Source: Archaeoglobus neptunius
GTDB lineage: Archaea; Halobacteriota; Archaeoglobi; Archaeoglobales; Archaeoglobaceae
Length of the DNA stretch: 64,000 nt
Direction: 5' to 3'
Assembly: GCF_016757965.1 (NCBI RefSeq)
Contig: NZ_JAEKIW010000008.1
Location: 1-64,000, forward strand
Below are positions 1 through 64,000 of this stretch, piece after piece. Both the position numbers and the translations under genes were made by a program. How positions within the stretch are numbered: position 1 is the first letter of the stretch; each line of letters begins with the position of its first letter. Below the pieces are notes generated by a model that did not search any database, had not been told where the DNA came from, and saw nothing but the letters and a program-made list of their open reading frames with translations.

Positions 1-760
1 GCATCGTAGCATCAACCATCGGCTCTGCAATGCTTATATGCTTCCCGCACTTCTGGGCGAGATTGACAACAAAGGAGTCAAGCTCGTCAGGATCGTTGAA
101 TATTATGTTCGTGCGGAGGTTTGTGTAGTTGCGGTGGTAGACGTACATGTACTTCTGCACACCATTGCAGGAGATATCCTCAAGCATGGGATCAAACATT
201 AGGGGAGTGATCTTGTCATAATAAAGAAAGTCCCTCATGATATAATACCAGATTTTGTAATATCCTCTATCATCAAGGTCAAACCCGATTTCGGAAAGGA
301 GGTCATCAAAAACTTCCTTTAAAAACGCCTCTTTGTTTATTTTTTCATCTTCGAAAGGCTCCTCCTCAAGTTTGTCTCTGAGGAGGAGTGAGAGTTCACC
401 GTAAATCTCCATCTCGTACGGAGAAAGACGTGGCTCAATAACATGATATCTGTATTCCTGCTCTTCATCGTTGTATATTATGTATATCTTACAAAAAGGC
501 TCCTGAACCCAGTACTCCTCAACGACGACCCAGCCAACAGGCGGAGAATACTCAACCAGCTCACCGTGTTCCTCAACGCTATACTCTTTTCTCTCAACCT
601 TACCAGCGATTTTCTTCTTCTTTTTGACTTTAATTACTTCTTCTCTTTTTTTTGCCTCCTCAATGGCGTCTAAAGCTTCTCTTTCATAATCTTCAAGCTG
701 CTGATCTTCTTCCTGCTGTACTTCCTGCTGTGTTTTTCTTCTCCTTATTTTGAGCATCAT
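1..760 (-). CDS. Type II/IV secretion system ATPase (GspE/TadA/archaellar FlaI-like), N-terminal part
   Basis: Partial gene running off the left edge; about 253 residues are visible, read from an ATG-ATG pair at 760. It begins with a Lys/Arg/Gln-rich, charged segment of about 60 residues. A domain typical of archaeal pilus/secretion ATPases follows, including the stretches 'EYSPPVGWVVVEEYWVQEP' and 'DPMLEDISCNGV' and a 'YVYHRNYTNLRTN' motif that in this family precedes the nucleotide-binding core. The Walker A and B boxes would lie outside the window. Such ATPases power assembly of type IV pili or archaella at the cytoplasmic membrane. The specific system cannot be told because the partner genes are not visible. 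Confidence 0.85.
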   Translation of the reverse strand, partial: MMLKIRRRKTQQEVQQEEDQQLEDYEREALDAIEEAKKREEVIKVKKKKKIAGKVERKEYSVEEHGELVEYSPPVGWVVVEEYWVQEPFCKIYIIYNDEEQEYRYHVIEPRLSPYEMEIYGELSLLLRDKLEEEPFEDEKINKEAFLKEVFDDLLSEIGFDLDDRGYYKIWYYIMRDFLYYDKITPLMFDPMLEDISCNGVQKYMYVYHRNYTNLRTNIIFNDPDELDSFVVNLAQKCGKHISIAEPMVDATM

Positions 761-838
761 GATAACGTGTAAAAAATCATAATTAAAATTTTCTCTGGAT
801 GAGGTCAGTTCTCATAGTTTGTACTTTTAGAAGTCTAA

Positions 839-1250
839 TTACAGGGAATTCTCGAAGTCAGAATCATTATTACAGTCGAACCAGGATGTGATAACTGAAT
901 ATTTGATGTTTGCTAACCGAAATCTATATAAGACTGATATTTGCTGACTTACCACAACGAAACGGAGAGAATTCATCAAGTGTACTGCTATCTTCAGCGC
1001 TACAGCAGCAGGAATACCACCATTTAGTCTTGTCAGTCTACCCAATATAGTAGAAAAAAGAGGCGAGGGGCTTGTTGTCTATCCCTTCCTTTATAGATTC
1101 GTCAGCAAATCGTTTCAGATCATAAACACCAAGCTGTGGGATTGCAAGTGGTGTACCAACAAATTTACTCCTCTCAAAAATGCAACACCGGCGATTCTAG
1201 GCATTGGTAAAATCATTGCATTTGTGAAATCAGCACTACCGATATAAATC
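839..1250 (-). pseudogene. Decayed reading frames of unknown gene
   Basis: On the minus strand several adjoining open segments in different frames read like one broken protein. One segment is 'GSADFTNAMILPMPRIAG' and its neighbour is 'FVGTPLAIPQLGVYDLKRF'. After a stop and frame change a third segment begins 'GRLTRLNGGIPAAVALKIA' and ends at 839. None has a convincing start of its own, and I do not recognise the family. I infer a frameshifted remnant because the three segments join end to end over about 400 bases; chance open frames are the alternative. Confidence 0.3.
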
Positions 1251-1273
1251 AGTATTTCAGTAAAGTCGCAAGA

Positions 1274-1429
1274 ATGGAAAAGATAGCCTCGCAATACTTC
1301 TACCGAATATTCCCCGACTCCGAGAACATGGATCTGTATCTGCCCCGGGAGATGGTTCAGTTCGAGATAAAACCTGGGAAACTAACGAGAAGCTGGAGGT
1401 GGAGCAAGGGTGGTGGAGAACTGGCTTAA
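1274..1429 (+). CDS. Small 51-residue protein overlapping the radical SAM remnant
   Basis: ATG-to-TAA frame of 51 residues beginning 'MEKIASQYFYRIF' and ending 'WRWSKGGGELA'. Its last 20 bases overlap the GTG start region of the radical SAM frame that follows, an arrangement that often means translational coupling. No family is recognised. It could be a small partner or substrate peptide of the radical SAM protein, or simply the 5' fragment of a broken larger gene. The Trp/Gly-rich end is suggestive only. Confidence 0.35.
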   Translation: MEKIASQYFYRIFPDSENMDLYLPREMVQFEIKPGKLTRSWRWSKGGGELA

Positions 1430-1637
1430 CCTCCACGTAACTTCTGTCTGCCAGCTGAATTGCAGGCAATGCTACTTCAAGCGCTATGATGGCAGGAAGG
1501 GCGAAATTCCGCTGGATGCTATAGCAAGGATTTGTGAAGATTTCCTGTCTACTGACTTTCCGCTTGACGGCTACACAATAATTCTTGGTGGTGGTGAGCC
1601 CTTGCTATATTCGCGTAAGGACTATATTTTCCTGTAA
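1410..1637 (+). pseudogene. Truncated radical SAM protein (N-terminal quarter)
   Basis: A GTG start gives 75 residues. Near residues 14-21 is the radical SAM cluster motif CxxxCxxC (C-QLN-C-RQ-C), followed by an aromatic residue, and later comes the SAM-binding 'GGGEP' motif. The frame stops soon after, whereas full members run to 300 residues or more, so the enzyme cannot be functional as read. Downstream, a 23-codon frame at 1645-1716 ('MSGEDVVCFEIDKDGNVYY') may be the displaced C-terminal end left by an internal deletion. Radical SAM proteins of this type often modify peptides or proteins, but the substrate here is unknown. Confidence 0.65.
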
Positions 1638-1728
1638 TGGATCTATGAGTGGAGAAGATGTTGTTTGTTTTGAGATAGACAAAGATGGGAACGTTTATTA
1701 CATTGAATGTGAGTAGGAGGTGTTATGG

Positions 1729-2031
1729 GTGAATAAAAAAGGAAAGAAATTGTTGATCGTGTTGTGTGGTGCTTTATTGATTGGAATCATTGTTTTTGTC
1801 AACTCCAACGAACGGAAAAAGGAAGAAATCAGGAAAATCAATGCGAAGCTCAGGGAAGAGTTCGGGGATGAAGCCGCCTGGATGATCTCCGTAAATCCGA
1901 GAACTGGAGAGAAAAGTGTTGATGTGTTTGTCCACTCAATGCCTGCCAATCAAAAGTTGAACACGACAATTGACGGTTGGAGAGTCATGTCTACAGCACC
2001 CGCCGGTGAAGGTAACGAGGTAATCTTTTAA
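1729..2031 (+). CDS. Small membrane-anchored protein, unknown function
   Basis: I chose the GTG at 1729 because a strong ribosome binding site (taggaggtg, 1714-1722) lies just upstream; the product is 100 residues. A Lys-rich N-terminus precedes one hydrophobic segment (about residues 7-24, 'LLIVLCGALLIGIIVFV'). A polar segment of about 75 residues follows, rich in Lys, Glu and Arg and ending 'GEGNEVIF', probably outside the cell. It follows the radical SAM remnant in the same direction and may once have formed an operon with it. I do not recognise the family. Confidence 0.55.
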   Translation: MNKKGKKLLIVLCGALLIGIIVFVNSNERKKEEIRKINAKLREEFGDEAAWMISVNPRTGEKSVDVFVHSMPANQKLNTTIDGWRVMSTAPAGEGNEVIF

Positions 2032-2033
2032 AA

Positions 2034-3296
2034 TCATTGTGGGTTAACGAGCCTTTCTGCAACCTTTTCCACTTTTTTCAAAACTTTGCTTTCATCCATT
2101 GAAAGCACAGAACTATCCTCAACCACCAGCTCCCCATCAACAATCACATTGCTAACCTCACAGCCGGTGCTTGCGAATAGGATGGAACTCGCCGGATCGT
2201 GCACTGGATGGTGTCTCAGAGATCTGTCTATCGTTACAATATCTGCCAGAGCCCCTTTTTTCAGAACTCCACCGAACAGGTTGTACGCCCTGTAGCCATT
2301 TTCGGTTGCCACCTTTAGCCAGGTTGACGGAGGGAGAACTCTCTTTCGGAGGTTCTGGAGTAGAGCGGCGAGTCTGATTTCCTGCAGAAGATTCAGCATG
2401 TTATTACTTGCAGCCCCATCACTGGCGAGTGAGACGTTTATCCCCATTTTCAGCATCTCATACACCCTCGCTATACCCGATGACAGTTTCATGTTGCTTG
2501 ATGGACAGTGGGCAACAGAGGTGCCGGTGGTTGCGAGCAACTCCATTTCAGAGTCCGTCAGCCATACGGCATGTGCAACGAGAGTTTTATCGTCCAGAAA
2601 GCCGATTGAGTGCAGCAGTTCTGCAGGCCTCATGCCATACTTTTTCTTTATTTCTTTGACCTCCCACAGAGTTTCGGAGAGGTGTATGTGCTTTATAACA
2701 TTCAAATCTCTGCCAATTTCTGCCACCTTTTCTAAAAATTCCGGTGAGCACGTGTATGGAGCGTGGGGTGTGAGCATGCACCTCACCCTTCCACCAAAAC
2801 TGCCATCATATTTTTTGATCAGTTCAACCCCAATCTTCAGCTCCTCTTCACCCCTCTTCTCATCTCCCCTGTCCGCCATTCCATAGCCGATTACAGCCCT
2901 CATCCCCGATTCTCCAACTGCCTGGACAACTCCGTCCATGTAAATGTACATATCAGCAAAGGCTGTAATCCCGGATTTTAGCATCTCAACACAGGCAAGC
3001 ACGCTGCCCCAGTAAACGTCTCTCTCCCTCATTCTTCCCTCAATTTCCCAGACCTTTTCGAGCCAGTCTCTAAGCGGTAAACCCTCCGCATAGCCTCTAA
3101 GAAGAGTCATGGCCGCATGCGTGTGGGTGTTGAAAAATCCCGGAAAAATGAACATTTTCGATGCATCGATCTCAATATCTCCCCTGATGTCTTCTTTACC
3201 AACATACGAGATTCTGTTTCCGTTAATACCAACACTGCACTCGATAAATTTCCCGTTGATGAAACATAACCCGTTTTTAACCGCGATATCGTACAT
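2034..3296 (-). CDS. Amidohydrolase: 5'-deoxyadenosine / S-adenosylhomocysteine / methylthioadenosine deaminase (MtaD/DadD family)
   Basis: A 420-residue member of the metal-dependent amidohydrolase superfamily. Visible are the first metal motif 'FPGFFNTHTHAAMTLLRG', the 'LTPHAPYTC' histidine region, 'HIHLSET', and the late Asp in 'SLASDGAASNN'. These match the MtaD/SsnA/DadD group, which deaminates the adenine ring of 5'-deoxyadenosine, SAH or MTA. In archaea without SAH hydrolase this recycles SAM-enzyme by-products. I chose the ATG at 3296 ('MYDIAVKNGLCFING') because family members start there; an in-frame TTG at 3365 would add 23 atypical residues. The gene is divergent from the regulator at 3371. 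Confidence 0.85.
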   Translation of the reverse strand: MYDIAVKNGLCFINGKFIECSVGINGNRISYVGKEDIRGDIEIDASKMFIFPGFFNTHTHAAMTLLRGYAEGLPLRDWLEKVWEIEGRMRERDVYWGSVLACVEMLKSGITAFADMYIYMDGVVQAVGESGMRAVIGYGMADRGDEKRGEEELKIGVELIKKYDGSFGGRVRCMLTPHAPYTCSPEFLEKVAEIGRDLNVIKHIHLSETLWEVKEIKKKYGMRPAELLHSIGFLDDKTLVAHAVWLTDSEMELLATTGTSVAHCPSSNMKLSSGIARVYEMLKMGINVSLASDGAASNNMLNLLQEIRLAALLQNLRKRVLPPSTWLKVATENGYRAYNLFGGVLKKGALADIVTIDRSLRHHPVHDPASSILFASTGCEVSNVIVDGELVVEDSSVLSMDESKVLKKVEKVAERLVNPQ

Positions 3297-3370
3297 GGAG
3301 TGTCTTGAACAGTACCCGGATATGATACTTTCGTTCAGCAAGTTTAAAATAATGTAAACTGACAAAATTT

Positions 3371-4141
3371 ATGAACGTTCTTCTCAGCAGGAAGGATACG
3401 ATTAGATTCTTGATTCTCTCTGAACTTATGGTAAACCCGGAATGTAATCAGCGTGACATTGCCAGAAAGCTGAATCTAACACCTCAGGCAATATCAGAGC
3501 ATTTCAAGGAGATGGTTGGTGAGGGACTGATAAATGTCATTCACAAAGGTTATTACGAGGTTACAAAGAAGGGAGAGGAATGGATGTCCCGAAATCTCAT
3601 CGATCTGCACGTTTTCAGCGAAGAACTCCTCAAGAAAATATACTCAAAAACGGTTGTTGCGATTGCGAAAGGGAAAATAAAAGAAAACGATAGGGTTAGA
3701 TACTGGTTTGGCGATGGATATATATTTGCAGAAAAAAGCTCAAACGGAAATGGAACGGCCTTAACGTCTGCAGAAGATGGGGAGGATATCCTCATTAAAC
3801 CCACGGGAAGTTTTGAACCGCCTGAGAAGGGGGAGATAATTGTTGTCAAGGTTCCGGATGTTGCCGAAGGAGGAAGCAGGAGACTGAATCTCAATGAATT
3901 CAGAGAACTTGTCAGATCACGCCCAAAAAGTATAGTTGTGGCGATAGGAATCGAGGCACTTGTGGCATGCAGGAAAATAAGGGTTGAACCGATATTTTTT
4001 GGTGCAAAAGAGGTTTGCATCGAAGCAGCTCATCAGGGCAGCGGAGTCATTGTTGCGTGCACGGAGGGCAGGATAAATGATCTGCTCAGAAGTCTCATAG
4101 ACGAAAATCTTGAATTTGAGATCAAGGACATAGTTATTTAA
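3371..4141 (+). CDS. Winged-helix transcriptional regulator with C-terminal sensor-like domain
   Basis: 256 residues. The first 75 form a MarR/ArsR-like winged helix ('QRDIARKLNLTPQAISEHF', then 'GEGLINVIHKGYYEVTKKG'). The remaining 180 residues form an alpha/beta domain of unknown ligand, with 'KSIVVAIGIEALVACRKIR' and 'QGSGVIVACTEGRI', so binding of a small molecule or nucleotide is possible. The two genes diverge from an intergenic gap of about 75 bp, so it may control the deaminase gene at 2034-3296. Its 3' end overlaps the convergent membrane regulator by 8 bp. Confidence 0.7.
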   Translation: MNVLLSRKDTIRFLILSELMVNPECNQRDIARKLNLTPQAISEHFKEMVGEGLINVIHKGYYEVTKKGEEWMSRNLIDLHVFSEELLKKIYSKTVVAIAKGKIKENDRVRYWFGDGYIFAEKSSNGNGTALTSAEDGEDILIKPTGSFEPPEKGEIIVVKVPDVAEGGSRRLNLNEFRELVRSRPKSIVVAIGIEALVACRKIRVEPIFFGAKEVCIEAAHQGSGVIVACTEGRINDLLRSLIDENLEFEIKDIVI

Positions 4142-4802
4142 GGAAAATTATATTTCCTCTACCTTTTTTGACCTTCTCCACAACCCCTCTTCTTTCAAGA
4201 TCTGCTATTATTAAGCTCATCTTTGCCTCGCTGTATCCGAGCCTCTTTCTAAGTTCCTTCTGGGTTATTCTTCCGCCTTCTCTTTTTATTATCTCAACCA
4301 CCTCTGCCAGGTCTTCAGGTAAGTCGTCTGCATGTTCTGCAGACAGCACTCCGGAAGGCACGTCTGTTTGTTCTGCTTCTCTTCCCGACCTCCTCTTGAT
4401 AAGGTAAAGCGCCACAACAATAAAAGCAGAGGCTGCAGCAGCGAGGAGATAGTAAGGTGGCTCACTTTCTACGTTAATTGCAGGAAATTCGGGAACCTCC
4501 TCGATTTCTCCAAGTTTGGGGAAAAGAATTAGGTCGAACCTCGTTGTGTTTTTTACAGTAAGGTTCTCCACTGCCATATATTCTCCAGACCATGCAATTA
4601 TTGTGTAATTTCCCGGCGAAACGTTGAAACTGTAGCTGCCATCCTCAGAAACAATACGCTGGACAGTTCCATCTTTTATCTCAACTATAACGTCCTTCAT
4701 CACATCGAGCGTATCCCATCGGTAGATTTTTCCGTAAATTTCAGCTCCGTCTGCAACTGCTATTGCCAGGATCAAGACCAGTACAACAACGGACAACCTC
4801 AT
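4134..4802 (-). CDS. Membrane-anchored winged-helix regulator (COG2512-like)
   Basis: 222 residues. An N-terminal signal peptide (about 1-19) leads to an extracytoplasmic beta-sandwich of the carboxypeptidase-regulatory type ('GKIYRWDTLDVMKDVIVEI ... GSYSFNVSPGNYTIIAW'). A transmembrane segment follows near residues 118-135, then a positive 'KRRSGR' stop-transfer and a cytoplasmic winged helix (about 165-222, 'ITQKELRKRLGYSEAKMS'). This architecture is a known archaeal class of presumed signal-responsive membrane transcription factors. Its start overlaps the stop of nadE by 4 bp, so the two are probably co-transcribed and coupled. The target genes are unknown. Confidence 0.8.
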   Translation of the reverse strand: MRLSVVVLVLILAIAVADGAEIYGKIYRWDTLDVMKDVIVEIKDGTVQRIVSEDGSYSFNVSPGNYTIIAWSGEYMAVENLTVKNTTRFDLILFPKLGEIEEVPEFPAINVESEPPYYLLAAAASAFIVVALYLIKRRSGREAEQTDVPSGVLSAEHADDLPEDLAEVVEIIKREGGRITQKELRKRLGYSEAKMSLIIADLERRGVVEKVKKGRGNIIFLK

Positions 4803-5545
4803 AGCAAATCTCTAACCTTTGCTACCGGGGGCGTCTCTCTTTTATGTTTCGTTCTCTCCACCAACTCCAGAACCTTTACGAACTTTTCGTCCTCTCTTTT
4901 CTCACCCTTTTCAATGGCCTTCAGTATCTCATCAAGCTCCTGGTAGGTAATCCCGAGTTCCCCCTCATCAGTTTGTCCCCTCCACAAACCGGCAGATGGT
5001 TTTTTCTTTACTATTCTTTCCGGCACTCCAATGTATGATGCCAGCCGGAATACCTCTGTTTTATAAAGGTCACCGATCGGAAGAAAATCAACACCTCCAT
5101 CCCCGTATTTGGTGAAATACCCGATCATAAGCTCACTCTTGTTTCCGGTTCCTGCAACAACTCTGTTCATGCTGTTGGCATGGTAATAGTTGAGAATCAT
5201 CCTTATCCTTGGCTTCAGGTTCGCCAATGCCAGCCCCTTACGTTCACCGTCAGCAGATTCCAAAAAAGCATTCAGAATCTCATTTATTTCAATAATTTTG
5301 TATTTTATTCCCAGTTTCTCGGCAATTTCAATAGCATCTCTAACGTCTTCCTCGGGTGTAACGCCCCTTTCGGGCATTATCAGTCCAAAGACCCTTTCAT
5401 TTCCCAGAGCCTTGACACATAAATATGCCACGGTGCTGCTGTCAACACCCCCACTTAACCCAATAACCACACCTTCGGATTGTGATGAGTTGACAAAATT
5501 TATTATGAAGGACTCAATTCGCTCAGTAACTCTGTCCCAGTTCAT
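4799..5545 (-). CDS. nadE: NH3-dependent NAD+ synthetase
   Basis: 248 residues, the usual length for ammonia-dependent archaeal enzymes without a glutaminase domain. The ATP pyrophosphatase P-loop 'GLSGGVDSSTVAYL' lies near residues 29-42. 'AGTGNKSELMIGYFTKYGDGG' (split here only for naming the TGNKSE and KYGDG motifs) and 'KKPSAGLWRGQTDE' are classic NadE signatures. It amidates deamido-NAD+ to NAD+ in the last step of NAD synthesis. It is the first gene of a two-gene unit with the membrane regulator. Confidence 0.95.
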   Translation of the reverse strand: MNWDRVTERIESFIINFVNSSQSEGVVIGLSGGVDSSTVAYLCVKALGNERVFGLIMPERGVTPEEDVRDAIEIAEKLGIKYKIIEINEILNAFLESADGERKGLALANLKPRIRMILNYYHANSMNRVVAGTGNKSELMIGYFTKYGDGGVDFLPIGDLYKTEVFRLASYIGVPERIVKKKPSAGLWRGQTDEGELGITYQELDEILKAIEKGEKREDEKFVKVLELVERTKHKRETPPVAKVRDLL

Positions 5546-5634
5546 GCAGTCTTTTTTTTGTCTAGGAATAAAAAACTTCCTTACTCCCAGAATGCCGTCA
5601 AAAAGTTTTTGTCTGTTAAAGCCTCAATAAGAGC

Positions 5635-6147
5635 ATGGTGGTTGAAAGGCGGATGACAAAAAAGTTTTTGGAGGACGCATTTGCCGGTGAAAGCCAGGCG
5701 CATGTGAAGTACGCAATATTTGCTGAACAGGCTGAGAAAGAGGGATACGGCAATGTTGCAAAGCTCTTCAGGGCAATTGCATTTGCAGAGCTTGTTCATG
5801 CCAGAAACCATCTTAAAGCTCTCGGGAATGTAGAGAGTACAGCAGAAAACCTCGAAACTGCAATTAGGGGAGAGTCATACGAGGTTGATGAAATGTATCC
5901 CGTTTTCAACAAGGTTGCAGAGTTTCAGGGCGAAAAAGAGGCTCAGAAATCTACGTACTACGCTCTTTCGGCAGAAAAAATTCACGTGGACCTCTACAAG
6001 AAGGCAAAGGAAGCTGTTGAAAGCGGAAAGGATGTAGAAATTGAGAAAGTCTACATATGTCCTGTTTGTGGTTTTACGGTCGTTGATGAGGCTCCAGAAT
6101 TCTGTCCGATCTGTGGGACAAAAAGAGACATCTTCAAACAGTTTTGA
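5635..6147 (+). CDS. rbr: Rubrerythrin
   Basis: 170 residues. An N-terminal ferritin-like four-helix diiron domain carries 'GESQAHVKY', 'FAELVHARNH' and 'SAEKIHVDLY' (iron-ligand Glu and His residues). A C-terminal rubredoxin-type FeS4 domain follows ('CPVCGF ... CPICG'). Rubrerythrins reduce hydrogen peroxide with electrons from rubredoxin or NADPH in anaerobes. The start could be the ATG at 5635, the adjacent GTG, or the ATG at 5653; the first is favoured because the purine-rich aaggcgg lies too close to the third. It stands alone as a short unit. Confidence 0.95.
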   Translation: MVVERRMTKKFLEDAFAGESQAHVKYAIFAEQAEKEGYGNVAKLFRAIAFAELVHARNHLKALGNVESTAENLETAIRGESYEVDEMYPVFNKVAEFQGEKEAQKSTYYALSAEKIHVDLYKKAKEAVESGKDVEIEKVYICPVCGFTVVDEAPEFCPICGTKRDIFKQF

Positions 6148-6183
6148 GGATAAAATAAATAAAGCCAGAACAGAGCAGAAATC

Positions 6184-6819
6184 ATGGACTTCCTGAGAGT
6201 GGAGTTTGACATTCAGCATCATCTGGTACTCTCAAAGAAGAACCGCAGAGACCATGCTCTCATTAGGATGATAGTTTCAACTCTCTCAACACCGGGAGAA
6301 CTTGCAAATCTCAGTAAGAGAGATTTCAGATTCAAAAAGACAAAATCATTCGATTACTATACAGTCAGGTTGTCCGAAGGTGGAAGAAGCAGGATTTCTC
6401 CTGTGGACAGGAAAACCTATGAGATAATTCAGAGTTTACCGGCAAAGCCGTTTGATCTAACCTGGAAGGAAATGGATGAGATAGTTGCCAAATATTCACC
6501 GCTGGACGTAAGGTACACCTGCGTGAAGTTGAGAGAGGCCGTCAAATCGATACTTTCTGACTCCGCATTTTTTGGAGAAATTGAGGATATAAAGGATATC
6601 GACAGGAAATACGCTTTTATGATTGACTTCAACCCTCTGTACACCGGTTTCTGGGATCTCGAGGAAGAAGATGGTATTGAAGATTTTGTTTTGAGTTATG
6701 CCGAAATCAACAAAATTAAGGACAGCAAAAAAATTGCCTCAGAAACGGGAATTGATGAGGTTATTGTGAGGGAGATACTCGAAAGCGGAAAAAGGAGTAT
6801 TCTAGCATTTAAAAATTGA
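6184..6819 (+). CDS. Conserved-looking protein resembling a degenerate tyrosine-recombinase catalytic domain
   Basis: 211 residues. Residues about 28-85 ('LIRMIVSTLSTPGELANLS', 'KRDFRFKKTKS', 'GRSRISPVDRKTYEIIQSL') follow the layout of the first half of a tyrosine recombinase catalytic domain (helix, 'TGlRisELlxLkwxDid', beta hairpin, 'K..R.vPl'). The catalytic Arg of the TGLR box is replaced by Pro-Gly, and no HxxR or Tyr nucleophile motif is evident later. The C-terminus ('KIASETGIDEVIVREIL') looks like a helix-turn-helix. It lies 37 bp before herA on the same strand, so it may be co-transcribed with the repair operon. Function unknown; the fold assignment is inference. Confidence 0.5.
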   Translation: MDFLRVEFDIQHHLVLSKKNRRDHALIRMIVSTLSTPGELANLSKRDFRFKKTKSFDYYTVRLSEGGRSRISPVDRKTYEIIQSLPAKPFDLTWKEMDEIVAKYSPLDVRYTCVKLREAVKSILSDSAFFGEIEDIKDIDRKYAFMIDFNPLYTGFWDLEEEDGIEDFVLSYAEINKIKDSKKIASETGIDEVIVREILESGKRSILAFKN

Positions 6820-6855
6820 GAAAAATTTATCTCTTCGAAGACGAAAAGATTTATC

Positions 6856-8451
6856 GTGGCGGAAATGAAAGTGGCTGTTGGACTTGTAATGGGCAAATCG
6901 TCAATATCCGAGTTCAGCTTCGCTGTAAATCCCTCATGTATCCCAAAATTTGGGGAGTATGTGATGGCAGAAAACAGAGATGGGGAGGGAGTGATAGGAA
7001 TTGTGAGGGAGATATCTAATTTCAACAGAATGATAATCGACGAAGGATTCAGCTTTGAGTATCTCGTTAAGAACATAGATTTCTCAAGGAAGCTTCTGGA
7101 AAAGAATGATGTGGTTGTTGCCAGTGCAACGGTAATTGGCGTCATACGGGGTGGGGAGGTGTACCCAAACAGGGTGCCTATTAAACCAAACTCTGAGGTC
7201 AGATTAGCAGATGATGAACTTCTTTCCACACTTTTCAGGTGTAAAAGTGGTGTGGAAATTGGCCAGATGATTGCCAGGCCGGATATATCCGTTTCTCTCG
7301 ATATAAAACAGCTTGTGCTGAGACATTTTGCAATTCTATCTGTCACGGGAGGCGGAAAATCAAACACAGTGGCTGTACTGGTAAATGACGTGGTAAGGAA
7401 GCTCAATGGCACAGTTGTGCTGATAGATCCTCATGGTGAGTACGTCAGTTACACTTTCGAAGATGGCAGTGAAAATGGAAAAAACGTTGTTCCTGCTGGA
7501 ATAAGGCCGGAAAGACTTGAACCATGGGAATTCGCAAGTCTTGTCGGGATAGACAGGGAGAAGGCTGCGGTTCAGAGAATGCACATGGAGAGGATATTCA
7601 CGACTGTGAAAAAAGAGGGAAAATCGGGAAAGGAGTTTATGGAGAGGGTTCTGGATATTGCCGAGGAGTGGATAAACCTTGCTTCGGCTAAGGGCGAAGC
7701 GGAATACTACGATTTTGGGGGTGTGAAGAGGGCGGTGATGCTTGACCGGCAGGATTTAAATGCTCTTGCAAGAATAAAGGAGTATGTTGCCTCTTTTATG
7801 CGAAGGTATGAGGATTTGTTGAGTCAGAATGATATGCTGGCGAGTATAAAATCGGGATACCTCAATGTTGTAAACCTCAGCGGGTTTGACGAAGGGCAGA
7901 TGAGGGTTGTTGTCGCATATCTTTTGAGGAATCTGCTTCTCGGGAGAATAAATTTTGTCAGAGGTAAGCAGGGATGGGCGAGAATTTGTCCTGCGGTTAG
8001 GAAGCCGTTACTCGTTGTGTTCGAAGAGGGGCACATATTCGCACCTAAAGGGGCTGGCAACGACGTTGTGACCTGGATGGGTAGAATCGCCAGAGAAGGG
8101 AGGAAATTTGGTATAGGGCTTGGGATAGTCAGTCAGAGGCCAAAGAGGCTGAATGATGATGTTCTGAGCCAGTGCAACACGAAAATAATTCTCAGGATTA
8201 CAGAACCAAACGATCAGAGGTACGTGCAGCACGCTAGTGAGCATATAAGTGAGGATCTGCTGAGTGATATTGCATCGCTCGGTGTTGGGGAGGCCGTTAT
8301 TGTGGGTCCCGCAGTAAAGCTCCCGGTGGCGGTAAAAATAAGGAAATTTGCAGGAAATTACGGTGGAAGAGATATTGATGTTATTGGAGAATGGCTGAGT
8401 GAAGAAGAGGAACAGAAAAGGCAGATAACCTTAGAGGATCTGGCAGTATGA
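6856..8451 (+). CDS. herA: HerA bipolar DNA translocase/helicase
   Basis: 531 residues if started at the GTG at 6856; an ATG at 6865 ('MKVAVGLVMGKSS') is equally plausible. An N-terminal HAS beta-barrel domain is followed by the FtsK/HerA-type P-loop 'SVTGGGKSNTVAVL' near residue 165, with 'LIDPHGEY' after it, and Walker B 'LLVVFEEGHIFAPKG'. An Arg-finger region 'MGRIAREGRKFGIGLGIVSQ' follows. HerA is a hexameric DNA pump working with NurA and Mre11-Rad50 in 5'-end resection at double-strand breaks. It overlaps mre11 by 4 bp. Confidence 0.95.
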   Translation: MAEMKVAVGLVMGKSSISEFSFAVNPSCIPKFGEYVMAENRDGEGVIGIVREISNFNRMIIDEGFSFEYLVKNIDFSRKLLEKNDVVVASATVIGVIRGGEVYPNRVPIKPNSEVRLADDELLSTLFRCKSGVEIGQMIARPDISVSLDIKQLVLRHFAILSVTGGGKSNTVAVLVNDVVRKLNGTVVLIDPHGEYVSYTFEDGSENGKNVVPAGIRPERLEPWEFASLVGIDREKAAVQRMHMERIFTTVKKEGKSGKEFMERVLDIAEEWINLASAKGEAEYYDFGGVKRAVMLDRQDLNALARIKEYVASFMRRYEDLLSQNDMLASIKSGYLNVVNLSGFDEGQMRVVVAYLLRNLLLGRINFVRGKQGWARICPAVRKPLLVVFEEGHIFAPKGAGNDVVTWMGRIAREGRKFGIGLGIVSQRPKRLNDDVLSQCNTKIILRITEPNDQRYVQHASEHISEDLLSDIASLGVGEAVIVGPAVKLPVAVKIRKFAGNYGGRDIDVIGEWLSEEEEQKRQITLEDLAV

Positions 8452-9683
8452 AGTTCGCCCACATCGCAGATATCCATCTGGGATACGAGCAGTACAATCA
8501 GATATGGCGGGCAGAGGACTTCTCAGCTTCTTTTAGAAAAATTGCGGAAAGGTCAATTGAAGAGGACGTTGATTTCGTTATAATAGCCGGAGACCTCTTT
8601 CACAGAAGCGTTCCAAGCCCCAAAACTATCAAAGAGGCAATAGAGATTCTTCAGATGTTTAAGAGGGAGAACATTCCTGTGTTTGCGATAGAGGGCAACC
8701 ACGACAAAACGTCAAGGGACATCTCTGCCTACCACCTCCTTGAGTCCATTGGGATGTTGAACGTCCTCGGTTTAAGAAAAAAAAGAGTTGAGGGAGAATA
8801 TCTTCGATGCAAGAAAGTGCAGAATGTTTATCTGGTTAAAGGACAGATGGAGGATGTAGAGATCCTTGGTGACAGACACAGAAGCAGATGGCAGCTTGAG
8901 AAAATCATTCCGCTGCTGAAACCGGAAAGTGAAAACAGCGTGCTGGTTCTTCATCAGGCAGTGAAGGAGGTTGTGGATATAGACCTCGACATGGCCTACG
9001 ATCTGACCATAACAGATCTGCCCGAGGCGGGATACTATGCCTTTGGCCACATTCACCTGCCGAGAATGTATGAATTCAGAGGAAGGTACATAGTCTATCC
9101 GGGATCAGTAGAGAGATATGATCTGAGAGAAGCCTCTGTGGCGATATCCTACAAAACGGAGCTGACGGTTAGGGAAGGTGTAAGGAAGGGTTTTGTAATT
9201 GTGGATGATTTCAAGCCCGAATTCATCGAGATAGATACAAGGGAGATGTACGATGTTGAGATTGAGGCTGAAAATGCCGATGAGCTTGAAAAACGCTTCT
9301 TGGAGGTTATGGAAAAAATTGGCGAAGATGGAATTTTAATAGTGAAAATGCGATGTCCCGAAATTGCGGATATTAAAAAGATGAATGAGGTTGCTTTAAA
9401 GAGAGCCAGCTATGCCGAGATCAGGTTTGAGAGACGTGTAGAGGATTTTGAAGTTTTGTCCGTTAAAAGCGAAAATGAGTTCTTTACCGATTTCGAACTG
9501 AAACTGCTGGATTTGCTGAAGGGTGAAATTGATGAAAGGGAGGTCTATGATTTTCTGATGGAGCACTATCTCAGGCAGAGTCAGGAGGAAGTGAGGCATG
9601 AAACAGAAGAAAAAACGGTTGAGGATGCCAAGGGGATAGATAAAAAACCAAAAACACTCCTTGACTTCTTTGGTGGTGATTGA
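8448..9683 (+). CDS. mre11: Mre11 double-strand break repair nuclease
   Basis: 411 residues. Phosphodiesterase motifs appear in order: 'HIADIHLGY' (residues 5-13), 'IIAGDLFHRSVPS', 'AIEGNHDK', 'VLHQAVKE' and 'YAFGHIHLP', which ligate the two Mn ions. A capping domain follows, and the C-terminus carries helices expected to bind the Rad50 coiled-coil base, ending in 'KPKTLLDFFGG', a short motif like a PCNA-interacting peptide (QxxLxxFF pattern without the Gln; tentative). It overlaps herA by 4 bp and abuts rad50. Confidence 0.95.
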   Translation: MKFAHIADIHLGYEQYNQIWRAEDFSASFRKIAERSIEEDVDFVIIAGDLFHRSVPSPKTIKEAIEILQMFKRENIPVFAIEGNHDKTSRDISAYHLLESIGMLNVLGLRKKRVEGEYLRCKKVQNVYLVKGQMEDVEILGDRHRSRWQLEKIIPLLKPESENSVLVLHQAVKEVVDIDLDMAYDLTITDLPEAGYYAFGHIHLPRMYEFRGRYIVYPGSVERYDLREASVAISYKTELTVREGVRKGFVIVDDFKPEFIEIDTREMYDVEIEAENADELEKRFLEVMEKIGEDGILIVKMRCPEIADIKKMNEVALKRASYAEIRFERRVEDFEVLSVKSENEFFTDFELKLLDLLKGEIDEREVYDFLMEHYLRQSQEEVRHETEEKTVEDAKGIDKKPKTLLDFFGGD

Positions 9684-12347
9684 ATGAGTCTCGTAATCAG
9701 AGAGATTCAAATAAGGAACTTCAGGTCACACTCAAACTCCAAGGTAGAGTTCGATACCGGAATAAACCTCATTGCAGGGAGAAATGGGGCAGGAAAAAGC
9801 TCAATACTGGAGGCAATTCTTGTAGCTTTTTACGGTCCGAGACCGGCTGGTTTGAGGAAGAACGAACTTGTGAGAATCAATTCTCCGGGATACTCTCTGA
9901 GTCTGACGTTTGAAATTAATGGGAAAGAGGTTACCATCACGAGGAGCAGTAACGGAGAGGCGAGACTGACGGGGATGGAGATTATTGAGGGAGACAGTAA
10001 CATCACCGAGTGGGTGGAGAAGCACATCTGTCCGAGCCACATATTTACGGGGGCGATATATGTTAGACAGGGAGAAATTGACAGCATTGTAAGGGACGAC
10101 GAAGGAAGGGAGAGAATTATCAGGAAAATCACGAGAATTGATGATTACGAAAACGCCTGGAAAAACCTCGGGACAGTTTTGAGAATACTGGAAAAAGAGA
10201 AAGAAGATTACAGGACATTTTTGGAGCAGGAAGATGAGATAAAAAAGCAAAAAGATGATAAAAAGGCCGAGATCAGATCAACAGAGCGGGAGATTTCGGA
10301 AATAATCTCTACGATTGAAAAACTTGAGATTGAAGTTGAAGATTTGAAAAGGAAAAACGACGAATTTGAGAGGCTAAAAAAGGAGATGGAAAAGCTCAAC
10401 ACAAAGTTTAACGAAGTTTCCGGAGATATTAAAGCTTGTGAGTCAAAACTGAGAATGCTGGTGGAGCAGAAAAAGGAGATTGATGGCAGAATAAAGGATC
10501 TTGAAAAAAATGTGGAGGAGATGGAGAGGATAAGGCCGAATGCTGAACTCTACATTGAGCTTGATAGGATGCTTTCCCGAGTTGTAAAGAGGCTAAAAGA
10601 GCTGGACGAGGCTGAGAGTATTGCCAGAGAGAAAATAGTCAGGATAAGGACGGAGCTTGACAGATCAGGCAGGGATGCGGAGAAGCTCGAAGAAGTAAGA
10701 GACAGGCTGAGGAGAGTCGAATTCGCAGTGAGGGAAGTTGAAGAGAAGTCGAAAATCTGGAACTCACTCAAGACGAAGCTTGAGAGACTTGAAAATTTAA
10801 AGACAAAGCTTGAGGAAAGAAATTACACTGTAGAGATCGTAGATGAGCTGTACGAAACACTTCTCAAGGTTAGGGGCGAGGAGAGAAAGATTCAGGATGC
10901 ATTCGAAAAATTGATCTCGCGGAGATCCAGTCTTACGGCCAAAGCAAAGCAGTTACAGAAAGCTATTGAGGAGTTAAAACAGGCTTCCGGCTCCTGTCCG
11001 ACGTGTGGGAGAGAGCTTGATGAGGCTCATAGAAAAGAGATAATTGAAAGCTACCGAAACGAGCTAAAATATCTGAAAACTAAGCTTGATGAACTGAATG
11101 AACTCGAAAGAGTGCTTAAGGAAAAGAAGAACAAGATTGAAAGGGCATTGGGCAGACAGGAACAGATTTTGAAGTACAAACAGATTGCCGATGAGTTCAG
11201 ACAGTTGAGTGAAGAGATCGCTAAAGTTGATGTTGAGAGCTTCAGGAAGGCGAATGAAGAATATGAGAAATTAAAGGAAGAAATCGGAAAGCTGAGAGGG
11301 CAGGAAAAAGTCCTTCTAACTTCAGCAAACCGTATTGATACACTTAGACGGAGCCTGATGGATGCGGAAAAAGAGCTTGATAGATTGCACTCTGAAAGGA
11401 AGGAAGTAATGAGTTCTGTGGTTGAGAAGGGTTTTGATAGTATTGAAGAGCTTGAAGAAAAAATTAAGGAGCTGAAATATCACTACGATAGATGGCTTGA
11501 GTTGAGAAACTCGAAAACCAGATTGAATCAGGAGAGGGAGAAGGTTGAAAAAATAGAAAGTGAGATTGAGGAGACACAAAGGTTGATTTATGAAAGGAGA
11601 GAAGAGCTCAGCAGAATTAACAGGAGGATGGAAGAAATTAAGGCCGTCTACAATGAAGAGGATCATAAAAGAGTTTCAGAATTGTTTTTGAAGAAGAGCA
11701 AGGAGATTTCAGGATTGAAGAGCAGAAAAGATGTTCTCGAAAGCAATCTGCTGAATCTTAAAAGGGATTTGGAGTACCTTGAAAAGCAACTCGACCTTCT
11801 GAAGGACTACAGAAGAAGACTGGAGGTGATTGAGAGAAAGGCGATCCCGGAACTGTCAAAAATAAGGGAGAAGTTCAGAAAATACAGAAATATCATTGCT
11901 GAAGCGGCGATGAAGGAGGTTGAGAGATATGCTTCTGAAATCTTCGAGGAGCTAACCGAAGGGAAGTACTCTGGCGTCAGACTGAGAAAAGTGACGGAGA
12001 GAGGTAGAGAGAGGCTGAGAGTTTTTGTGGTCTATCAGGGTGAAGAGAAGGACGTGGGCTTTCTAAGTGGAGGGGAGATGATAGCTCTCGGTCTAGCCTT
12101 CAGACTCGCTCTGTCAATGTTTATGATAAGGGGGAGGATTCCACTGCTTATTCTGGATGAGCCGACGCCGTATCTCGATGAGGAAAGGAGAAGGAAGCTT
12201 GTGGACATTACCACAAACTATCTCAGAAAAATTCCGCAGGTGATAATCGTATCTCACGACGATGAGCTTAAAGATGCCGCAGACAGGGTTATTCTCGTTG
12301 ACCATCACGGTGGAGTCTCGAGGGTCAGGTATGTGGAGGCTCAGTGA
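9684..12347 (+). CDS. rad50: Rad50 ATPase
   Basis: 887 residues. The N-terminal ATPase lobe has Walker A 'AGRNGAGKSSILEAI' and the Q-loop 'YVRQGEIDSI'. Two long antiparallel coiled-coil arms rich in Glu, Lys and Arg flank the zinc hook 'SCPTCGREL' (CxxC, near residue 435). The C-terminal lobe has the ABC signature 'FLSGGEMIALGLAFRLALS' and Walker B 'LLILDEPTPYLDEE'. Together with Mre11 it forms the complex that tethers and processes DNA ends. The ATG directly follows the mre11 stop, consistent with coupling. The nurA start lies 17 bp inside its 3' end. Confidence 0.96.
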   Translation: MSLVIREIQIRNFRSHSNSKVEFDTGINLIAGRNGAGKSSILEAILVAFYGPRPAGLRKNELVRINSPGYSLSLTFEINGKEVTITRSSNGEARLTGMEIIEGDSNITEWVEKHICPSHIFTGAIYVRQGEIDSIVRDDEGRERIIRKITRIDDYENAWKNLGTVLRILEKEKEDYRTFLEQEDEIKKQKDDKKAEIRSTEREISEIISTIEKLEIEVEDLKRKNDEFERLKKEMEKLNTKFNEVSGDIKACESKLRMLVEQKKEIDGRIKDLEKNVEEMERIRPNAELYIELDRMLSRVVKRLKELDEAESIAREKIVRIRTELDRSGRDAEKLEEVRDRLRRVEFAVREVEEKSKIWNSLKTKLERLENLKTKLEERNYTVEIVDELYETLLKVRGEERKIQDAFEKLISRRSSLTAKAKQLQKAIEELKQASGSCPTCGRELDEAHRKEIIESYRNELKYLKTKLDELNELERVLKEKKNKIERALGRQEQILKYKQIADEFRQLSEEIAKVDVESFRKANEEYEKLKEEIGKLRGQEKVLLTSANRIDTLRRSLMDAEKELDRLHSERKEVMSSVVEKGFDSIEELEEKIKELKYHYDRWLELRNSKTRLNQEREKVEKIESEIEETQRLIYERREELSRINRRMEEIKAVYNEEDHKRVSELFLKKSKEISGLKSRKDVLESNLLNLKRDLEYLEKQLDLLKDYRRRLEVIERKAIPELSKIREKFRKYRNIIAEAAMKEVERYASEIFEELTEGKYSGVRLRKVTERGRERLRVFVVYQGEEKDVGFLSGGEMIALGLAFRLALSMFMIRGRIPLLILDEPTPYLDEERRRKLVDITTNYLRKIPQVIIVSHDDELKDAADRVILVDHHGGVSRVRYVEAQ

Positions 12348-13443
12348 CGAGCTGCTGAGGGAATTTGAAAGGACGCTTGAAGAAAGCTACTCAAATGTCG
12401 TGAACATAGCCCGATCGATTAAACACAGGTGGCGAGACCTCCCGGAACCCGAAATCTGCTCTGTGTGCGGGGTTGATGGAAGCAGAGGTGTTGAAAGACT
12501 CAGTGGCCTCGTTTTTTATATTGTGTCGGCAGCATCGGTGGGGGAAGATATAAGGGAAATGCACGAGGTTACAACGCTGAAACCACACATGCACATCGAG
12601 GAGAGGATCAGGCTGCATATGCATACCAGTGAGTACAGACTTGGCAGTTTGGCCGAAGAGGAGATAGTGTTAATGGACGGAACACTGAGGGGAGCCATAA
12701 TACGCCCTCCAACGTATCTTGACAGAAATGTTTACTCAACCCTTTCGAACCTCTATGATCTGGAGGGGATTATCGACGATTACATCACGGTTCTGGACAG
12801 GTGGCACTCTGAGATTACGGAGGATGTTGTGAATGGGATTGCCAGAAAGAATTATCTGCTGACGAGGACGGAGTATTTTGACCGCATTGAAAAAGGGTGC
12901 AGGAAGGGTGGTGAGGGCGATAAAGACAACCTGATGATTCTGATGGAGTACGTTGAGTACCTTCATGCCCTCAACAAACTTCTGGACAGAAACGTTATTT
13001 TTGTTGCAAAAAGTTTTTACACCAATGAGTTCACGGCAAACTCTTCTATAACGGATTCTGCAGTGCTGGACTACATTGCGAGAGAGCAGTTCGGAGAGGA
13101 AAAGGCGGGATTCATCCAGTTCAAGCCAGAATTGAAAAAGTCACTGCCCTGGTATGCGAAGAAGTTTAAGAAACTGATTAAAGCAGAGATTTTTGGGGCG
13201 TTCGTAAGGTTTGCAGACGGCGGTAACATCTACATGCTCGAATCTACAAAACCAATTGAAGACGGGACAATCGCCAGACTCTGCAGTCTTGAGGCCGATG
13301 GCTATCTAATCCCCCTCATCCATGCCCACAAACATGCAGAGATAAAGCGAAGGGAGCTGAAAACTATAATGAATGCAATGCTTGCAGCAACCGACTCCAA
13401 GTACTCCTTTTTATTGAAAAAAGGAAGGGAGCCTCTGGAGTGA
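12331..13443 (+). CDS. nurA: NurA 5'-3' nuclease
   Basis: 370 residues from the ATG at 12331, which overlaps rad50 by 17 bp; an earlier in-frame start at 12262 would lie deep inside rad50 and is unlikely. The catalytic core motif 'CGVDGSRGVERLSG' (Asp metal ligand) is at residues 46-59, 'VLMDGTLRG' carries the second acidic site, and the C-terminal His region is 'LIHAHKHAEIKRRE'. NurA forms a dimer that docks on the HerA hexamer and degrades the 5' strand. It closes the resection operon and runs convergently into the crotonase gene. Confidence 0.93.
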   Translation: MWRLSDELLREFERTLEESYSNVVNIARSIKHRWRDLPEPEICSVCGVDGSRGVERLSGLVFYIVSAASVGEDIREMHEVTTLKPHMHIEERIRLHMHTSEYRLGSLAEEEIVLMDGTLRGAIIRPPTYLDRNVYSTLSNLYDLEGIIDDYITVLDRWHSEITEDVVNGIARKNYLLTRTEYFDRIEKGCRKGGEGDKDNLMILMEYVEYLHALNKLLDRNVIFVAKSFYTNEFTANSSITDSAVLDYIAREQFGEEKAGFIQFKPELKKSLPWYAKKFKKLIKAEIFGAFVRFADGGNIYMLESTKPIEDGTIARLCSLEADGYLIPLIHAHKHAEIKRRELKTIMNAMLAATDSKYSFLLKKGREPLE

Positions 13444-13444
13444 T

Positions 13445-14206
13445 CTACCACACCGGCGTTCTCTTCTCGAAGAACGCCGATATCCCCTCTCTCGCATCCT
13501 CTGTCGAGCTGTAAAGTGAGATCGCCTCCGTTGCGTATGCCAGAGCCTGAAAGTCCTCCATAAAGAGCTGCTTGTAAAAAAACCTTTTTCCGGATTCAAG
13601 TACGTTCAGACTGTACCCTGCCACTTTTTCTGCCAGATTCATTGTTTCCTCTTCAAGCCTGTCGTCCTCAACAACTTTGTTGACCAGCCCAAACCGCATG
13701 GCTTCATCTGCTGTTATGAACTCCCCGGTGAATCCCATCTCGAATGCCTTCTTTCTTCCAACAGCCCTGCTAACGAAGGTTACTGGAGTGAAGCAGAAAA
13801 GACCGATTTTAACACCCGGTGTGGCAAAGAGTGCCGATTTTGCAGCAACAGCCATATCACATGCTGCAACAAGCTGACAGCCTGCTGCAGTTGCAACACC
13901 ATGTACCTGGGCTATATACGGCTGAGGAGCGTCTCTAATAGCCTGCATCACCCTGTAGCACTGGTTAAAAAGACGCTCCACCTCGATCGGATGCTGGTTC
14001 AGAATCTCTTTAAGGTCGTGACCGGAAGAGAACGCCTTTCCGGCTCCTCTGATTACGACAACCCTCACCCTTCTTTCAGCGGAAACTCTACCAATCAGCT
14101 CTTCAAGCTCTGCAAGAAGGTCCATTGACAGTGCGTTTCTCGTTTCAGGGCGGTTCAGGGTTATTACACCCACCTTTCCGAATTCCTCGTAGACCAGATT
14201 TTTCAT
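13445..14206 (-). CDS. Enoyl-CoA hydratase/isomerase family protein (ECHDC3-like crotonase)
   Basis: 253 residues with the crotonase fold. The oxyanion-hole segments are 'GKAFSSGHDLKEI' and 'VHGVATAAGCQLVAACDMA', and the C-terminus has 'VLESGKRFFYKQL'. The GHDL version and 'ATPGVKIGLFCFTP' resemble the ECHDC3 branch of the family rather than classical FadB-type hydratases. One of the two catalytic Glu positions of true hydratases appears to be absent (Ala/Gly in 'ATAAGCQL'), so it may catalyse another CoA-ester reaction. It ends 2 bp from the convergent nurA stop. Confidence 0.85.
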   Translation of the reverse strand: MKNLVYEEFGKVGVITLNRPETRNALSMDLLAELEELIGRVSAERRVRVVVIRGAGKAFSSGHDLKEILNQHPIEVERLFNQCYRVMQAIRDAPQPYIAQVHGVATAAGCQLVAACDMAVAAKSALFATPGVKIGLFCFTPVTFVSRAVGRKKAFEMGFTGEFITADEAMRFGLVNKVVEDDRLEEETMNLAEKVAGYSLNVLESGKRFFYKQLFMEDFQALAYATEAISLYSSTEDAREGISAFFEKRTPVW

Positions 14207-14772
14207 GATTGAAATTTAAACTTTGAGATAAATTGTTTTCGCATCTGGAATGCTGATCAGTCTTTCCCCAAGCCCCTAAAGAAACCTGGAGTATCTGGCA
14301 CAGATTGTCCCGTATGTGACAGCTATACTCTTTTTCGCATCAATTTTCGAACCTTTCAGCAGTGCATTTCAGGCAGATGGCAACCATGTTACAGCACTAC
14401 CGTTCCGTACTTCACGGCAACATCACCAGCACATACAACCATGACTATTCGAGATTTGTGTGTTGGATTAAATATGGAAACAGCAGATGTGTTAGGTATG
14501 GCAAAAGGCTCGACTTCATCGGCAAAATATGTGATGGGAGCATATCGAAGTCAAAATCCTGATCCTGAGAAAAATCGAAGCCGTGAGGATGCATTGCCAG
14601 ATTCAGTTTTGCAAATCTAAGTGATGATCTCAGACATGCTTCACGACTGCATCGACTTTGCGGAGAATAGGTGACCTGAACGATGAGCTCCGTTAAGCTC
14701 AAGCTTACATGGTAGCAGAACAAAACTGATTGTGTTCTGGGTGAACGCGGAGGTTCGTAGCCAGAATTGAGG
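14207..14772. other. Intergenic stretch with possible gene remnant
   Basis: About 565 bases without a convincing gene. On the plus strand one frame stays open from about 14281 to 14620 and contains an ATG frame at 14441-14620 (59 residues, 'MTIRDLCVGLNMETADVLG'). A second frame contains a GTG-started, partly hydrophobic peptide 'MTAILFFASIFEPFSSAFQA'. Neither has a clear ribosome binding site nor a recognised family. The mix of hydrophobic and soluble pieces in different frames suggests decay, but chance cannot be excluded. Confidence 0.25.
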
Positions 14773-15447
14773 TCATCTGAAATAGTCTCTCTCTATCTCC
14801 TCGATACTTTCGATTTCACCCTCCTTAACAACTTCTCCGTTGGCAATGATATAGGCCCTGTCTGCAACATCGAAAGCCATCTGTGTGTTCTGTTCGACAA
14901 GCAATATTGAGAGATTCAGCTCCTTTCGTGCCTTTTCAATTGCTTCGGCGATTGTTTCGACAATTATCGGTGCCAGACCCATTGAGGGCTCGTCAAGTAG
15001 GAGTAGCTTTGGCTCAAGCATCAGGGCTCTGGCTATGGCTACCATTTGCTGCTCCCCGCCGCTGAGATTTTTTGCAAGTTGCCCCTTCTTCTGCCTTAAA
15101 TTCGGAAAGAGATCGTAAACAAATTCAAGTTTATCCGAATTGGCAGCAATCAGCAGGTTGTCTTCTACAGTCATGTCTGAAAACAGCCTTCTTCCTTCAG
15201 GGCTAATGGCGATTCCGAGCTTAATTCTTTCATGAGGCTTTAGACGGGAAATGTCCTTACCATCAAACCAGATTTTGCCCCTCGTTTCCACCAGACCGCA
15301 GATGGATTTCAGAAGTGTCGTTTTCCCTGCGCCATTTGGACCGAGAACGGCCACGGCCTCACCTTCTTCGACCACAATGTTCACATTACGCAGGATCTCC
15401 GCTTTTCCATAATAAGAGTGAAGGTTCTCGACTTTAAGCAGTGACAT
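14773..15447 (-). CDS. livF: Branched-chain amino acid-type ABC transporter ATPase LivF
   Basis: 224 residues. Walker A 'LGPNGAGKTTLLKSI' is near residue 35, signature 'LSGGEQQMVAIARALM', Walker B 'LLLLDEPSMGLAP' and the switch His in 'LLVEQN' (Gln/Asn version typical of LivF). It is one of the two cytoplasmic ATPases energising the LivHM permease. Its start overlaps the livG stop by 14 bp, so livG and livF are coupled. They are transcribed away from livJHM from a shared promoter region. Confidence 0.92.
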   Translation of the reverse strand: MSLLKVENLHSYYGKAEILRNVNIVVEEGEAVAVLGPNGAGKTTLLKSICGLVETRGKIWFDGKDISRLKPHERIKLGIAISPEGRRLFSDMTVEDNLLIAANSDKLEFVYDLFPNLRQKKGQLAKNLSGGEQQMVAIARALMLEPKLLLLDEPSMGLAPIIVETIAEAIEKARKELNLSILLVEQNTQMAFDVADRAYIIANGEVVKEGEIESIEEIERDYFR

Positions 15448-16117
15448 ATCTTTTACCTAAGTATGCTTCTATAACTGCCTTTTCTTTAACGACTTCATCG
15501 GGATGACCTTCAAAGATTATTTTTCCCGAATTCAAAACGACCACTTTTTCGGTAACGTTGAACAGGTCACTGAGCCTGTGCTCTATAATCGCTATTGAGT
15601 GGCCGTTTCCACCAATATTTCGGATAATCTCTGCAAGATCTCGTGCCTCTTTCGGACTCAAACCGGAAAATGGCTCGTCAAGGAGGAGAAGTTTGGGATT
15701 TGATGCCAGCGCAAGAGCAATGCTCAGTTTCCTCAGCTCCCCGTAAGATAAATTCACGGCCTTCTTATTTCTTTTCTCCCATAAACCGAACTCTCGGAGA
15801 TAGTCCAGATCTGATGTGATTGTCAGCATGTTCTGCTCAACCGTCATGTTGCTGAAGACCTTCACAAGCTGAAACGTCCTGACTATCCCCATCCTGGCCA
15901 GTTGGCTCGGTTTCGCTCCTGTAATGTTCTTGTTCCTGAAGATAATCTTCCCGTCATCAGGCTTGATAAATCCCGATATGATGTTGAAAAGTGTTGTCTT
16001 TCCTGCTCCGTTGGGCCCTATTATGCCCAGGCTTTCACTTTTGTCCACCTTGAGATTTACACCCTCTAGCACCCTCAGTTCGCCGAACCTCTTGTGCACA
16101 TTTCTGACTTTTAGCAT
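15434..16117 (-). CDS. livG: Branched-chain amino acid-type ABC transporter ATPase LivG
   Basis: 227 residues from the ATG at 16117 ('MLKVRNVHKRFG'); an upstream in-frame start would cross the divergent livJ start. Walker A 'IGPNGAGKTTLFNIISGF', signature 'LSYGELRKLSIALALA', Walker B 'LLLLDEPFSGLSP' and the His switch 'IAIIEHRL'. It is somewhat shorter than the usual 250 residues because the segment between 'VRTFQLVKVFSNMTV' and the signature is compact. It pairs with LivF. Confidence 0.92.
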   Translation of the reverse strand: MLKVRNVHKRFGELRVLEGVNLKVDKSESLGIIGPNGAGKTTLFNIISGFIKPDDGKIIFRNKNITGAKPSQLARMGIVRTFQLVKVFSNMTVEQNMLTITSDLDYLREFGLWEKRNKKAVNLSYGELRKLSIALALASNPKLLLLDEPFSGLSPKEARDLAEIIRNIGGNGHSIAIIEHRLSDLFNVTEKVVVLNSGKIIFEGHPDEVVKEKAVIEAYLGKRYVTA

Positions 16118-16168
16118 GATATCTGAACTAAAGGAAGGTTTAAATACTTTGCTGTGGCGATACAAAAC
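16118..16168. promoter_or_regulatory. Divergent promoter region between livGF and livJHM
   Basis: Only 51 bp separate the two start codons. A good archaeal TATA box for livJ, 'tttaaata', lies at about 16139-16146. Spacing from it places the transcript start at or next to the livJ ATG at 16169, so livJ mRNA is probably leaderless. The livGF promoter must overlap the same stretch, so one bound regulator could affect both directions. Confidence 0.6.
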
Positions 16169-17434
16169 ATGAGACATGCTAAAGCTGTGCTAGCAGCCGT
16201 AATATTGCTTGTTGCTGTCATATCTCTATGCACTCAACCGAACAGCCAGAGTGCAGGACGGGACAAGGTTGTTATAGGAGTGATCGGTCCAATGTCACGT
16301 CCAGAGGGTGTGGCCGAGAAAAACGCAGTAAAGCTTGCAGCAAAGGAAATCAACTCTCAGGGTGGCATTCTCGGATACAAGATTGAGGTTGTAGTGGGTG
16401 ATACAAAACTGGATTCCAATACCGCTGCAACCGAATTTAGGAGGCTTGCAACCGTGGATAAGGCAGATGTAATTATCGGAGGCTTTTCGAGCGGGGTCAT
16501 GACGACGATGATGGAGACTATGGCGGAGACAAAAACGCTCTTCTTGACAGATGCCTCCTCGCCTGAGCATGCCAAAAAGGTGAAGGAGAACTACGAAAAG
16601 TACAAGTACTGGTTCAGAGTGTCTCAAAACAACGGATCAACATTTGCTCTCGATTTAGCGGACATGGTAAAGTTTCTAAAAGAGAACGGTTACGATGTGA
16701 AGAAAGTCTACATAATAAGGGATGAGCACGTATGGACCGATCCTGTCATGGCCGCATTAAAACCTCTGCTTGCACAAATGGGAGTTCAGATAGTGAAGGA
16801 TGTTAAGATCCCGAGGGGATACTCCGAATACGAGCAGCTAATTCTTGAGGCAGAGAGTCTCAATGCTGACCTCATAATGCCCATACTGGCGATTTCAGGC
16901 ACAGGGGATATACTGGCGAAACAGTGGGCAACATTAAAGCCAAATATACTCCTTGCTGGACATGATCTTGCGCCGATAGATGCTGGCTTTTACGAGAAGA
17001 CCAATGGGTTGGCCAATTACGAGATATTCCTTGCTGACGGAGGTGCGCTGGTTACAGCTCCACCTACCGAGATGTGCAGGCACTTCATAGAGGAGTACAA
17101 GAAGGAGTACGGACACTACCCTGAGTCCCATCAGGCTTACGGAGCATACGATGCAGTTTATCTGTACAAGATGGTGGTCGAAATGGCTGCAAAGGACGGA
17201 GTGAAGGATCCGTTCAATCCGGATGTGCTTGTGAAATATCTGGAGAAATTCAATGCATCAAACCCGGCTAGGCTGACAAGACCGATTGCATTCTACAGCA
17301 ACCACGACCTCATGTGGGGTGATAATTACGTCAGAAACTGGATTTCGCAGTGGCAGGATGGCAAACAGTACATTATTTATCCGGAGAATGTGGCAAATGG
17401 TAAGCTGAAGCTTCCACCCTGGATAAAAAGATAA
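16169..17434 (+). CDS. livJ: Branched-chain amino acid-type substrate-binding lipoprotein
   Basis: 421 residues from the ATG at 16169. The N-terminal signal 'AVLAAVILLVAVISLC' ends in a lipobox-like Cys followed by a Thr/Pro/Ser-rich linker, so the protein is probably lipid-anchored outside the membrane. The periplasmic-binding fold type I follows ('VVIGVIGPMSRPEGVAEKNA', 'KLAAKEINSQGGILGYKIE', 'DKADVIIGGFSSGVMTTMM'). The family binds Leu/Ile/Val but also many other organic acids, so the ligand is open. It is followed after 7 bp by livH. Confidence 0.88.
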   Translation: MRHAKAVLAAVILLVAVISLCTQPNSQSAGRDKVVIGVIGPMSRPEGVAEKNAVKLAAKEINSQGGILGYKIEVVVGDTKLDSNTAATEFRRLATVDKADVIIGGFSSGVMTTMMETMAETKTLFLTDASSPEHAKKVKENYEKYKYWFRVSQNNGSTFALDLADMVKFLKENGYDVKKVYIIRDEHVWTDPVMAALKPLLAQMGVQIVKDVKIPRGYSEYEQLILEAESLNADLIMPILAISGTGDILAKQWATLKPNILLAGHDLAPIDAGFYEKTNGLANYEIFLADGGALVTAPPTEMCRHFIEEYKKEYGHYPESHQAYGAYDAVYLYKMVVEMAAKDGVKDPFNPDVLVKYLEKFNASNPARLTRPIAFYSNHDLMWGDNYVRNWISQWQDGKQYIIYPENVANGKLKLPPWIKR

Positions 17435-17441
17435 ACAGAGC

Positions 17442-18296
17442 ATGATGGACGTTCTGCTGAAAATAATCGTCTTTGGAGCCGTCGTGGGAGGAATCTGGGC
17501 CCTGGTGGCCTCAGGCTTCTCTTTAATTTTTGGGGTCTCGAGGATACTGAACTTTGCTCATGGTGCTGCATTTGTTTTTTCGGCCTACATTGCCTATATG
17601 CTGGTTGGCGGCGGATTCAACATCTATCTGGCCATTCTCGCAGGGATTATCGGTTCGGGATTTTTCGGATTGCTTGTTTACGCTTTAACCCGTCCCGTCA
17701 GACAGAACGAGGTAATGGTTATAATTGTAACTCTCGCTCTGGCCCTTCTGGTTCAGCAAATTCTCCTTGTCACCTTTGGAGATAGGGGCATATCACTGAC
17801 ACCGCTTATTGGGGGTCTCGTCGAGTTGAACGGGCTGAAAATTACTAACATAAGAATAGCGTCCTTCTTATTTGCTGTCGCATGTCTTTCGGTACTCGAG
17901 CTTTTTGTTACACGAACCTCGCTGGGGAAGAAAATAATGGCGACGTCTCAGGACAGCGAAGCGGCAATGCTTATGGGGATCAATGTGGAAAAGATATTCA
18001 TCCTCGTAATGGTCCTTTCTTCCGTCCTTGCTGGTTTTGCTGGGATACTTTACGCTCAGATCTTTGCGATCTCGCCGGAAATATCACTAAGAGCTTTGAT
18101 TTATGCCTTTGCTATCGTAATTCTTGGCGGTCTCGGAAGTCTGAGGGGGAGTATATACGCATCGTTCATCGTTGGCTACATACTCGTTGTCACAATCACC
18201 TTCCTCGGTGCAAGGTGGTCGGAGTTTGTAATGCTGCTCGCAATAGTGGCCATTCTCGTGGTCAGGCCAACAGGACTTTTCGGGGTGGAAGAATGA
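17442..18296 (+). CDS. livH: Branched-chain amino acid-type ABC permease LivH
   Basis: 284 residues with about eight hydrophobic helices. The LivH pattern 'GAVVGGIWALVASGFSLIFG' at the N-terminus (split between two helices) and 'LNFAHGAAFVFSAYIAYML' are diagnostic. The coupling-helix loop 'MATSQDSEAAMLMGIN' contacts the ATPase, and the end 'AILVVRPTGLFGVEE' is typical. It overlaps livM by 4 bp. Confidence 0.93.
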   Translation: MMDVLLKIIVFGAVVGGIWALVASGFSLIFGVSRILNFAHGAAFVFSAYIAYMLVGGGFNIYLAILAGIIGSGFFGLLVYALTRPVRQNEVMVIIVTLALALLVQQILLVTFGDRGISLTPLIGGLVELNGLKITNIRIASFLFAVACLSVLELFVTRTSLGKKIMATSQDSEAAMLMGINVEKIFILVMVLSSVLAGFAGILYAQIFAISPEISLRALIYAFAIVILGGLGSLRGSIYASFIVGYILVVTITFLGARWSEFVMLLAIVAILVVRPTGLFGVEE

Positions 18297-19228
18297 GGCG
18301 GATTGCGGGATTATTGCTCGTCGTGGCAGCATTTGCCATACCCTATGTGGTTCCAGATGCTTACCTGTATTTGATTGGACTGACGTATCTCTTCGCAATA
18401 ATTGTCATAAGCTGGGATCTGATGGTTGGATACACCGGGCAGGTGAATCTCGGCCACACAACATTCGTTGGATTGGGTGCCTACGTTGCGGCACTGCTGC
18501 AAAGTCCTTTAAGACTTGATATAGCGATCCATCCTGCGCTGGCGATCTTTTTAGGCGGGATTGTGGCTGCATCGGTCGGACTGGCTGTGGGGATCATCAC
18601 TCTCAGACTGAGGGGGTACTACTTTTCACTGGTTACTGCAATACTCCCGCTCGTTTTCATGCAGACCGTTTTCATCTGGAGGGATGTTCTCGGGGGAGAA
18701 GAGGGGTTCTCCATAGCAGGATATGCTATGTTCGATACCACCATTGCCAAGTACTACTTTTCGCTTGTTCTGCTGCTTCTGTCATTTGCAATTATGCTGA
18801 AAATTGTGAAGAGCAGAATTGGGCTGAGGTTTATGGCGCTGCGAGATAGCGAGGAGCTGGCAGAATCGCTGGGAATTGATACAACAAAGTACAAGATCCT
18901 TGCGTTTGTCATCAGCTCTTTCTTTGCGGGAGTTGCAGGGGCAGCAATCGTGAATTACAGGTATACTGTGGGGCCAGAACTTTATGGCGTTCCCCTGATG
19001 CTGCTCATAATACTGTCAGCGGTTCTTGGTGGTCTTGGAACTCTCTACGGGCCTATGTTTGGTGGCATAGCCATATACCTGGCCAAGAACTGGTGGCTGG
19101 GCGACCTGATAAGGGCGCTATCCCTTCCCATAAACGATGATATCGTGCTTTACGCCATACTGATTGCAGTCGGCATTCTGATGCCGGAGGGGATTTACCA
19201 TGAGATAGAGAAAAGGATAAAACATTAA
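18293..19228 (+). CDS. livM: Branched-chain amino acid-type ABC permease LivM
   Basis: 311 residues from the ATG at 18293, which overlaps the livH stop; a longer in-frame reading back to 17882 lies inside livH and is rejected. It has about nine hydrophobic helices, 'GYTGQVNLGHTTFVGLGAY' near residue 45 and the ATPase-contacting loop 'MALRDSEELAESLGID', both LivM signatures. It forms the transmembrane heterodimer with LivH. Confidence 0.92.
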   Translation: MRRIAGLLLVVAAFAIPYVVPDAYLYLIGLTYLFAIIVISWDLMVGYTGQVNLGHTTFVGLGAYVAALLQSPLRLDIAIHPALAIFLGGIVAASVGLAVGIITLRLRGYYFSLVTAILPLVFMQTVFIWRDVLGGEEGFSIAGYAMFDTTIAKYYFSLVLLLLSFAIMLKIVKSRIGLRFMALRDSEELAESLGIDTTKYKILAFVISSFFAGVAGAAIVNYRYTVGPELYGVPLMLLIILSAVLGGLGTLYGPMFGGIAIYLAKNWWLGDLIRALSLPINDDIVLYAILIAVGILMPEGIYHEIEKRIKH

Positions 19229-19258
19229 ATTCATTAAGCCTCCCGGCCAATTTATTTT

Positions 19259-19780
19259 ATGAGAGAGTGCTTGGACCTGATTTTCAGAAGAGTTTCAATC
19301 AGAAAATTTGGGGGCGGGGATGTGGATGATGAGACTCTCGGGTTGATTCTTGAGGCCGCAAATGCGGCGCCTTCAGCCGGAAATTTGCAGGCGAGGGACT
19401 TTGTTGTTGTGAGAAATGAGGAAACGAAGAAAAGGCTGGCGAAAGCAGCGTTGAATCAGATGTTCATATCAGAGGCCCCCGTTGTGATTGTTGTTTGTGC
19501 CAATTATCCGAGAAGCATGAGGGTTTATGGTGAGAGGGGAAGGCTGTATGCAGAACAGGATGCAACGGCCTCGATTGAGAATATTCTTCTGGCTGTTACT
19601 GCTCTCAATTTGGGGGCGGTATGGGTTGGTGCTTTTGACGAGGAAGAGGTTGCCGAGATTCTTAATCTTCCCGAGTCTGTAAGGCCGATGGCAATAATTC
19701 CAATTGGTCATCCTGCTGAGAGTCCGGGAAGAAGAAACAGATATCCTGTGAGCATGCTTACTCACCACGAAACCTGGTGA
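19259..19780 (+). CDS. Nitroreductase-family flavoprotein
   Basis: 173 residues. N-terminal FMN-binding '[15 protein letters not shown]', then '[19 protein letters not shown]', '[21 protein letters not shown]' (a run split by the dimer helix) and the C-terminal 'PIGHPAES'. Such FMN enzymes reduce nitro-aromatics, quinones or other electron acceptors with NAD(P)H; the true substrate is unknown. A TATA-like 'tttatttta' just before the ATG and the 30 bp gap after livM leave open whether it belongs to the liv operon. Confidence 0.88.
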
Positions 19781-19938
19781 TTGGCAAAGCGCTGCTGACG
19801 TCCATTCCAGCGGCTGTTGCCTTTGGGGCCCAGTGCAGTTTCAGATGTAACCGATAATTGTGCAGTCTTCATGGAATATCCGGTTGAATGAATCGTATCC
19901 CTTATCATCCTGTTCTCGACCTGACAACCTTTAGAGTT

Positions 19939-21858
19939 TTAATAAGTTCGACTATCTATGTTTTCCAGCCCGGCAACTTTCTGTGTCTCTTCAGACTCGT
20001 TAGAGCTGTAAACGTCGAGGGTTTTTACCTGTCCAAATACCCCAACGACCTTGTAGAATGTCGTAACGTTCTTAAGCTCCTTCAGATCATCATCACTGAG
20101 CGCCGCCTCAACCTCGACAAAGAAAACGTAGTCCCCCAGCCCTGTTCCTGCGGGTCTCGATTCGAGCTTTCTCAGATTGAAACCCTTCCTCTGGAAAACC
20201 TCAAGCACGTCCTTCAGAGCACCTGGCCTGTCCTCAACACCAAAAAAGAGTGATGTCACTCTCCCGACAGTCTTTCCGGTTCTTCTTCTTATAATGTAGA
20301 ATCTGGTTATATTTCTACCCTTTAAGTCCTGAATTCCCTTTCTAAGCACGTGAAGACGGTAGAATCTGGCCGCATTTTCTGACATTATCGCTGCCGAGTA
20401 ATCATCAAGCATCCGTGCGGCATCGCTAGTAGAGGTTGTGTATCTGATTGAGACATTCGGGAGATAGTTGTTAATGAAACCCATGCACTGCGCAACTGCC
20501 TGGGGGTGGGAATAAATGGTTTTGATTTCCTTTAACCCTATTTTTCTTTTGGCTGCAAGACAGTGCCTGACCTCGAGCTCAGCTTCTCCAAAAACTTCGA
20601 CGTCATGGCTCATGAGGGCATCAAGAACTGGCAGAACGGTGCCGTTAACCGAATTTTCAATCGGAACTATTCCGTAGTCTACCTCCCCACTCTCAACGAG
20701 TTTTATTATTTCGTCAGTTGTTGAGCAGTAGCGAAGAGGCACTCTTGAACCTATGAGTTTCAGAGCCATCTCATCACTGAAGCTCCCCTGTGGTCCGAGA
20801 ACAGCTACGGTCTTGCTGATACCCGCAACCCTGTATTCTTCCTCCTTTGCCAGATCCATGATTCTCTCAAAAATGTCCTTGACCTTGATGGGATTCAGCA
20901 TCGTTCTTGAAATCATCTCTTTTATCTTTTCCTCCTCCACGTCCTTGATCTCAATCGGCTCGTCTCTCTCAATTTTTACTCTGGCTATCCCCCTTGCAAC
21001 CTCCACCCTTTTCTCGATCAGCCTGAGAATGAGTGAGTCCAGGGACTTTATCAATCCCCTGAGCTCATCAAGAGTTTCAGCCTTTTTTGTTGCTTTGAAA
21101 GCCTCCAGGATTATTGTGCTCGACTCGTAATCCGTATAAAATTCTTTCAAGTCCTCAAATACCTTTCTGAAACTTTCCCTGTCTTTCATCTTTTCGTGAA
21201 GCTCATAAGACCTCTTAAGGAATTTTTCCCTGATTTCTTCAGCGTTCTTCTGGATCTGGTAGTACATCTCCCAGTTCTGGTTTATTATCCTGCTCGCTAG
21301 CTTGTAAAGAACCGTAAATATTGGAGAGGCGAACTTCAGCTCATCTTTTCCGTATCTCAGATAATCTGCCATCGAAACGAGGAGAAAATGGGCAATTCCC
21401 TGAATCTCTGCCATTTTCCTGTCATGTTCCTCTATGCCGAGTCTGCTGATAACTGCCCCATGCTTTTTGAACTCTTCGAGTATCGTTTTCTCCTCCTTTC
21501 TCCCCGATTCATGGACAACTATTATGTTTGATAGGGCTATCTCGCTGTCACCACCGAACATCGGGTGAATGCTGAGGAAGTCAAATCCCGATCTTTTGAA
21601 AATCGGTATGGAAAGTTTTTTGACCGAGGAGATATCGACGAGAAGGGTATGGGCACTTGCCTCCTTCTTTATGTGCTCAATCGATTCCTCAAGGGCGTAC
21701 ATGGGTGTGCAGACAAATATCACATCAAAACCTGAGAGGCTGTTCGTGTCTCTCCTCATTTCATCTATGTCATAACCTCTCACAAAGTAGCCTCTGCTGT
21801 AAAACAGGTCTTTGAAAAGTTTTCCCATATTCCCAACGCCGTAAATGAGTATCTTCAA
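19939..21858 (-). CDS. Trifunctional prephenate dehydrogenase / chorismate mutase / prephenate dehydratase
   Basis: 639 residues with three enzymes in one chain. Residues 1-250: NAD(P)-binding TyrA domain ('IYGVGNMGKLFKDLF'). About 255-345: AroQ-type chorismate mutase helices ('ELRGLIKSLDSLILRLIEK', 'RVEVARGIARVK'). About 350-620: PheA dehydratase ('VAVLGPQGSFSDEMALKL', 'GIVPIENSVNGTV') plus an ACT regulatory domain with 'ESRPAGTGLGDYVFFVEVE'. It carries chorismate to both phenylpyruvate and hydroxyphenylpyruvate. This fusion is known from Archaeoglobus. Last gene of the aromatic operon; the ACT domain suggests feedback by phenylalanine. Confidence 0.93.
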   Translation of the reverse strand: MKILIYGVGNMGKLFKDLFYSRGYFVRGYDIDEMRRDTNSLSGFDVIFVCTPMYALEESIEHIKKEASAHTLLVDISSVKKLSIPIFKRSGFDFLSIHPMFGGDSEIALSNIIVVHESGRKEEKTILEEFKKHGAVISRLGIEEHDRKMAEIQGIAHFLLVSMADYLRYGKDELKFASPIFTVLYKLASRIINQNWEMYYQIQKNAEEIREKFLKRSYELHEKMKDRESFRKVFEDLKEFYTDYESSTIILEAFKATKKAETLDELRGLIKSLDSLILRLIEKRVEVARGIARVKIERDEPIEIKDVEEEKIKEMISRTMLNPIKVKDIFERIMDLAKEEEYRVAGISKTVAVLGPQGSFSDEMALKLIGSRVPLRYCSTTDEIIKLVESGEVDYGIVPIENSVNGTVLPVLDALMSHDVEVFGEAELEVRHCLAAKRKIGLKEIKTIYSHPQAVAQCMGFINNYLPNVSIRYTTSTSDAARMLDDYSAAIMSENAARFYRLHVLRKGIQDLKGRNITRFYIIRRRTGKTVGRVTSLFFGVEDRPGALKDVLEVFQRKGFNLRKLESRPAGTGLGDYVFFVEVEAALSDDDLKELKNVTTFYKVVGVFGQVKTLDVYSSNESEETQKVAGLENIDSRTY

Positions 21859-21862
21859 GCAA

Positions 21863-22456
21863 TCACCTCAGAATCCTCAAAATTCTTTGAGCGTCGTCAA
21901 GGTGTATCTGACCCGGAGCCTTCCGCTCACCCACGTAGCAGTAAATGAATGGTGACCCAAGATATGCGGCCATTATCCTGGTAAAGGAAAATTTCTCACC
22001 CATCAGAAAAGAAATAACGTTATCGTGATTTACCAGGAGTTTAACGATTTTTTCAACATCTTTTCTGCTCTTTCCCATTGTTACAATTTTGGCAAAATCT
22101 CCCCTTCTATTTTTCACAATTCTCTCGAGTTCGGAGTATTCTGGAGTTTCCTTAAAGTTATGGTAAGACTCAATGATCTTACAATCGAAATCAAAAGCCC
22201 AATCAGGCAGGTCAAACTCAAGATCAACGTAATCGGCGTTCAGCTCGTCACTCAGACTTTTTAGAGTCTCAACCCTTTCTTTATCACTGCCCTCGAATTT
22301 ACCCCCATCAGCAACTTTTCTGAAGGTCAGAATCATCTCTTTATCCAGCGACATTCTCCTGAAATCATCAAAAAGGTCCAGTCTTATCTCTATAACATCG
22401 GCATTTTCAGCCATTGCGATCTCCTTATCGTTTCCAACAGTTGCAACGAGCTTCAT
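21863..22456 (-). CDS. aroD: 3-dehydroquinate dehydratase, type I
   Basis: 197 residues, slightly short for type I enzymes, as in other archaea. Motifs: 'ADVIEIRLDLFDDF' (early barrel strands), the catalytic His in 'IIESYHNFKETP', and the Schiff-base Lys in 'AKIVTMGKSRKDVEK'. It converts 3-dehydroquinate to 3-dehydroshikimate. It overlaps the DHQ synthase gene by 4 bp and precedes tyrA-aroQ-pheA by 4 bp. Confidence 0.92.
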   Translation of the reverse strand: MKLVATVGNDKEIAMAENADVIEIRLDLFDDFRRMSLDKEMILTFRKVADGGKFEGSDKERVETLKSLSDELNADYVDLEFDLPDWAFDFDCKIIESYHNFKETPEYSELERIVKNRRGDFAKIVTMGKSRKDVEKIVKLLVNHDNVISFLMGEKFSFTRIMAAYLGSPFIYCYVGERKAPGQIHLDDAQRILRILR

Positions 22457-23427
22457 CTCTCCAGTATGAACTCATCAACCTCTACACCGAAGTGTCTCGC
22501 ACCTCTCCCCAGCCATACCAGAACTTCATCACCCGGTCTTATCTCGGAAACTGAGATATGCTTGCCGCTTGGGTTCACAAGTTTGATGGTTTCGGCATTT
22601 TGCAGTATAATGCTGCCCTCTTCCCCTTCTGCCTCAGCTCTGATGAGAATGAGCGGTCTCCTTTCTATTTTTACCCTTCCGACGAAGCTCTTTCTCGCAT
22701 TTCCATCATACCTGACGATCTCGACTTCGTCTCCCGCCTTTAGCTCTGCCAAGTACTTTGTCTTATCGCCGGCTTTCAGATAGGCGTTTACACTCCCCGC
22801 GTTTACTCTAAATGGTCTCGATGAAACGTACTCACTCTCTTCACTTTCGCTGGCAACCAGAAACATGAATCCAGACCTGTTTCCAACAAGCATACCCTCT
22901 CCCGGGAACATGAGGGTTACTGTGTCAATACAAACTCTTTCACCAACCCCGAGCGGTCTGATCTCTGTAATTTTTCCTTTAACAAGCTTAACAGATTCTA
23001 TCCGATTTTTAACAAGTTCGTAATACTTTCTCAGAGTTTCTCTGTCTCCACTTACTGCAATCCCATCCGCACCCTTCTCTAGGGTCGTCAGTGCAAGCTT
23101 TGCGTCCTCTATGCTGTCAACAGCAGCTATGACCTTTCCATGTTTTTTCATCGCCACTATATTTTCCAGGGGTATTACCTTCCAGTCCTCGAATCTCAGC
23201 ACCACTACATCTCCACTCTCTATTGCTTTTGTCTGATCTTCTGCAGACTTTACACTTATCAATGACCTTTCAATCGGGATTAGCTGCATTCTACCGAGTT
23301 TCTCAGCTTTCTTGATGAAATCTTCTCTTAAAACTGCACCATCAAATCCAATTTCTATTGCATCCTTCAGCATTTCCTTTACTTCGTCCCAGCTTTCCGA
23401 CTCAACCAACAACCAGATTTCCTTCAT
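22453..23427 (-). CDS. Archaeal 3-dehydroquinate synthase II (AroB')
   Basis: 324 residues from the ATG at 23427 ('MKEIWLLVESESWDEVKEM'). It belongs to the archaeal DHQ synthase II family, recognisable by 'VAAVDSIEDAKLALTTLEKG', 'ADGIAVSG', 'GVGERVCIDTVTLM' and 'NAGSVNAYL' toward the C-terminus. With NAD it converts 2-amino-3,7-dideoxy-D-threo-hept-6-ulosonate to 3-dehydroquinate, replacing the DAHP-based AroB route. It starts 26 bp inside the upstream ADH synthase gene, a strong sign of coupling. Confidence 0.92.
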   Translation of the reverse strand: MKEIWLLVESESWDEVKEMLKDAIEIGFDGAVLREDFIKKAEKLGRMQLIPIERSLISVKSAEDQTKAIESGDVVVLRFEDWKVIPLENIVAMKKHGKVIAAVDSIEDAKLALTTLEKGADGIAVSGDRETLRKYYELVKNRIESVKLVKGKITEIRPLGVGERVCIDTVTLMFPGEGMLVGNRSGFMFLVASESEESEYVSSRPFRVNAGSVNAYLKAGDKTKYLAELKAGDEVEIVRYDGNARKSFVGRVKIERRPLILIRAEAEGEEGSIILQNAETIKLVNPSGKHISVSEIRPGDEVLVWLGRGARHFGVEVDEFILER

Positions 23428-24175
23428 ATTCCACCACATCCTTGGCTCGCATGTTGCTGTGAACTATCATGTGCAACATCCTGGCAATCTTAGAAGGACT
23501 GGGGCTGTTAAATAAGTTTCTCCCCACTGCCACACCAGATGCACCTCTCGCCATTGCATCCTCCACCTTCTTGAAAAGATCGTACTCGTTCTCCTTGCTT
23601 CCACCCGCTATCACAACAGGTACATCGACAAATCCAACAACGTCCTCAAAGTTTTCGGTGAAGGGCACCTTCAGGATGTCGGCTCCGAGCTCATAACCTA
23701 TCCTCGCCGCATGTTTCACACTTTCCGTGTTAACTTCAATTTTCCCCCTGGGATACATCATTGCGAGAAGGGGAACCCCATACCAGTCACAGATTTCGGA
23801 AATCTCTCCAAGCTTCTGTAACTGGATTGCCTCGGTTGCACTTCCGATGTTAACGTGTACACTTACACCATCAGCCCCGAGGGATATTGCTCTTTCCACA
23901 CTGGTGACTATCCTCTTATCGTTCGGATCTTCTGCCCAGACGGTGGAGCCGCTCAGATGTATGATCAAACCCGCTTCCATCTCAGCGATTACACCAGATC
24001 TCTTTACCACTCCCTTGTGGACTATGATTGCATCTATATATCCCTGAACGTCTTCAAGCACTCTGTCAATTTTTTCAATCCCTTTCTCTGGTTTAGTTAC
24101 TCCATGGTCCATTGGAAGTATTACGGATCGTCCATTCTTCAATATTCTGCTGATTCTCCTTTTTTTACCTATCAT
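23402..24175 (-). CDS. 2-amino-3,7-dideoxy-D-threo-hept-6-ulosonate synthase (aldolase-type AroA')
   Basis: 257 residues from the ATG at 24175, chosen because GAGGTG sits 6 bases upstream; a GTG at 24184 overlaps that site. Class I (Schiff-base) fructose-bisphosphate aldolase/ADH synthase family: 'RSVILPMDHGVTKPEKG', 'GADGVSVHVNIGS', 'ADILKVPFTENF' with the catalytic Lys, and 'VPVVIAGGSKEN'. It makes the first dedicated precursor of archaeal aromatic biosynthesis from aspartate semialdehyde. It heads the four-gene operon. Confidence 0.9.
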   Translation of the reverse strand: MIGKKRRISRILKNGRSVILPMDHGVTKPEKGIEKIDRVLEDVQGYIDAIIVHKGVVKRSGVIAEMEAGLIIHLSGSTVWAEDPNDKRIVTSVERAISLGADGVSVHVNIGSATEAIQLQKLGEISEICDWYGVPLLAMMYPRGKIEVNTESVKHAARIGYELGADILKVPFTENFEDVVGFVDVPVVIAGGSKENEYDLFKKVEDAMARGASGVAVGRNLFNSPSPSKIARMLHMIVHSNMRAKDVVEYEGNLVVG

Positions 24176-24618
24176 ATAAAACACCTCTTATATTTTTAGG
24201 GCATAGACATATAAAAAGACCGGAAACCATTGCAAAACACCTCCAGCAGATTAAAAGCTAAACTGATACCAAAAGCCAAAGAAAAATTCCGCCCGGCAGT
24301 CATAAATTGCATTGGCCATTAACAAGGTTCGAGTTAAAGAGTATTTAAACTTTGCTGTAGTTGATAGACTCCAGCAAATGTAACGGAAACTTCTTCAAAA
24401 AATCTGAGGTGCGGAAATCCATAGGGTTCGGGAAAGAAGCAGTTATCGATAGCAGATCTCAGTTTTCGGGATTTATATGAACTGGAGTTCTGCAGAAAAT
24501 CAACAGTTTTGCATTTCATCAGTATACCTTCTGCAGCCCTTCATATTCCTGCAACATAGCTCGCAACTTCTGCTATTACGTTTGAAACCTATATTTGGGT
24601 TAGAACCAAAGAAGGGAG
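24176..24618. other. Non-coding gap with the aromatic operon promoter
   Basis: About 440 bases between the ADH synthase start and tRNA-Thr. On the minus strand a TATA-like 'tttttatatg' at about 24208-24217 lies upstream of the GAGGTG ribosome binding site (24183-24188), so the operon has a short leader. Elsewhere I see only short open frames without start signals and no strong repeat or hairpin. Confidence 0.5.
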
Positions 24619-24691
24619 AGCCACGGGCGGGATTTGAACCCGCGACCTCGTGCTTACCAAGCACGCGCTCTTCCTGCTGAGCTACCGTGGC
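24619..24691 (-). tRNA. tRNA-Thr (GGU anticodon)
   Basis: Read on the minus strand, a full cloverleaf: acceptor stem GCCACGG/CCGTGGC with U discriminator, D-arm 'GCTCAGCAGGAAGAGC', anticodon stem CGTGC/GCACG with loop TTGGTAA (anticodon GGT), and T-arm 'GCGGGTTCAAATCCCGC'. There is no encoded CCA and no intron. GGU reads threonine ACC/ACU codons. Confidence 0.97.
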
Positions 24692-24717
24692 CTGGGGATA
24701 GGTAAAAGTTAAGGGAA

Positions 24718-26988
24718 TTAAAAAGTTTCGCTGTCGTAGAAGTCGGCTTCACTGTACGGGGTTGTCATGACACGCCTTATCCTTTTTGCAGTCTTTCGTC
24801 CGACTTTAGGCACCTTTGCCAGTTCATCTTCATCCGCTGTCGCAATTCTTTCGATCGTCTGGAAATGGTCTAGTAGATTTTTCGCTATAACCACCCCAAC
24901 GTTCGAAATTGCGGACACTATGTGTTCCTGCTCTTCTTTGAGCGTTCTCTTGGTTTTGGCAACATGCTCCACAACAGCCCTTTCTTTAATCTCCTGCTCC
25001 CTTCTTGCCATCGCAAGTATAAATTCCGCTGTCTCTCTTGCATCCCTTGTCTGTATGATTGGAACGGAGAAATCAATGGCAATAGATGCGATGGCTCCCC
25101 TCACAGCATTCGGATGCAATCCCCTGTAGATGCTATCCCCCTCAATTATCAGGACGGGTCTCGAGTATGCTGATTTCAATTTTCCAATCTGTGAGAACAG
25201 TCTGTCCCGATGAGTGATACTGTTAACAAAATCATCAACAGTTTTTCTTTCGACGGCAACTCTATCACTCAAGACGTAATCTCCGGTCTCCAGATTCGTT
25301 ACCTCTATGCTCGCACCAAACTCTCTCAAATGCTTTACAACATCGGACCTCAGCTCACGAGAATCTACAAGAATTCGGACGCCAATCTTCTGGCCTGTTC
25401 TGTGTTCAAAATCTGTAAGGGTTTTTTGTCTCCTTCTTTCTACGATATCCTTTATGTTCAGTAGCATTTCATACATTTTTCTTTCTTTCCTGATACTCGT
25501 GTAGTAGTAAGCCTCATCTTTCGTTCCCCTGGTCATCAAAACTACAATTTTTCCTTTTCTACCTCTGCCAGTCCTTCCTTTCCTCTGAATGGCTCTGATT
25601 TCTGATGGAACGGCCTCGTAAAATATAACAAGGTCTGTTGAAGGTATGTCCAAACCCTCCTCACCAACCGATGTTGCAACCAGAATCCTGTATTCTCCCC
25701 TTCTAAACCTTTCAAGCGTCTCAATTTGTTCTTTCTGCCTCATTCCCCTGTCGTTCTCCCTGCTTGCCTGTCCCACAAACTTGGCAACCGGAAACCGGTC
25801 TGAGAGTACACTCACTATCATTTCCGCTGAATCCCTGTAGTTTGTGAAAACAATTATCCGGGAATCCTCTTTCTCTCTTAGCTGCCTTTCTATAATTTCC
25901 TCAAGTTTTTTCAGTTTTGGGTGCTCAACTTTGCATCTGGCAGCGGCAATGACTGCACTTCTGAATATTGTGTCATTAACAATGTTTTTTGCTGCCCTGC
26001 TACTGCCTTTGGAGGACGATTCTTTAATGAGTTTCTTTAGATACAGTTTTAAAGCCCTGATTCCCTGCGTTTCAATCAGTTCAACCGCATGCTGGAGCTT
26101 CATTATCTCCGCAAGAATCGATAAAGCATCATACAGGTTTGGATCTCTGCTTTCTGCAACCTCAGCCTGTAAAGCCTCCTGCAACGCCAGCAAATCTTTT
26201 TTTGCCGCATTTTCCGGAATATCTATTCCGAGCTCACTCAATCTTTTGAACCTTAATTTGATGCATTCCTCAAGCTTCTTCCTGACCTCCTTCATCTCTT
26301 CGGGCATCTCCACCTTTACCCACTCGATATCTTTTTTCCCAACGTAAGGCGAGACGTCACTGTCCCATTCTGTTCTCACTTCAATCGTCTCAATGGAGAG
26401 GTTCTGAATCACCTCCATTATTCTCTCGGCATCACTTCCAGGTGAGGCGGTCATACCCAATATTAGCGGTTTCTCTGCCTGACTCAGGTATTCTCTCGCA
26501 ATGAACACGTAGGAGTAATTGCCAACCGCTCTGTGGGCCTCGTCAAAAACAATTAAAACAACATCTTTCAGAGTTATCCTCCCGGCAAGAATGTCGTTTT
26601 CTATAACCTGTGGCGTGGATACGACGATTTTGGCCCCATTCCAGATCTCTTTTCTCCTGTCCGGTCCGATCTCGCCACTCAGAGATACAATTTCATTTTC
26701 GCTTATTTTAAGAACCCTTCTCAAAAATATTGCATGTTGTTCCACCAGTGGTTTTGTTGGAGCAAGGAAGAGAACCCTGCCTTTCTCATTAAGCAGTCTT
26801 GATGCAATAACAAGTGCGGCTATCGTTGTTTTTCCCAACCCTGTGGGTATAACCACAAGAGTGTTCTTAACAAGCGCAGTTGCTGCTATGGAGACCTGGT
26901 ACATTCTTCTTTCAACCGTATTCTCCTTTATCAGTGGATGCGTTATGAATTCCACATGTAAATGGTGGAGGGGTTGTAAATAAAACAT
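24718..26988 (-). CDS. hef: Hef helicase-nuclease (XPF/FANCM family)
   Basis: 756 residues. An N-terminal superfamily 2 helicase has Walker A 'VVIPTGLGKTTIAAL', 'LAPTKPLVEQH', the DEAH box 'LIVFDEAHRAVGNYSY', 'LGMTASPGSD' and motif VI 'IQRKGRTGRGRKG'. The C-terminal ERCC4/XPF nuclease has 'VDSRELRSDV' and 'GDYVLSDRVAVERKTVDDF' (GDx-ERKxxxD). Tandem helix-hairpin-helix motifs follow ('SAISNVGVVIAKNLLDHF', 'KVPKVGRKTAKRI'). Hef processes stalled replication forks and branched DNA in euryarchaea. The ATG at 26988 is near a TATA-like A/T stretch, suggesting a short leader. Confidence 0.95.
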   Translation of the reverse strand: MFYLQPLHHLHVEFITHPLIKENTVERRMYQVSIAATALVKNTLVVIPTGLGKTTIAALVIASRLLNEKGRVLFLAPTKPLVEQHAIFLRRVLKISENEIVSLSGEIGPDRRKEIWNGAKIVVSTPQVIENDILAGRITLKDVVLIVFDEAHRAVGNYSYVFIAREYLSQAEKPLILGMTASPGSDAERIMEVIQNLSIETIEVRTEWDSDVSPYVGKKDIEWVKVEMPEEMKEVRKKLEECIKLRFKRLSELGIDIPENAAKKDLLALQEALQAEVAESRDPNLYDALSILAEIMKLQHAVELIETQGIRALKLYLKKLIKESSSKGSSRAAKNIVNDTIFRSAVIAAARCKVEHPKLKKLEEIIERQLREKEDSRIIVFTNYRDSAEMIVSVLSDRFPVAKFVGQASRENDRGMRQKEQIETLERFRRGEYRILVATSVGEEGLDIPSTDLVIFYEAVPSEIRAIQRKGRTGRGRKGKIVVLMTRGTKDEAYYYTSIRKERKMYEMLLNIKDIVERRRQKTLTDFEHRTGQKIGVRILVDSRELRSDVVKHLREFGASIEVTNLETGDYVLSDRVAVERKTVDDFVNSITHRDRLFSQIGKLKSAYSRPVLIIEGDSIYRGLHPNAVRGAIASIAIDFSVPIIQTRDARETAEFILAMARREQEIKERAVVEHVAKTKRTLKEEQEHIVSAISNVGVVIAKNLLDHFQTIERIATADEDELAKVPKVGRKTAKRIRRVMTTPYSEADFYDSETF

Positions 26989-27058
26989 ACCTTAAATCTC
27001 AAAAAATTTAGAAAAGAAATATATAGTATTAATGCACAGAAACTATCGGTGGGTGAAA

Positions 27059-27376
27059 ATGGAGGCCAGAGACATTGTGCTGTCGGTGATTAGTGTATTT
27101 TCTGCCGCAGCACTTGTGTATAAGTGGCTGTCACTCTACAACAGGGTGGATAGTACCGTCATATTTCTCGCCGCTCTGCTCGTGGCATCTCTCACATTGC
27201 TTTTACTTAGTATTGAACTCAGGATGCAAAGAATCATGGACGAATTCCAGAGTGTAAAGAGAACGATTGCTGTTAATTCAGATGATCTGGAAGGCAGGAT
27301 AGAGGTGATGTTTCGGGACAAAATAAGGGATCTTGAGGACAAGCTTGAGTCCATTGAGAGAAGGATGTACAGGTGA
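27059..27376 (+). CDS. Small two-helix membrane protein with coiled-coil tail
   Basis: 105 residues from the ATG at 27059, preceded by ggtgggtga; an in-frame ATG at 27032 has no such site. Two hydrophobic helices (about residues 5-23 and 35-54) are followed by a charged heptad-like segment ('MQRIMDEFQSVKRTI ... KIRDLEDKLESIERRM') expected to form a cytoplasmic coiled coil. A TATA-like 'aaatatatagtatt' at 27018-27031 serves it, and the gene is divergent from hef. Family not recognised. Confidence 0.65.
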   Translation: MEARDIVLSVISVFSAAALVYKWLSLYNRVDSTVIFLAALLVASLTLLLLSIELRMQRIMDEFQSVKRTIAVNSDDLEGRIEVMFRDKIRDLEDKLESIERRMYR

Positions 27377-27575
27377 GAAAAGTTAAATTTGAGTCACGAA
27401 GGTTTGTTTATATTTCAATCTCAGTGTTGCTGTGATGTTTTTTATTTTTTGCTAAACAAGGAGTGCCAAATCAAATGCTCGGCATTAAACTGCGATGTTA
27501 AGTCTGAAATCTACAATACCTCATCACCGACAGCAACAGCAAGGTTTAAGTACAAACTTGCAGTAATTCTATCAG

Positions 27576-27647
27576 GCCAGGGTGGCAGAGGGGCTATGCG
27601 GCGGACTGCAGATCCGCTTTACCCCGGTTCGAATCCGGGCCCTGGCT
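27576..27647 (+). tRNA. tRNA-Cys (GCA anticodon)
   Basis: Cloverleaf with acceptor stem GCCAGGG/CCCTGGC and U discriminator, D-arm GGCAGAGGGGCTATGC-type, anticodon stem GCGGA/TCCGC with loop CTGCAGA (anticodon GCA), and T-arm 'CCCGGTTCGAATCCGGG'. No encoded CCA. An upstream 'aaggtttaagtac' at 27541 fits a BRE/TATA promoter at the usual distance. It marks the left border of a decayed accessory stretch. Confidence 0.97.
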
Positions 27648-27782
27648 CTATTTATTCATTTTGACTCGATCGCTGTTCTGCAACAGACTCCATTTTCCGC
27701 TCTATTCAAAGGAAGAGATCAAACATACTGGGGTGGAGGGTTGAGCACGGCTTCTATCCCGGGGTTGTGACTGAAAAGGCTT

Positions 27783-27995
27783 TTGAGAGGTTGTGGAGCT
27801 CGTTACCAGAAACGGGGACTGAGATACGGTCTGTACTTTCTCAGGATGGCTTGGGTTGAGTGCCGAGAGAAGGGCAAGCTGGAGAGACTGAGGTTCGTGG
27901 ATCTTGTGTTCGGCAGGAAGGGGAGGGGGAGGACGAGGTACGTGGTGAGGAGGTACAGCGGAGATGCGATTTTGAGGGCGTTAAGAGATACTTAG
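27783..27995 (+). CDS. Hypothetical basic protein or remnant
   Basis: A TTG-started frame of 70 residues, very rich in Arg and Lys ('MAWVECREKGKLERLRF', 'GRKGRGRTRYVVRRYSGD'); an internal ATG would give about 50 residues. No ribosome binding site is obvious and no family is recognised. Upstream bases from 27660 show short frames in other registers, so this could be the 3' remnant of a longer gene. It runs convergently into the vapC remnant with a small overlap. Confidence 0.3.
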   Translation: MRGCGARYQKRGLRYGLYFLRMAWVECREKGKLERLRFVDLVFGRKGRGRTRYVVRRYSGDAILRALRDT

Positions 27996-28443
27996 CTTCC
28001 CGGGCAACCTTAACTCTTCATCGACCGTAACAGCCAGATCTTTTTCAACCTTGTTCGCCGCCTCTCTCAAAGCCCTATCGCCTGTAACCAAATAAGTTGA
28101 TGGTTCTTCTCTGCGGAGAATTAAAGCGTAGATGAAAACGGGCCGATCCTTTCTGTCCGTAACCACATCTTTCGCAAGCTTAACGAGCTCGTCGCCAAAT
28201 TTCCGTTTGACTATTGTGATATTGGTGTAAGTGGCGAGGAAACTCTTGACCAGCGTAAAGTCTTATTCCGTTCCTCTCAAAAACCTCTCTAAGCTCGTCA
28301 TAAACGTATTCAGGTATAATAACCTCAACACCCTTTTTCTCTGCCTCCTCCAGCAGCTCAAACGGTTTGCCCCTATACCTTATTGCGGAGAACAGAACGT
28401 TGATGTCCAGAACGAATCTAAATCTCCCCGGACTTTTTCTCAA
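27981..28443 (-). pseudogene. VapC-type PIN-domain toxin, disrupted by one frameshift
   Basis: Two frames together encode a complete PIN domain of about 153 residues. The first (28443 down to about 28257) has 'FVLDINVLFSAIRYRGKPF' with the first metal-binding Asp and 'IPEYVYDELREVF' with the Glu. After the word AGACTTTACG the second frame continues with 'RPVFIYALILRREE' and 'YLVTGDRALREA', carrying the later acidic residue. Removing one T in the CTTTACG word (plus strand 28254-28260) restores a single frame. As read, the toxin ends early with 'IWRRAR', so it is probably inactive. It overlaps vapB by 26 bp. Confidence 0.85.
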
Positions 28444-28648
28444 TCAGTTCACCTGAGACCTTCTCCCTCTCCTTCTCGAACTTCTCAAGGTCCAAACCCT
28501 TCTCCTCCAAAATTCTCTCGAGGTCGGCTTTCATCATCATCCTAATCGCTTCCCTCACAACCTCACTTCTGCTCTTGTACCTCCTGCTTTTGACCTTCCT
28601 TTCGAGGTACTCGAGCAGTTCGGGCGTCAGCTCGATGCTCACGTTCAT
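28418..28648 (-). CDS. VapB-type ribbon-helix-helix antitoxin
   Basis: 76 residues. The N-terminus 'MNVSIELTPELLEYLERKV' followed by 'YKSRSEVVREAIRMMM' is a typical MetJ/Arc (CopG) ribbon-helix-helix DNA-binding domain. The acidic, Lys-rich C-terminal tail would bind and neutralise the PIN toxin. The antitoxin remains intact although the toxin is frameshifted. Repeats just upstream (28651-28668) may be its operator. Confidence 0.85.
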   Translation of the reverse strand: MNVSIELTPELLEYLERKVKSRRYKSRSEVVREAIRMMMKADLERILEEKGLDLEKFEKEREKVSGELIEKKSGEI

Positions 28649-28650
28649 GT

Positions 28651-28668
28651 CTAATAGTAGGCTAATAG
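28651..28668. promoter_or_regulatory. Candidate VapB operator: direct repeat CTAATAG x2
   Basis: CTAATAG occurs at 28651-28657 and again at 28662-28668, 11 bp apart start to start, about one helical turn. The first copy lies 3 bp upstream of the vapB start codon, and a TATA-like 'acttatttaac' (minus strand, about 28667-28677) adjoins it. This placement suits autoregulation by a ribbon-helix-helix dimer pair. Confidence 0.45.
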
Positions 28669-28811
28669 TTAAATAAGTTTTCGCAAAAGAATAAAGCGGT
28701 TCCAGCTTTTGCGACCCCTTTGTTTACAGGCTTCTGAATCGACTTCGGAAGTCCGACCTTGAAGCAGGCTTCGTATATCAGCTTGAGCTCGTCAGCCACC
28801 TCAAGCTTCAA
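28662..28811 (-). CDS. Short reading frame upstream of vapB, uncertain
   Basis: A TTG-started frame of 49 residues ('MKLEVADELKLIYEACFKVG ...' split here; later 'SIQKPVNKGVAKAG'), with a purine-rich GGAGGGG upstream. It ends 13 bp before vapB on the same strand. Its composition looks protein-like, but no family is recognised and the stop lies in the vapB promoter area. It may be the tail of a lost gene. Confidence 0.25.
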   Translation of the reverse strand: MKLEVADELKLIYEACFKVGLPKSIQKPVNKGVAKAGTALFFCENLFNY

Positions 28812-28886
28812 TCAGCATCCCCTCCAAGGTAAAGTTTGTGTGTGAAAAATTGAGGTTTGAGATCCTACATCAGAACGGCATCTTTG

Positions 28887-29144
28887 TCAGGCATCTGTTA
28901 CCGCCTCTTCGCTTTGAAGTTCCCTCAAGTCATCCTCCAAAGACTCCCAAACTAAAGAGTCTTCAAGAATTTCATCCAAATCGTACTTTTCCATGAGCCT
29001 CTTCAGCTTACTGAAACTTTCAACAGCATCAAAAAACTCATCGAAGCTCATCCCATACTTTTGCCTAAGCTCATTTATCTTTCTCTCTATCTCGCTTACT
29101 CTTCTTTCTCTTTCTAAGCTTTCTCCAAGCATCTGAGGGCACAT
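28887..29144 (-). CDS. Small acidic helical protein, antitoxin-like (TumA-type?)
   Basis: 85 residues from the ATG at 29144 (a TTG at 29165 would add seven). The sequence 'IERKINELRQKYGMSFDEFF' followed by 'LEDSLVWESLEDDLREL' matches in style the antitoxins paired with DUF6516 (TumE) toxins: a long charged helix, 'KYGMSFDEF', then a Trp-containing acidic helix. No intact partner toxin is adjacent; an overlapping basic frame at 29071-29304 is unrecognised. The assignment is tentative. Confidence 0.45.
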   Translation of the reverse strand: MCPQMLGESLERERRVSEIERKINELRQKYGMSFDEFFDAVESFSKLKRLMEKYDLDEILEDSLVWESLEDDLRELQSEEAVTDA

Positions 29145-29161
29145 ACCTGATGTATTTCCTG

Positions 29162-29338
29162 TCAAGAGGTATATGAACTTTGTCTGAGAGTATGTGGAGG
29201 TGCCTGATCTCTCTGAAGTCCCCTCTCTTCTTGGACCTTGGTGAAGGCATAATTCCCATAAAATGTTCTAAATAAAATAGGGGTATAAGGGATACATGCA
29301 CCAATGGCTGCCAGAAGTATAAAGATCTCAGCTCTCAT
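29162..29338 (-). CDS. Small protein with one N-terminal membrane helix
   Basis: 58 residues, 'MRAEIFILLAAIGACIPYT' then a polar tail ending 'PPHTLRQSSYTS'. Its ATG overlaps the true stop of the thioredoxin-like remnant upstream, as in a coupled operon, so it may have been a membrane partner of that protein. The polar tail may reflect a shift out of the original frame. Family unknown. Confidence 0.3.
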   Translation of the reverse strand: MRAEIFILLAAIGACIPYTPILFRTFYGNYAFTKVQEERGLQRDQAPPHTLRQSSYTS

Positions 29339-29621
29339 TTAATATCTCCTCGAGCCTGTTTTGATCTCTGTTGATCCTGTTAAGATCGTTGTATTGTTCT
29401 TCCAAATTACTACAGCCGTTGGAACGAACATAGCTCTATATTTCTCCATTATCTCTATGCATTCTTCGCGGCAATCGTTTACGTCGCAGAAAACAAACCT
29501 CATCTTGCTGTGTTCCTTCATCAAATTCGTTATGTATGGCCTTATTTTTTCGCAGTGAGGACACGATTGTGAGTAGAAGAAAGATAGTACACTGCTGTTC
29601 TAATTTTAATTGTGCAGACAT
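29328..29621 (-). pseudogene. Thioredoxin-fold protein broken by two frameshifts
   Basis: Three frames combine into one thioredoxin-like protein of about 97 residues. The 5' piece starts 'MSAQLKLEQQ' at 29621. A frame change near 29598 gives 'SVLSFFYSQSCPHCEKIRPY' with the redox CPHC motif. The same frame continues through 'MRFVFCDVNDCREECIEIM' and the cis-Pro strand 'FVPTAVVIWKNN'. A second change near 29370 gives 'NRDQNRLEEILNES' and a stop that overlaps the next start. Every thioredoxin landmark is present, so loss is recent or the shifts are sequencing errors. Confidence 0.75.
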
Positions 29622-29622
29622 A

Positions 29623-29703
29623 ATGGAGTTAATTACCGTTTCATTGATTTTTATATTAATATCGGGTTTAATCCTGATCTACTCAACCATCGCAAGAGTT
29701 TGA
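29623..29703 (+). CDS. 26-residue single-span membrane peptide, uncertain
   Basis: ATG frame 'MELITVSLIFILISGLILI' plus 'YSTIARV', almost entirely one hydrophobic helix. There is no clear ribosome binding site, but the divergent thioredoxin-like remnant starts 2 bp away, so a shared promoter is conceivable. Too short to assign. Confidence 0.2.
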   Translation: MELITVSLIFILISGLILIYSTIARV

Positions 29704-29713
29704 TTTTGTTGAG

Positions 29714-30124
29714 TTATCGTTTATCTAGTTTAATTACATATTTTGGCAACTCTGGACTCTCCGGCACTAAAGTTAAAACGTCATGATCTAGTTCAAAGTT
29801 GAATAAATCAATATTGTTAAGTATTGTAATAAAAGGATCAAGAGCGTCGATATCACTTCTAGTAGCAATTAAAACAAATCGCTTTCCACTGCTAACTATA
29901 ATTTCTGTGTCATTGATAATTAAAATCGCACTGGTAACGTTTCCGTCAGTAGTATCTTCCTCAATGCTTTGTTAGGTTTGACGAAAACGATCTTACTTGT
30001 GTACGTTTCGTTGTCGATCCCGGTAGGTTACCAACACTTCGAAAGAGCGAATTTTGCTCCACTCTTGTTTTAAATTTGGAGTGCTGGAAATGCAGCCCAG
30101 CAGTAGGATTGCAGCCATGAGCAT
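29714..30124 (-). pseudogene. Secreted lipoprotein broken by two frameshifts
   Basis: The frame from the ATG at 30124 begins 'MLMAAILLLGCISSTPNLKQ', a signal peptide with lipobox 'LLGC', and continues 'IRSFEVLVTYRDRQ'. A frame change near 30015 leads to 'NETYTSKIVFVKPN', and a second near 29970 leads to 'SIEEDTTDGNVTSAILIIND'. The last frame stays open for about 80 residues to the stop at 29714-29716 ('KYVIKLDKR'). It reads as one lipoprotein of about 135 residues. Its start lies inside the upstream membrane protein gene (55 bp overlap). Family unknown. Confidence 0.55.
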
Positions 30125-30423
30125 TGAAGCTTCAGCAGATACGCAGCCGCAAGAATCAAAATTCCAATGCCGGTGTAGTACATGCTAAATGCCGGTTTGG
30201 AAATTCTGTAGCGTACGATGGTATAGAAGGCGAACACGATTACGCCGATCCACCATATTATGAAAGCCCTCATAGCGATCGTTTCGAGTAACTCTTTGGT
30301 AGTTGTGGGTAGCATTAGTTTTCCCACCATGGCTTTGCAAACGCCCATGACCCCGATCATTGCGAGTAGAGTTACACCAACAATTTTCTCCCACACAGGG
30401 ATTTCCTTCCTGAAGATTCCCAT
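30070..30423 (-). CDS. Membrane protein with about three helices, unknown
   Basis: 117 residues from the ATG at 30423, preceded by AAGGTGAC; an upstream in-frame start lacks such a site. Hydrophobic helices lie at about residues 11-30, 42-64 and 72-92. A 'VRYRISKPAFSMYYTGIGI' loop resembles small membrane proteins of unknown function near respiratory genes. The C-terminal 'SWLQSYCWAAFPALQI' overlaps the lipoprotein start and may be an altered end. Confidence 0.5.
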   Translation of the reverse strand: MGIFRKEIPVWEKIVGVTLLAMIGVMGVCKAMVGKLMLPTTTKELLETIAMRAFIIWWIGVIVFAFYTIVRYRISKPAFSMYYTGIGILILAAAYLLKLQCSWLQSYCWAAFPALQI

Positions 30424-30515
30424 TTTTGTCACCTTGACTGAATAAAATCGCTGCAGCTGGGGGATCCTATATGAGGTAAATACATATTTCGCCACAGGCC
30501 ATCACGCATCCCCTA

Positions 30516-30620
30516 CTAGCTGCCGAAAACAAAGTTTTGGTCTGTGTTTACAGCCAGTGCTGAACTGACTGCACTCTCAAACATAACCAAAACCAGCAGC
30601 AAAGCCACAAACCTTTTCAT
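30516..30620 (-). CDS. 34-residue secreted peptide, uncertain
   Basis: ATG at 30620 with GGTGAGTG upstream; the peptide is 'MKRFVALLLVLVMFESAVSS' followed by 'ALAVNTDQNFVFGS'. The first 24 residues form a clean signal peptide with an ALA-type cleavage site, leaving only about 10 residues. It could be a genuine exported peptide or the 5' remnant of a truncated secreted protein; the following 90 bases hold another open frame in a different register. Confidence 0.3.
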   Translation of the reverse strand: MKRFVALLLVLVMFESAVSSALAVNTDQNFVFGS

Positions 30621-30914
30621 CCAGCTTTCACTCACCGTTTTTTTTTATTTAGCATATACCAGTCTTTTTGATTGTCATGATAGCAACAGCAGAGCAACAA
30701 ACAGCTTTGTAAAATGAAGATTTAAATTTAGCTCGTAATTCTTCTACCTAAGAAATTCGTCACCATTATTTTCAGATCTTATCGCTTAAAATAACAATTC
30801 GTGCACGCACGAGCATTAGATCGATTTGCTCTAATTCCAGTTTTTTGAGTGCTCATCCCGACGTCCCGGATGGAGACATCGCAAGGTTCAAAACCTGTTT
30901 AACTCTTTCATCAG
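30621..30914. other. Intergenic, A/T-rich
   Basis: About 295 bases. It contains a run of nine T (plus strand, near 30639-30648), an 8-bp palindrome CGTGCACG at about 30800-30807, and no open frame with start signals. No RNA structure is convincing. Confidence 0.3.
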
Positions 30915-31520
30915 TCACTGGATAACTTTCCTCTCAGCTCTAAGCAAGTCTCGTTTTAAAAGCCAGACTTCGCATCCACTCCTGCATACGACTATGTGGC
31001 AAATGGGCGATTGAGTGTGGAACTCAACCTTTTTGAGGGGAGTTAGCTTTCCGTTCGTCAGGAGGTAAAGGTTTTCACTGTATTCCAAATCCCCCCACTC
31101 GAAGTCAACGTCAAGCGTGTATTCAGAGCCGATGTTTTTCAGGCCGTATCTGTCGAGTTCTCGGAACACCTCCAGAGGATGGATCGTGCGCTGTACCCGC
31201 TCAATTGCTTTTGAATTGATTTTCACCGCTCCCGATGGATTCACATCCACGTAGTAAATTCTGTTTTCACCTTTGGAATTTAGGGCTGTGAATTCTAAGT
31301 GCAGCGATTGAACCTTTTCCTCCGACACCCTCAAATGCAGCCAGATAAGGTTTGCCGTTGAATTTAACATGTCCGTTGCAATCTTCTCCCATAATTCGGA
31401 TAGCACCACTTCCCGTGTTTGAACCGTTATTGCATTCTGACTTGATGATTGCAGCAGTACAACCAGTAAGATCACTGAAACTGCAGCAATTGGCGATATT
31501 GCCTTTATTTGTCTCTTCAT
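30915..31520 (-). CDS. Pilin-like surface protein (archaeal class III-type signal)
   Basis: 201 residues. The N-terminus 'MKRQIKAISPIAAVSVILL' has a short basic leader, 'AISPI' and a hydrophobic helix, the layout of archaeal type IV pilin-like proteins processed by PibD/FlaK. A polar domain of about 165 residues follows, with strands such as 'LHLEFTALNSKGENRIYYV' and a C-terminal Cys pair in 'CHIVVCRSGC'. Its start overlaps a 48-residue hydrophobic reading frame by 4 bp. The role (pilus subunit or anchored redox/adhesion protein) is not determined. Confidence 0.5.
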   Translation of the reverse strand: MKRQIKAISPIAAVSVILLVVLLQSSSQNAITVQTREVVLSELWEKIATDMLNSTANLIWLHLRVSEEKVQSLHLEFTALNSKGENRIYYVDVNPSGAVKINSKAIERVQRTIHPLEVFRELDRYGLKNIGSEYTLDVDFEWGDLEYSENLYLLTNGKLTPLKKVEFHTQSPICHIVVCRSGCEVWLLKRDLLRAERKVIQ

Positions 31521-31663
31521 AACAGGTTTTGCATATCATGTACCATTCTGTTTTGTTTAGCCTTGCCAACCATCGCCGCTGCTGCCACTGCAGTTCCCAC
31601 CGTCACCACCAGGATGGCGATAAGCCTTCTGCCAACACCTAACTCACCTCCTTGACAGCACAC
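31517..31663 (-). CDS. 48-residue membrane peptide coupled to the pilin-like gene
   Basis: An open frame ends in TGA overlapping the ATG of the pilin-like gene (ATGA). The core is 'GRRLIAILVVTVGTAVAAAA', one membrane helix after a basic start. The only conventional in-frame start is a GTG at 31663; the strong GGAGGTGAG at about 31645-31654 lies within the frame and would serve a start that is not present, hinting at an altered 5' end. Confidence 0.35.
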   Translation of the reverse strand: MCCQGGELGVGRRLIAILVVTVGTAVAAAAMVGKAKQNRMVHDMQNLL

Positions 31664-31721
31664 AGTAACATTGCTATGCTATATCTATTTATAACTTGCG
31701 ATTACTGCAGCCAATGCTGAG

Positions 31722-32210
31722 CTACCGAGTCCCGGGTTTCTGAAATTTTTTCAGTAAAGAAGCATTTGCTGCACCATGGACGAGCCTGCCTCCATAGTCT
31801 CCCGTAACTGCGAAGAAAAAAAGAGCGATTCCAAGTGCAATGAGGGAGTAGTCGGATATTGAGTGAGAAACTACATAGACAATTACAAACACGTATCCAG
31901 CCAAAGCTGTGATGACCTTCCTCTGTATTACCGGCACCTTTCTCATGTCGTATCTGTATTTCCAGTCAATCATCCCCGTTGCCATTGTTAGGGGGGTGAT
32001 GCCGGCAACGAAGACCATCATTAACCATGCGGCAACATCAACGCAGCTAGGAATGACTATGTGCGATAAGGGAATATAGCCCAGCAATCTGGTGGATCTC
32101 GCGAGTAAAGCCAGTGCTAGGGCTGCAGGAGTAATGCCGTTTGTGAAGTGTGTTAAGATGGGATGGAGATTTTTGAGTGAAACCAGCCTAACAAGCAGTG
32201 GAACTGCCAT
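31722..32210 (-). CDS. DUF2231-type membrane protein
   Basis: 162 residues with four hydrophobic helices. 'NLHPILTHFTNGITPAALAL' near residue 14 and 'FFFAVTGDYGGRLVHGAA' near residue 140 are the paired HP-(I/V)-xxH and GxxGGxLVxxHG motifs of DUF2231, whose His residues could bind heme or metal. Members often sit beside cytochrome c genes. Here the cytochrome gene precedes it by 9 bp, supporting a joint redox role in the membrane. Confidence 0.75.
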   Translation of the reverse strand: MAVPLLVRLVSLKNLHPILTHFTNGITPAALALALLARSTRLLGYIPLSHIVIPSCVDVAAWLMMVFVAGITPLTMATGMIDWKYRYDMRKVPVIQRKVITALAGYVFVIVYVVSHSISDYSLIALGIALFFFAVTGDYGGRLVHGAANASLLKKFQKPGTR

Positions 32211-32219
32211 CCCAACACT

Positions 32220-32765
32220 TCAGCCAAGCTCCTTTAGATAAGCGATGGTATCGTTCAGGTCTTCAGCGCTCATCTGCCATCTCGGCATGCACCAGTCGAG
32301 CACCTCTCCCTCGTGCTCACCCTTTGTTATTGCAATCTTTATCTCCTGATCGCTCATATCCTTTGAGAGGGTAGAATACCTTATGTCCGGGGCTCTAACG
32401 TTGCACATCATGGGTATCAGGCCACCTCTCCCGTCCCTGCCGTGACAGTTCACACAGCTACCCCCATGTGTCACGAGCCACTGTGGACCTCCTGTGAACG
32501 GTATCCGCTCCCCCTTTTCGTTTATTCCGGTGAAATAGATCTTTTCCCCATTTGACTGAAATGTGGCCGGTCCCTGACAGCATCCGGGCGGGTAATAGCG
32601 ACCATCCTGATAGCCCGCCTCTTCCCCCATCATTGGCATACCATATCCTGGCATAAAGCTTCCATAGCCCATCATCCATCCGGGAAACAGATAGGAGTAG
32701 ATGAAGAGCGCTATAAATATACCTGCAAGTAATCCAACAGCAATATAAACACCCTGATTTTCCAT
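32220..32765 (-). CDS. Membrane-anchored monoheme cytochrome c
   Basis: 181 residues. One N-terminal membrane helix (about 5-27) is followed by a Met/Gly/Tyr-rich linker (residues 28-60). A cytochrome c domain has the heme motif C104-VN-C-H108 ('GGSCVNCHGRDGRGG') and a distal Met candidate in 'WCMPRWQMSAEDLNDTIAYL'. The domain resembles the cbb3 subunit III/cytochrome c class. It would carry electrons on the outer face of the membrane. It is divergent from the SHOCT protein and is followed by the DUF2231 gene. Confidence 0.85.
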   Translation of the reverse strand: MENQGVYIAVGLLAGIFIALFIYSYLFPGWMMGYGSFMPGYGMPMMGEEAGYQDGRYYPPGCCQGPATFQSNGEKIYFTGINEKGERIPFTGGPQWLVTHGGSCVNCHGRDGRGGLIPMMCNVRAPDIRYSTLSKDMSDQEIKIAITKGEHEGEVLDWCMPRWQMSAEDLNDTIAYLKELG

Positions 32766-32863
32766 GATTTTAATAGAATTTCATCTTTTTAAGTCTTTTC
32801 ACGGTTTGTCCTTCAGGATGTCAACTCCAACAATTTTAAATATAAAAAAGACTAAACATTGTT

Positions 32864-33181
32864 ATGGACGGATACATGCACTACTGGAACTGGTGGACAT
32901 TTCCCTTTTTCGGCGGAATGATGTTTTTCTGGTTCATTCTCTTTCTTGTAATAGGCTTTCTGGTTTATCAGGACGCAAACAAAAGAGGGATGAACGGATT
33001 GCTCTGGTTTATTCTGGTTATTCTCCCCATGGTGGGCTGGATATTCCTCGTGATCTATCTGATCGTCAGGGAGACGCAGGGAAAGGAGTCAAGAGCACTG
33101 GAAATTCTGAAGGAGAGACTGGCTAAAGGAGAGATAACGGAGGAAGAGTTCAGAAAGCTGAAGGAAGAACTTGAAAAGTAG
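32864..33181 (+). CDS. SHOCT-domain membrane protein
   Basis: 105 residues. Two membrane helices (about 14-34 and 44-66) form a PLDc_N-like unit with '[16 protein letters not shown]'. The C-terminal SHOCT motif '[18 protein letters not shown]' follows. SHOCT proteins are common small membrane or oligomerising proteins of unclear role. A TATA-like 'tttaaatataaaa' lies at about 32836-32848, so the message is almost leaderless. Confidence 0.8.
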
Positions 33182-33243
33182 TGTGCGAAATGTACATGAG
33201 TCCCACAGCTAAAGATTTGAAAACTAGACGGTAGACTCCTGGG

Positions 33244-34500
33244 CTAGTTCACCCTTTCCACCTTTGCACCGAGGGACCTTAAAACATCGAAAAACCCTGG
33301 ATATGAAACAGACACGGCTTCAGCATTTCTGCACCTTACCTCTCCAAGCAGACCGAGCAGAGAAAAGGCGAGAGCCATTCTGTGATCGCCGAAGGAGTCA
33401 ACCGTACCTTTGAACTCCCTCCTGCCTCCTCGGATCACAAGCCCATCTCGAAATGTTGTGACTTCAACTCCCAGCGCTCTCAGGTTCCTGGATATGCCCT
33501 CAATTCTGTCTATCTCCTTTATCCTCAAATGCTCTGCATTGTAGATTCTGGTTTCACCCCTTGCCACGGCTGCAAGAATTGATATCGTTGGAACAAGGTC
33601 CGGAATGTCCGATGCATCTACCTCCACCCCCTCCAGATCTGACTTTCTGGCAACGATCACACCCTCGTCTTTATTCCACTCTACATCCCCGCCCATCTGC
33701 CTGCAAATTTCGACTATTTTTTTGTCTCCCTGCTCGGAGTCGAAAATGTTCAGAATCTTTATCTTTCCAGCCATAACTCCAGCTGCGATGAGATAGCTGG
33801 CTGATGAGAAGTCGGCTGGTACAGTGTAGCTTTTCAGTCTGTATCTCTGCTCTCCCGGGATGTGGTAGTCGGCTCCCTCCCTTTCTACCTCAATTCCACT
33901 CATACCGAGCACATCAAGTGTTATGTTTATGTAGGGCGTGGATTTTGCTCTTTTGATCCTCAGAACTGAATCTCCTTTCGCCATTGGCAGTGAGAACAGA
34001 AGTGCTGAAACGAACTGAGAACTTGCAGCCTCGATTTCTACTTCTCCACCTTTCAGAATTCCCTTAACTTTCACCGGAGCTTTGAATTCGGCATCTCCCC
34101 GGATCTCTGCCCCAAGTTTTCTGAGTGCGAGACACAGCTCTCTGTTGGGCCTCTTTCTGAGTGATCGATCTCCATCAAGAACATTGAAACGGGGAGATGT
34201 GGAAAGGGATAGTATTCCGGTAAAGATTCTCAGAGTTGTTCCTGAATTCTGGAAATTGAAATAGCCCGATGAGTTTATATCCTCAACACCCTCGACAATC
34301 CAGCCCTTTCTTCTCCATGCAAAAGCACCGAGTTTCCTGCAACCGTTGAGTGTTGCGATCGTGTCTTCGGATATTAACGGATTGATTATTCTGGCTTTGG
34401 GCGAGAGCGAGGCGGATATAAACGCTCTGTGAGTGTAGCTCTTCGAAGAGGGTGGTTTGACGGAACCTTCAATTTCGCTTTTCCTGACGACTATTTCCAT
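33244..34500 (-). CDS. aroA: 3-phosphoshikimate 1-carboxyvinyltransferase (EPSP synthase)
   Basis: 418 residues. Signatures: 'KPPSSKSYTHRAFISA' (shikimate-3-phosphate binding), 'NSGTTLRIFTGI' (LxNSGTTxR), 'DGDRSLRKRPNREL', 'DIPDLVPTISILAAVA' and 'EHLRIKEIDRI'. It adds the enolpyruvyl group from PEP, the sixth step of the shikimate pathway. It lies away from the aromatic operon at 20-24 kb and follows DUF763 with a 10 bp overlap. Confidence 0.95.
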   Translation of the reverse strand: MEIVVRKSEIEGSVKPPSSKSYTHRAFISASLSPKARIINPLISEDTIATLNGCRKLGAFAWRRKGWIVEGVEDINSSGYFNFQNSGTTLRIFTGILSLSTSPRFNVLDGDRSLRKRPNRELCLALRKLGAEIRGDAEFKAPVKVKGILKGGEVEIEAASSQFVSALLFSLPMAKGDSVLRIKRAKSTPYINITLDVLGMSGIEVEREGADYHIPGEQRYRLKSYTVPADFSSASYLIAAGVMAGKIKILNIFDSEQGDKKIVEICRQMGGDVEWNKDEGVIVARKSDLEGVEVDASDIPDLVPTISILAAVARGETRIYNAEHLRIKEIDRIEGISRNLRALGVEVTTFRDGLVIRGGRREFKGTVDSFGDHRMALAFSLLGLLGEVRCRNAEAVSVSYPGFFDVLRSLGAKVERVN

Positions 34501-35534
34501 ATCCTGCTCAACCTCTCGAGCATTTTCTTTTTCTCAAAATCTCCCAGATCAGCCTGCTTCACAGTATCTCTCATAAACTCAATTATTTCATCGTAAATAT
34601 CTCTCCTTACAGGAAAAGGCACCCCGTCTTTTCCACCCACCGCGAAGCAGTATCTGGCCGGGTCGGTTTTGTCGTACCCGGCGTTGTAAATTATGTCCGC
34701 AACCAAGGCCAGAGCTCTGACGGTTTCCGGTCCAAATCCTCTTAGCATCAGCACGTCCTCGAATCTTTCGGGCTGCAGGTTGTAGGCCTTCTCAACGACC
34801 TTCCAGTTGAGCCTTCTCGGAACTGTTAACCCGCTCTTTCTCCTCACCAAGGATATCATTCTCTCATAATCCCGTCTGAACCTCCCGTCCCTTATTATAT
34901 CAACACACACCTTTTTTGCCTCTCTGCTCAGCTTTGACGTGAGGTTCACAACTTCCCTCTCTCGTCTTTCAGCCACAATACCTTCGTGGATGTTTTCCAG
35001 GTCCGGAATGTTTGAGTAAACGTTCCAGTGATACCTTCTCGCCATCCTCAGTTTTGCGTTCATCCCCTGCTGTATCACCGTAAAATATCGGGGTGTGAAA
35101 ACTACAGCGTGATGGTAGATGGAATAGCCATCGAGCAGGGCCGCATTGTCTGCTTTTGCAGCAAGTCGGCTGAAATGAACGATTTTTTCTCCGTCAATCC
35201 CGAGCTCTTCGGAATACTTTCTGATCTCATCTGGCGTTTTCAGAGCATTTCCGCCCTTTCCTCCAGCAATTCTTATTGAAAAGTCATCTTTGTTAAGTGT
35301 TGCCTTCAAAACACCGGTTAAAACCGTGGTAACACCGCTTGAGTTCCAGTCAAATCCGAGGACGTTTGAAAGGGACTGGAAGAACACCGGATTTGAGATT
35401 CTCTCCAGAAACTCCTTCTCTCCGAACTCCAGTACTATCAGCCGGATGATTGGTTCGGCAAGCTTTTTCATTCTGCTTAAGAGCCAGTAAGGCGCTTTTC
35501 CGTGATGCAGGGGGAGATAAATTTCTCCGCTCAT
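34491..35534 (-). CDS. DUF763 family protein (COG1415)
   Basis: 347 residues, starting 'MSGEIYLPLHHGKAPYWLL', a conserved opening of DUF763, followed by 'GGKGGNALKTPDEI', 'DGYSIYHHAVVFTP' and 'YHWNVYSNIPDLENIHEG'. A helix-hairpin-helix-like 'EDVLMLRGFGPETVRALAL' suggests nucleic acid binding. Function is unknown. It lies between archease (4 bp overlap) and aroA (10 bp overlap). Confidence 0.85.
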   Translation of the reverse strand: MSGEIYLPLHHGKAPYWLLSRMKKLAEPIIRLIVLEFGEKEFLERISNPVFFQSLSNVLGFDWNSSGVTTVLTGVLKATLNKDDFSIRIAGGKGGNALKTPDEIRKYSEELGIDGEKIVHFSRLAAKADNAALLDGYSIYHHAVVFTPRYFTVIQQGMNAKLRMARRYHWNVYSNIPDLENIHEGIVAERREREVVNLTSKLSREAKKVCVDIIRDGRFRRDYERMISLVRRKSGLTVPRRLNWKVVEKAYNLQPERFEDVLMLRGFGPETVRALALVADIIYNAGYDKTDPARYCFAVGGKDGVPFPVRRDIYDEIIEFMRDTVKQADLGDFEKKKMLERLSRIWK

Positions 35535-35944
35535 ATGTCAACAACAACAAACGCTTTTAATCCATCTCCTCTCCTCTCAACTTTAAATTTGTGCATCGTT
35601 ATGGCTTTTGGCTCAACTTTCACCATTTCAGGAGTAAATCTTCCCCCTTTCAGTGTTCCCTCAGCAGTTAACAGGCCCCCCTCTTCAGCGGATACAGTAA
35701 CCTCCCTCGCCGCAAAAAATCTCGTGTCGAAGAGGTAAAGAAGTTCGTTGAGCCATTTATATAGCAGAATCTCGCAGTCCTCCCCGACCACCTCAATTTT
35801 AAATTCCTGCTTGGATTCAACACGGGAGGCATCAACAAATGCATCGTAAAAGGCAAGAGCAGCATTTTCTAGAAGCTCCTCTATATTCTTACCGTAAACT
35901 TCGAAAGCGATGTCTGCGGTGTGATCGATGAATCTGTATTTCAT
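35531..35944 (-). CDS. Archease (RtcB ligase activator)
   Basis: 137 residues. 'YRFIDHTADIAFEVYG' at the N-terminus holds the conserved metal-binding Asp/His cluster, and 'EILLYKWLNELLYLFDTR' is the second family hallmark. The C-terminus ends 'FVVVDI', the conserved acidic tail. Archease speeds guanylylation of the tRNA-splicing ligase RtcB, which is not in this window. First gene of the archease-DUF763-aroA run. Confidence 0.92.
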   Translation of the reverse strand: MKYRFIDHTADIAFEVYGKNIEELLENAALAFYDAFVDASRVESKQEFKIEVVGEDCEILLYKWLNELLYLFDTRFFAAREVTVSAEEGGLLTAEGTLKGGRFTPEMVKVEPKAITMHKFKVERRGDGLKAFVVVDI

Positions 35945-36019
35945 GTTTGTAAGTCTCTAACCCGGTTATTTTTACTTTTTCCCCGCAAATATTAATAACA
36001 ATTCTGAATCTCTGAGAAC

Positions 36020-36496
36020 ATGATTCTCAGTATTGTGGGCACTTCTAACAGCGGAAAGACGACCCTCATCACGAAACTTGTTCCCATTCTCAGGGAGAGG
36101 GGAATAAAAGTAGCTGTTGTAAAGAGGCACGCACACGGTGATTTTGAGATCGACAGGGAGGGTAAGGACTCCTGGAAAATCTATCAGAGCGGTGCCGACG
36201 TCCTCATAGCATCTCCCGTAAAGCTTGCGTTTATAAGGCGGGTGAATGAGGATGAAGGGAATAATCTCGACTGGATTTGCAGTAATTATCTTAAAGAATA
36301 CGACCTTATTCTAACAGAAGGTTTCAGCAAAGCCGGGAAGGACAGAATTGTTGTTGTAGCAGATCCAGATGATGTTGAGCACTTCACACAGGGTAAAATT
36401 TTGGCCGTGGTCTGTGATGAAAGAGTGGATGGTTACAGATGGTTCGTGAGGGACGATATTGAGGGCATAGCCGAGTTTATCCTGAGCTTGGTCTAG
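36020..36496 (+). CDS. mobB: Molybdopterin-guanine dinucleotide biosynthesis protein B
   Basis: 158 residues. P-loop 'IVGTSNSGKTTLITKL' at residues 4-19, 'VAVVKRHAHGDFEID' and 'YDLILTEGFSKAG' are characteristic of MobB GTPases. It is thought to help supply GTP to MobA when guanine dinucleotide is attached to molybdopterin or tungstopterin. This implies Mo/W enzymes in the organism. Confidence 0.92.
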   Translation: MILSIVGTSNSGKTTLITKLVPILRERGIKVAVVKRHAHGDFEIDREGKDSWKIYQSGADVLIASPVKLAFIRRVNEDEGNNLDWICSNYLKEYDLILTEGFSKAGKDRIVVVADPDDVEHFTQGKILAVVCDERVDGYRWFVRDDIEGIAEFILSLV

Positions 36497-36526
36497 TTTT
36501 TTAATCCGTGCGAAAGGATTCTGGGT

Positions 36527-37111
36527 ATGCAGGAGAAAAAAATCGTTTATTTTGATAAGCCGGGTAAAGAGAACACAGAGACAACACTTAGACTGGCGAT
36601 TGAGAGGGCACGGGAGCTTGGAATAAGATTCCTTGTTGTTGCCTCGTCGTATGGGGAAACGGCCCTCAAAGCACTGGACATGATCGATGAGAAAACTCAG
36701 CTCGTCGTGGTTACGTACCACACGGGATTCGTTAGAGAGGGAGAGAACACGATGCCACCTGATCTTGAGGATGAGCTGAGGAGAAGGGGTGTAAAGCTTG
36801 TCAGACAGTCCCATATCCTCTCGGGACTGGAGAGAAGTATAAGCAGGAAGCTCGGTGGCGTGAGCAGAACAGAAGCAATTGCCGAGACACTGCGCTCTCT
36901 GTTTGGTCATGGTTTGAAAGTCTGCGTTGAGATTACGATTATGGCTGCTGACAGCGGAGCAATTCCGATAGAGGAGGTCGTGGCTGTAGGCGGAAAAAGC
37001 CGGGGAGCGGACACTGCTGTGGTCATCCGTCCTGCTCACATGAACAACTTCTTTGACATGGAGATCAGAGAAATAATTTGTATGCCCCGCTTCAAAAGAT
37101 CAAATCCATAG
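36527..37111 (+). CDS. Pyruvate kinase alpha/beta (C-terminal)-domain protein
   Basis: 194 residues. It resembles the stand-alone pyruvate kinase C-terminal fold: '[19 protein letters not shown]', '[15 protein letters not shown]', '[17 protein letters not shown]' and '[14 protein letters not shown]'. No kinase barrel is present, so it is not a pyruvate kinase. It may bind phosphorylated ligands. It follows mobB by 30 bp and its end overlaps the convergent PPC gene by 12 bp. Confidence 0.75.
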
Positions 37112-37513
37112 GTACAGACCCGTTTGGGCATCGTGATGCCTTTCCAGTCTTTCTCCCTTGAGGGCAACCAGAAACAGCTCGCAGGCAAATACTTCTGCCT
37201 CAAATAGATGCCCGCCATAAATATCTCCATCCACACCGAGAACCACATGAATGTGCGGGAAAGGTTTACCATCTTTCAGAGACACGTTTCCGGTTAAGCT
37301 GAGAATTTCCATTGGCATGTCAATTTTTCTTTTGACGTATTCTTTCCTGTTCTGATCGTAGTACCCTATTTCGGCATTCCTCACAGCCCCGATTCCTGAG
37401 ATCAATGCGGTCTGTATATTCTTTTCCTCCAAAAACGATGATAGCTGCTCAACAATTCCCCTTCCGTAATCAAGCCTTAGAAATAGTCCCCTATCGAACT
37501 CAAATACCTTCAT
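37100..37513 (-). CDS. PPC/DUF296 domain protein
   Basis: 137 residues with the complete PPC fold: '[19 protein letters not shown]', '[20 protein letters not shown]', '[20 protein letters not shown]' with the paired His residues, and '[19 protein letters not shown]'. In plants the domain accompanies AT-hooks; archaeal and bacterial forms are single-domain trimers with a metal site and unknown ligand. It is a single gene. Confidence 0.88.
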
Positions 37514-37544
37514 AAAGCTGTTAATAAAAAAGTGTTAAAATTTT

Positions 37545-37895
37545 TTACTGGTGAAAACTTCCTATCTGCTGTTCTGCAATGTCTCCCACCACCGGAAGTT
37601 TGAACCACTCTCCCTGGTAGGCCTTGTACATGCACACGATCCATGTTATGAACGTTACAACGTTTATCAGCCATGCGATCATGAATCCTATAAAAGGAAT
37701 CACGTACACAAATGCCATACTCAGAATCCATAATCCCGCAAAAGTTATTGTCGATTGCATTGCGTGAAACCTTACAAACTGACTCTCTTTTTCTATTATC
37801 AGGAAAATTATCCCTGTTACAAAACCCAGAAGGTACGTCAGCAAACCTTCCACGTTTTCGTTCAACCCCGTTGAAGTTCCCATATCAACACCCAT
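37545..37895 (-). CDS. DUF4870 (Tic20-like) membrane protein
   Basis: 116 residues with three membrane helices. 'GLLTYLLGFVTGIIFLIIEK' opens the domain and 'FVRFHAMQSTITFAGLWI' is the hallmark second motif, followed by 'WIVCMYKAYQGEWFKLPVVG' near the end. Function is unknown. A TATA-like 'atatatctttaat' lies upstream at about 37909-37921. Confidence 0.85.
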   Translation of the reverse strand: MGVDMGTSTGLNENVEGLLTYLLGFVTGIIFLIIEKESQFVRFHAMQSTITFAGLWILSMAFVYVIPFIGFMIAWLINVVTFITWIVCMYKAYQGEWFKLPVVGDIAEQQIGSFHQ

Positions 37896-37935
37896 TTCAA
37901 ACTATTTGTTATTAAAGATATATAAAAATTTGCAT

Positions 37936-39168
37936 TTAGAACGGTTTCTGTATTGTTGCATCTGGAAAGACCGCAACCCTCTTCCTGTCTTTTCCAATCA
38001 CCTCAATCATCTCTTCAAGCGTTTTTACCCTAACAGCATCCTCGTAAATTTCAAGCCACGGTTGCTTTTCCTGATATTTCGATACAAAAACAACTCTACC
38101 CGCTTTTTTGAGCGTGTCCGGAGGTGGCAGGTAAAGGTAGCCGCCCTTTTTCCTCATACCCCATCTCCCGTGCACGTAATGACTGACCTGCCCTGTTCTG
38201 GAGTTGCAGATAACTACAAGCGTCCCACCGTGCTTGAGACAGAGTGATGGCCATGTTGCGATTGCAGCCTCACTGGCTTTGGAGTAGGCATTTGATATGA
38301 CAACATCGAATTCAAATGATATCTGCGTTGAGTAGTGTACTCTTGCAACCTCGACCCCCCTTCTCTGTGCTTCAACGATGTCACCAGCGAAAACATGCGT
38401 GTTTTCCCTTTTCGTGTTGACGAGGGTGTTCACGATGAAGTCAAAGTTTGTCATTCTGGCGGCCTCTTCAGCATCTCTCCTCAGTATATTTTCATCATTT
38501 ACCCGCCCATACGCCATCTGGCATGTTGGATGCAGGTCTCTTACGGCCATTGCCGCCGACCATCCGCCGAGCACTCCGTGGTTGTAAATAATGCTCCTTA
38601 TTCCTGCCACTCCAGGCAGAACGATCTTTGCTCCTCCCCCATAACCGTACTGAGGATGTGGAAGTATGCAGCCCAGTCCGATCTTGAGACTGTAGCTCAT
38701 TACCTCTGCATTAATGTCAACTGGTGTTCCAGCAGAGGTATCGCCAATATACTGGAGATTTGCAAGAGGATTATGGTTGAAGACTGGATAGTTTTCAACA
38801 ATCTCCTCTCCTAGCTTTTTAACAAAGTCCTCTCTGTCGTAGGTTCCGTGAGCACCATTGGCACAGATGAAAACTATGTCGGAAGTTCCTGCTCTACTCA
38901 ACTCTTCCACCACAGCCTTTGCAATCAGTTCAAGTTTGGTGGGCCTCGTCATGTCATCAAAAACTATGGCCGCCTCTCCCCCGTTTTCAGCCAGCTTGGA
39001 TAGGGGTCTGGTACCAGTAGGCTCCCGCAATGCCTTTATGATTTCATCCTCGGCTACCGGAGGTGCATGATCCCCTTTCATTCTGAAAACGGATACATCC
39101 CAGTTTTCAGGAGGATCAAAAAATTCTGGCTCGTCTCCATTCCAGACGTTGCTGGGAAGTTGGATCAT
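37936..39168 (-). CDS. LarA-like (DUF2088) protein, lactate racemase superfamily
   Basis: 410 residues. The N-terminal DUF2088 domain has 'AIVFDDMTRPTKLELI', 'IFICANGAHGTYDREDFVKK' and 'YPVFNHNPLANLQYIGD'. The central part has 'LGCILPHPQYGYGGGAKIV', corresponding to the LarA cofactor-binding region, where the Gly-Gly-Lys supplies the Lys that bonds the nickel-pincer nucleotide. LarA enzymes racemise or epimerise hydroxy acids. No larB, larC or larE is in the window, so cofactor supply is not shown. Confidence 0.8.
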   Translation of the reverse strand: MIQLPSNVWNGDEPEFFDPPENWDVSVFRMKGDHAPPVAEDEIIKALREPTGTRPLSKLAENGGEAAIVFDDMTRPTKLELIAKAVVEELSRAGTSDIVFICANGAHGTYDREDFVKKLGEEIVENYPVFNHNPLANLQYIGDTSAGTPVDINAEVMSYSLKIGLGCILPHPQYGYGGGAKIVLPGVAGIRSIIYNHGVLGGWSAAMAVRDLHPTCQMAYGRVNDENILRRDAEEAARMTNFDFIVNTLVNTKRENTHVFAGDIVEAQRRGVEVARVHYSTQISFEFDVVISNAYSKASEAAIATWPSLCLKHGGTLVVICNSRTGQVSHYVHGRWGMRKKGGYLYLPPPDTLKKAGRVVFVSKYQEKQPWLEIYEDAVRVKTLEEMIEVIGKDRKRVAVFPDATIQKPF

Positions 39169-39269
39169 AGTTAAAGTACAGCATTATTAATTTATAATGT
39201 TTCTTAGTTCATTCCTGAGAAGACTGCAACTTTTATATTTCTTACCACGAGGTGAAGTCTGGTGAGTCT

Positions 39270-40469
39270 ATGCCGAACATATACGTCGAAGAGCTGGTTC
39301 ACACTCCAATAGAGGATCAGATGATAGAGATAGTTGAGAGAAAAGGCACAGGTCATCCTGACAGTCTTGCTGACGGAATGGCGGAGGCCATGAGCAGAGA
39401 ACTTAGCAGAGAGTACATAAGAAGGTTTGGAGCAATTCTTCATCACAACACCGACGAAACCCAGATTGTGGCAGGAAGATCGAACCCCCAGTTCGGTGGT
39501 GGAGAGGTCATAGAACCGATTTACGTTCTGCTTGTAGGGAGGGCAACAAAGTACTTCAACGGAGAGTACATCCCTACAGACAAAATAGCCCTGAAAGCAG
39601 CGAGAGAGTATATCAGAAATCACATGCGCAACCTTGACCCCGATCTCGATATCGTCTTCAACGTAAGGCTGGGGGAGGGAAGCACCGATCTGCAGGATGT
39701 TTTCAGAAGAAAGAGCGGTAGTGTGGCGCTGGCCAATGATACGTCGTTCGGCATAGGTTTTGCTCCCCTTTCCGAAACTGAAAATCTGGTTTACAACGTT
39801 GAGAGGAGAATTTACGAGGAATTTAGGAGGACAAATCCTGCGATAGGAGAGGATGTTAAGGTAATGGGTCTGAGGGAAAAGGATCGGATCTCTTTAACAA
39901 TCGCCGCCGCATTTGTTGACAAATATGTATCCAGCATAAAGGAGTATGATTCTATCAAAGAGGAGCTTGAGAACTTCGTCAGAGATATCTCTTCGGAGTA
40001 CACGGAAAGGAAGGTTGAGGTTTTTGTAAATACTGCCGATGACTACGAAACTGGCTGTGTTTATCTGACCGTCACAGGTACCTCTGCAGAAAATGGGGAT
40101 GATGGCAGCGTGGGAAGGGGTAACAGGTGCAATGGGCTCATCACCCCCGGCAGACCCATGAGCATGGAGGCGAGCAGCGGAAAGAATCCGATTAACCATG
40201 TTGGCAAGATATACAATCTCCTTGCAAACCAGATTGCAGGCAGAATTGCGGAAAATGTCGAAGGGGTGCAGGAGGTTTATGTGAGAATACTCAGCCAGAT
40301 AGGCAAGCCCATCAACGAGCCGAAGGCCTTAAGTGTTCAGGTAATTCCAAAGAGCGGTTATGACCTTTCAAAAATTGAGAGGCCAGCGAAAGAGATCGCT
40401 GAAGAGATGCTTGGCAGAGTTGGGGAGATAACCGATATGGTGATAGATGGCAGAGTTAGAACGTTCTGA
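39270..40469 (+). CDS. mat: Archaeal S-adenosylmethionine synthetase
   Basis: 399 residues from the ATG at 39270, which has GGTGAG just upstream; an in-frame start at 39252 is unlikely. Archaeal AdoMet synthetase signatures: '[19 protein letters not shown]', '[20 protein letters not shown]' , '[20 protein letters not shown]' and '[18 protein letters not shown]'. It makes AdoMet from Met and ATP. A TATA-like 'cttttatatt' lies at about 39229-39238. Confidence 0.96.
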
Positions 40470-41580
40470 ACATTGAAATTATCTTTTTATAGATGCTGCA
40501 AACTTTTCTGAGTTCGTTGATATACACGAACTCGTCATCGCCGTGCATATTGCCGCCACCCGGTCCGAGGTAAAATGCAGGGATACCGTGCTTTCTCACA
40601 TGTCTGGTATCTCCAACGCCCAGAGAGAACACGGCCTTTGGCTTCAGACCCTCAGATTCCACCGCACTGCCTATTATCTTCAGAAATTTTGTGTCATCCT
40701 CAACCCTCACGCTATCGCTCATAACGCCATACGGTTGAAGGAATCCCTCGACCCTGTAATCAACATTTTCATCATACAGCTCGTTTCTGACATCTTCCAT
40801 ACTGATCCACGGAGCAAATCTTACATCCGAACAAACGGTACATTTTGGCGCAACAACATTTCTCTTAATTCCTCCTCTGATCATTGCGGGGTTGAAAACC
40901 GCCTGCCAGCTTTTAATTTCGAAGTCCATTCCCAGGCCATTGAAAAACTGTTTGTATCGGGAAAAGTCTCCTTTTAAGCTTCTGAAGGACTCCACCTTCT
41001 CAAGTATGTACCTTGAGGCTCTGTAAATCGCCCCTTCTTTCGAATCCTGCGAGGCTGTATGTCCTGCTTCACCTCTGAATTCAATGTCAATGGCAAGCAC
41101 CGCTGCCTGCAAAACTCCGATCATCGAGCTTCCGGTAGGTTCTCCGATGAGGACAGCATCTGCCCTATCTCTTTCAAATACGTATCCGAGTCCATTGACA
41201 CCTCCAATTTCCTCATCTGCGGTGAAAGCAAGCTTCAGACCTATATCAACACTATCAACCATCGCAGCACATGCTATTGCCGCTATGCATCCTTTTGCAT
41301 CACAGCTCCCCCTTCCGTACAGTTTTCCATCAACAATAACCGGATTGAGCAGCTCATCCCCTCCCGGGACCGTGTCAAGATGGGATGCGAGCATCAGTGT
41401 CGGATCCCCTCTGCTGATTTCGATGACTATGTTATCCTTCCCCTCCTCCTTCGTATATACTCTGGTGTTGTATGACGAAAAAAGCTCTGAGAGGTACTCA
41501 ACAGCCTCGGTGGTGATTCCGGGCGGATTTCTTGTGTCTATCTTTATCATATCTCTGACGATCTCAACCGGATCTTTCAT
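40456..41580 (-). CDS. M20 family metallopeptidase (ArgE/DapE/CPG2-like)
   Basis: 374 residues from the ATG at 41580. A TATA-like 'cttttatatt' on the minus strand about 26-30 bp upstream supports a leaderless message starting there. Dizinc site motifs: 'TLMLASHLDTVPGG', 'KLYGRGSCDAKGCIAAI' and the Glu pair in 'LAFTADEEIGG', with a dimerisation domain from about 175 to 280. Family members hydrolyse acylated amino acids or succinyl-diaminopimelate; substrate not determined. It overlaps the convergent mat gene by 14 bp. Confidence 0.85.
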   Translation of the reverse strand: MKDPVEIVRDMIKIDTRNPPGITTEAVEYLSELFSSYNTRVYTKEEGKDNIVIEISRGDPTLMLASHLDTVPGGDELLNPVIVDGKLYGRGSCDAKGCIAAIACAAMVDSVDIGLKLAFTADEEIGGVNGLGYVFERDRADAVLIGEPTGSSMIGVLQAAVLAIDIEFRGEAGHTASQDSKEGAIYRASRYILEKVESFRSLKGDFSRYKQFFNGLGMDFEIKSWQAVFNPAMIRGGIKRNVVAPKCTVCSDVRFAPWISMEDVRNELYDENVDYRVEGFLQPYGVMSDSVRVEDDTKFLKIIGSAVESEGLKPKAVFSLGVGDTRHVRKHGIPAFYLGPGGGNMHGDDEFVYINELRKVCSIYKKIISMFRTF

Positions 41581-41700
41581 CAGCACAGGTAGTGTTCCGA
41601 AATATAAAAGCTCGTTATTGAGTTTCCAAGTATTGTAATTATCATCGTTCACACATTTATAGCGAAAAATTTATTATTTTTCTGACTATAACTACGCAGG

Positions 41701-42156
41701 ATGTTGATGAGCCTTGACGAATTTGCAAGAATTGTCGTCGCACTTCTGAACCTTAATTTTCAGGCAGTCCAGAATCTCCTGGATCTTTTCGTTTCCGCCT
41801 CCACGAACTCAGATCTGAACTTTTCAAACGTCTGGGGGTTGATATATGGCGGTATTGTTATGAACTACTGGAACAATCATATTTTGATGAGTATTCTGGA
41901 GGTAACAAGAACCAATGCCTCGGCGATGAGAAACTTTTCGCTCACGTTCAGCTATCTCGGAAGCAACGCTACGGTCATATTCGGTGATGTTGAGGGTACG
42001 AAGGGAATGTCGTACCTGCAAAGTGGTATTTATCAGTATCTTGCAAAAAATCCGGGTGAGATTGAAAAACTTGCGTCAAATCTTACCAAGATGTTCAAGA
42101 CACAGGCTGAGTTTCTCGTAAGGCTAATGAAATCGGTAAACAGTACGTTTACGTGA
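41701..42156 (+). CDS. Hypothetical helical protein
   Basis: 151 residues from the ATG at 41701 (a second ATG at 41707 is possible). It is largely helical, rich in Asn, Leu and Phe ('LNLNFQAVQNLLDLF', 'YWNNHILMSILEVTRTNASA'), with no Cys and no clear signal peptide or membrane helix. Family not recognised. It ends convergently on the M50 protease gene with an 8 bp overlap. A/T-rich 'atttattatttttc' precedes it. Confidence 0.55.
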   Translation: MLMSLDEFARIVVALLNLNFQAVQNLLDLFVSASTNSDLNFSNVWGLIYGGIVMNYWNNHILMSILEVTRTNASAMRNFSLTFSYLGSNATVIFGDVEGTKGMSYLQSGIYQYLAKNPGEIEKLASNLTKMFKTQAEFLVRLMKSVNSTFT

Positions 42157-43165
42157 AATAAAAGGGAACAGGAACGAAACACAGGAACGCCAGAATAAAG
42201 GCAATGATTCCGATCACAAACCTCTTCCCGTCAATGGGGGTTTCATCATCGGCCGGTTTTGGGTGGCGCTGGGTTGAGAAGAAGAATGATATTATGCCCC
42301 AGAAAAGCCAGATTGTGTTTGGCTGGTTCAGAACCTTCATCAGGTAGATACCATAGGCTATAAGAACAGCAGGGATAATTTTCGAGACCTTTTCACTGAG
42401 TTCTCCTATCATTGCCCTCAACACGTGCCCGCCGTCAAGCTGACCTACCGGTATCATGTTCAGAAATGTCACAAAAAAACCCACCCAGCCGGCGAAAGCT
42501 ACGGGATGTATCGCATTTTTTTGGTAGTTGAGAGCGTAGAGGATGGCATCGAAAATCGGCGGAGTTCCGATATAAAGTGTTGGTTCTGTTTTTAACTCGA
42601 ATGGTATCTGCAGTCCTATAATTACGACTATAGTTGATGCGACCATACCCAGAAGCGGTCCTGTAACACCCACATCGAAAAGGGCCTTTCGATTCGGAAT
42701 TATTCCTCTGTGCTTTATCACAGCCCCGAGCGTACCGATTATCGTGGGGAAGGGTATGAAGTACGGCAGAGATGTCCTCATTTTCCATTTTCTCGCTGCA
42801 ATGTAGTGCCCCATCTCATGGCTGCCCAGAACGAACATTATGGCAACGGAAAACATTACACCTCCCGGAATGTCTATTTTATCCCCGTAAAACGTTGAAC
42901 CAACAAGTGTCGTGGTTATAAAAGTTGCAATGAAGAGAATGAGATTCAGCAGATAATTTTCCTTTGCTGCACCCTTTTTAAGCTCGAGAACGAGCTCGCC
43001 GTAGTGGTACCTCAGGGCAACCTGGTATTCCTGGGATAGGGTTTGGAGAAACTGCCTTATCTCATGTTCCGGTGCTGCCGGTATAACAAACAGTCTGACC
43101 GCATCACCAAACCTCTCCTCAGCATAAATTTTGAAGTACTTTTCGATCTCCTTTTCCAGAGTCAT
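42149..43165 (-). CDS. Site-2 protease-type M50 membrane metalloprotease
   Basis: 338 residues. After an N-terminal cytosolic domain of about 70 residues come six or so membrane helices. The zinc motif HEMGH is at residues 116-120 ('VLGSHEMGHYIAARKW') and the second-site motif is 'NMIPVGQLDGGHVL'. It would cut membrane proteins within the bilayer, for example in signalling. It overlaps the DUF126 gene by 4 bp. Confidence 0.92.
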   Translation of the reverse strand: MTLEKEIEKYFKIYAEERFGDAVRLFVIPAAPEHEIRQFLQTLSQEYQVALRYHYGELVLELKKGAAKENYLLNLILFIATFITTTLVGSTFYGDKIDIPGGVMFSVAIMFVLGSHEMGHYIAARKWKMRTSLPYFIPFPTIIGTLGAVIKHRGIIPNRKALFDVGVTGPLLGMVASTIVVIIGLQIPFELKTEPTLYIGTPPIFDAILYALNYQKNAIHPVAFAGWVGFFVTFLNMIPVGQLDGGHVLRAMIGELSEKVSKIIPAVLIAYGIYLMKVLNQPNTIWLFWGIISFFFSTQRHPKPADDETPIDGKRFVIGIIAFILAFLCFVPVPFYFT

Positions 43166-43560
43166 TTTATCAGCTCAACATAACCCCTGTTTGCATCCAC
43201 TCTCACAAAATCTCCTGTTTTTACAAGATCAAAGAACTTCTCATCCCTCACCTCAACGAGAGGGATCTCAGCTATAACGGCTCCAACGGCGATTATGGTT
43301 TCGGTCTTTCTGTTTATAATTGCTTTCGGAGCCTTCCCCTTTTTTTTCAGATTTATTAAAACGTAGGTTCCTACAGTTGATCCCGTGCCTCCAGGAAAAA
43401 TGAATATTCTATCTGCAACACTCATGCCACTGGCGTCTGACTTCTGCTTGATCTCGCCGCTGTCCTTGTCTACCCCCCCGAGAAAAGAAATGTGCTCTCT
43501 CGAAACCAGAGCCTCACCTTCAGCGTAACCCCTGCTGATAATCCTGCAATCGAATTTCAC
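43162..43560 (-). CDS. DUF126 protein: small subunit of the phosphomevalonate dehydratase-type aconitase
   Basis: 132 residues from a GTG at 43560 ('MKFDCRIISRGYAEGEALV'), which fits both family length and a TATA-like 'ccatataac' about 25 bp upstream; longer in-frame starts run into rpoP. The swivelling-domain motif 'FPGGTGSTVGTYVLINL' is present. In archaea this subunit pairs with a DUF521 large subunit to dehydrate 5-phosphomevalonate in the modified mevalonate route to isoprenoids. The large subunit is not in the window. Confidence 0.85.
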   Translation of the reverse strand: MKFDCRIISRGYAEGEALVSREHISFLGGVDKDSGEIKQKSDASGMSVADRIFIFPGGTGSTVGTYVLINLKKKGKAPKAIINRKTETIIAVGAVIAEIPLVEVRDEKFFDLVKTGDFVRVDANRGYVELIK

Positions 43561-43580
43561 AAAAATAGTATGACTTGGCG

Positions 43581-43721
43581 TTATATGGCTTTTACCCTCT
43601 TCTTCTTTGCGAGGGGTCGGGGCTTGACCAGAATTCTGCCACCGCAGTTCGTGCACTGAATTAATTTCTTATCGGGATCGACATCAATTTCTGCCCCACA
43701 GACAAGGCAGATGTATGCCAT
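43581..43721 (-). CDS. rpoP: DNA-directed RNA polymerase subunit P (Rpb12-like)
   Basis: 46 residues. Zinc ribbon: 'YICLVCGAEIDV' and 'IQCTNCGGRILVK', then a basic C-terminal tail 'KKKRVKAI'. It is the archaeal counterpart of Rpb12, needed for open-complex formation. It lies 2 bp after the L37Ae gene on the same strand, a common archaeal pairing. Confidence 0.95.
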   Translation of the reverse strand: MAYICLVCGAEIDVDPDKKLIQCTNCGGRILVKPRPLAKKKRVKAI

Positions 43722-43723
43722 GA

Positions 43724-43975
43724 TTACCTCACCGACTTCTCCACGATCTTACCGCCCGCTGTGACTGGCTGGTAGCAGCCGCCTGCAAACTTGTAACCAC
43801 AGTGTCTGCACTCCCAGATTCCAGTACCGGATCTTTTCACTGCCTTCTTTCCGCATTTCCTGCAAACGTATCTCTGCCTCTGAACTGACTCAATTTCCAG
43901 CCACGTCCTTCGAACTCTGAGACCGTATCTTGTTCCAAACCTGCCCGCTGCCCTCACTTTCTTTGTTCTGCTCAT
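43724..43975 (-). CDS. rpl37ae: Large ribosomal subunit protein L37Ae (eL43)
   Basis: 83 residues from the ATG at 43975 ('MSRTKKVRAAGRFGTRYGL'). The C4 zinc finger 'YVCRKCGKKAVKRS' and 'WECRHCGYKFAGG' is complete. It forms an operon with rpoP downstream. Confidence 0.96.
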   Translation of the reverse strand: MSRTKKVRAAGRFGTRYGLRVRRTWLEIESVQRQRYVCRKCGKKAVKRSGTGIWECRHCGYKFAGGCYQPVTAGGKIVEKSVR

Positions 43976-44019
43976 GAACTTTGAGAGGTGAGATTGCATT
44001 TAATATTTTTCCCTGCAAC

Positions 44020-44532
44020 CTAAAAAGAATTATAAAGCTTCTTGTGCCTGATGTATTCTCCCCTGTCAACAAGATTCTCAACAACGACTCTGTTGGCGTC
44101 AATTTCTGCAATTCTATCCGACGAAAACCTGCTTTTTCCTATCCCCAGAATATCTCCATTTCTGTTGCACACGAAAACGATCTCATTCTCTCCGAACTCC
44201 GAGGTCTTTATAATCGAGGAGGCAAATATATCTCTTCCATAAAGAAACAGCATCTCACCTCTCTCGTTCACCCAGACTTTTTTTCTGTTCTTCCTCACAA
44301 TCCAGTACGCACCCTCCAACGTAAGTCTCAGCCTCCTGCCGACCTCACCAATTTTTATTCCTGCAGAATAGAAGCTGATGCTGTCCACAAACCTTCCAAG
44401 ATCTGGTGAGAGAGCAAACACCTCCTTCCGCTCATTGATACGTATTGTAAAGTCCGGATTTTTGCAGCCAAAATAGTTGAGGGCCTTTCTTATTACCTTC
44501 AGTTCCTTCTCAGTCGGCTCTCTAAGCGCCAT
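44020..44532 (-). CDS. NIP7-like PUA-domain RNA-binding protein
   Basis: 170 residues. The N-terminal domain ('MALREPTEKELKVIRKALNY' beginning) and the C-terminal PUA domain ('KVWVNERGEMLFLYGRDIF', 'IVENLVDRGEYIRHKK'-type end) follow the plan of Nip7, a ribosome biogenesis factor binding pre-rRNA. The typical 'FLYGNHVLKSG' motif appears as 'FLYGRDIFASS'. It shares a 34 bp overlap with the upstream unknown gene and precedes rpl37ae, supporting a role in ribosome production. Confidence 0.7.
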   Translation of the reverse strand: MALREPTEKELKVIRKALNYFGCKNPDFTIRINERKEVFALSPDLGRFVDSISFYSAGIKIGEVGRRLRLTLEGAYWIVRKNRKKVWVNERGEMLFLYGRDIFASSIIKTSEFGENEIVFVCNRNGDILGIGKSRFSSDRIAEIDANRVVVENLVDRGEYIRHKKLYNSF

Positions 44533-44909
44533 AACATCGCCCTGGCAACATTGGTGTAATCTCCGTCAATTCTAAAGGATTCGGTGGTGTTCACAATAAC
44601 CTCGTCTCCCACCTTTGCTCTCATCCTGTCCCTCACTTCCTCAGGTAGAACGACCTCGCCATTAGCTGTAAATTCGTAGCATTCCATATTCTCCTCTACT
44701 GCAACAACCACAAACTTCTTTTTAAAGAAGTACGGCTTTCTGTCATCCAGAGTTCTAATGGTCGCTATTGTTTCATTTGGAATTATCGAAGTATTCATCT
44801 CCAGAGCTTTTGCGTTAATACCAACCTCTCTCCTATCAAGCTCGTAGCTGTATCCTCCAATCCTGCTGAGATACATATCTGAAACGACCTCTACCGGATA
44901 CCTGAACAT
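44499..44909 (-). CDS. Hypothetical protein coupled to the NIP7-like gene
   Basis: 136 residues beginning 'MFRYPVEVVSDMYLSRIGGY'. The middle is beta-rich ('KPYFFKKKFVVVAVEENME') and the end is 'ANGEVVLPEEVRDRMRAKVG' then 'DEVIV', which resembles a swapped-hairpin (AbrB-like) or OB-like strand pattern. No firm family. The 34 bp overlap with the NIP7-like gene and its place ahead of rpl37ae and rpoP suggest a translation-related task. Confidence 0.55.
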   Translation of the reverse strand: MFRYPVEVVSDMYLSRIGGYSYELDRREVGINAKALEMNTSIIPNETIATIRTLDDRKPYFFKKKFVVVAVEENMECYEFTANGEVVLPEEVRDRMRAKVGDEVIVNTTESFRIDGDYTNVARAMLWRLESRLRRN

Positions 44910-45008
44910 CGTGCATAATTTTCTGCATAACTAAATTTATAACTTTCGGTCAATTTCGTAATTAATCATTTACAATACCGTTAAGTTCTCACTCCATCAA
45001 CTCCGGGC

Positions 45009-45263
45009 ATGGAGTACTGGGAGGTTGCGGAGAACTTCGTCAGAGAGATGCACCGCAAGTATTTGCTGAGAGTGAACAAGCCGGGCAACACTCCGGAACC
45101 CTGGAAGGACTTTTCTGAGGAATTGCTGATAGCCAGACTTTCTGAAGAGATTGAAGAGCTGGAGGAGGCGATAAAGTCGGGTGGAAACATTTCAGATGAG
45201 CTGCTTGATGTGGCAAACTTCTGCATGTACCTCTGGGCAAAGTTAAATATGAAAAAGTTGTAG
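45009..45263 (+). CDS. MazG-like nucleotide pyrophosphohydrolase, short
   Basis: 84 residues. All-alpha NTP pyrophosphatase pattern: 'WKDFSEELLIARLSEEIEEL' , 'EEAIKSGG' and 'NISDELLDVANFCMYLWAK', giving the EExxE ... ExxD metal-binding residues. MazG-type enzymes remove non-canonical or excess NTPs. It is 8 bp upstream of dTMP kinase, so a role in dUTP or dTTP balance is plausible. Confidence 0.8.
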   Translation: MEYWEVAENFVREMHRKYLLRVNKPGNTPEPWKDFSEELLIARLSEEIEELEEAIKSGGNISDELLDVANFCMYLWAKLNMKKL

Positions 45264-45271
45264 CAACACCA

Positions 45272-45865
45272 ATGCTCATCGCCATTGAGGGTATAGACGG
45301 TGCAGGGAAAACGACAGTTAGCCATTTTATCGCAGAACTTCTGCGAGAAAAAGGTTTTGATGTTGTCGTGCTGAAGGAGCCGGGTAACAGCAGGTACGGA
45401 ATTAAAATAAAAAACTCAGAAAAAAGACTGTCTCCCGAGGAGGAGCTTGAACTTTTCATCCTTGACAGGAAGGAGGATGTAAGGGAAAACATACTTCCAG
45501 CCCTCCACTCGGGCAAGATCGTGATCATGGACAGGTACTATTACTCGAACATAGCCTATCAGTCAGCCCGCGGAATTGACTGGGAGTATATCAAAAGAGA
45601 GAACGAAAAAATAGCTCCAAAGCCCGATCTGACGATCATACTTGATGTGGATGCTGAACAGGCATTGAAAAGGGTGAAGAAAAGGGGAAAGCTCACACCG
45701 TTCGAGGATCTGGAGTATCTCAAAAAAGTGAGAGAGAACTTTTTAAAATACGCCGATTCCACAACGGTCGTTATTGATGCCTCAAAACCGCTTGACGAAG
45801 TGAAGAGGGAGGTTGAGAGGATTATCTGTTCTCTGATTAAAGATCGGCTTCAAGCAGAACCTTGA
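45272..45865 (+). CDS. tmk: dTMP kinase
   Basis: 197 residues. P-loop 'IAIEGIDGAGKTTVSHFIA' at residues 3-21, the DR(Y/H) motif 'VIMDRYYYSNIAYQSARG', and a Lys/Arg-rich lid 'RVKKRGKLTPFEDLEYLKKV'. It phosphorylates dTMP to dTDP. It overlaps the convergent CBS gene by 29 bp. Confidence 0.94.
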   Translation: MLIAIEGIDGAGKTTVSHFIAELLREKGFDVVVLKEPGNSRYGIKIKNSEKRLSPEEELELFILDRKEDVRENILPALHSGKIVIMDRYYYSNIAYQSARGIDWEYIKRENEKIAPKPDLTIILDVDAEQALKRVKKRGKLTPFEDLEYLKKVRENFLKYADSTTVVIDASKPLDEVKREVERIICSLIKDRLQAEP

Positions 45866-46682
45866 TCAGATCTTTGTCCTTCACAGTTCCTATGAGCCTG
45901 TTTTCAGAGTCGAGTACGGGCATGTAGTCCAGATCACTCTTTACCATCTTCTTTGCACATTTTGATACGTTTGTCTGGGGATACACGAATTCGGGTTGCT
46001 TCATGTATTTTTTGACTGGGTCTTTCGGCAGTTTAACCACGCTCACCTCAAAATACTTCACGGTGTAGTCCCTCACGGCATCCCAGCTCCAGCTATCGTC
46101 CGTGTCACTTGAGGAAGAGTAGGAGGTCTGCTCTATGAAGTCTTCAATCAGCGTTTCCGTCAGCATTATCTTTTCGTCAATGACACCAACGAGCTCGTCG
46201 TTATCATTCAGAACTCCGCACATCTCGGAGTTTGAAAGCCTCATTATTTCTCCAGCAACATTCAGCGGCGTCTCTTCCCACACGCAGACTATGTAGGGAG
46301 TAACATATTCTTTGACAGACTTCTCAAAGTTCATTTCCGCTAACTTTTTCACTATATCTCTCACGGTTATTATGCCCACAAGTCTGTTGTTTTCCACCAC
46401 TGGCAGTCTTCTGAAAGGTGTCGATGTTAGAATTTTTACCACATCTTTTACATCCGCATTTGCGTTTACTGTGACGGGATTTGGCGTCATAAGCAGAGCA
46501 AGCTGGTTTTCCTCAATTTTTCTCAAAATGTCCTTTCTGGTGACGATTCCAACAAGTTCTGAGTTTTTGAGTACCGGAACGGCCGAAATTTCATACTTTT
46601 TGAAAAGTTCCAGTACATTATCACGGGTACTGGGAACTGTTGCACAGATGACGTTGGAATTCATAATTTCTGCTGCCTTCAT
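45837..46682 (-). CDS. Four-CBS-domain regulatory protein
   Basis: 281 residues from the ATG at 46682 ('MKAAEIMNSNVICATVPS'); an ATG at 46700 is also in frame. The first is preferred because a TATA element at about 46704-46712 is then about 26 bp upstream, as in leaderless archaeal genes. Four CBS repeats are visible ('VGIVTRKDILRKI', 'LVGIITVRDIVKKL', 'LVGVIDEKIMLTE', 'IGTVKDKDLIKVL'), with a Ser/Asp linker 'SYSSSSDTDDSWSWD' in the third. Tandem CBS pairs usually sense adenosyl nucleotides. It is divergent from arginine decarboxylase. Confidence 0.85.
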   Translation of the reverse strand: MKAAEIMNSNVICATVPSTRDNVLELFKKYEISAVPVLKNSELVGIVTRKDILRKIEENQLALLMTPNPVTVNANADVKDVVKILTSTPFRRLPVVENNRLVGIITVRDIVKKLAEMNFEKSVKEYVTPYIVCVWEETPLNVAGEIMRLSNSEMCGVLNDNDELVGVIDEKIMLTETLIEDFIEQTSYSSSSDTDDSWSWDAVRDYTVKYFEVSVVKLPKDPVKKYMKQPEFVYPQTNVSKCAKKMVKSDLDYMPVLDSENRLIGTVKDKDLIKVLLEADL

Positions 46683-46699
46683 TGCATCCCGATAATTCA

Positions 46700-46730
46700 T
46701 TTTGGATATATACTTTTCCCCCTCCAAAAA
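46700..46730. promoter_or_regulatory. Shared divergent promoter with near-palindromic TATA (cbs/pdaD)
   Basis: The sequence 'ggatatatacttttcccc' at about 46704-46721 contains a self-complementary TATATA that can read as a TATA box in both directions. Distances place starts at the CBS ATG (46682) on one side and near the ATG at 46730 or the leader of the one at 46760 on the other. Confidence 0.45.
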
Positions 46731-46759
46731 TGTTAAATTTTGCTGACCGAAGAGCGGGC

Positions 46760-47245
46760 ATGGAAAGGAGAACACCGCTGATACCCAAGAAGGTCTTCTT
46801 CGTCTCTGGAGTTGGCAGACATGAGGACAGATTGATAAGCTTTGAGCTCGCATTAAGGGATGCGGGCATCGAGAGGTTCAACCTGGTCCCCGTAAGCAGT
46901 ATTCTACCCCCTGGGTGCGAGATTGTTGATAAGGAGGAGGGATTGAAAAAGCTGTTCCCGGGAGAAATTGTATTTTGCGTTATGGCAAGAATTACAAGCT
47001 GCGATGAGGGGAAGGAGATATTTGCGAGCATCGGAGCGGCAGTTCCGGATGATCGCAATGCCAACGGGTACATTGCCGAGCACAGCGGAGAGTGGTATGA
47101 TGGCGCTGAAGGATATGCAAAGGTGCTTGCAGAGGAAATGCTGAAAACACAGGGTAATAAAGCCGCTAAAACCTACGGAATTACGGCAAAAGGCAGAGTT
47201 GAAAAGTGCACAACCGCAGTTGCGGCTGCGGTTTTCGTTATTTAA
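46760..47245 (+). CDS. pdaD: Pyruvoyl-dependent arginine decarboxylase
   Basis: 161 residues from the ATG at 46760 (a purine-rich agagcggg precedes it; an ATG at 46730 would add ten residues). The self-processing site is the Ser46-Ser47 pair in 'LVPVSSILPPGCEIV', which yields the pyruvoyl cofactor. 'SIGAAVPDDRNANGYIAE' and 'KGRVEKCTTAVAAAVFVI' are family motifs. It makes agmatine for polyamine synthesis. Confidence 0.92.
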   Translation: MERRTPLIPKKVFFVSGVGRHEDRLISFELALRDAGIERFNLVPVSSILPPGCEIVDKEEGLKKLFPGEIVFCVMARITSCDEGKEIFASIGAAVPDDRNANGYIAEHSGEWYDGAEGYAKVLAEEMLKTQGNKAAKTYGITAKGRVEKCTTAVAAAVFVI

Positions 47246-47287
47246 ATTTCACAATCATTTTAAGTATATTGATTATTGATATTTGAC

Positions 47288-49612
47288 ATGGACAGGATTG
47301 AAAGACTTGTCAGAAACGTGAACAAACCTGCAAGATTAAGCATTCACAGGGCAAAACTCTATACAGACTCAATAAAGCGTACAGAGGGAGAACCTGCGAT
47401 TATCAGGCAGGCAAAAGCCTTGAAAAACATTCTCGAGAACATACCCATACAGATTCTCGATGGTGAGCTGATTGTCGGAACCATGCTTCCCGATCCTCCC
47501 GGGGCGATTCTTTTTCCCGAAGGTGTGGGGTTGAGGATAATAAATGAACTCGATTCTCTCCCCACCAGAGATACGAACAGATTGCTGGTGGATGAGGAAG
47601 AAGCGAGGATTCTCAGAGAAGAAATAGCTCCTTACTGGTATGGAAAGACGATCGAGGCCTTTGCATATCCACTGATGCCTGATGTGATGAACGTGCTGTA
47701 CACGGGTTCTGTTTTCGTGCTGACAGAAATGGCGGGAATATCTCATGTGGCAGTAAACTACCCCTATCTGATGAGAAGGGGTTTCAGACTGTTTCTTGAG
47801 GAGAGTAAGAAAAGATTAAAGGAGCTGGAGGAGAAAGGTGTTTATGAGGGTGAGAAATATGCGTTCTACCAGGCTGCAGGAATAGTTTCGGAGGCTGTAA
47901 TCAACTACGGGCTGAGGTATGCCGAACTTGCGGAGAAGCTGGCTGAAGAAGAGAAAGATGACAGAAGAGAAGAACTCCTAAGAATTGCAGAGATATGCAG
48001 AAAGGTTCCCGCTGAAAAACCGGAGAGCTTCTGGGAGGCTGTTCAGTTTCTCTGGATCGTTCAATCTGCACTTCATCAGGAGAACTATGAGCAGGCAATC
48101 TCAATGGGGAGAATAGACCAGTACCTGTTCCCGTTCTTTCAGAAAGACCTCAGGGAAGGTAAAATAGATAGGCAAAGAGCATTTGAGATTCTGGCAAATC
48201 TCTGGATAAAGACAAACGAGATAGTCCCCCCGTTCGACTCTCTGCTGGAGCAGTTCTTCAGCGGTCAAACTACGAATCAGGCTCTAACAATAGGCGGGTG
48301 TGATATCTACGGAAGGGATGCGACCAACGATCTGACGTACCTCATGCTCGAGGTTACGGACAGACTGAGGTTGAGACAGCCAAATGTTCATGTTAGAGTC
48401 AGCAGGAGAACACCCGATGATTTTCTGAACAGGCTGGCTGAATCTATAGCTTCAGGCTGCAATGCACTGGCTCTGTTCCACGATGATGTGGCGGTGGAGG
48501 CTCTGAGACTGGCTGGAGTGAGCGATGAGGATGCGTGGAATTACACCACTGTTGGCTGTGTGGAGATTGCACCTTTCGGTAACAGCTTCACCTCAAGTGA
48601 TGCTGCGCTGGTCAACATCGCAAAAGCCCTGGAATACGCCATGAACGGTGGAAAGGACATGCAATTCGGTTACGAATTTGGATTAAAAACTGAGAAGCCA
48701 GAAACACTTGAAGACCTGATTGAAAACTTCAGGATCCAGCTCTCCCACATCATCGGGCTTGTTGTAAAGGGGTGCAACATTCTTGGCTATGCAAATGCCG
48801 AGGTCAAACCAACACCACTCCTGTCTCTGTGCATCGAAGATTGTTTTGAGGCTGGATTGGACGTGACAAGGGGTGGTGCGAAGTACAACTTCACCGGAAT
48901 ACAGGCTGTTGGTGTTGCCGATGTAGGGGACTCTTTTGCGGCTATTGAAGAGGCTTTGAAGCTCGGTTACTCAATGGACGACATCATTGAGGCGTGCAGA
49001 AAGAACTTCGCTGAGTGTGAGGAGCTTCATAAACTTCTGAGCGAAAGTCCGAAGTACGGCAACGATGACGACAGGGCGGACAGGTATGCAAGAATGGTTC
49101 TTGAATATTACTGCAATGAAGTGAACAGGCACAGAAACTTCAGAAACGGTCATTTTGCTGCAGGCTGCTATCCCATGACGACAAACACCGGCTTTGGCTT
49201 CTTCACCTCAGCCCTTCCATCGGGCAGGAAAGGTGGCGAACCGCTCAACCCGGGTGTTGGCCCATCTACTGGAAGAGACCGGGAGGGGGTTACAGCGATC
49301 ATAAAGTCGGCATCAAAGATAAACTATGCAAAACTGCCGAATGGCGCATCCCTCACCCTAAATCTGAGCAGTGATGTTCTGGGTGCGAAGGGGTCGGCTG
49401 TTGTTAAGGCCCTTATAAAGAGTTTCATAGATCTGGGTGGAATGCACATTCAGTTCAACATACTGAATGAGGATGTCCTCAGGAAGGCCCAGAAAAATCC
49501 GGAGGAGTTCAGATGGTTGCTTGTGAGGGTGGCAGGATGGAGTGCGTACTTTGTTGAGCTGTCAAAGCCTGTGCAGGACGAGATAATCCGGAGAATTTCA
49601 TGCAGGGTTTGA
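47288..49612 (+). CDS. pflD: Glycyl radical enzyme (PflD-like pyruvate formate-lyase homologue)
   Basis: 774 residues from the ATG at 47288. The active-site Cys is C424 in 'TTVGCVEIAPFG', the following Glu is E426, and the radical-bearing Gly is G750 in 'RVAGWSAYF'. The GCVE arrangement places it with the diol/glycerol dehydratase, choline lyase and PflD branch, not with true pyruvate formate-lyase. Archaeoglobus PflD is a known but functionally unassigned member. A TATA-like 'tttaagtata' lies at about 47258-47267. It is followed immediately by its activase. Confidence 0.92.
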   Translation: MDRIERLVRNVNKPARLSIHRAKLYTDSIKRTEGEPAIIRQAKALKNILENIPIQILDGELIVGTMLPDPPGAILFPEGVGLRIINELDSLPTRDTNRLLVDEEEARILREEIAPYWYGKTIEAFAYPLMPDVMNVLYTGSVFVLTEMAGISHVAVNYPYLMRRGFRLFLEESKKRLKELEEKGVYEGEKYAFYQAAGIVSEAVINYGLRYAELAEKLAEEEKDDRREELLRIAEICRKVPAEKPESFWEAVQFLWIVQSALHQENYEQAISMGRIDQYLFPFFQKDLREGKIDRQRAFEILANLWIKTNEIVPPFDSLLEQFFSGQTTNQALTIGGCDIYGRDATNDLTYLMLEVTDRLRLRQPNVHVRVSRRTPDDFLNRLAESIASGCNALALFHDDVAVEALRLAGVSDEDAWNYTTVGCVEIAPFGNSFTSSDAALVNIAKALEYAMNGGKDMQFGYEFGLKTEKPETLEDLIENFRIQLSHIIGLVVKGCNILGYANAEVKPTPLLSLCIEDCFEAGLDVTRGGAKYNFTGIQAVGVADVGDSFAAIEEALKLGYSMDDIIEACRKNFAECEELHKLLSESPKYGNDDDRADRYARMVLEYYCNEVNRHRNFRNGHFAAGCYPMTTNTGFGFFTSALPSGRKGGEPLNPGVGPSTGRDREGVTAIIKSASKINYAKLPNGASLTLNLSSDVLGAKGSAVVKALIKSFIDLGGMHIQFNILNEDVLRKAQKNPEEFRWLLVRVAGWSAYFVELSKPVQDEIIRRISCRV

Positions 49613-50508
49613 TGAAGGGCAGAATTTTCAGAATACAGAGATTTTCAATACACGATGGATATGGCATCAGGACGACAGTCTTTCTCAAAGGCTGTCCTCT
49701 GAGGTGCATCTGGTGTCACAACCCGGAATCTCAGAAATTCGATATCGAGGTTGGGTACAAAATCGAAAAATGCAACCTGTGTTTCAGGTGTGGAGGGATA
49801 TGTGAGGCAATCGGGCATGCTGATGGCGTTGAGATAGACAGAGGACGGTGCGATGGATGCGGAAGATGTGTTGAAATTTGCAGTGCTGGGGCGTTTGAGC
49901 TTTACGGATTGGATGTTGGTGTGGAGGATGTCATGAATCTGATCGAGAAAGATGCTGTGTTTTACAAAAATTCAGGCGGAGGAGTGACTTTTTCCGGTGG
50001 CGAGCCCTACTTTCAACCGGACTTTCTGCTTGCTCTGCTCAAGGCCTGTAAAAATATGGGGATAAACACCGCCGTTGACACCTCTGGATATGCAAAGTGG
50101 AGCACCATAGAGAGAACTCTTCCGTTTGTTGATTTCTTCCTTTATGATCTGAAGGATTACAGGGATGACAGGCACAGAAAATTTTGCGGAGCGGGAAACG
50201 AGCCAATCATTTCCAACCTGAAAAAACTCATCGATGCTGGAAAGGAGGTGATTGTGAGGATACCCGTTGTTCCGGGGTACAACTTCGAGAACGGAGATTT
50301 TGAGGGGTATTTTAAGGTTCTTGAAAATACAGGCTGTGAGAGGGTGGATGTCCTGCCCTTCCATTCCCTCGCCGTGGACAAGTACAGATGGTTGGGAAGG
50401 GACTGGGATTTTCCCGACATTACCAGAAGGGCGAGAGAGATGTCCGAAGAATTTGCCCGGTTTCTGGAGAAAAGAGGAATGCAGACATCCATTGGAGGAT
50501 ATTTCTGA
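49612..50508 (+). CDS. pflC: Glycyl radical enzyme activating enzyme (radical SAM, PflC-like)
   Basis: 298 residues from the ATG at 49612, overlapping the pflD stop (TGATG); an earlier ATG at 49600 is in frame. The radical SAM motif is 'CPLRCIWCHNPES' (CxxxCxxC). It is followed by a ferredoxin-type insert with two 4Fe-4S motifs ('CNLCFRCGGIC' and 'CDGCGRCVEIC'), then 'SGGEP'. It generates the glycyl radical on G750 of PflD with AdoMet. Oxygen-sensitive chemistry fits a strict anaerobe. Confidence 0.94.
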   Translation: MKGRIFRIQRFSIHDGYGIRTTVFLKGCPLRCIWCHNPESQKFDIEVGYKIEKCNLCFRCGGICEAIGHADGVEIDRGRCDGCGRCVEICSAGAFELYGLDVGVEDVMNLIEKDAVFYKNSGGGVTFSGGEPYFQPDFLLALLKACKNMGINTAVDTSGYAKWSTIERTLPFVDFFLYDLKDYRDDRHRKFCGAGNEPIISNLKKLIDAGKEVIVRIPVVPGYNFENGDFEGYFKVLENTGCERVDVLPFHSLAVDKYRWLGRDWDFPDITRRAREMSEEFARFLEKRGMQTSIGGYF

Positions 50509-50515
50509 ATAAGAG

Positions 50516-50701
50516 CTAGCAGTTGTAGTGCCTTTTTACCCTTATAACTCCATCGAGCCGGAGTAAATCCTCCTCTTTTCCCGCATATCTTACGATGTAG
50601 TCGTAATCGTAAAAAATTTCATGCACTTCATCACAAATTTCCCTTAATGTTTTTTCCACCGCTTCCCTTTTTGAATGATCCACCCAGACTTCCAGATACA
50701 T
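50516..50701 (-). CDS. Small conserved-looking alpha/beta protein
   Basis: 61 residues from the ATG at 50701 ('MYLEVWVDHSKREAVEKTL'). The beta-alpha-beta layout with 'EVHEIFYDYDYIVRY' and the end 'LLRLDGVIRVKRHYNC' resembles a single ferredoxin-like (ACT/Lrp-ligand type) unit, with a C-terminal Cys. Family not recognised. It converges on pflC. Confidence 0.5.
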   Translation of the reverse strand: MYLEVWVDHSKREAVEKTLREICDEVHEIFYDYDYIVRYAGKEEDLLRLDGVIRVKRHYNC

Positions 50702-50804
50702 GTCAGCGGGTTCGTTCAATTTAATAAAAATTTTTCTGTTTTGCTAATCAGAAATTCGAAAATCGAAAGGAAATTTTAAAGTTCTATGAATCAGAGATAT
50801 TAAC

Positions 50805-51974
50805 ATGAAACCCGTCGAGCTGAAAGATGGTGTATATTGGGTTGGTGCAATTGACTGGGACGAGAGGGATTTTCACAATTTTGTGACTGAACGTGGGCTG
50901 ACGTACAATTCATATCTCATCATGGACGAAAAGGTGACGCTAGTTGATACCGTAAAGCACAAATTCGTTAGACAGTCAATGGAGAGGATCAGAAAGGTTG
51001 TAGAACCATCGGAAATCGAATACATTGTTGTCAACCACATCGAACCGGATCACTCAAGCGGTTTGCCCGACACGGTGAAGATAGCGAAAGATGCGACAAT
51101 CATCTGTACGCAGAGGGCGAAGGATGGATTATGCAGGTATTATGACTGTGACGGCTGGAACTTTCAGGTTGTGAAGGGTGGAGATGAACTTAAAATCGGT
51201 AGAAGGACCCTGATGTTCGTGGATATGACGATGCTACACTGGCCCGATAGCATGGCAACGTATGTGAAGGAGGACAGGCTTTTGCTGTCAAATGATGCAT
51301 TCGGTCAGCATATAGCCAGTGGAGGGAGATTTGATGAGGATATTGGGGTTGATGAAGCTCTGAAGTGGGCCAAAATCTATTACGCTAACATTCTGATGCC
51401 CCTGTCCGGGCTGATCAAGAAAAAACTTGCGGAAATTCAGAATCTCAATCTGGAAATTGACATGATAGCTCCCAGCCATGGGGTTGTGTGGAGGAATCCA
51501 GCAAAGATAATCGAGGCTTACTCAAGGTGGTCAAACTTCGAGTCGGAAAATAAGGTTGTTATCGTCTATGATTCGATGTGGCACTCAACAGAGGCAATTG
51601 CGAGAGCCATTGCAGACGGTGTTGAGAGCGAAGGGGCAGAGGTTAGAGTATTCCATGTCAGAAAAGATCACTGGACCAGTATAGTTACCGAGATTCTCGA
51701 TGCTAGAGCGGTAGCTGTTGGATCACCAACGATCCACAACGGACTTTTCCCCACAGTTGCAGGGTTTTTGACGTACCTGAAAGGCCTGAAACCGCAGAAC
51801 AAGAAGGGTCTCGCCTTTGGATCATACGGATGGAACGGAAATGGGGTAAAAGAAGTTCATAGAATACTGGAAGAGCTGAAATTTGAGATGCTGGAACCCT
51901 TCATGGTGAAGTTCAGACCAACGAAGGAAGAGCTTGAAAAGGCTTTCGAGATGGGGGCGGAGCTGGCGAAATGA
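50805..51974 (+). CDS. fprA: A-type flavodiiron protein (flavoprotein FprA)
   Basis: 389 residues. The beta-lactamase-like diiron domain has 'VVNHIEPDHSSGLP' (HxExDH ligands), 'MLHWPDSMATYV' and 'APSHGVVWRNP'. The C-terminal flavodoxin domain has FMN loop 'VIVYDSMWHSTEAIARAI' and 'VGSPTIHNGLFPTVAGFL'. Flavodiiron proteins reduce O2 or NO to water or N2O. It heads an operon with two further flavoproteins likely to supply electrons. A TATA-like 'aattttaaag' lies at about 50772-50781. Confidence 0.94.
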   Translation: MKPVELKDGVYWVGAIDWDERDFHNFVTERGLTYNSYLIMDEKVTLVDTVKHKFVRQSMERIRKVVEPSEIEYIVVNHIEPDHSSGLPDTVKIAKDATIICTQRAKDGLCRYYDCDGWNFQVVKGGDELKIGRRTLMFVDMTMLHWPDSMATYVKEDRLLLSNDAFGQHIASGGRFDEDIGVDEALKWAKIYYANILMPLSGLIKKKLAEIQNLNLEIDMIAPSHGVVWRNPAKIIEAYSRWSNFESENKVVIVYDSMWHSTEAIARAIADGVESEGAEVRVFHVRKDHWTSIVTEILDARAVAVGSPTIHNGLFPTVAGFLTYLKGLKPQNKKGLAFGSYGWNGNGVKEVHRILEELKFEMLEPFMVKFRPTKEELEKAFEMGAELAK

Positions 51975-52558
51975 TACTCGGTATATCGGGCAGTCCAAGA
52001 AAAAAAGCAACTGAGTACGTTCTGTTAAAGGCACTCAAAATGCTTGAGGAGATGGGTTTCGAGACCGAGTTTTTCACTGTGAGGGGAAAGGAAATAAAGC
52101 CCTGTCAGCACTGTGACTACTGCCTGAAGCACAAGGAGTGCAGAATCAGGGATGATATGCAGAATCTTTACGCTGTGTTTGGGGAAGCAAGTGGAATCGT
52201 TATGGCAACTCCAGTTTATAATGGCGGTGTCAGTGCGCAGATAAAAGCGGTAATGGATAGATGCAGGGCTCTTGTGGCTGCCGATTACGATTTTTTCAGA
52301 GGGAAAGTGGGAATGGGTATTGCGGTTGGTGGGGACAGAATAGGTGGGCAGGAGGCAGCTCTACAGCAGATCATAACTTTCTACATTCTGAACGGAATTA
52401 TTCCGGTTAGCGGTGGATCTTTTGGAGCGAATCTTGGGGCCACGTTCTGGAGCAGGGACACGCTCGAGGGGGTGAAGGGGGATGAGGAGGGTTTCAGAAG
52501 TCTGAGAAAAACGGTTAAGAGATTTGCATCAGTATTAAAGATGATGGAAGGTGTGTGA
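51971..52558 (+). CDS. isf: Iron-sulfur flavoprotein (Isf family)
   Basis: 195 residues. The flavodoxin-like FMN site is 'ILGISGSPRKKATEYVLL', and the compact Cys motif 'CQHCDYCLKHKEC' binds a 4Fe-4S cluster. 'ATPVYNGGVSAQIKAVMDRC' and 'AVGGDRIGGQEAALQQI' are family signatures. Isf passes electrons from ferredoxin to acceptors, here probably FprA (4 bp overlap) via or with the archaeoflavoprotein. Confidence 0.92.
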   Translation: MILGISGSPRKKATEYVLLKALKMLEEMGFETEFFTVRGKEIKPCQHCDYCLKHKECRIRDDMQNLYAVFGEASGIVMATPVYNGGVSAQIKAVMDRCRALVAADYDFFRGKVGMGIAVGGDRIGGQEAALQQIITFYILNGIIPVSGGSFGANLGATFWSRDTLEGVKGDEEGFRSLRKTVKRFASVLKMMEGV

Positions 52559-52559
52559 T

Positions 52560-53129
52560 ATGGAGGGGAGGAAAAAGAAAAGGGTTGCGTGGGGAATTAC
52601 CGGAAGTGGGGACAGATTGCAGGAGACAGTCGAGGTCATGAAGAAGATCAGGAAACAGTATCCGGAAGTTGAGATAGCTGTGTATTTATCCAAGGCCGGA
52701 GATCAGGTTATTAAGCATTATAAACTTGTTGGCGATCTAAAGGAGAATTTTGGTGCTGTAAGAGTTGAGATTGACGCAAACACACCATTTCTGGCAGGAC
52801 AGGTTCAGGTGGGCAGATACGAGTTTCTTCTGATAGCTCCCGCAACATCCAACACAGTAGCTAAGATTTCAATGGGCATCGCAGATTCACTGCTTTCGAA
52901 TGCAGCGATAATGGCTCTAAAGGCTTTCATTCCTGTCTACGTCATGCCCTCCGATTACAGAGAGGGGGTGGTGGTTACAAGGTTGCCTGATGGAAGGGAT
53001 CTGAAGATAAGGGTCAGAAAAGAAGATGTGGAGCACGTGAAAAAACTGGCCGAAATGGATGGAGTGCACATTCTCGAAAAACCGGAAGACATATTTGGCG
53101 TTTTCGAAAGGCATTTTGGAAAAGCTTAA
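52560..53129 (+). CDS. afpA: Archaeoflavoprotein AfpA
   Basis: 189 residues from the ATG at 52560, just after the isf stop. Flavoprotein (Dfp/UbiX-like) fold: 'VAWGITGSGDRLQETVEVM', 'LIAPATSNTVAKISMGIADS' and 'PVYVMPSDYREGVV'. The family was described from Archaeoglobus as an FMN protein receiving electrons from ferredoxin and Isf. The order fprA-isf-afpA is conserved there and supports an O2/NO-detoxifying chain. Confidence 0.9.
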   Translation: MEGRKKKRVAWGITGSGDRLQETVEVMKKIRKQYPEVEIAVYLSKAGDQVIKHYKLVGDLKENFGAVRVEIDANTPFLAGQVQVGRYEFLLIAPATSNTVAKISMGIADSLLSNAAIMALKAFIPVYVMPSDYREGVVVTRLPDGRDLKIRVRKEDVEHVKKLAEMDGVHILEKPEDIFGVFERHFGKA

Positions 53130-53134
53130 AATTT

Positions 53135-53641
53135 TTGAGCATAAATTTTTCAGTGTCAGCAGAAGGCCTGATCTCAGAGTTTTACGTGGATAAAAAAGGG
53201 GAAATAATACTGGTTACGGTTTTCGTTCCTGAGGAAAGGGAGAACCTGATAAGAATGTACGAGGAATACGATCCGGAAAGTAGGTGCTGTGGACTTCCTC
53301 CAAACACCAGAAACGGGATTGAAAGCTGGATTGATGCTCTCCACAAAAATGGTTATGGCTTCATTGCAAAACTCGGTGACAGGGTTATCGGACATATTGC
53401 GGCGGTTCCTGAGAACAGTGAAGCAGAGTTTGCGATTTTCATCCATCCGGATTTTGTGGACAGGGGTATTGGTGGCGAGCTCATAAGATTTGCTTCAAGA
53501 GTCATGAGGGAGAAGGGCGTCAGGAAGCTCAAGGCAATAACGGAAAGAACCAACAGAAGAGCGATCGAGACATACAGACATCTTGGCTTTTTGGCGGTTA
53601 GCAGAGATCCACTGTACGTTTATTTTGAAAAGGAAATATGA
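53135..53641 (+). CDS. GNAT-family N-acetyltransferase
   Basis: 168 residues if started at the TTG at 53135; a GTG at 53153 is an alternative, and neither has a clear ribosome binding site. The acetyl-CoA loop appears as 'IHPDFVDRGIGGELIRFAS' (R/QxxGxG/A) and the last motif is 'TNRRAIETYRHLGFLAV'. The N-terminal domain 'MYEEYDPESRCCGLPPNTR' has a family-specific Cys pair. Substrate unknown. It overlaps sfsA by 4 bp. Confidence 0.85.
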   Translation: MSINFSVSAEGLISEFYVDKKGEIILVTVFVPEERENLIRMYEEYDPESRCCGLPPNTRNGIESWIDALHKNGYGFIAKLGDRVIGHIAAVPENSEAEFAIFIHPDFVDRGIGGELIRFASRVMREKGVRKLKAITERTNRRAIETYRHLGFLAVSRDPLYVYFEKEI

Positions 53642-54318
53642 AGGTGATTGCAGTTCCAGAAGCGATTGAATGCATAATTCTTGGCAGATTGAACAGGTTC
53701 GTCGTCGAAATCGAGATTGATGGCAGAGTAGCCAGAGCGCACATAAACAATACGGGAAGACTTAAGGAACTCCTTTTCAGAGGCAACAGGGGTTTTTGTT
53801 TTAAAACGGAAACCAAAAAGACAGACTACAGGCTCTTTGCTGTAAAGTGCGAATCCGGATACGCCTTGATTGATACCCAGATTCAGATGAAAGCTTTTGA
53901 AAGGGCTATCAGAACGATTGATTGGTTGGATGTGAGAACGTTCGTGAGAAACGTGAGGGTTGATGAATCGAGAATAGACTACCTTCTCGTAGGAAAAGAA
54001 GAAGTCTTTGCAGAACTGAAAAGTGCCGCTCTCAAGTCTGGAGACTACGCAATGTATCCGGACTGCCCGACAGAGAGAGGGAGGAGGCATGTTCAGACAT
54101 TGATTGATCTTGTGGGGGAAGGAAAAAAGGCTGTGATAGTGTTCATCGCTGCAGTTCCTTCAGTCAAGGCTTTCAAGCCCAATATGGAAGCGGATGAGAT
54201 GCTTTACTCTCTTCTCGTAGAGGCAAAAAAAGCGGGAGTGATGATGAAAGCCCTTCATCTCGAGTACGGGGATGGATTCGTTTTCCTCAGAAACCCTGAT
54301 CTTCCGGTTGAGATTTAA
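53638..54318 (+). CDS. sfsA: SfsA family DNA/RNA-binding nuclease-like protein
   Basis: 226 residues. 'LGRLNRFVVEIEIDGRVAR', 'AHINNTGRLKELLFRGN', and 'AELKSAALKSGDYAMYPD' with 'CPTERGRRHVQTLIDL' are the SfsA signatures; the ELKS/T motif resembles PD-(D/E)XK nucleases. The sugar-fermentation stimulation name is historical and the archaeal role is unknown. It is the last gene in the fprA run. Confidence 0.9.
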   Translation: MKVIAVPEAIECIILGRLNRFVVEIEIDGRVARAHINNTGRLKELLFRGNRGFCFKTETKKTDYRLFAVKCESGYALIDTQIQMKAFERAIRTIDWLDVRTFVRNVRVDESRIDYLLVGKEEVFAELKSAALKSGDYAMYPDCPTERGRRHVQTLIDLVGEGKKAVIVFIAAVPSVKAFKPNMEADEMLYSLLVEAKKAGVMMKALHLEYGDGFVFLRNPDLPVEI

Positions 54319-54336
54319 TCTTTGTTATGTGAAGGT

Positions 54337-54843
54337 TCAGAATTCGTCAAGTTCCCTTTTTATTCTGGCATAAAAAAGCTCCAGAAATCTGTGCCGGTCT
54401 TCGGCAATTTCTCTTGCAGTATCCGTATAAAGTTGATCCTTAAGCCTCAGAAGCTTTTCCTCAAAGTGCTTTAGCGTGTCATGTATACTTCTTCCTCTCT
54501 CCCCGCTGTACAGGAATGCTCTTGCAACGCCTATTGCCCCCATTGCATCAAGCTTGTCGGCGTCGCTCAGAACCTTCGCCTCAAGTGTTCTTGGCTCTAT
54601 GCCGGATGAAAAGGAGTGTGCCTCAATTGCATGAACAACCGAACTCACGAACTTGTAATCTCTTCCCTTCAGAATCTCCCGTGCCTTCTTTGCAGATTCA
54701 ACGGCATGGTTCTCTGCATCCCGTGCAATATCATGCAATCTCGCTGCAGTCAGTACGACCTCGAGATCGGCCCCCTCCCTCCTCGCTATGAATTCTGCCA
54801 GTTTCATAACTCTCTCCACATGTCCTTCATCATGGGAAGACAT
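54337..54843 (-). CDS. HD-domain phosphohydrolase
   Basis: 168 residues from the ATG at 54843 ('MSSHDEGHVERVMKLAEF'); longer readings would cross the radA promoter and start. HD-domain metal ligands: H of 'DEGHVERV', 'AARLHDIARDAENHAV', 'VVHAIEAHSFSSG' and 'KVLSDADKLDAMGAIGVAR'. These proteins hydrolyse nucleotides or related phosphates; similar to the YedJ/YpgQ group. Divergent from radA. Confidence 0.88.
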   Translation of the reverse strand: MSSHDEGHVERVMKLAEFIARREGADLEVVLTAARLHDIARDAENHAVESAKKAREILKGRDYKFVSSVVHAIEAHSFSSGIEPRTLEAKVLSDADKLDAMGAIGVARAFLYSGERGRSIHDTLKHFEEKLLRLKDQLYTDTAREIAEDRHRFLELFYARIKRELDEF

Positions 54844-54895
54844 CAGGGAATTTCCTGACCAAAAAAATTTAATTGATTGTGCTTGAGATAGGGTG

Positions 54896-55897
54896 ATGAG
54901 TGATGAGGCAAAGATTATCGAACTTGAAGATATTCCCGGAGTTGGGCCTGAAACGGCGAAGAAGCTGAGAGATGCCGGTTTCTCAACCGTCGAGGCGGTT
55001 GCCGTTGCATCTCCTTCAGAACTTGCAAGTGTGGGTGGAATTACTGAAGGCAATGCGGTCAAGATAATCCAGGCAGCGAGGAAGCTGGCGAACATCGGTG
55101 GATTCGAAAGTGGAGACAAGGTTCTGGAAAGGAGAAAGGCGGTGAGGAAGATAACAACGGGGAGTAAGGATCTTGACGCCCTTCTGGGAGGTGGTGTGGA
55201 GACTCAGGCCATAACGGAGTTCTTCGGTGAGTTTGGAAGTGGTAAAACACAGATTTGCCACCAGTTGGCGGTGAATGTCCAGCTTTCTGAAGATCAAGGA
55301 GGGCTTAACGGTTCAGTAGTGATAATTGATACCGAAAACACCTTCAGGCCTGAAAGGATTATTCAGATGGCCGAGGCGAAGGGGCTTGATGGCAACGAGG
55401 TTTTGAAGAACATCTATGTCGCTCAGGCGTACAACTCCAATCACCAGATGCTGCTCGTTGATAACGCCAAAGAGCTGGCTGAGAAACTCAAAAAAGAAGG
55501 CAAGCCGGTGAGGTTGATAATAGTAGACTCCCTCATGTCTCACTTCAGAGCGGAGTACGTCGGAAGGGGAACTCTGGCCGACAGACAGCAGAAACTCAAC
55601 AGACATCTGCACGATCTCATGAAGTTCGGAGAGCTCTACAATGCTGCCATAGTTGTAACAAACCAGGTTATGGCAAGACCGGATGTTATGTTCGGAGACC
55701 CGACAAAGCCTGTTGGAGGGCATATTGTTGCACATACGGCCACATTCAGAGTTTATCTCAAAAAGAGCAAGGATGACCTCAGGATTGCAAGGTTGATTGA
55801 CTCACCACACCTGCCAGAAGGAGAAGCAATTTTCAAGGTTACCGAAAGGGGAATAGAGGACGCAGAAGAGGACAAAAAGAAAAGAAGGAAAAAATAA
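54896..55897 (+). CDS. radA: DNA recombinase RadA
   Basis: 333 residues from the ATG at 54896 with agggtgat upstream. N-terminal helix-hairpin-helix domain '[18 protein letters not shown]'. RecA core with Walker A '[18 protein letters not shown]', Walker B '[16 protein letters not shown]', the L1/L2 loop area '[18 protein letters not shown]' and ssDNA-contact '[15 protein letters not shown]'. It carries out homologous strand exchange, downstream of the HerA/NurA/Mre11/Rad50 resection genes found at 6.8-13.4 kb. A TATA-like 'aaatttaattg' lies at about 54865-54875. Confidence 0.97.
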
Positions 55898-55898
55898 T

Positions 55899-56720
55899 TT
55901 ATTCTTCAACAACTCCACCAACAACCTCCATCAGTTCTTGCGAATCGTTCTCATCGCCGTACTGGTTAACAAGCCTGATTATCTCTCTCAGGTCCTTAAC
56001 ACACTCCTTAGTGTGCTGAACAGCGCTCTTTACAGCATTTCTGACGTCCTTCATGGCTTCAAAACCCTGTTGTGGGGTCTCAATTCCCATCACCTTTTCT
56101 TTTGCTTCGTTGATTCTCTCAAGCGCTTTTTCTCTGTCTTCTGAGTACTTATCCAGCCAGTTCTCCAGCATTGTTGTGTCCTTGCCCTCTTCCTGGAACT
56201 TTGCAATCTTCTCCTTAACAAAGTCTTCTATTCTGTCTCCTCCCTCCACGAACGTTTCAAGCCTGTCAAGCACCGCTATTATCATGCTCTTCTGAAGTGA
56301 AACTTTCGCATCGATCCAGATACTCCGTGCATTTTTCATTGCCTCCCTGTACTCCTCAACCGTCTGCGCACTTTCAATCTGTTCCTTTGCGTTGATCAGG
56401 TCTGTTATATGCTCGTTGATTTCGCCAATTATCTGATCCTTCATGCTCAGATTACTGTCCTCGAGTTTCTCCTTTATACTCTCAAGGGATGCAACTCCAA
56501 AGTCCACCATTGCAACCCCGAGATTCTTTGCCTCATCAAGTGTATCGTTGTTCAGCACCAGACCAAATCTGTGCCACTCTCTCACCTTCTTCAGCACTCC
56601 GGTGGTCTCTTTCATTTTTTCTGCATACATACTCCCATTCCCAACTGCCATAGCTGCTGGCATTAAGATCGCCAGCAGGGCAAAGATTGCCGCCAGCCTT
56701 CCAAACCTTCCGCCAACCAT
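55899..56720 (-). CDS. Secreted alpha-helical protein, unknown
   Basis: 273 residues. A signal peptide is clear (about 1-25, 'LAAIFALLAILMPAAMAVG'). The rest is predicted almost entirely helical, with charged repeats such as 'LEDSNLSMKDQIIGEINEHI', 'LDRLETFVEGGDRIEDFVKE' and 'AVQHTKECVKDLREIIRLV'. There is one Cys and no catalytic motif. Such proteins are frequent in Archaeoglobales and of unknown role, perhaps in the cell envelope. It ends one base from the convergent radA stop. Confidence 0.65.
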   Translation of the reverse strand: MVGGRFGRLAAIFALLAILMPAAMAVGNGSMYAEKMKETTGVLKKVREWHRFGLVLNNDTLDEAKNLGVAMVDFGVASLESIKEKLEDSNLSMKDQIIGEINEHITDLINAKEQIESAQTVEEYREAMKNARSIWIDAKVSLQKSMIIAVLDRLETFVEGGDRIEDFVKEKIAKFQEEGKDTTMLENWLDKYSEDREKALERINEAKEKVMGIETPQQGFEAMKDVRNAVKSAVQHTKECVKDLREIIRLVNQYGDENDSQELMEVVGGVVEE

Positions 56721-56858
56721 GTCGCATCACCGGTATAGGGTTGAATCTCAAAAAATATAACGAAACTTTCGCTGTTCTGTTTTCAATTTTCTTTCAAAAT
56801 CTTTACATGGCTTTACAACTCTTTTTAATCCACGCTGAAACTTTAAATTCGTTATTTC

Positions 56859-57725
56859 TCACTTGAAAAATTTTTCAAGCGGGTTGCTTTTATACCGTGC
56901 TTCAAGAACAGCTATGCCGTTTTCAATCAGAACTTTTATGGCATCTGAAATGTTCTCATTTTTCTCAGTTCCGACAATCAGTGCGGATTTGGTGACAGAA
57001 ACACTGAAACCGTGGTCTTTCAGAATTTCTCCCGCCTTATCCGGATTGCTGACCTTCAGCAGCATCTCTGTCGAACCCACAAGTGACTGCAGATCCTTTT
57101 CTACCAGCATCCTTCCCCCTTTCACTATGGCCACCCTGCCCTCCTCGAAGTTGTGAATTTCATCGAGAATGTGGGTTGAAAGGAGAATGGACTTTTTCTC
57201 CTCCAGCATCTCAAAAATTCTGTCTCTGAGAGCCATAACTGACTCGATGTCAAGATTGCTGAAAGGTTCATCGAGAATCACAACTTCCGGATCGTGAAGG
57301 AGGGTTCTGGCAATTGCCAGCCTCTTTCTCAAACCTCTACTGAGTGTTCCTGCCATTTTGTTTCTGTACTCACTCAATCCAAAATTCTCTAAAATTTCCC
57401 GGATCCTGTCCTCCCCTATTCCATATATTTTTGCAAAGAACTCCATGTTTTTGAGAACTGTAAGGTCCGGGTAAACTCTTTCACCTTCCGGCAGGTAACC
57501 CAGTCTGGATTTGACTCTCTCATCCTCCCAGATATCAACACCGTCAATCATGACCCTGCCCTTCGTCGGCGGCAGGATTCCGGCAACAACTCTGAAAATC
57601 GTGGTTTTTCCACTTCCATTTGGTCCCAGGAGAATGTAGATTTCTCCCCTACCAATCCTGAAATTCACATTGTGGATAACCTCTCCATCTCCGTATCCGG
57701 CGCTAACGTTTTTTACATCAATCAA
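56859..57725 (-). CDS. ABC transporter ATPase (NatA/CcmA type)
   Basis: 288 residues. Walker A 'LLGPNGSGKTTIFRVVAG' near residue 33, Q-loop 'LGYLPEGERVYPDL', signature 'LSRGLRKRLAIARTLL', Walker B 'EVVILDEPFSNLD' and switch 'ILLSTHILDEI'. The last 75 residues form the extra C-terminal domain found in drug/Na+/bacteriocin-type ABC-2 exporters. It is the last gene of the peptide/PqqD-like/permease cluster, 9 bp after the permease. Confidence 0.9.
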   Translation of the reverse strand: MIDVKNVSAGYGDGEVIHNVNFRIGRGEIYILLGPNGSGKTTIFRVVAGILPPTKGRVMIDGVDIWEDERVKSRLGYLPEGERVYPDLTVLKNMEFFAKIYGIGEDRIREILENFGLSEYRNKMAGTLSRGLRKRLAIARTLLHDPEVVILDEPFSNLDIESVMALRDRIFEMLEEKKSILLSTHILDEIHNFEEGRVAIVKGGRMLVEKDLQSLVGSTEMLLKVSNPDKAGEILKDHGFSVSVTKSALIVGTEKNENISDAIKVLIENGIAVLEARYKSNPLEKFFK

Positions 57726-57734
57726 GGGATCACC

Positions 57735-58535
57735 TCAGTTTACGATAAAGCTCAGCCTGTTAATCGTTCTTTTCAGTGCAACTGTCAGTAGCAGTGAAAC
57801 CACAAACGCAAAACCTCCGAGCAGCTCGACAGCCATGAAAAATATGGCCGGAGAGTGGCTGAGGCCCACCACAAAGAGGGCGATTGGAAGGAGTCCTGCA
57901 AGACTACCCCACTTTGTGGCCTGGGAGCTTTTCGCTCTGACGCTTATGAGGAGTGCCAAAGGCAGTGCGAGGAGCATCATGGAGAGGGGAAGAACTGTTA
58001 TCATCGTGAGATAACCCGACGTCGGAGTCCAGAGCCGTGAGGTGTTCATCCAGTACAGTATTTCTATCGCTGCGGTATTGACAGCTCCGCTCAAAGCCAC
58101 CGTTGCACCTGCGATACACATGCAGAACAGGATTTTTCCGTAGATTATGTCCTCGTCTCTGAGAGGTGTGGAGAACAGCACTTCCATCGTTTTGTTCACC
58201 CTCTCCGTCATGAAGGACTGAACAACTGCGTTGTAGGTTGTTATGTATGCGAAAATCTGAATTACAATGGGAATCTGGGCAATCAGAACTGCCATGGAGA
58301 TTGCAGCATCCCCAAGCCCGTCTACATCGGTATGGGAAAGCCCGAAAAACTGTGGAGAGGATTTGATCTGGTTTATCGCAATTGCTCTTGACTGAGGAGT
58401 GAGCACAACACCGTTGGTCAGCACAACTGCTGTAAGGAGGAGTACAAGGATCAGCGGCGGGATTATGTGGCTGTAAAGGTAGGAGGGATTCTCCCTAAGC
58501 GTCCAGAGCTCTTTTCTGAAAATTACACCCATCAT
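57735..58535 (-). CDS. ABC-2 type permease
   Basis: 266 residues from the ATG-ATG at 58535 ('MMGVIFRKELWTLRENPSY'), since earlier in-frame starts lie further inside the upstream gene. About six membrane helices; 'FRKELWTLRENPSYLYSHII' and 'SFMTERVNKTMEVLFSTPLR' followed by 'DEDIIYGKI' are ABC-2 exporter motifs. It pairs with the following ATPase. The start overlaps the PH-like gene by 41 bp. The likely cargo is a peptide or lipid; immunity or export for the Ala/Val-rich peptide is inference. Confidence 0.85.
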   Translation of the reverse strand: MMGVIFRKELWTLRENPSYLYSHIIPPLILVLLLTAVVLTNGVVLTPQSRAIAINQIKSSPQFFGLSHTDVDGLGDAAISMAVLIAQIPIVIQIFAYITTYNAVVQSFMTERVNKTMEVLFSTPLRDEDIIYGKILFCMCIAGATVALSGAVNTAAIEILYWMNTSRLWTPTSGYLTMITVLPLSMMLLALPLALLISVRAKSSQATKWGSLAGLLPIALFVVGLSHSPAIFFMAVELLGGFAFVVSLLLTVALKRTINRLSFIVN

Positions 58536-58920
58536 CAACCATCCCCCGGTCAAGTATGAACATCATCTCATCCGTCTCCACGAAAACACCATCCACATCA
58601 GTAGTGTACACCCAGACTTTTCCGTAAGTGCTTGTGAACAAACCGAAATTAATTTTACCGGCAGATATCCCGAGCAGTCTTGCTCTGAGTACACCTCTAA
58701 CATCCACAGGGAACATGCTTTTCACTTCAAGCTGCCTTTTCCTGAACAGGTATTTTACCAGCAACTTGCTGTTGTCGACCTTCAGGTCATAGGGCAAAAA
58801 AATCAGGGACAGCAAAAGCAGAGACGCCAGAAACACCGAGATGTAACGGAGGTCAATGGCACTCACAAAGATGATTGATAGCAGGAGGGTTGCAAGGACT
58901 GAAATGTAAAGTTTTTTCAT
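58495..58920 (-). CDS. Two-helix membrane protein with PH-like domain
   Basis: 141 residues. Two membrane helices (about 5-20 and 27-44, 'ISVFLASLLLLSLIFLP') are followed by a beta-rich cytoplasmic domain ('LKVDNSKLLVKYLFRKRQLE', 'VKSMFPVDVRGVLRARLLG'). It ends in an acidic strand 'GVFVETDEMMFILDRG' and resembles bacterial PH-like (bPH2/DUF304) proteins. It overlaps the PqqD-like gene by 4 bp and the permease by 41 bp, so it is part of the same operon. Such proteins occur in bacteriocin immunity/secretion clusters, but its role here is open. Confidence 0.6.
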   Translation of the reverse strand: MKKLYISVLATLLLSIIFVSAIDLRYISVFLASLLLLSLIFLPYDLKVDNSKLLVKYLFRKRQLEVKSMFPVDVRGVLRARLLGISAGKINFGLFTSTYGKVWVYTTDVDGVFVETDEMMFILDRGMVDDGCNFQKRALDA

Positions 58921-59291
58921 GCTCCATCCTCCAGCAGAGTTTGAATATTCACAATCCCCTCACCCCCTTCCAGTTCAACAAAACCGTTGAGCAGCAGCCA
59001 TGTTAATGCCCCCTTCAAGTCCCTTTCCAGAATGTTGATGGACACTTCGTCGTATACATCGGATAGAACAGCCAGAATTTCATGAAAGTCCACCGGTGCC
59101 CTCTGAATTATGGTCTCGTAGATTAATGCTAGGGTTGGATTCAGCACGCATATTTTCCCTGTGAGAGGGCTGAAAGTCAGTATTCTGCCATCATCTTCCT
59201 TCCGGTATTTGTTGACCATGAAGGGTTTCACCAAACTTTTGCTGAAATCAAGTTTCTCTATTTTTTCTTTTATATATTCAATTCTGTTCAT
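58917..59291 (-). CDS. PqqD-like protein (RiPP recognition element fold)
   Basis: 124 residues. From about residue 36 the pattern 'GRILTFSPLTGKICVLNPTL' is the N-terminal beta-hairpin of PqqD-like winged domains (G-x-i-x-f-s-p...lN). Then come 'ALIYETIIQRAPVDFHEIL' and 'INILERDLKGALTWLLLNGF' plus 'VEL', the helices and wing. PqqD-type domains bind leader peptides in RiPP pathways. A 35-residue Lys-rich extension precedes it. It sits two short frames downstream of the Ala/Val-rich peptide, with 4 bp overlap to the PH-like gene. Confidence 0.65.
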   Translation of the reverse strand: MNRIEYIKEKIEKLDFSKSLVKPFMVNKYRKEDDGRILTFSPLTGKICVLNPTLALIYETIIQRAPVDFHEILAVLSDVYDEVSINILERDLKGALTWLLLNGFVELEGGEGIVNIQTLLEDGA

Positions 59292-59439
59292 GCCCCATCA
59301 CCCGGCAAACCTCTTTTTCAAGGTCTAGTAACTCTTTGCTGCTCAAATTTCTGAGATTGATGATGTTCTCGTCACTCGCCCTTGTTAAAAGCAGTTTTGA
59401 GAGTTTTACAAAATCCGTCTCCGAATTAATATTTTCGGA
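59278..59439 (-). CDS. 53-codon open frame before the PqqD-like gene, no canonical start
   Basis: An open frame reads 'NSETDFVKLSKLLLTRASDE' onward to 'LRNLSSKELLDLEKEVCRVM' and ends in TGA within the start of the PqqD-like gene (14 bp overlap). It has the look of a real helical protein, but from its upstream stop there is no ATG or GTG; the only TTG leaves about 20 residues. It might use a rare ATT start, or be joined to an upstream ATG (59449) by a shift. Confidence 0.35.
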   Translation of the reverse strand, partial: SENINSETDFVKLSKLLLTRASDENIINLRNLSSKELLDLEKEVCRVMGHEQN

Positions 59440-59458
59440 TCACCATCAGACCACCGTT

Positions 59459-59614
59459 CTATGCAATAACAACAACCAGTGCCGCCGCTGCAGCAACCAC
59501 AACCACTGCTGCTGCCGCAACCACAGCAGCAACTGCCACGGCAACAGGTCCGTAAACGGCGTTGTATGTCATTCCCACTTCTCCTCCCACAGGTGGTATG
59601 TAGTTTGCTGTCAT
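59459..59614 (-). CDS. 51-residue Ala/Val-rich peptide, candidate RiPP/bacteriocin precursor
   Basis: ATG at 59614. Polar leader-like part 'MTANYIPPVGGEVGMTYN', then 'AVYGPVAVAVAAVVAAAAVV', then a further 13 hydrophobic residues ending 'LVVVIA'. About 33 residues are almost purely Ala and Val with no charge. A Gly-Gly at residues 10-11 could be a processing point. It could instead be a plain single-span membrane peptide. A TATA-like 'gttaatattt' (about 59640-59650 on the plus strand) suits a leaderless start. It is the first gene of the cluster running down to 56859. Confidence 0.55.
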   Translation of the reverse strand: MTANYIPPVGGEVGMTYNAVYGPVAVAVAAVVAAAAVVVVAAAAALVVVIA

Positions 59615-59836
59615 GATATAATGAATCAATGTGGAAAATATTAACTTTTCTATTAGATAAAAATAGACATCATAGTGATCATAAACTGTTCGGTGACCAA
59701 AATTGCTGCTCCATTAGCATCTATAATGTAATTTTATTTTATCTGCTGTGAGATCTTACCTCCATCTTTATTTTTAAACAGGCAAATTAGGTAAAATTTA
59801 AGTATTGGCCAAATATCAAGTATAATTGGTGATGAA

Positions 59837-60979
59837 ATGGTAGCTGTTGTTGGAGTCGGGTATTCGGGTTTTAACTCCACCACACCCGACCTGAGCTGGA
59901 AGGAAATCATGTATGAAGCGGCTTTAAGGGCCTACACCGATGCAGGTGTCAACCCGCGGAGAGATGTGGACAGCTTCATAACGTGTGCTGAGGACATCTA
60001 TGAGGGTTTTGCAATTTTCGACGAGTTCGTTCCGGATCAGCTCGGGGCAGTGGTCAAACCTACCTGCACTGTATGCGGGGACTTCATTTACGGAGTGGCA
60101 ACTGCGTACATGCACATAAAAAGCGGACTGGCGGACATCGCTGTTGTTGAAGCCCACAGCAAGGCAAGCGACATTCATGCTCTCGGAAACGTCATAAAAT
60201 TTGCAATGGATCCGGTATGGCTCAGAAATGTTGGAAACGCTCATCCTTACTATCTGGCAGCTCTTGAGATGTTTCAGTACATGTCAGAAAGGTGCCTGGC
60301 CGAGGAGGACGTTGCTGGGGTTGTGGTCAAAAACAAAAATAACGCCCTGCTAAATCCGTCTGCACCGTATGCTGCCAATGTATCTCTTGATGACGTGATG
60401 GCCAGTCCAAAGCTCTTCGATCCAATGAAGAAGCTGGAGATCGCCCCGATTGCCGATGGATGTGTCGTCTTTGTTCTTGCCAGCGATGAAATTGCAAGAG
60501 AGCTGACAGACAGTCCTGTTTGGGTTAAGGGAGTTGGATGGTGGAGCGAAACCTACGGCTACGATACTGCGAGCTTCTCCGCCATGTATGCCTACAAGGC
60601 AGCAAAAATGGCCTACAGGATGGCAGGTATAGCAAATCCAGCAAAGGAAGTGGATTTTGCCGAGGTGGATGATAGATTTGCCTTCAAGGAGTTGCAGCAC
60701 ATCGAGGCGTTGCAACTGGCCGACAAATTTGATGTTGCGAGGCTTATGGCGGAAGGATACTTCGACAGAGATGGTGCACTGCCTGTTAACGTTTCGGGAG
60801 GGAGTCTTGGTGTGGGAAATCTCCTCGAGTGCACGGGTGGACAGAAAGCTCTTGAGGTGGTACTGCAGCTTCGTGGTGAGGCCGGGAAGAGACAGCTTGA
60901 CGATGTTAATGTGGGTGTCGCTCAGGCATGGAGGTATCTGCCAACCCATAGTGGTGCAGTTGCAGTTTTCGGAGTGTGA
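59837..60979 (+). CDS. Thiolase-superfamily protein, subunit 1 (catalytic Cys kept, His motif lost)
   Basis: 380 residues with GGTGATG just upstream. Archaeal thiolase/SCP-x type fold. C80 in 'TCTVCGDFIYGVATAYMHIK' aligns by spacing to the nucleophilic Cys of thiolases (17 residues before the Gly of 'KSG'). The C-terminal loop that is usually G-H-P-x-G-A-T-G reads 'SLGVGNLLECTGG', so the catalytic His is replaced by Asn. It shares a TGATG junction with a second thiolase-like gene, and both precede two DUF35 proteins, the usual partners in CoA-thiolase/aldolase complexes. Confidence 0.8.
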   Translation: MVAVVGVGYSGFNSTTPDLSWKEIMYEAALRAYTDAGVNPRRDVDSFITCAEDIYEGFAIFDEFVPDQLGAVVKPTCTVCGDFIYGVATAYMHIKSGLADIAVVEAHSKASDIHALGNVIKFAMDPVWLRNVGNAHPYYLAALEMFQYMSERCLAEEDVAGVVVKNKNNALLNPSAPYAANVSLDDVMASPKLFDPMKKLEIAPIADGCVVFVLASDEIARELTDSPVWVKGVGWWSETYGYDTASFSAMYAYKAAKMAYRMAGIANPAKEVDFAEVDDRFAFKELQHIEALQLADKFDVARLMAEGYFDRDGALPVNVSGGSLGVGNLLECTGGQKALEVVLQLRGEAGKRQLDDVNVGVAQAWRYLPTHSGAVAVFGV

Positions 60980-62187
60980 TGGTTATGGAAGTTGAGAGGA
61001 TTAGTGGTTTGAAGTTTCACAAGAAGCAGGATGTGGCAATCGTTGGGGCCGGAATGACCACGTGGAAGAGGAGATTAAATGAAACCGGGAGAGAACTCAG
61101 CTACCTGGCTGTCAAGCAGGCCCTGGAAGAAGCTGGTCTGACTCTGGATGATATCGAAATGGTTGTAATGGGTTCAGCCCCTGACACGTTCGATGGTCTG
61201 CACCTAAAAGGAGAGTATCTCCTTGACGGCTCAGGTGGGAGCGACAGACCCTACATGAGAGTATTCGTGGGTGGGGGAACGGGAGTTTTTGCCCCCATTG
61301 CAGGATACTGGCATGTAGCAAGTGGTTTGGCAGATGTCTGTCTCGTGGTTTGTGAGGAGAAGATGTCTTCAAGCTATCCCCACCCGCAGTCGGCTTTCAA
61401 GTACATCTGGGATCCAATCCTTGACAGACCCCTGAACCCAAACCTGATCTGGATATTCGCCCTGGAGATGCGCCGCTATATGCACGTCCACAACATCAAG
61501 CATGAGGACATAGCTCTCGTATCCGTCAAGAACAAGGCAAATGCCCTGGACCATCCGTGTGCCCAGGTTGCGGAGAAGATAACCGTTGAGGATGTTCTGA
61601 ACAGCGAGCCGATGGCTTTGCCTGTAAGAAGGCTGGATGTCTCTCCACCGAGTGATGGTGCCGCTGCACTGATCATGGTTGCCCCGCATATCGCCAGACA
61701 GCTCACAGACAACCCCGTGTGGGTTACTGGTGTTGGATGGGCACTTGATACAACATGGTGGACGAACAGAGACCTCTACTTCCCACGCTATGTTGCCGAG
61801 GCTGCTAAGATGGCGTACAGGATGGCACACGTAACAGATCCGAGAAAGGAGATCGATGTGGCTGAACCCTACGACCCCTTTGACTACAAGGAGCTTCACC
61901 ACATGGAAGGTCTTGGTCTGGCTAAGAAAGGAGAGGCACCGATTCTGACGAGGGAAGGAGTTACCCAGAGAGATGGAGATCTTCCGACCTGCCCCTCCGG
62001 AGGACTGCTGGGAGTTGGTAATCCAATTGCAGCAACGATGGGTGTCAAGGCCTGCGAGATCTACTGGCAGCTAGCCTACAGAGCGGGGAAAAGACAGGTG
62101 GCAAAGGAGGTCACAACCGGGGTATGTCAGGCCTGGGGAGACCTGATGCAGGTTGGAACTGTTATGGTTATGTCAAACAAGAGGTGA
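60979..62187 (+). CDS. Thiolase-superfamily protein, subunit 2 (no catalytic Cys)
   Basis: 402 residues from the ATG at 60979 overlapping the previous stop (an ATG at 60985 is also possible). 'VAIVGAGMTTWKRRLNETG' opens the fold. The position of the nucleophilic Cys lies in 'VGGGTGVFAPIAGYWHVASG' and is Gly, and the His loop reads 'SGGLLGVGNPIAATMG' with Asn. It therefore resembles the Ltp2-like or structural subunits that act with a DUF35 partner, e.g. as a retro-aldolase or as half of a heteromeric thiolase. Exact reaction unknown. Confidence 0.8.
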   Translation: MVMEVERISGLKFHKKQDVAIVGAGMTTWKRRLNETGRELSYLAVKQALEEAGLTLDDIEMVVMGSAPDTFDGLHLKGEYLLDGSGGSDRPYMRVFVGGGTGVFAPIAGYWHVASGLADVCLVVCEEKMSSSYPHPQSAFKYIWDPILDRPLNPNLIWIFALEMRRYMHVHNIKHEDIALVSVKNKANALDHPCAQVAEKITVEDVLNSEPMALPVRRLDVSPPSDGAAALIMVAPHIARQLTDNPVWVTGVGWALDTTWWTNRDLYFPRYVAEAAKMAYRMAHVTDPRKEIDVAEPYDPFDYKELHHMEGLGLAKKGEAPILTREGVTQRDGDLPTCPSGGLLGVGNPIAATMGVKACEIYWQLAYRAGKRQVAKEVTTGVCQAWGDLMQVGTVMVMSNKR

Positions 62188-62188
62188 T

Positions 62189-62722
62189 ATGATGGCTGTT
62201 GGCAAAAAGGAGATTGAATGCCCACCCTACGCTGAGGGAACACCTCTCAGTGACAGGGATATAAAAGAAAGGAAGGTAACCTACGTTGAGGATCACCCGG
62301 ATATTCGATATTCATGGTCAGCCGGCCAGGCAATAAGCAAATTTCTCAACGGGTTGAAAGAGGGCAGGATTCTGGGGGTAAAGTGCAACAAGTGTGGCAG
62401 GATCATGGTGCCACCAAGAATGTTCTGTGAACTGTGTTTCAAGCCCATTGATGGATGGGTGGAGCTTGAAGACACCGGAACAGTACAGACATTTTCCATA
62501 TCCTATATCGATCCTGATGCAAAGCCCTTGCCTGAACCAATCATTGTCGCTGTTATTGCGATTGACGGGGCCTCGCAAAACATGGGAATAATGCACATTC
62601 TGGACGAGGTAAAGCCCGAGGACGTTTACATTGGAATGAAGGTTAAGGCTGTGTGGAAGAGCGAAGAGGAGAGAGAGGGGGCGATTACGGATATAAAGTA
62701 CTGGAAGCCTCTGGAGGGGTGA
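62189..62722 (+). CDS. DUF35 zinc-ribbon/OB-fold protein, first copy
   Basis: 177 residues from ATG-ATG at 62189/62192 with GAGGTGAT upstream. The zinc ribbon 'GVKCNKCGRIMVPPRMFCEL' plus 'CFKPI' keeps all four Cys (CxxC...CxxC). It is followed by the OB-fold 'WVELEDTGTVQTFSISYID'. These proteins bind CoA-ester substrates in complexes with thiolase-like enzymes (as in archaeal thiolase/HMG-CoA synthase, BbsA-BbsB or ChsH2-Ltp2). Confidence 0.9.
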   Translation: MMAVGKKEIECPPYAEGTPLSDRDIKERKVTYVEDHPDIRYSWSAGQAISKFLNGLKEGRILGVKCNKCGRIMVPPRMFCELCFKPIDGWVELEDTGTVQTFSISYIDPDAKPLPEPIIVAVIAIDGASQNMGIMHILDEVKPEDVYIGMKVKAVWKSEEEREGAITDIKYWKPLEG

Positions 62723-62724
62723 AG

Positions 62725-63189
62725 ATGATCGAGAAGATTGTTAATCCAAGAGAATTGAGGCACTGGGATGGTAAAATTGAGCTTTACTGGATATACACCA
62801 GTGGAAAGGCTGGAGATGAATTCTTCAAAAAGCTCAGGGATGAAGGAAAGTTCATTGCAGCCAGATGCAAGCAATGCGGTAAGGTTTACTTCCCGCCCAG
62901 AATCTACTGTGAGAGGGACTTCAGCGATACAGAGTTCGTTGAGGTGAGTGGCGAAGGTAGCGTGAGAGCATTTACAGTTGCAAAACTTGACCCATACGAA
63001 AACCCACTGGAAGAACCGCAGATTTATGCCGTGATAGATATGGATGGGACTGATGGCTGCCTGATTCACCTGCTAGGTGAGGTAAAGCCCGAGGACATAA
63101 AGGTGGGAATGAAAGTTAAACCGGTTCTGAAGCCCAAAGAAGATAGAGAAGGTGCGATTACTGACATTATGTACTTTAAACCTGTCTAA
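62725..63189 (+). CDS. DUF35 zinc-ribbon/OB-fold protein, second copy with altered ribbon
   Basis: 154 residues from the ATG at 62725, with GGAGGGGTGA upstream. The ribbon reads 'ARCKQCGKVYFPPRIYCERD', so the fourth Cys is Asp and zinc binding may be weakened. The OB-fold is 'EVSGEGSVRAFTVAKLDPYE', with 'CLIHLLGEVKPEDIKVGMKV' at the end like the first copy. The pair probably arose by duplication and may serve the two thiolase-like subunits separately. Confidence 0.88.
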   Translation: MIEKIVNPRELRHWDGKIELYWIYTSGKAGDEFFKKLRDEGKFIAARCKQCGKVYFPPRIYCERDFSDTEFVEVSGEGSVRAFTVAKLDPYENPLEEPQIYAVIDMDGTDGCLIHLLGEVKPEDIKVGMKVKPVLKPKEDREGAITDIMYFKPV

Positions 63190-63213
63190 ATTTTTATTTT
63201 TTGAGGTGATAAG

Positions 63214-64000
63214 ATGAACTTCGAATTTACCGATGAGCAGAGGATGATTGCCAACGCTGCGAGAGACATAGCAAAGGACTTCCCGCCCGAGTACTGGAGG
63301 GAGAAGGAGGAGAACGGAGAGTTTGCTGAGGAGTTCTTCAGAGCAATTGCGGATGCGGGCTTCATGGGTATAGTGATTCCGGAGGAGTATGGGGGAAGCG
63401 GTTACGGAATGACAGAACTGCTAATAGCGATGGAAGAGCTGGCAGCGAATAACTGCGGAATGGCAGGTGTTTGGTACCTTGTCCTGACGGAGTGTTTTGG
63501 CGCCCTCACGATCGTCAGGCACGGAACCGATGAGCACAAGGAGAAATACCTCCCCAAAATTGCAAGGGGTGAGATGGAGTTCTGCATGGCTTTAACCGAG
63601 CCGGATGCAGGAACGAACACTCTGGCAATAAGAACCACAGCGGTTAAGGATGGGGATGAGTGGGTCATTAACGGAAACAAGATCTTCATCAGCGGTGCTG
63701 ACAGGGCAAAGGGGATGCTGATAATCGCCAGAACGACTCCGAGAGAGAAAGCGGAGAAGAAGACGTATGGAATAAGCCTTTTCCTTGCAGATCTGCCTAA
63801 CGATGCGGTGAAGGTAAATCCTATCCCAAAGCACGGTATAAACTATTCCAAAACCTGCGAAGTTAGCTTTAACGGCCTGAGATTACCGGAAAATGCTTTA
63901 ATACCACCGCTGGATGGGGGGTGGTACCACCTCCTCGACACCCTGAATCCTGAGAGGATGAGCTTCACAGCAGCAGCGATAGGAATAAGCAGGCTTGCAA
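63214..64000 (+). CDS. Acyl-CoA dehydrogenase, N-terminal part
   Basis: Partial; 262 residues are visible from the ATG at 63214, which follows GAGGTGAT. Acyl-CoA dehydrogenase fold: 'FTDEQRMIANAARDIAKDF', 'GIVIPEEYGGSGYGMTELL', the FAD-contact 'FCMALTEPDAGTNTLAI' (ACADs_1 signature) and 'WVINGNKIFISGADRA'. The last visible 'GGWYHLLDTLNPERM' precedes the catalytic-base domain outside the window. In this operon it would introduce a double bond into the CoA-ester handled by the thiolase-like/DUF35 proteins. Confidence 0.93.
   Translation, partial: MNFEFTDEQRMIANAARDIAKDFPPEYWREKEENGEFAEEFFRAIADAGFMGIVIPEEYGGSGYGMTELLIAMEELAANNCGMAGVWYLVLTECFGALTIVRHGTDEHKEKYLPKIARGEMEFCMALTEPDAGTNTLAIRTTAVKDGDEWVINGNKIFISGADRAKGMLIIARTTPREKAEKKTYGISLFLADLPNDAVKVNPIPKHGINYSKTCEVSFNGLRLPENALIPPLDGGWYHLLDTLNPERMSFTAAAIGISRLA

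Follow-up and report, generated by a model that had tools for sequence, protein, structure and literature searches.

A compact Archaeoglobus neptunius operon joining an Ala/Val-rich peptide, a PqqD-like protein and an ABC-2 exporter: a possible RRE-assisted export system

RREs are usually regarded as adaptors for modifying enzymes, and the question raised by the locus presented here is what such a domain would do in an operon made up of a small hydrophobic peptide, a PqqD-like protein and exporter genes. The operon lies on the minus strand at 56859–59614 of the window, the stretch of 64,000 nucleotides of Archaeoglobus neptunius DNA that was analysed. The ORF listing contains all six frames at the coordinates given in a preliminary description of this DNA, and the compact one-strand cluster reported there is indeed found, with the frames packed as an operon in which they overlap or nearly abut. 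A short frame overlaps the gene for the PqqD-like protein by 14 bp, the stop of the former overlapping the start of the latter. The PqqD-like and PH-like genes have an ATGA in common, the PH-like and permease genes overlap by 59 bp, given TTG as the permease start, and the 9-bp gap between the permease and ATPase genes contains the SD sequence GAGGTGATC. The GC content of the operon is similar to that of the surrounding genes, a similarity that speaks neither for nor against recent transfer.

The gene at 59459–59614 encodes a precursor-like peptide of 51 residues, MTANYIPPVGGEVGMTYNAVYGP-VAVAVAAVVAAAAVVVVAAAAALVVVIA, which is composed of two halves. The N-terminal half is polar and aromatic and constitutes a putative leader, while the C-terminal 28 residues are Ala/Val-rich and able to span a membrane. 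This core contains only Ala, Val, Leu and Ile, with no Ser, Thr, Asp or Glu, and its 22 consecutive Ala/Val residues agree with the Ala/Val-only core that had been described. The peptide lacks any basic residue and has one hydrophobic segment (KD 3.06). The reading frame is a genuine coding sequence and not a product of chance. Its codon score of 0.469 exceeds those of all 135 shadow ORFs (maximum 0.197), and the 1.16 Mb of other loci that were fetched contain, in all six frames, no Ala/Val run of at least 11 residues, which leaves the 22-residue run of the peptide as the only one. The run is no DNA microsatellite, since its codons are mixed, with four for Ala (GCA 8, GCT 3, GCG 3, GCC 2) and two for Val (GTT 9, GTG 6).

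An archaeal BRE/TATA-like element, GAAAAG-TTAATATT, occupies 59637–59650, a position derived from its distance to the ATG of the peptide gene, and is centred exactly 26 nt upstream of that ATG. It matches 10 of the 12 consensus positions (shuffle fraction 0.02), and the same −26 spacing recurs at several other genes of the window. The meaning of this spacing is established knowledge of archaeal promoters, and the placement of the element suggests that the peptide mRNA is leaderless and begins at the ATG. An encoded precursor-like peptide, with coding codon usage and a promoter, thus adjoins an RRE-like gene within one operon.

A frame for a possible 50-residue helical protein (INSETDFVKLSKLLLTRASDENIINLRNLSSKELLDLEKEVCRVMGHEQN) is located between these two genes, at about 59278–59430, as the preliminary description had placed it. 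It has no ATG, GTG or TTG start; translation might begin at an ATT (59430) that follows an SD-like GGTGATC. The frame has a codon score of 0.073, barely exceeding the 0.005 that marks the 95th percentile among shadow ORFs. With no usual start and this marginal score, it is regarded only as a possible gene; it has no match in Pfam or among the PHROGs. The frame, known from one genome, would gain an ATG through a frameshift or the insertion or loss of a single base in the A-run ahead of it.

The protein of 124 residues encoded at 58917–59291 probably has an RRE-like fold. It matches Pfam PqqD at an E-value of 0.016 with 16.0 bits, under the cut-off of 23.4, and NCBIfam PqqD_rel_X at 0.036. The protein is about 17–26% identical to archaeal PqqDs. 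A profile was made from 15 standalone PqqDs of other archaea in the phylum. In hhalign it aligned to this profile over 77 domain columns with P 2.1e-6 and a probability of 89.4%, as compared with P 0.9 for the PH protein of the operon and 0.11 for the neighbouring protein at 62153–62722. RRE-Finder took a PqqD-model probability of at least 80% as indicating an RRE (PMC7470986), and the value obtained here lies above this level for the profile built in this work, the Pfam score being sub-cut-off. An AF2 single-sequence model of poor quality (pLDDT 48) predicts strands followed by three helices. With this model the top four Foldseek matches were all RREs, TbiB1 (probability 1.00) and TigE being the best, with SuiB, McbB and a heterocyclase lower. 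The PqqD/RRE fold proposed beforehand is therefore supported. A lack of RRE similarity in a profile search had been named as refuting the proposed RiPP or bacteriocin system, and the profile search made here did not refute it.

The N-terminal half of the peptide carries a YxxP motif (YIPP), with Gly at the hydrophobic position two residues after the Pro. Lasso and LPP leaders have the motif [Y/W]xxPx[L/V/I/F/A] (PMC13381572), which the peptide does not match, and YxxPx[ILVMF] is present in peptides adjoining other archaeal PqqD genes. A leader profile built from 21 peptides at other archaeal PqqD loci ranked the peptide 324 of 489, and YxxP arises in 34% of shuffles of the peptide itself and is not significant alone. 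Given the rank and this frequency, YxxP was downgraded to a weak lead, and the N-terminal half is not convincing as a leader by its sequence. With so poor a motif, the link between the RRE-like protein and the peptide is based on gene order and logic.

The gene at 58495–58920 encodes a membrane protein of 141 residues with two TM segments and a C-terminal PH domain. Its soluble part matches Pfam bPH_5 weakly (E 0.2); against 15 archaeal bPH_5 relatives it reaches 35.6 bits in hmmsearch and P 1.2e-7 in hhalign. By this profile similarity it is a diverged member of bPH_5 (PF10882), as befits the PH-like membrane protein claimed earlier. A fold search with a model of the protein gave no match. 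Proteins of the bPH_5 type with two TM segments are common in the same archaeal family, in contexts unrelated to RiPPs, and their genes were rejected as markers of sister clusters in that family, the neighbourhoods being unrelated.

The permease at 57735–58553 (272 residues, about six TM segments by hydropathy) matches ABC2_membrane_5 at 9.6e-5, which is sub-cut-off, and the ATPase at 56859–57725 (288 residues, TTG start) matches ABC_tran at 1.4e-32. The nearest NCBIfam models of the ATPase are GldA, DrrA and a lantibiotic-protection ATPase, all under their equivalog cut-offs, and a scan of a defence-system library returned generic ATPase matches only. These matches support the ABC-2 permease and ATPase described before and point to generic ABC-2 exporter parts. 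The PH-like and ABC-2 proteins had also been taken as a sign of a bacteriocin locus; the domains are supported, but because PH proteins are widespread in the family away from RiPP genes, the PH protein is weak evidence for a bacteriocin.

A scan of the operon genes and of neighbouring genes identified no RiPP modifying or processing enzyme, as had been stated for the surroundings of the peptide, and no protease, cyclase or leader peptidase was found nearby. A radical SAM gene at 49600–50508 adjoins a gene for a glycyl-radical enzyme and looks like its activase. Since the core contains only Ala, Val, Leu and Ile, the side-chain chemistry of the known RiPP classes is excluded, namely lanthionine, azole, sactionine, lasso macrolactam and graspetide formation. 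Judging from its sequence, the product would either stay unmodified, undergo no more than cleavage or head-to-tail cyclisation, or be altered only at the backbone or at aliphatic carbons, by an enzyme whose gene lies elsewhere.

The operon is known from only one genome among those searched. The RRE-like protein had no convincing match outside its own genome in 60 relatives, 393 genomes of the phylum and 59 of the class, and an RRE profile search over 384 genomes recovered its own locus and PqqDs of known type. The permease gave generic matches only, none with the same gene order, and searches by RRE, permease, PH protein, peptide and ATPase in phylum and class genomes, genome contigs, plasmids and viral contigs yielded nothing useful. 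PDB sequence searches gave no match. Five candidate loci from the searches of relatives were rejected as chance or generic ABC matches. The same gene order, expected in other Archaeoglobales, was thus absent from every other genome searched, and with no relative of the same gene order there is no support from co-conservation of peptide and RRE. In relatives from the genus, radA, usually together with the adjacent gene at 55899–56720, is conserved on the left and a thiolase pair on the right, and the genes flanking the radA side and the thiolase side at the point of the operon differ. The operon therefore sits at a synteny breakpoint, a point of rearrangement. An archaeal RiPP system, as suggested in the preliminary description, is plausible but unproven: the RRE and the precursor-like peptide stand, while the peptide failed the leader profile and the gene order is not conserved in the genomes searched.

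The PqqD-like protein is alike to standalone RREs (PqqD-like, lasso B1 type, TbiB1; PF05402) in predicted topology and in profile similarity across the domain, but differs from them in about 20 extra N-terminal residues, in occurring without partner enzymes and in scoring under the Pfam cut-off. Peptides of the enterocin DD14 and aureocin A53 type are cationic and leaderless, and their clusters are not known to contain an RRE. The operon likewise contains PH and ABC genes, yet one half of its peptide is leader-like and basic residues are lacking, its PH protein is of the bPH_5 type and it encodes an RRE. The leaderless bacteriocin clusters resemble it in having a small hydrophobic peptide with no modifying enzyme, and in a PH-domain membrane protein directly upstream of the ABC genes (PMC8657885). 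In the cited precedent the PH proteins, one of them also of 141 residues, are encoded just upstream of the ABC genes and are required for export of the bacteriocin; deletion of either PH gene of enterocin DD14 halts export, and the accumulated peptide is toxic to the producer (PMC8657885).

Circular bacteriocins such as AS-48 and garvicin ML likewise combine a hydrophobic peptide with an ABC ATPase and permease and small membrane proteins. A DUF95/SpoIIM gene is found in all circular bacteriocin clusters (PMC6131525), whereas no cluster protein here has a Pfam match to it and an RRE is present. A standalone RRE with a YxxP precursor and no cyclase has a precedent (PMC13381572), and linear polyphosphorylated peptides and lasso peptides share with the operon a standalone RRE, an N-terminal YxxP and an ABC exporter (PMC13381572). 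Unlike these systems, the operon has no HprK kinase, NTP transferase, signal-peptidase-like or cysteine leader peptidase, or cyclase, its core is free of Ser, Thr, Asp and Glu, and its exporter is of the ABC-2 and not the MsbA-like type. The B2 peptidase, the C cyclase and an Asp or Glu acceptor in the core, by which lasso loci are recognized, are all absent.

From the gene content, the likely folds, the operon layout and the coding nature of the peptide, we infer peptide binding, export and activity as follows. With a probability of about one half, the operon would serve the RRE-assisted export of a hydrophobic, membrane-active, bacteriocin-like peptide that is unmodified or modified in trans. 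The RRE-like protein would bind the N-terminal half of the peptide, keep it soluble and off the cell's own membrane, and deliver it. By analogy with enterocin DD14, the PH protein with its two TM segments and the ABC-2 permease and ATPase may expel the peptide, clear the membrane of the producer, or both, so that the PH/ABC-2 part would provide export plus self-protection (PMC8657885). The core would act in the membranes of competitors, in the manner of a bacteriocin. A more specific form of this reading, in which no enzyme takes part, the RRE serves solely as an export chaperone and the PH/ABC-2 part expels the Ala/Val membrane-spanning peptide, is tentative.

Modification in trans, for example by a radical SAM epimerase or a methyltransferase, might yield a D-amino-acid or C-methylated pore comparable to polytheonamide or gramicidin, and is a serious alternative even if unlikely. 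In its favour, modifying enzymes are the usual partners of RREs, peptide–PqqD pairs with no obvious modifying enzyme adjoining occur in further archaea of the phylum, and an aliphatic-only core suits backbone or aliphatic chemistry. No candidate enzyme adjoins the locus, however, the radical SAM gene mentioned above being the apparent activase. In another explanation, which is also unlikely, the operon is an efflux and self-protection module, or a lipid or stress module, in which the PH and ABC-2 proteins handle a compound from outside, the RRE-like protein serves as adaptor, and the Ala/Val peptide stays in the cell as a small membrane subunit or regulator with a single membrane pass. The peptide as encoded could span the membrane and no leader peptidase was found, and ABC-2 and PH genes do occur without RiPPs, PH genes being widespread in the family in unrelated contexts. 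Such a module leaves unexplained the position of the promoter at the peptide gene and the standalone RRE-like protein, since the known relatives of the latter bind precursor leaders.

False positives in RRE searches are mainly HTH proteins (PMC7470986) and the folds are related, so that the PqqD-like protein might be a winged-helix regulator of the ABC-2 operon, as in operons of the GntR/YtrA type, and unrelated to RiPPs. The Pfam scan, however, detected no HTH or DNA-binding family at an E-value of up to 1, PqqD being the sole match, and the best Foldseek matches of the low-confidence model were RREs and not DNA-binding proteins. Two winged-helix regulators compared with the PqqD profile as controls did not match it (P 0.21 and 0.014), and because of these control results a regulator is less likely and is considered improbable. 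The operon could also be what is left, at the rearrangement point, of a larger and since decayed RiPP cluster whose enzymes were lost, for example one of the lasso or HprK type, in line with the synteny broken on both sides, the single occurrence and the frame without a normal start between the peptide and the RRE. Against such decay, the remaining genes are all intact with coding codon usage, several have SD sequences, and the core offers no lasso acceptor residue (Asp or Glu); a remnant is considered improbable.

If true, the enzyme-free pathway would represent a new class of RRE-dependent bacteriocin. Its near-pure Ala/Val core is about as chemically simple as peptides get and falls outside every RiPP class based on side chains. 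The pairing of an RRE with an exporter only, if true, would mean that the basic role of the domain can be the handling of hydrophobic peptides, and the system would add a peptide weapon to this order of hyperthermophilic archaea.

In the relative's genome G006 (locus L029), the ortholog of the enoyl-CoA hydratase is directly upstream of the thiolase pair, while in the A. neptunius genome the two are ~46 kb apart (window 13445-14206 and 59837-62187, respectively). A rearrangement or large insertion has therefore separated them in this genome, and the peptide/RRE/PH/ABC operon is located at one edge of the rearranged or inserted region.

The gene at window 55899-56720, which adjoins radA in several members of the genus, encodes a long-helical, secreted or membrane-anchored protein with no convincing family matches. 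Two-TM proteins of bPH_5, the PH-domain family of the operon, are widely scattered across the same archaeal family (loci L166-L185), and pilin-like genes adjoin theirs in L178, L180 and L182.

Candidate archaeal RiPP clusters occur in other archaea of the phylum (L088:3875-8003, L095:5581-9861 and L121:3831-8276): they combine two radical SAM proteins with PqqD, a signal-peptidase-like protein and precursors that are rich in Gly and Cys and carry YxxP leaders. Three lasso-like precursor genes, TYQTPELKVHGS...TADGxGS, are arranged in tandem at L087:5068-5586, near an asparagine-synthetase-like protein, PqqD and an ABC exporter.

Six genomes from archaea of this phylum have a standalone PqqD gene that is directly adjoined by a conserved peptide of 35-47 amino acids with the consensus KK-x-Y-xx-P-K-I-EEW-x-SL-xx-xMDGAGGL (L084:4827-4934, L097:3776-3886, L115:2475-2618, L116:7621-7749, L124:8042-8161 and L130:7997-8110). 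The surroundings vary among the six loci, and no modifying enzyme is evident beside the two genes. The peptide and PqqD look like a conserved RRE-precursor pair, perhaps one for a cofactor.
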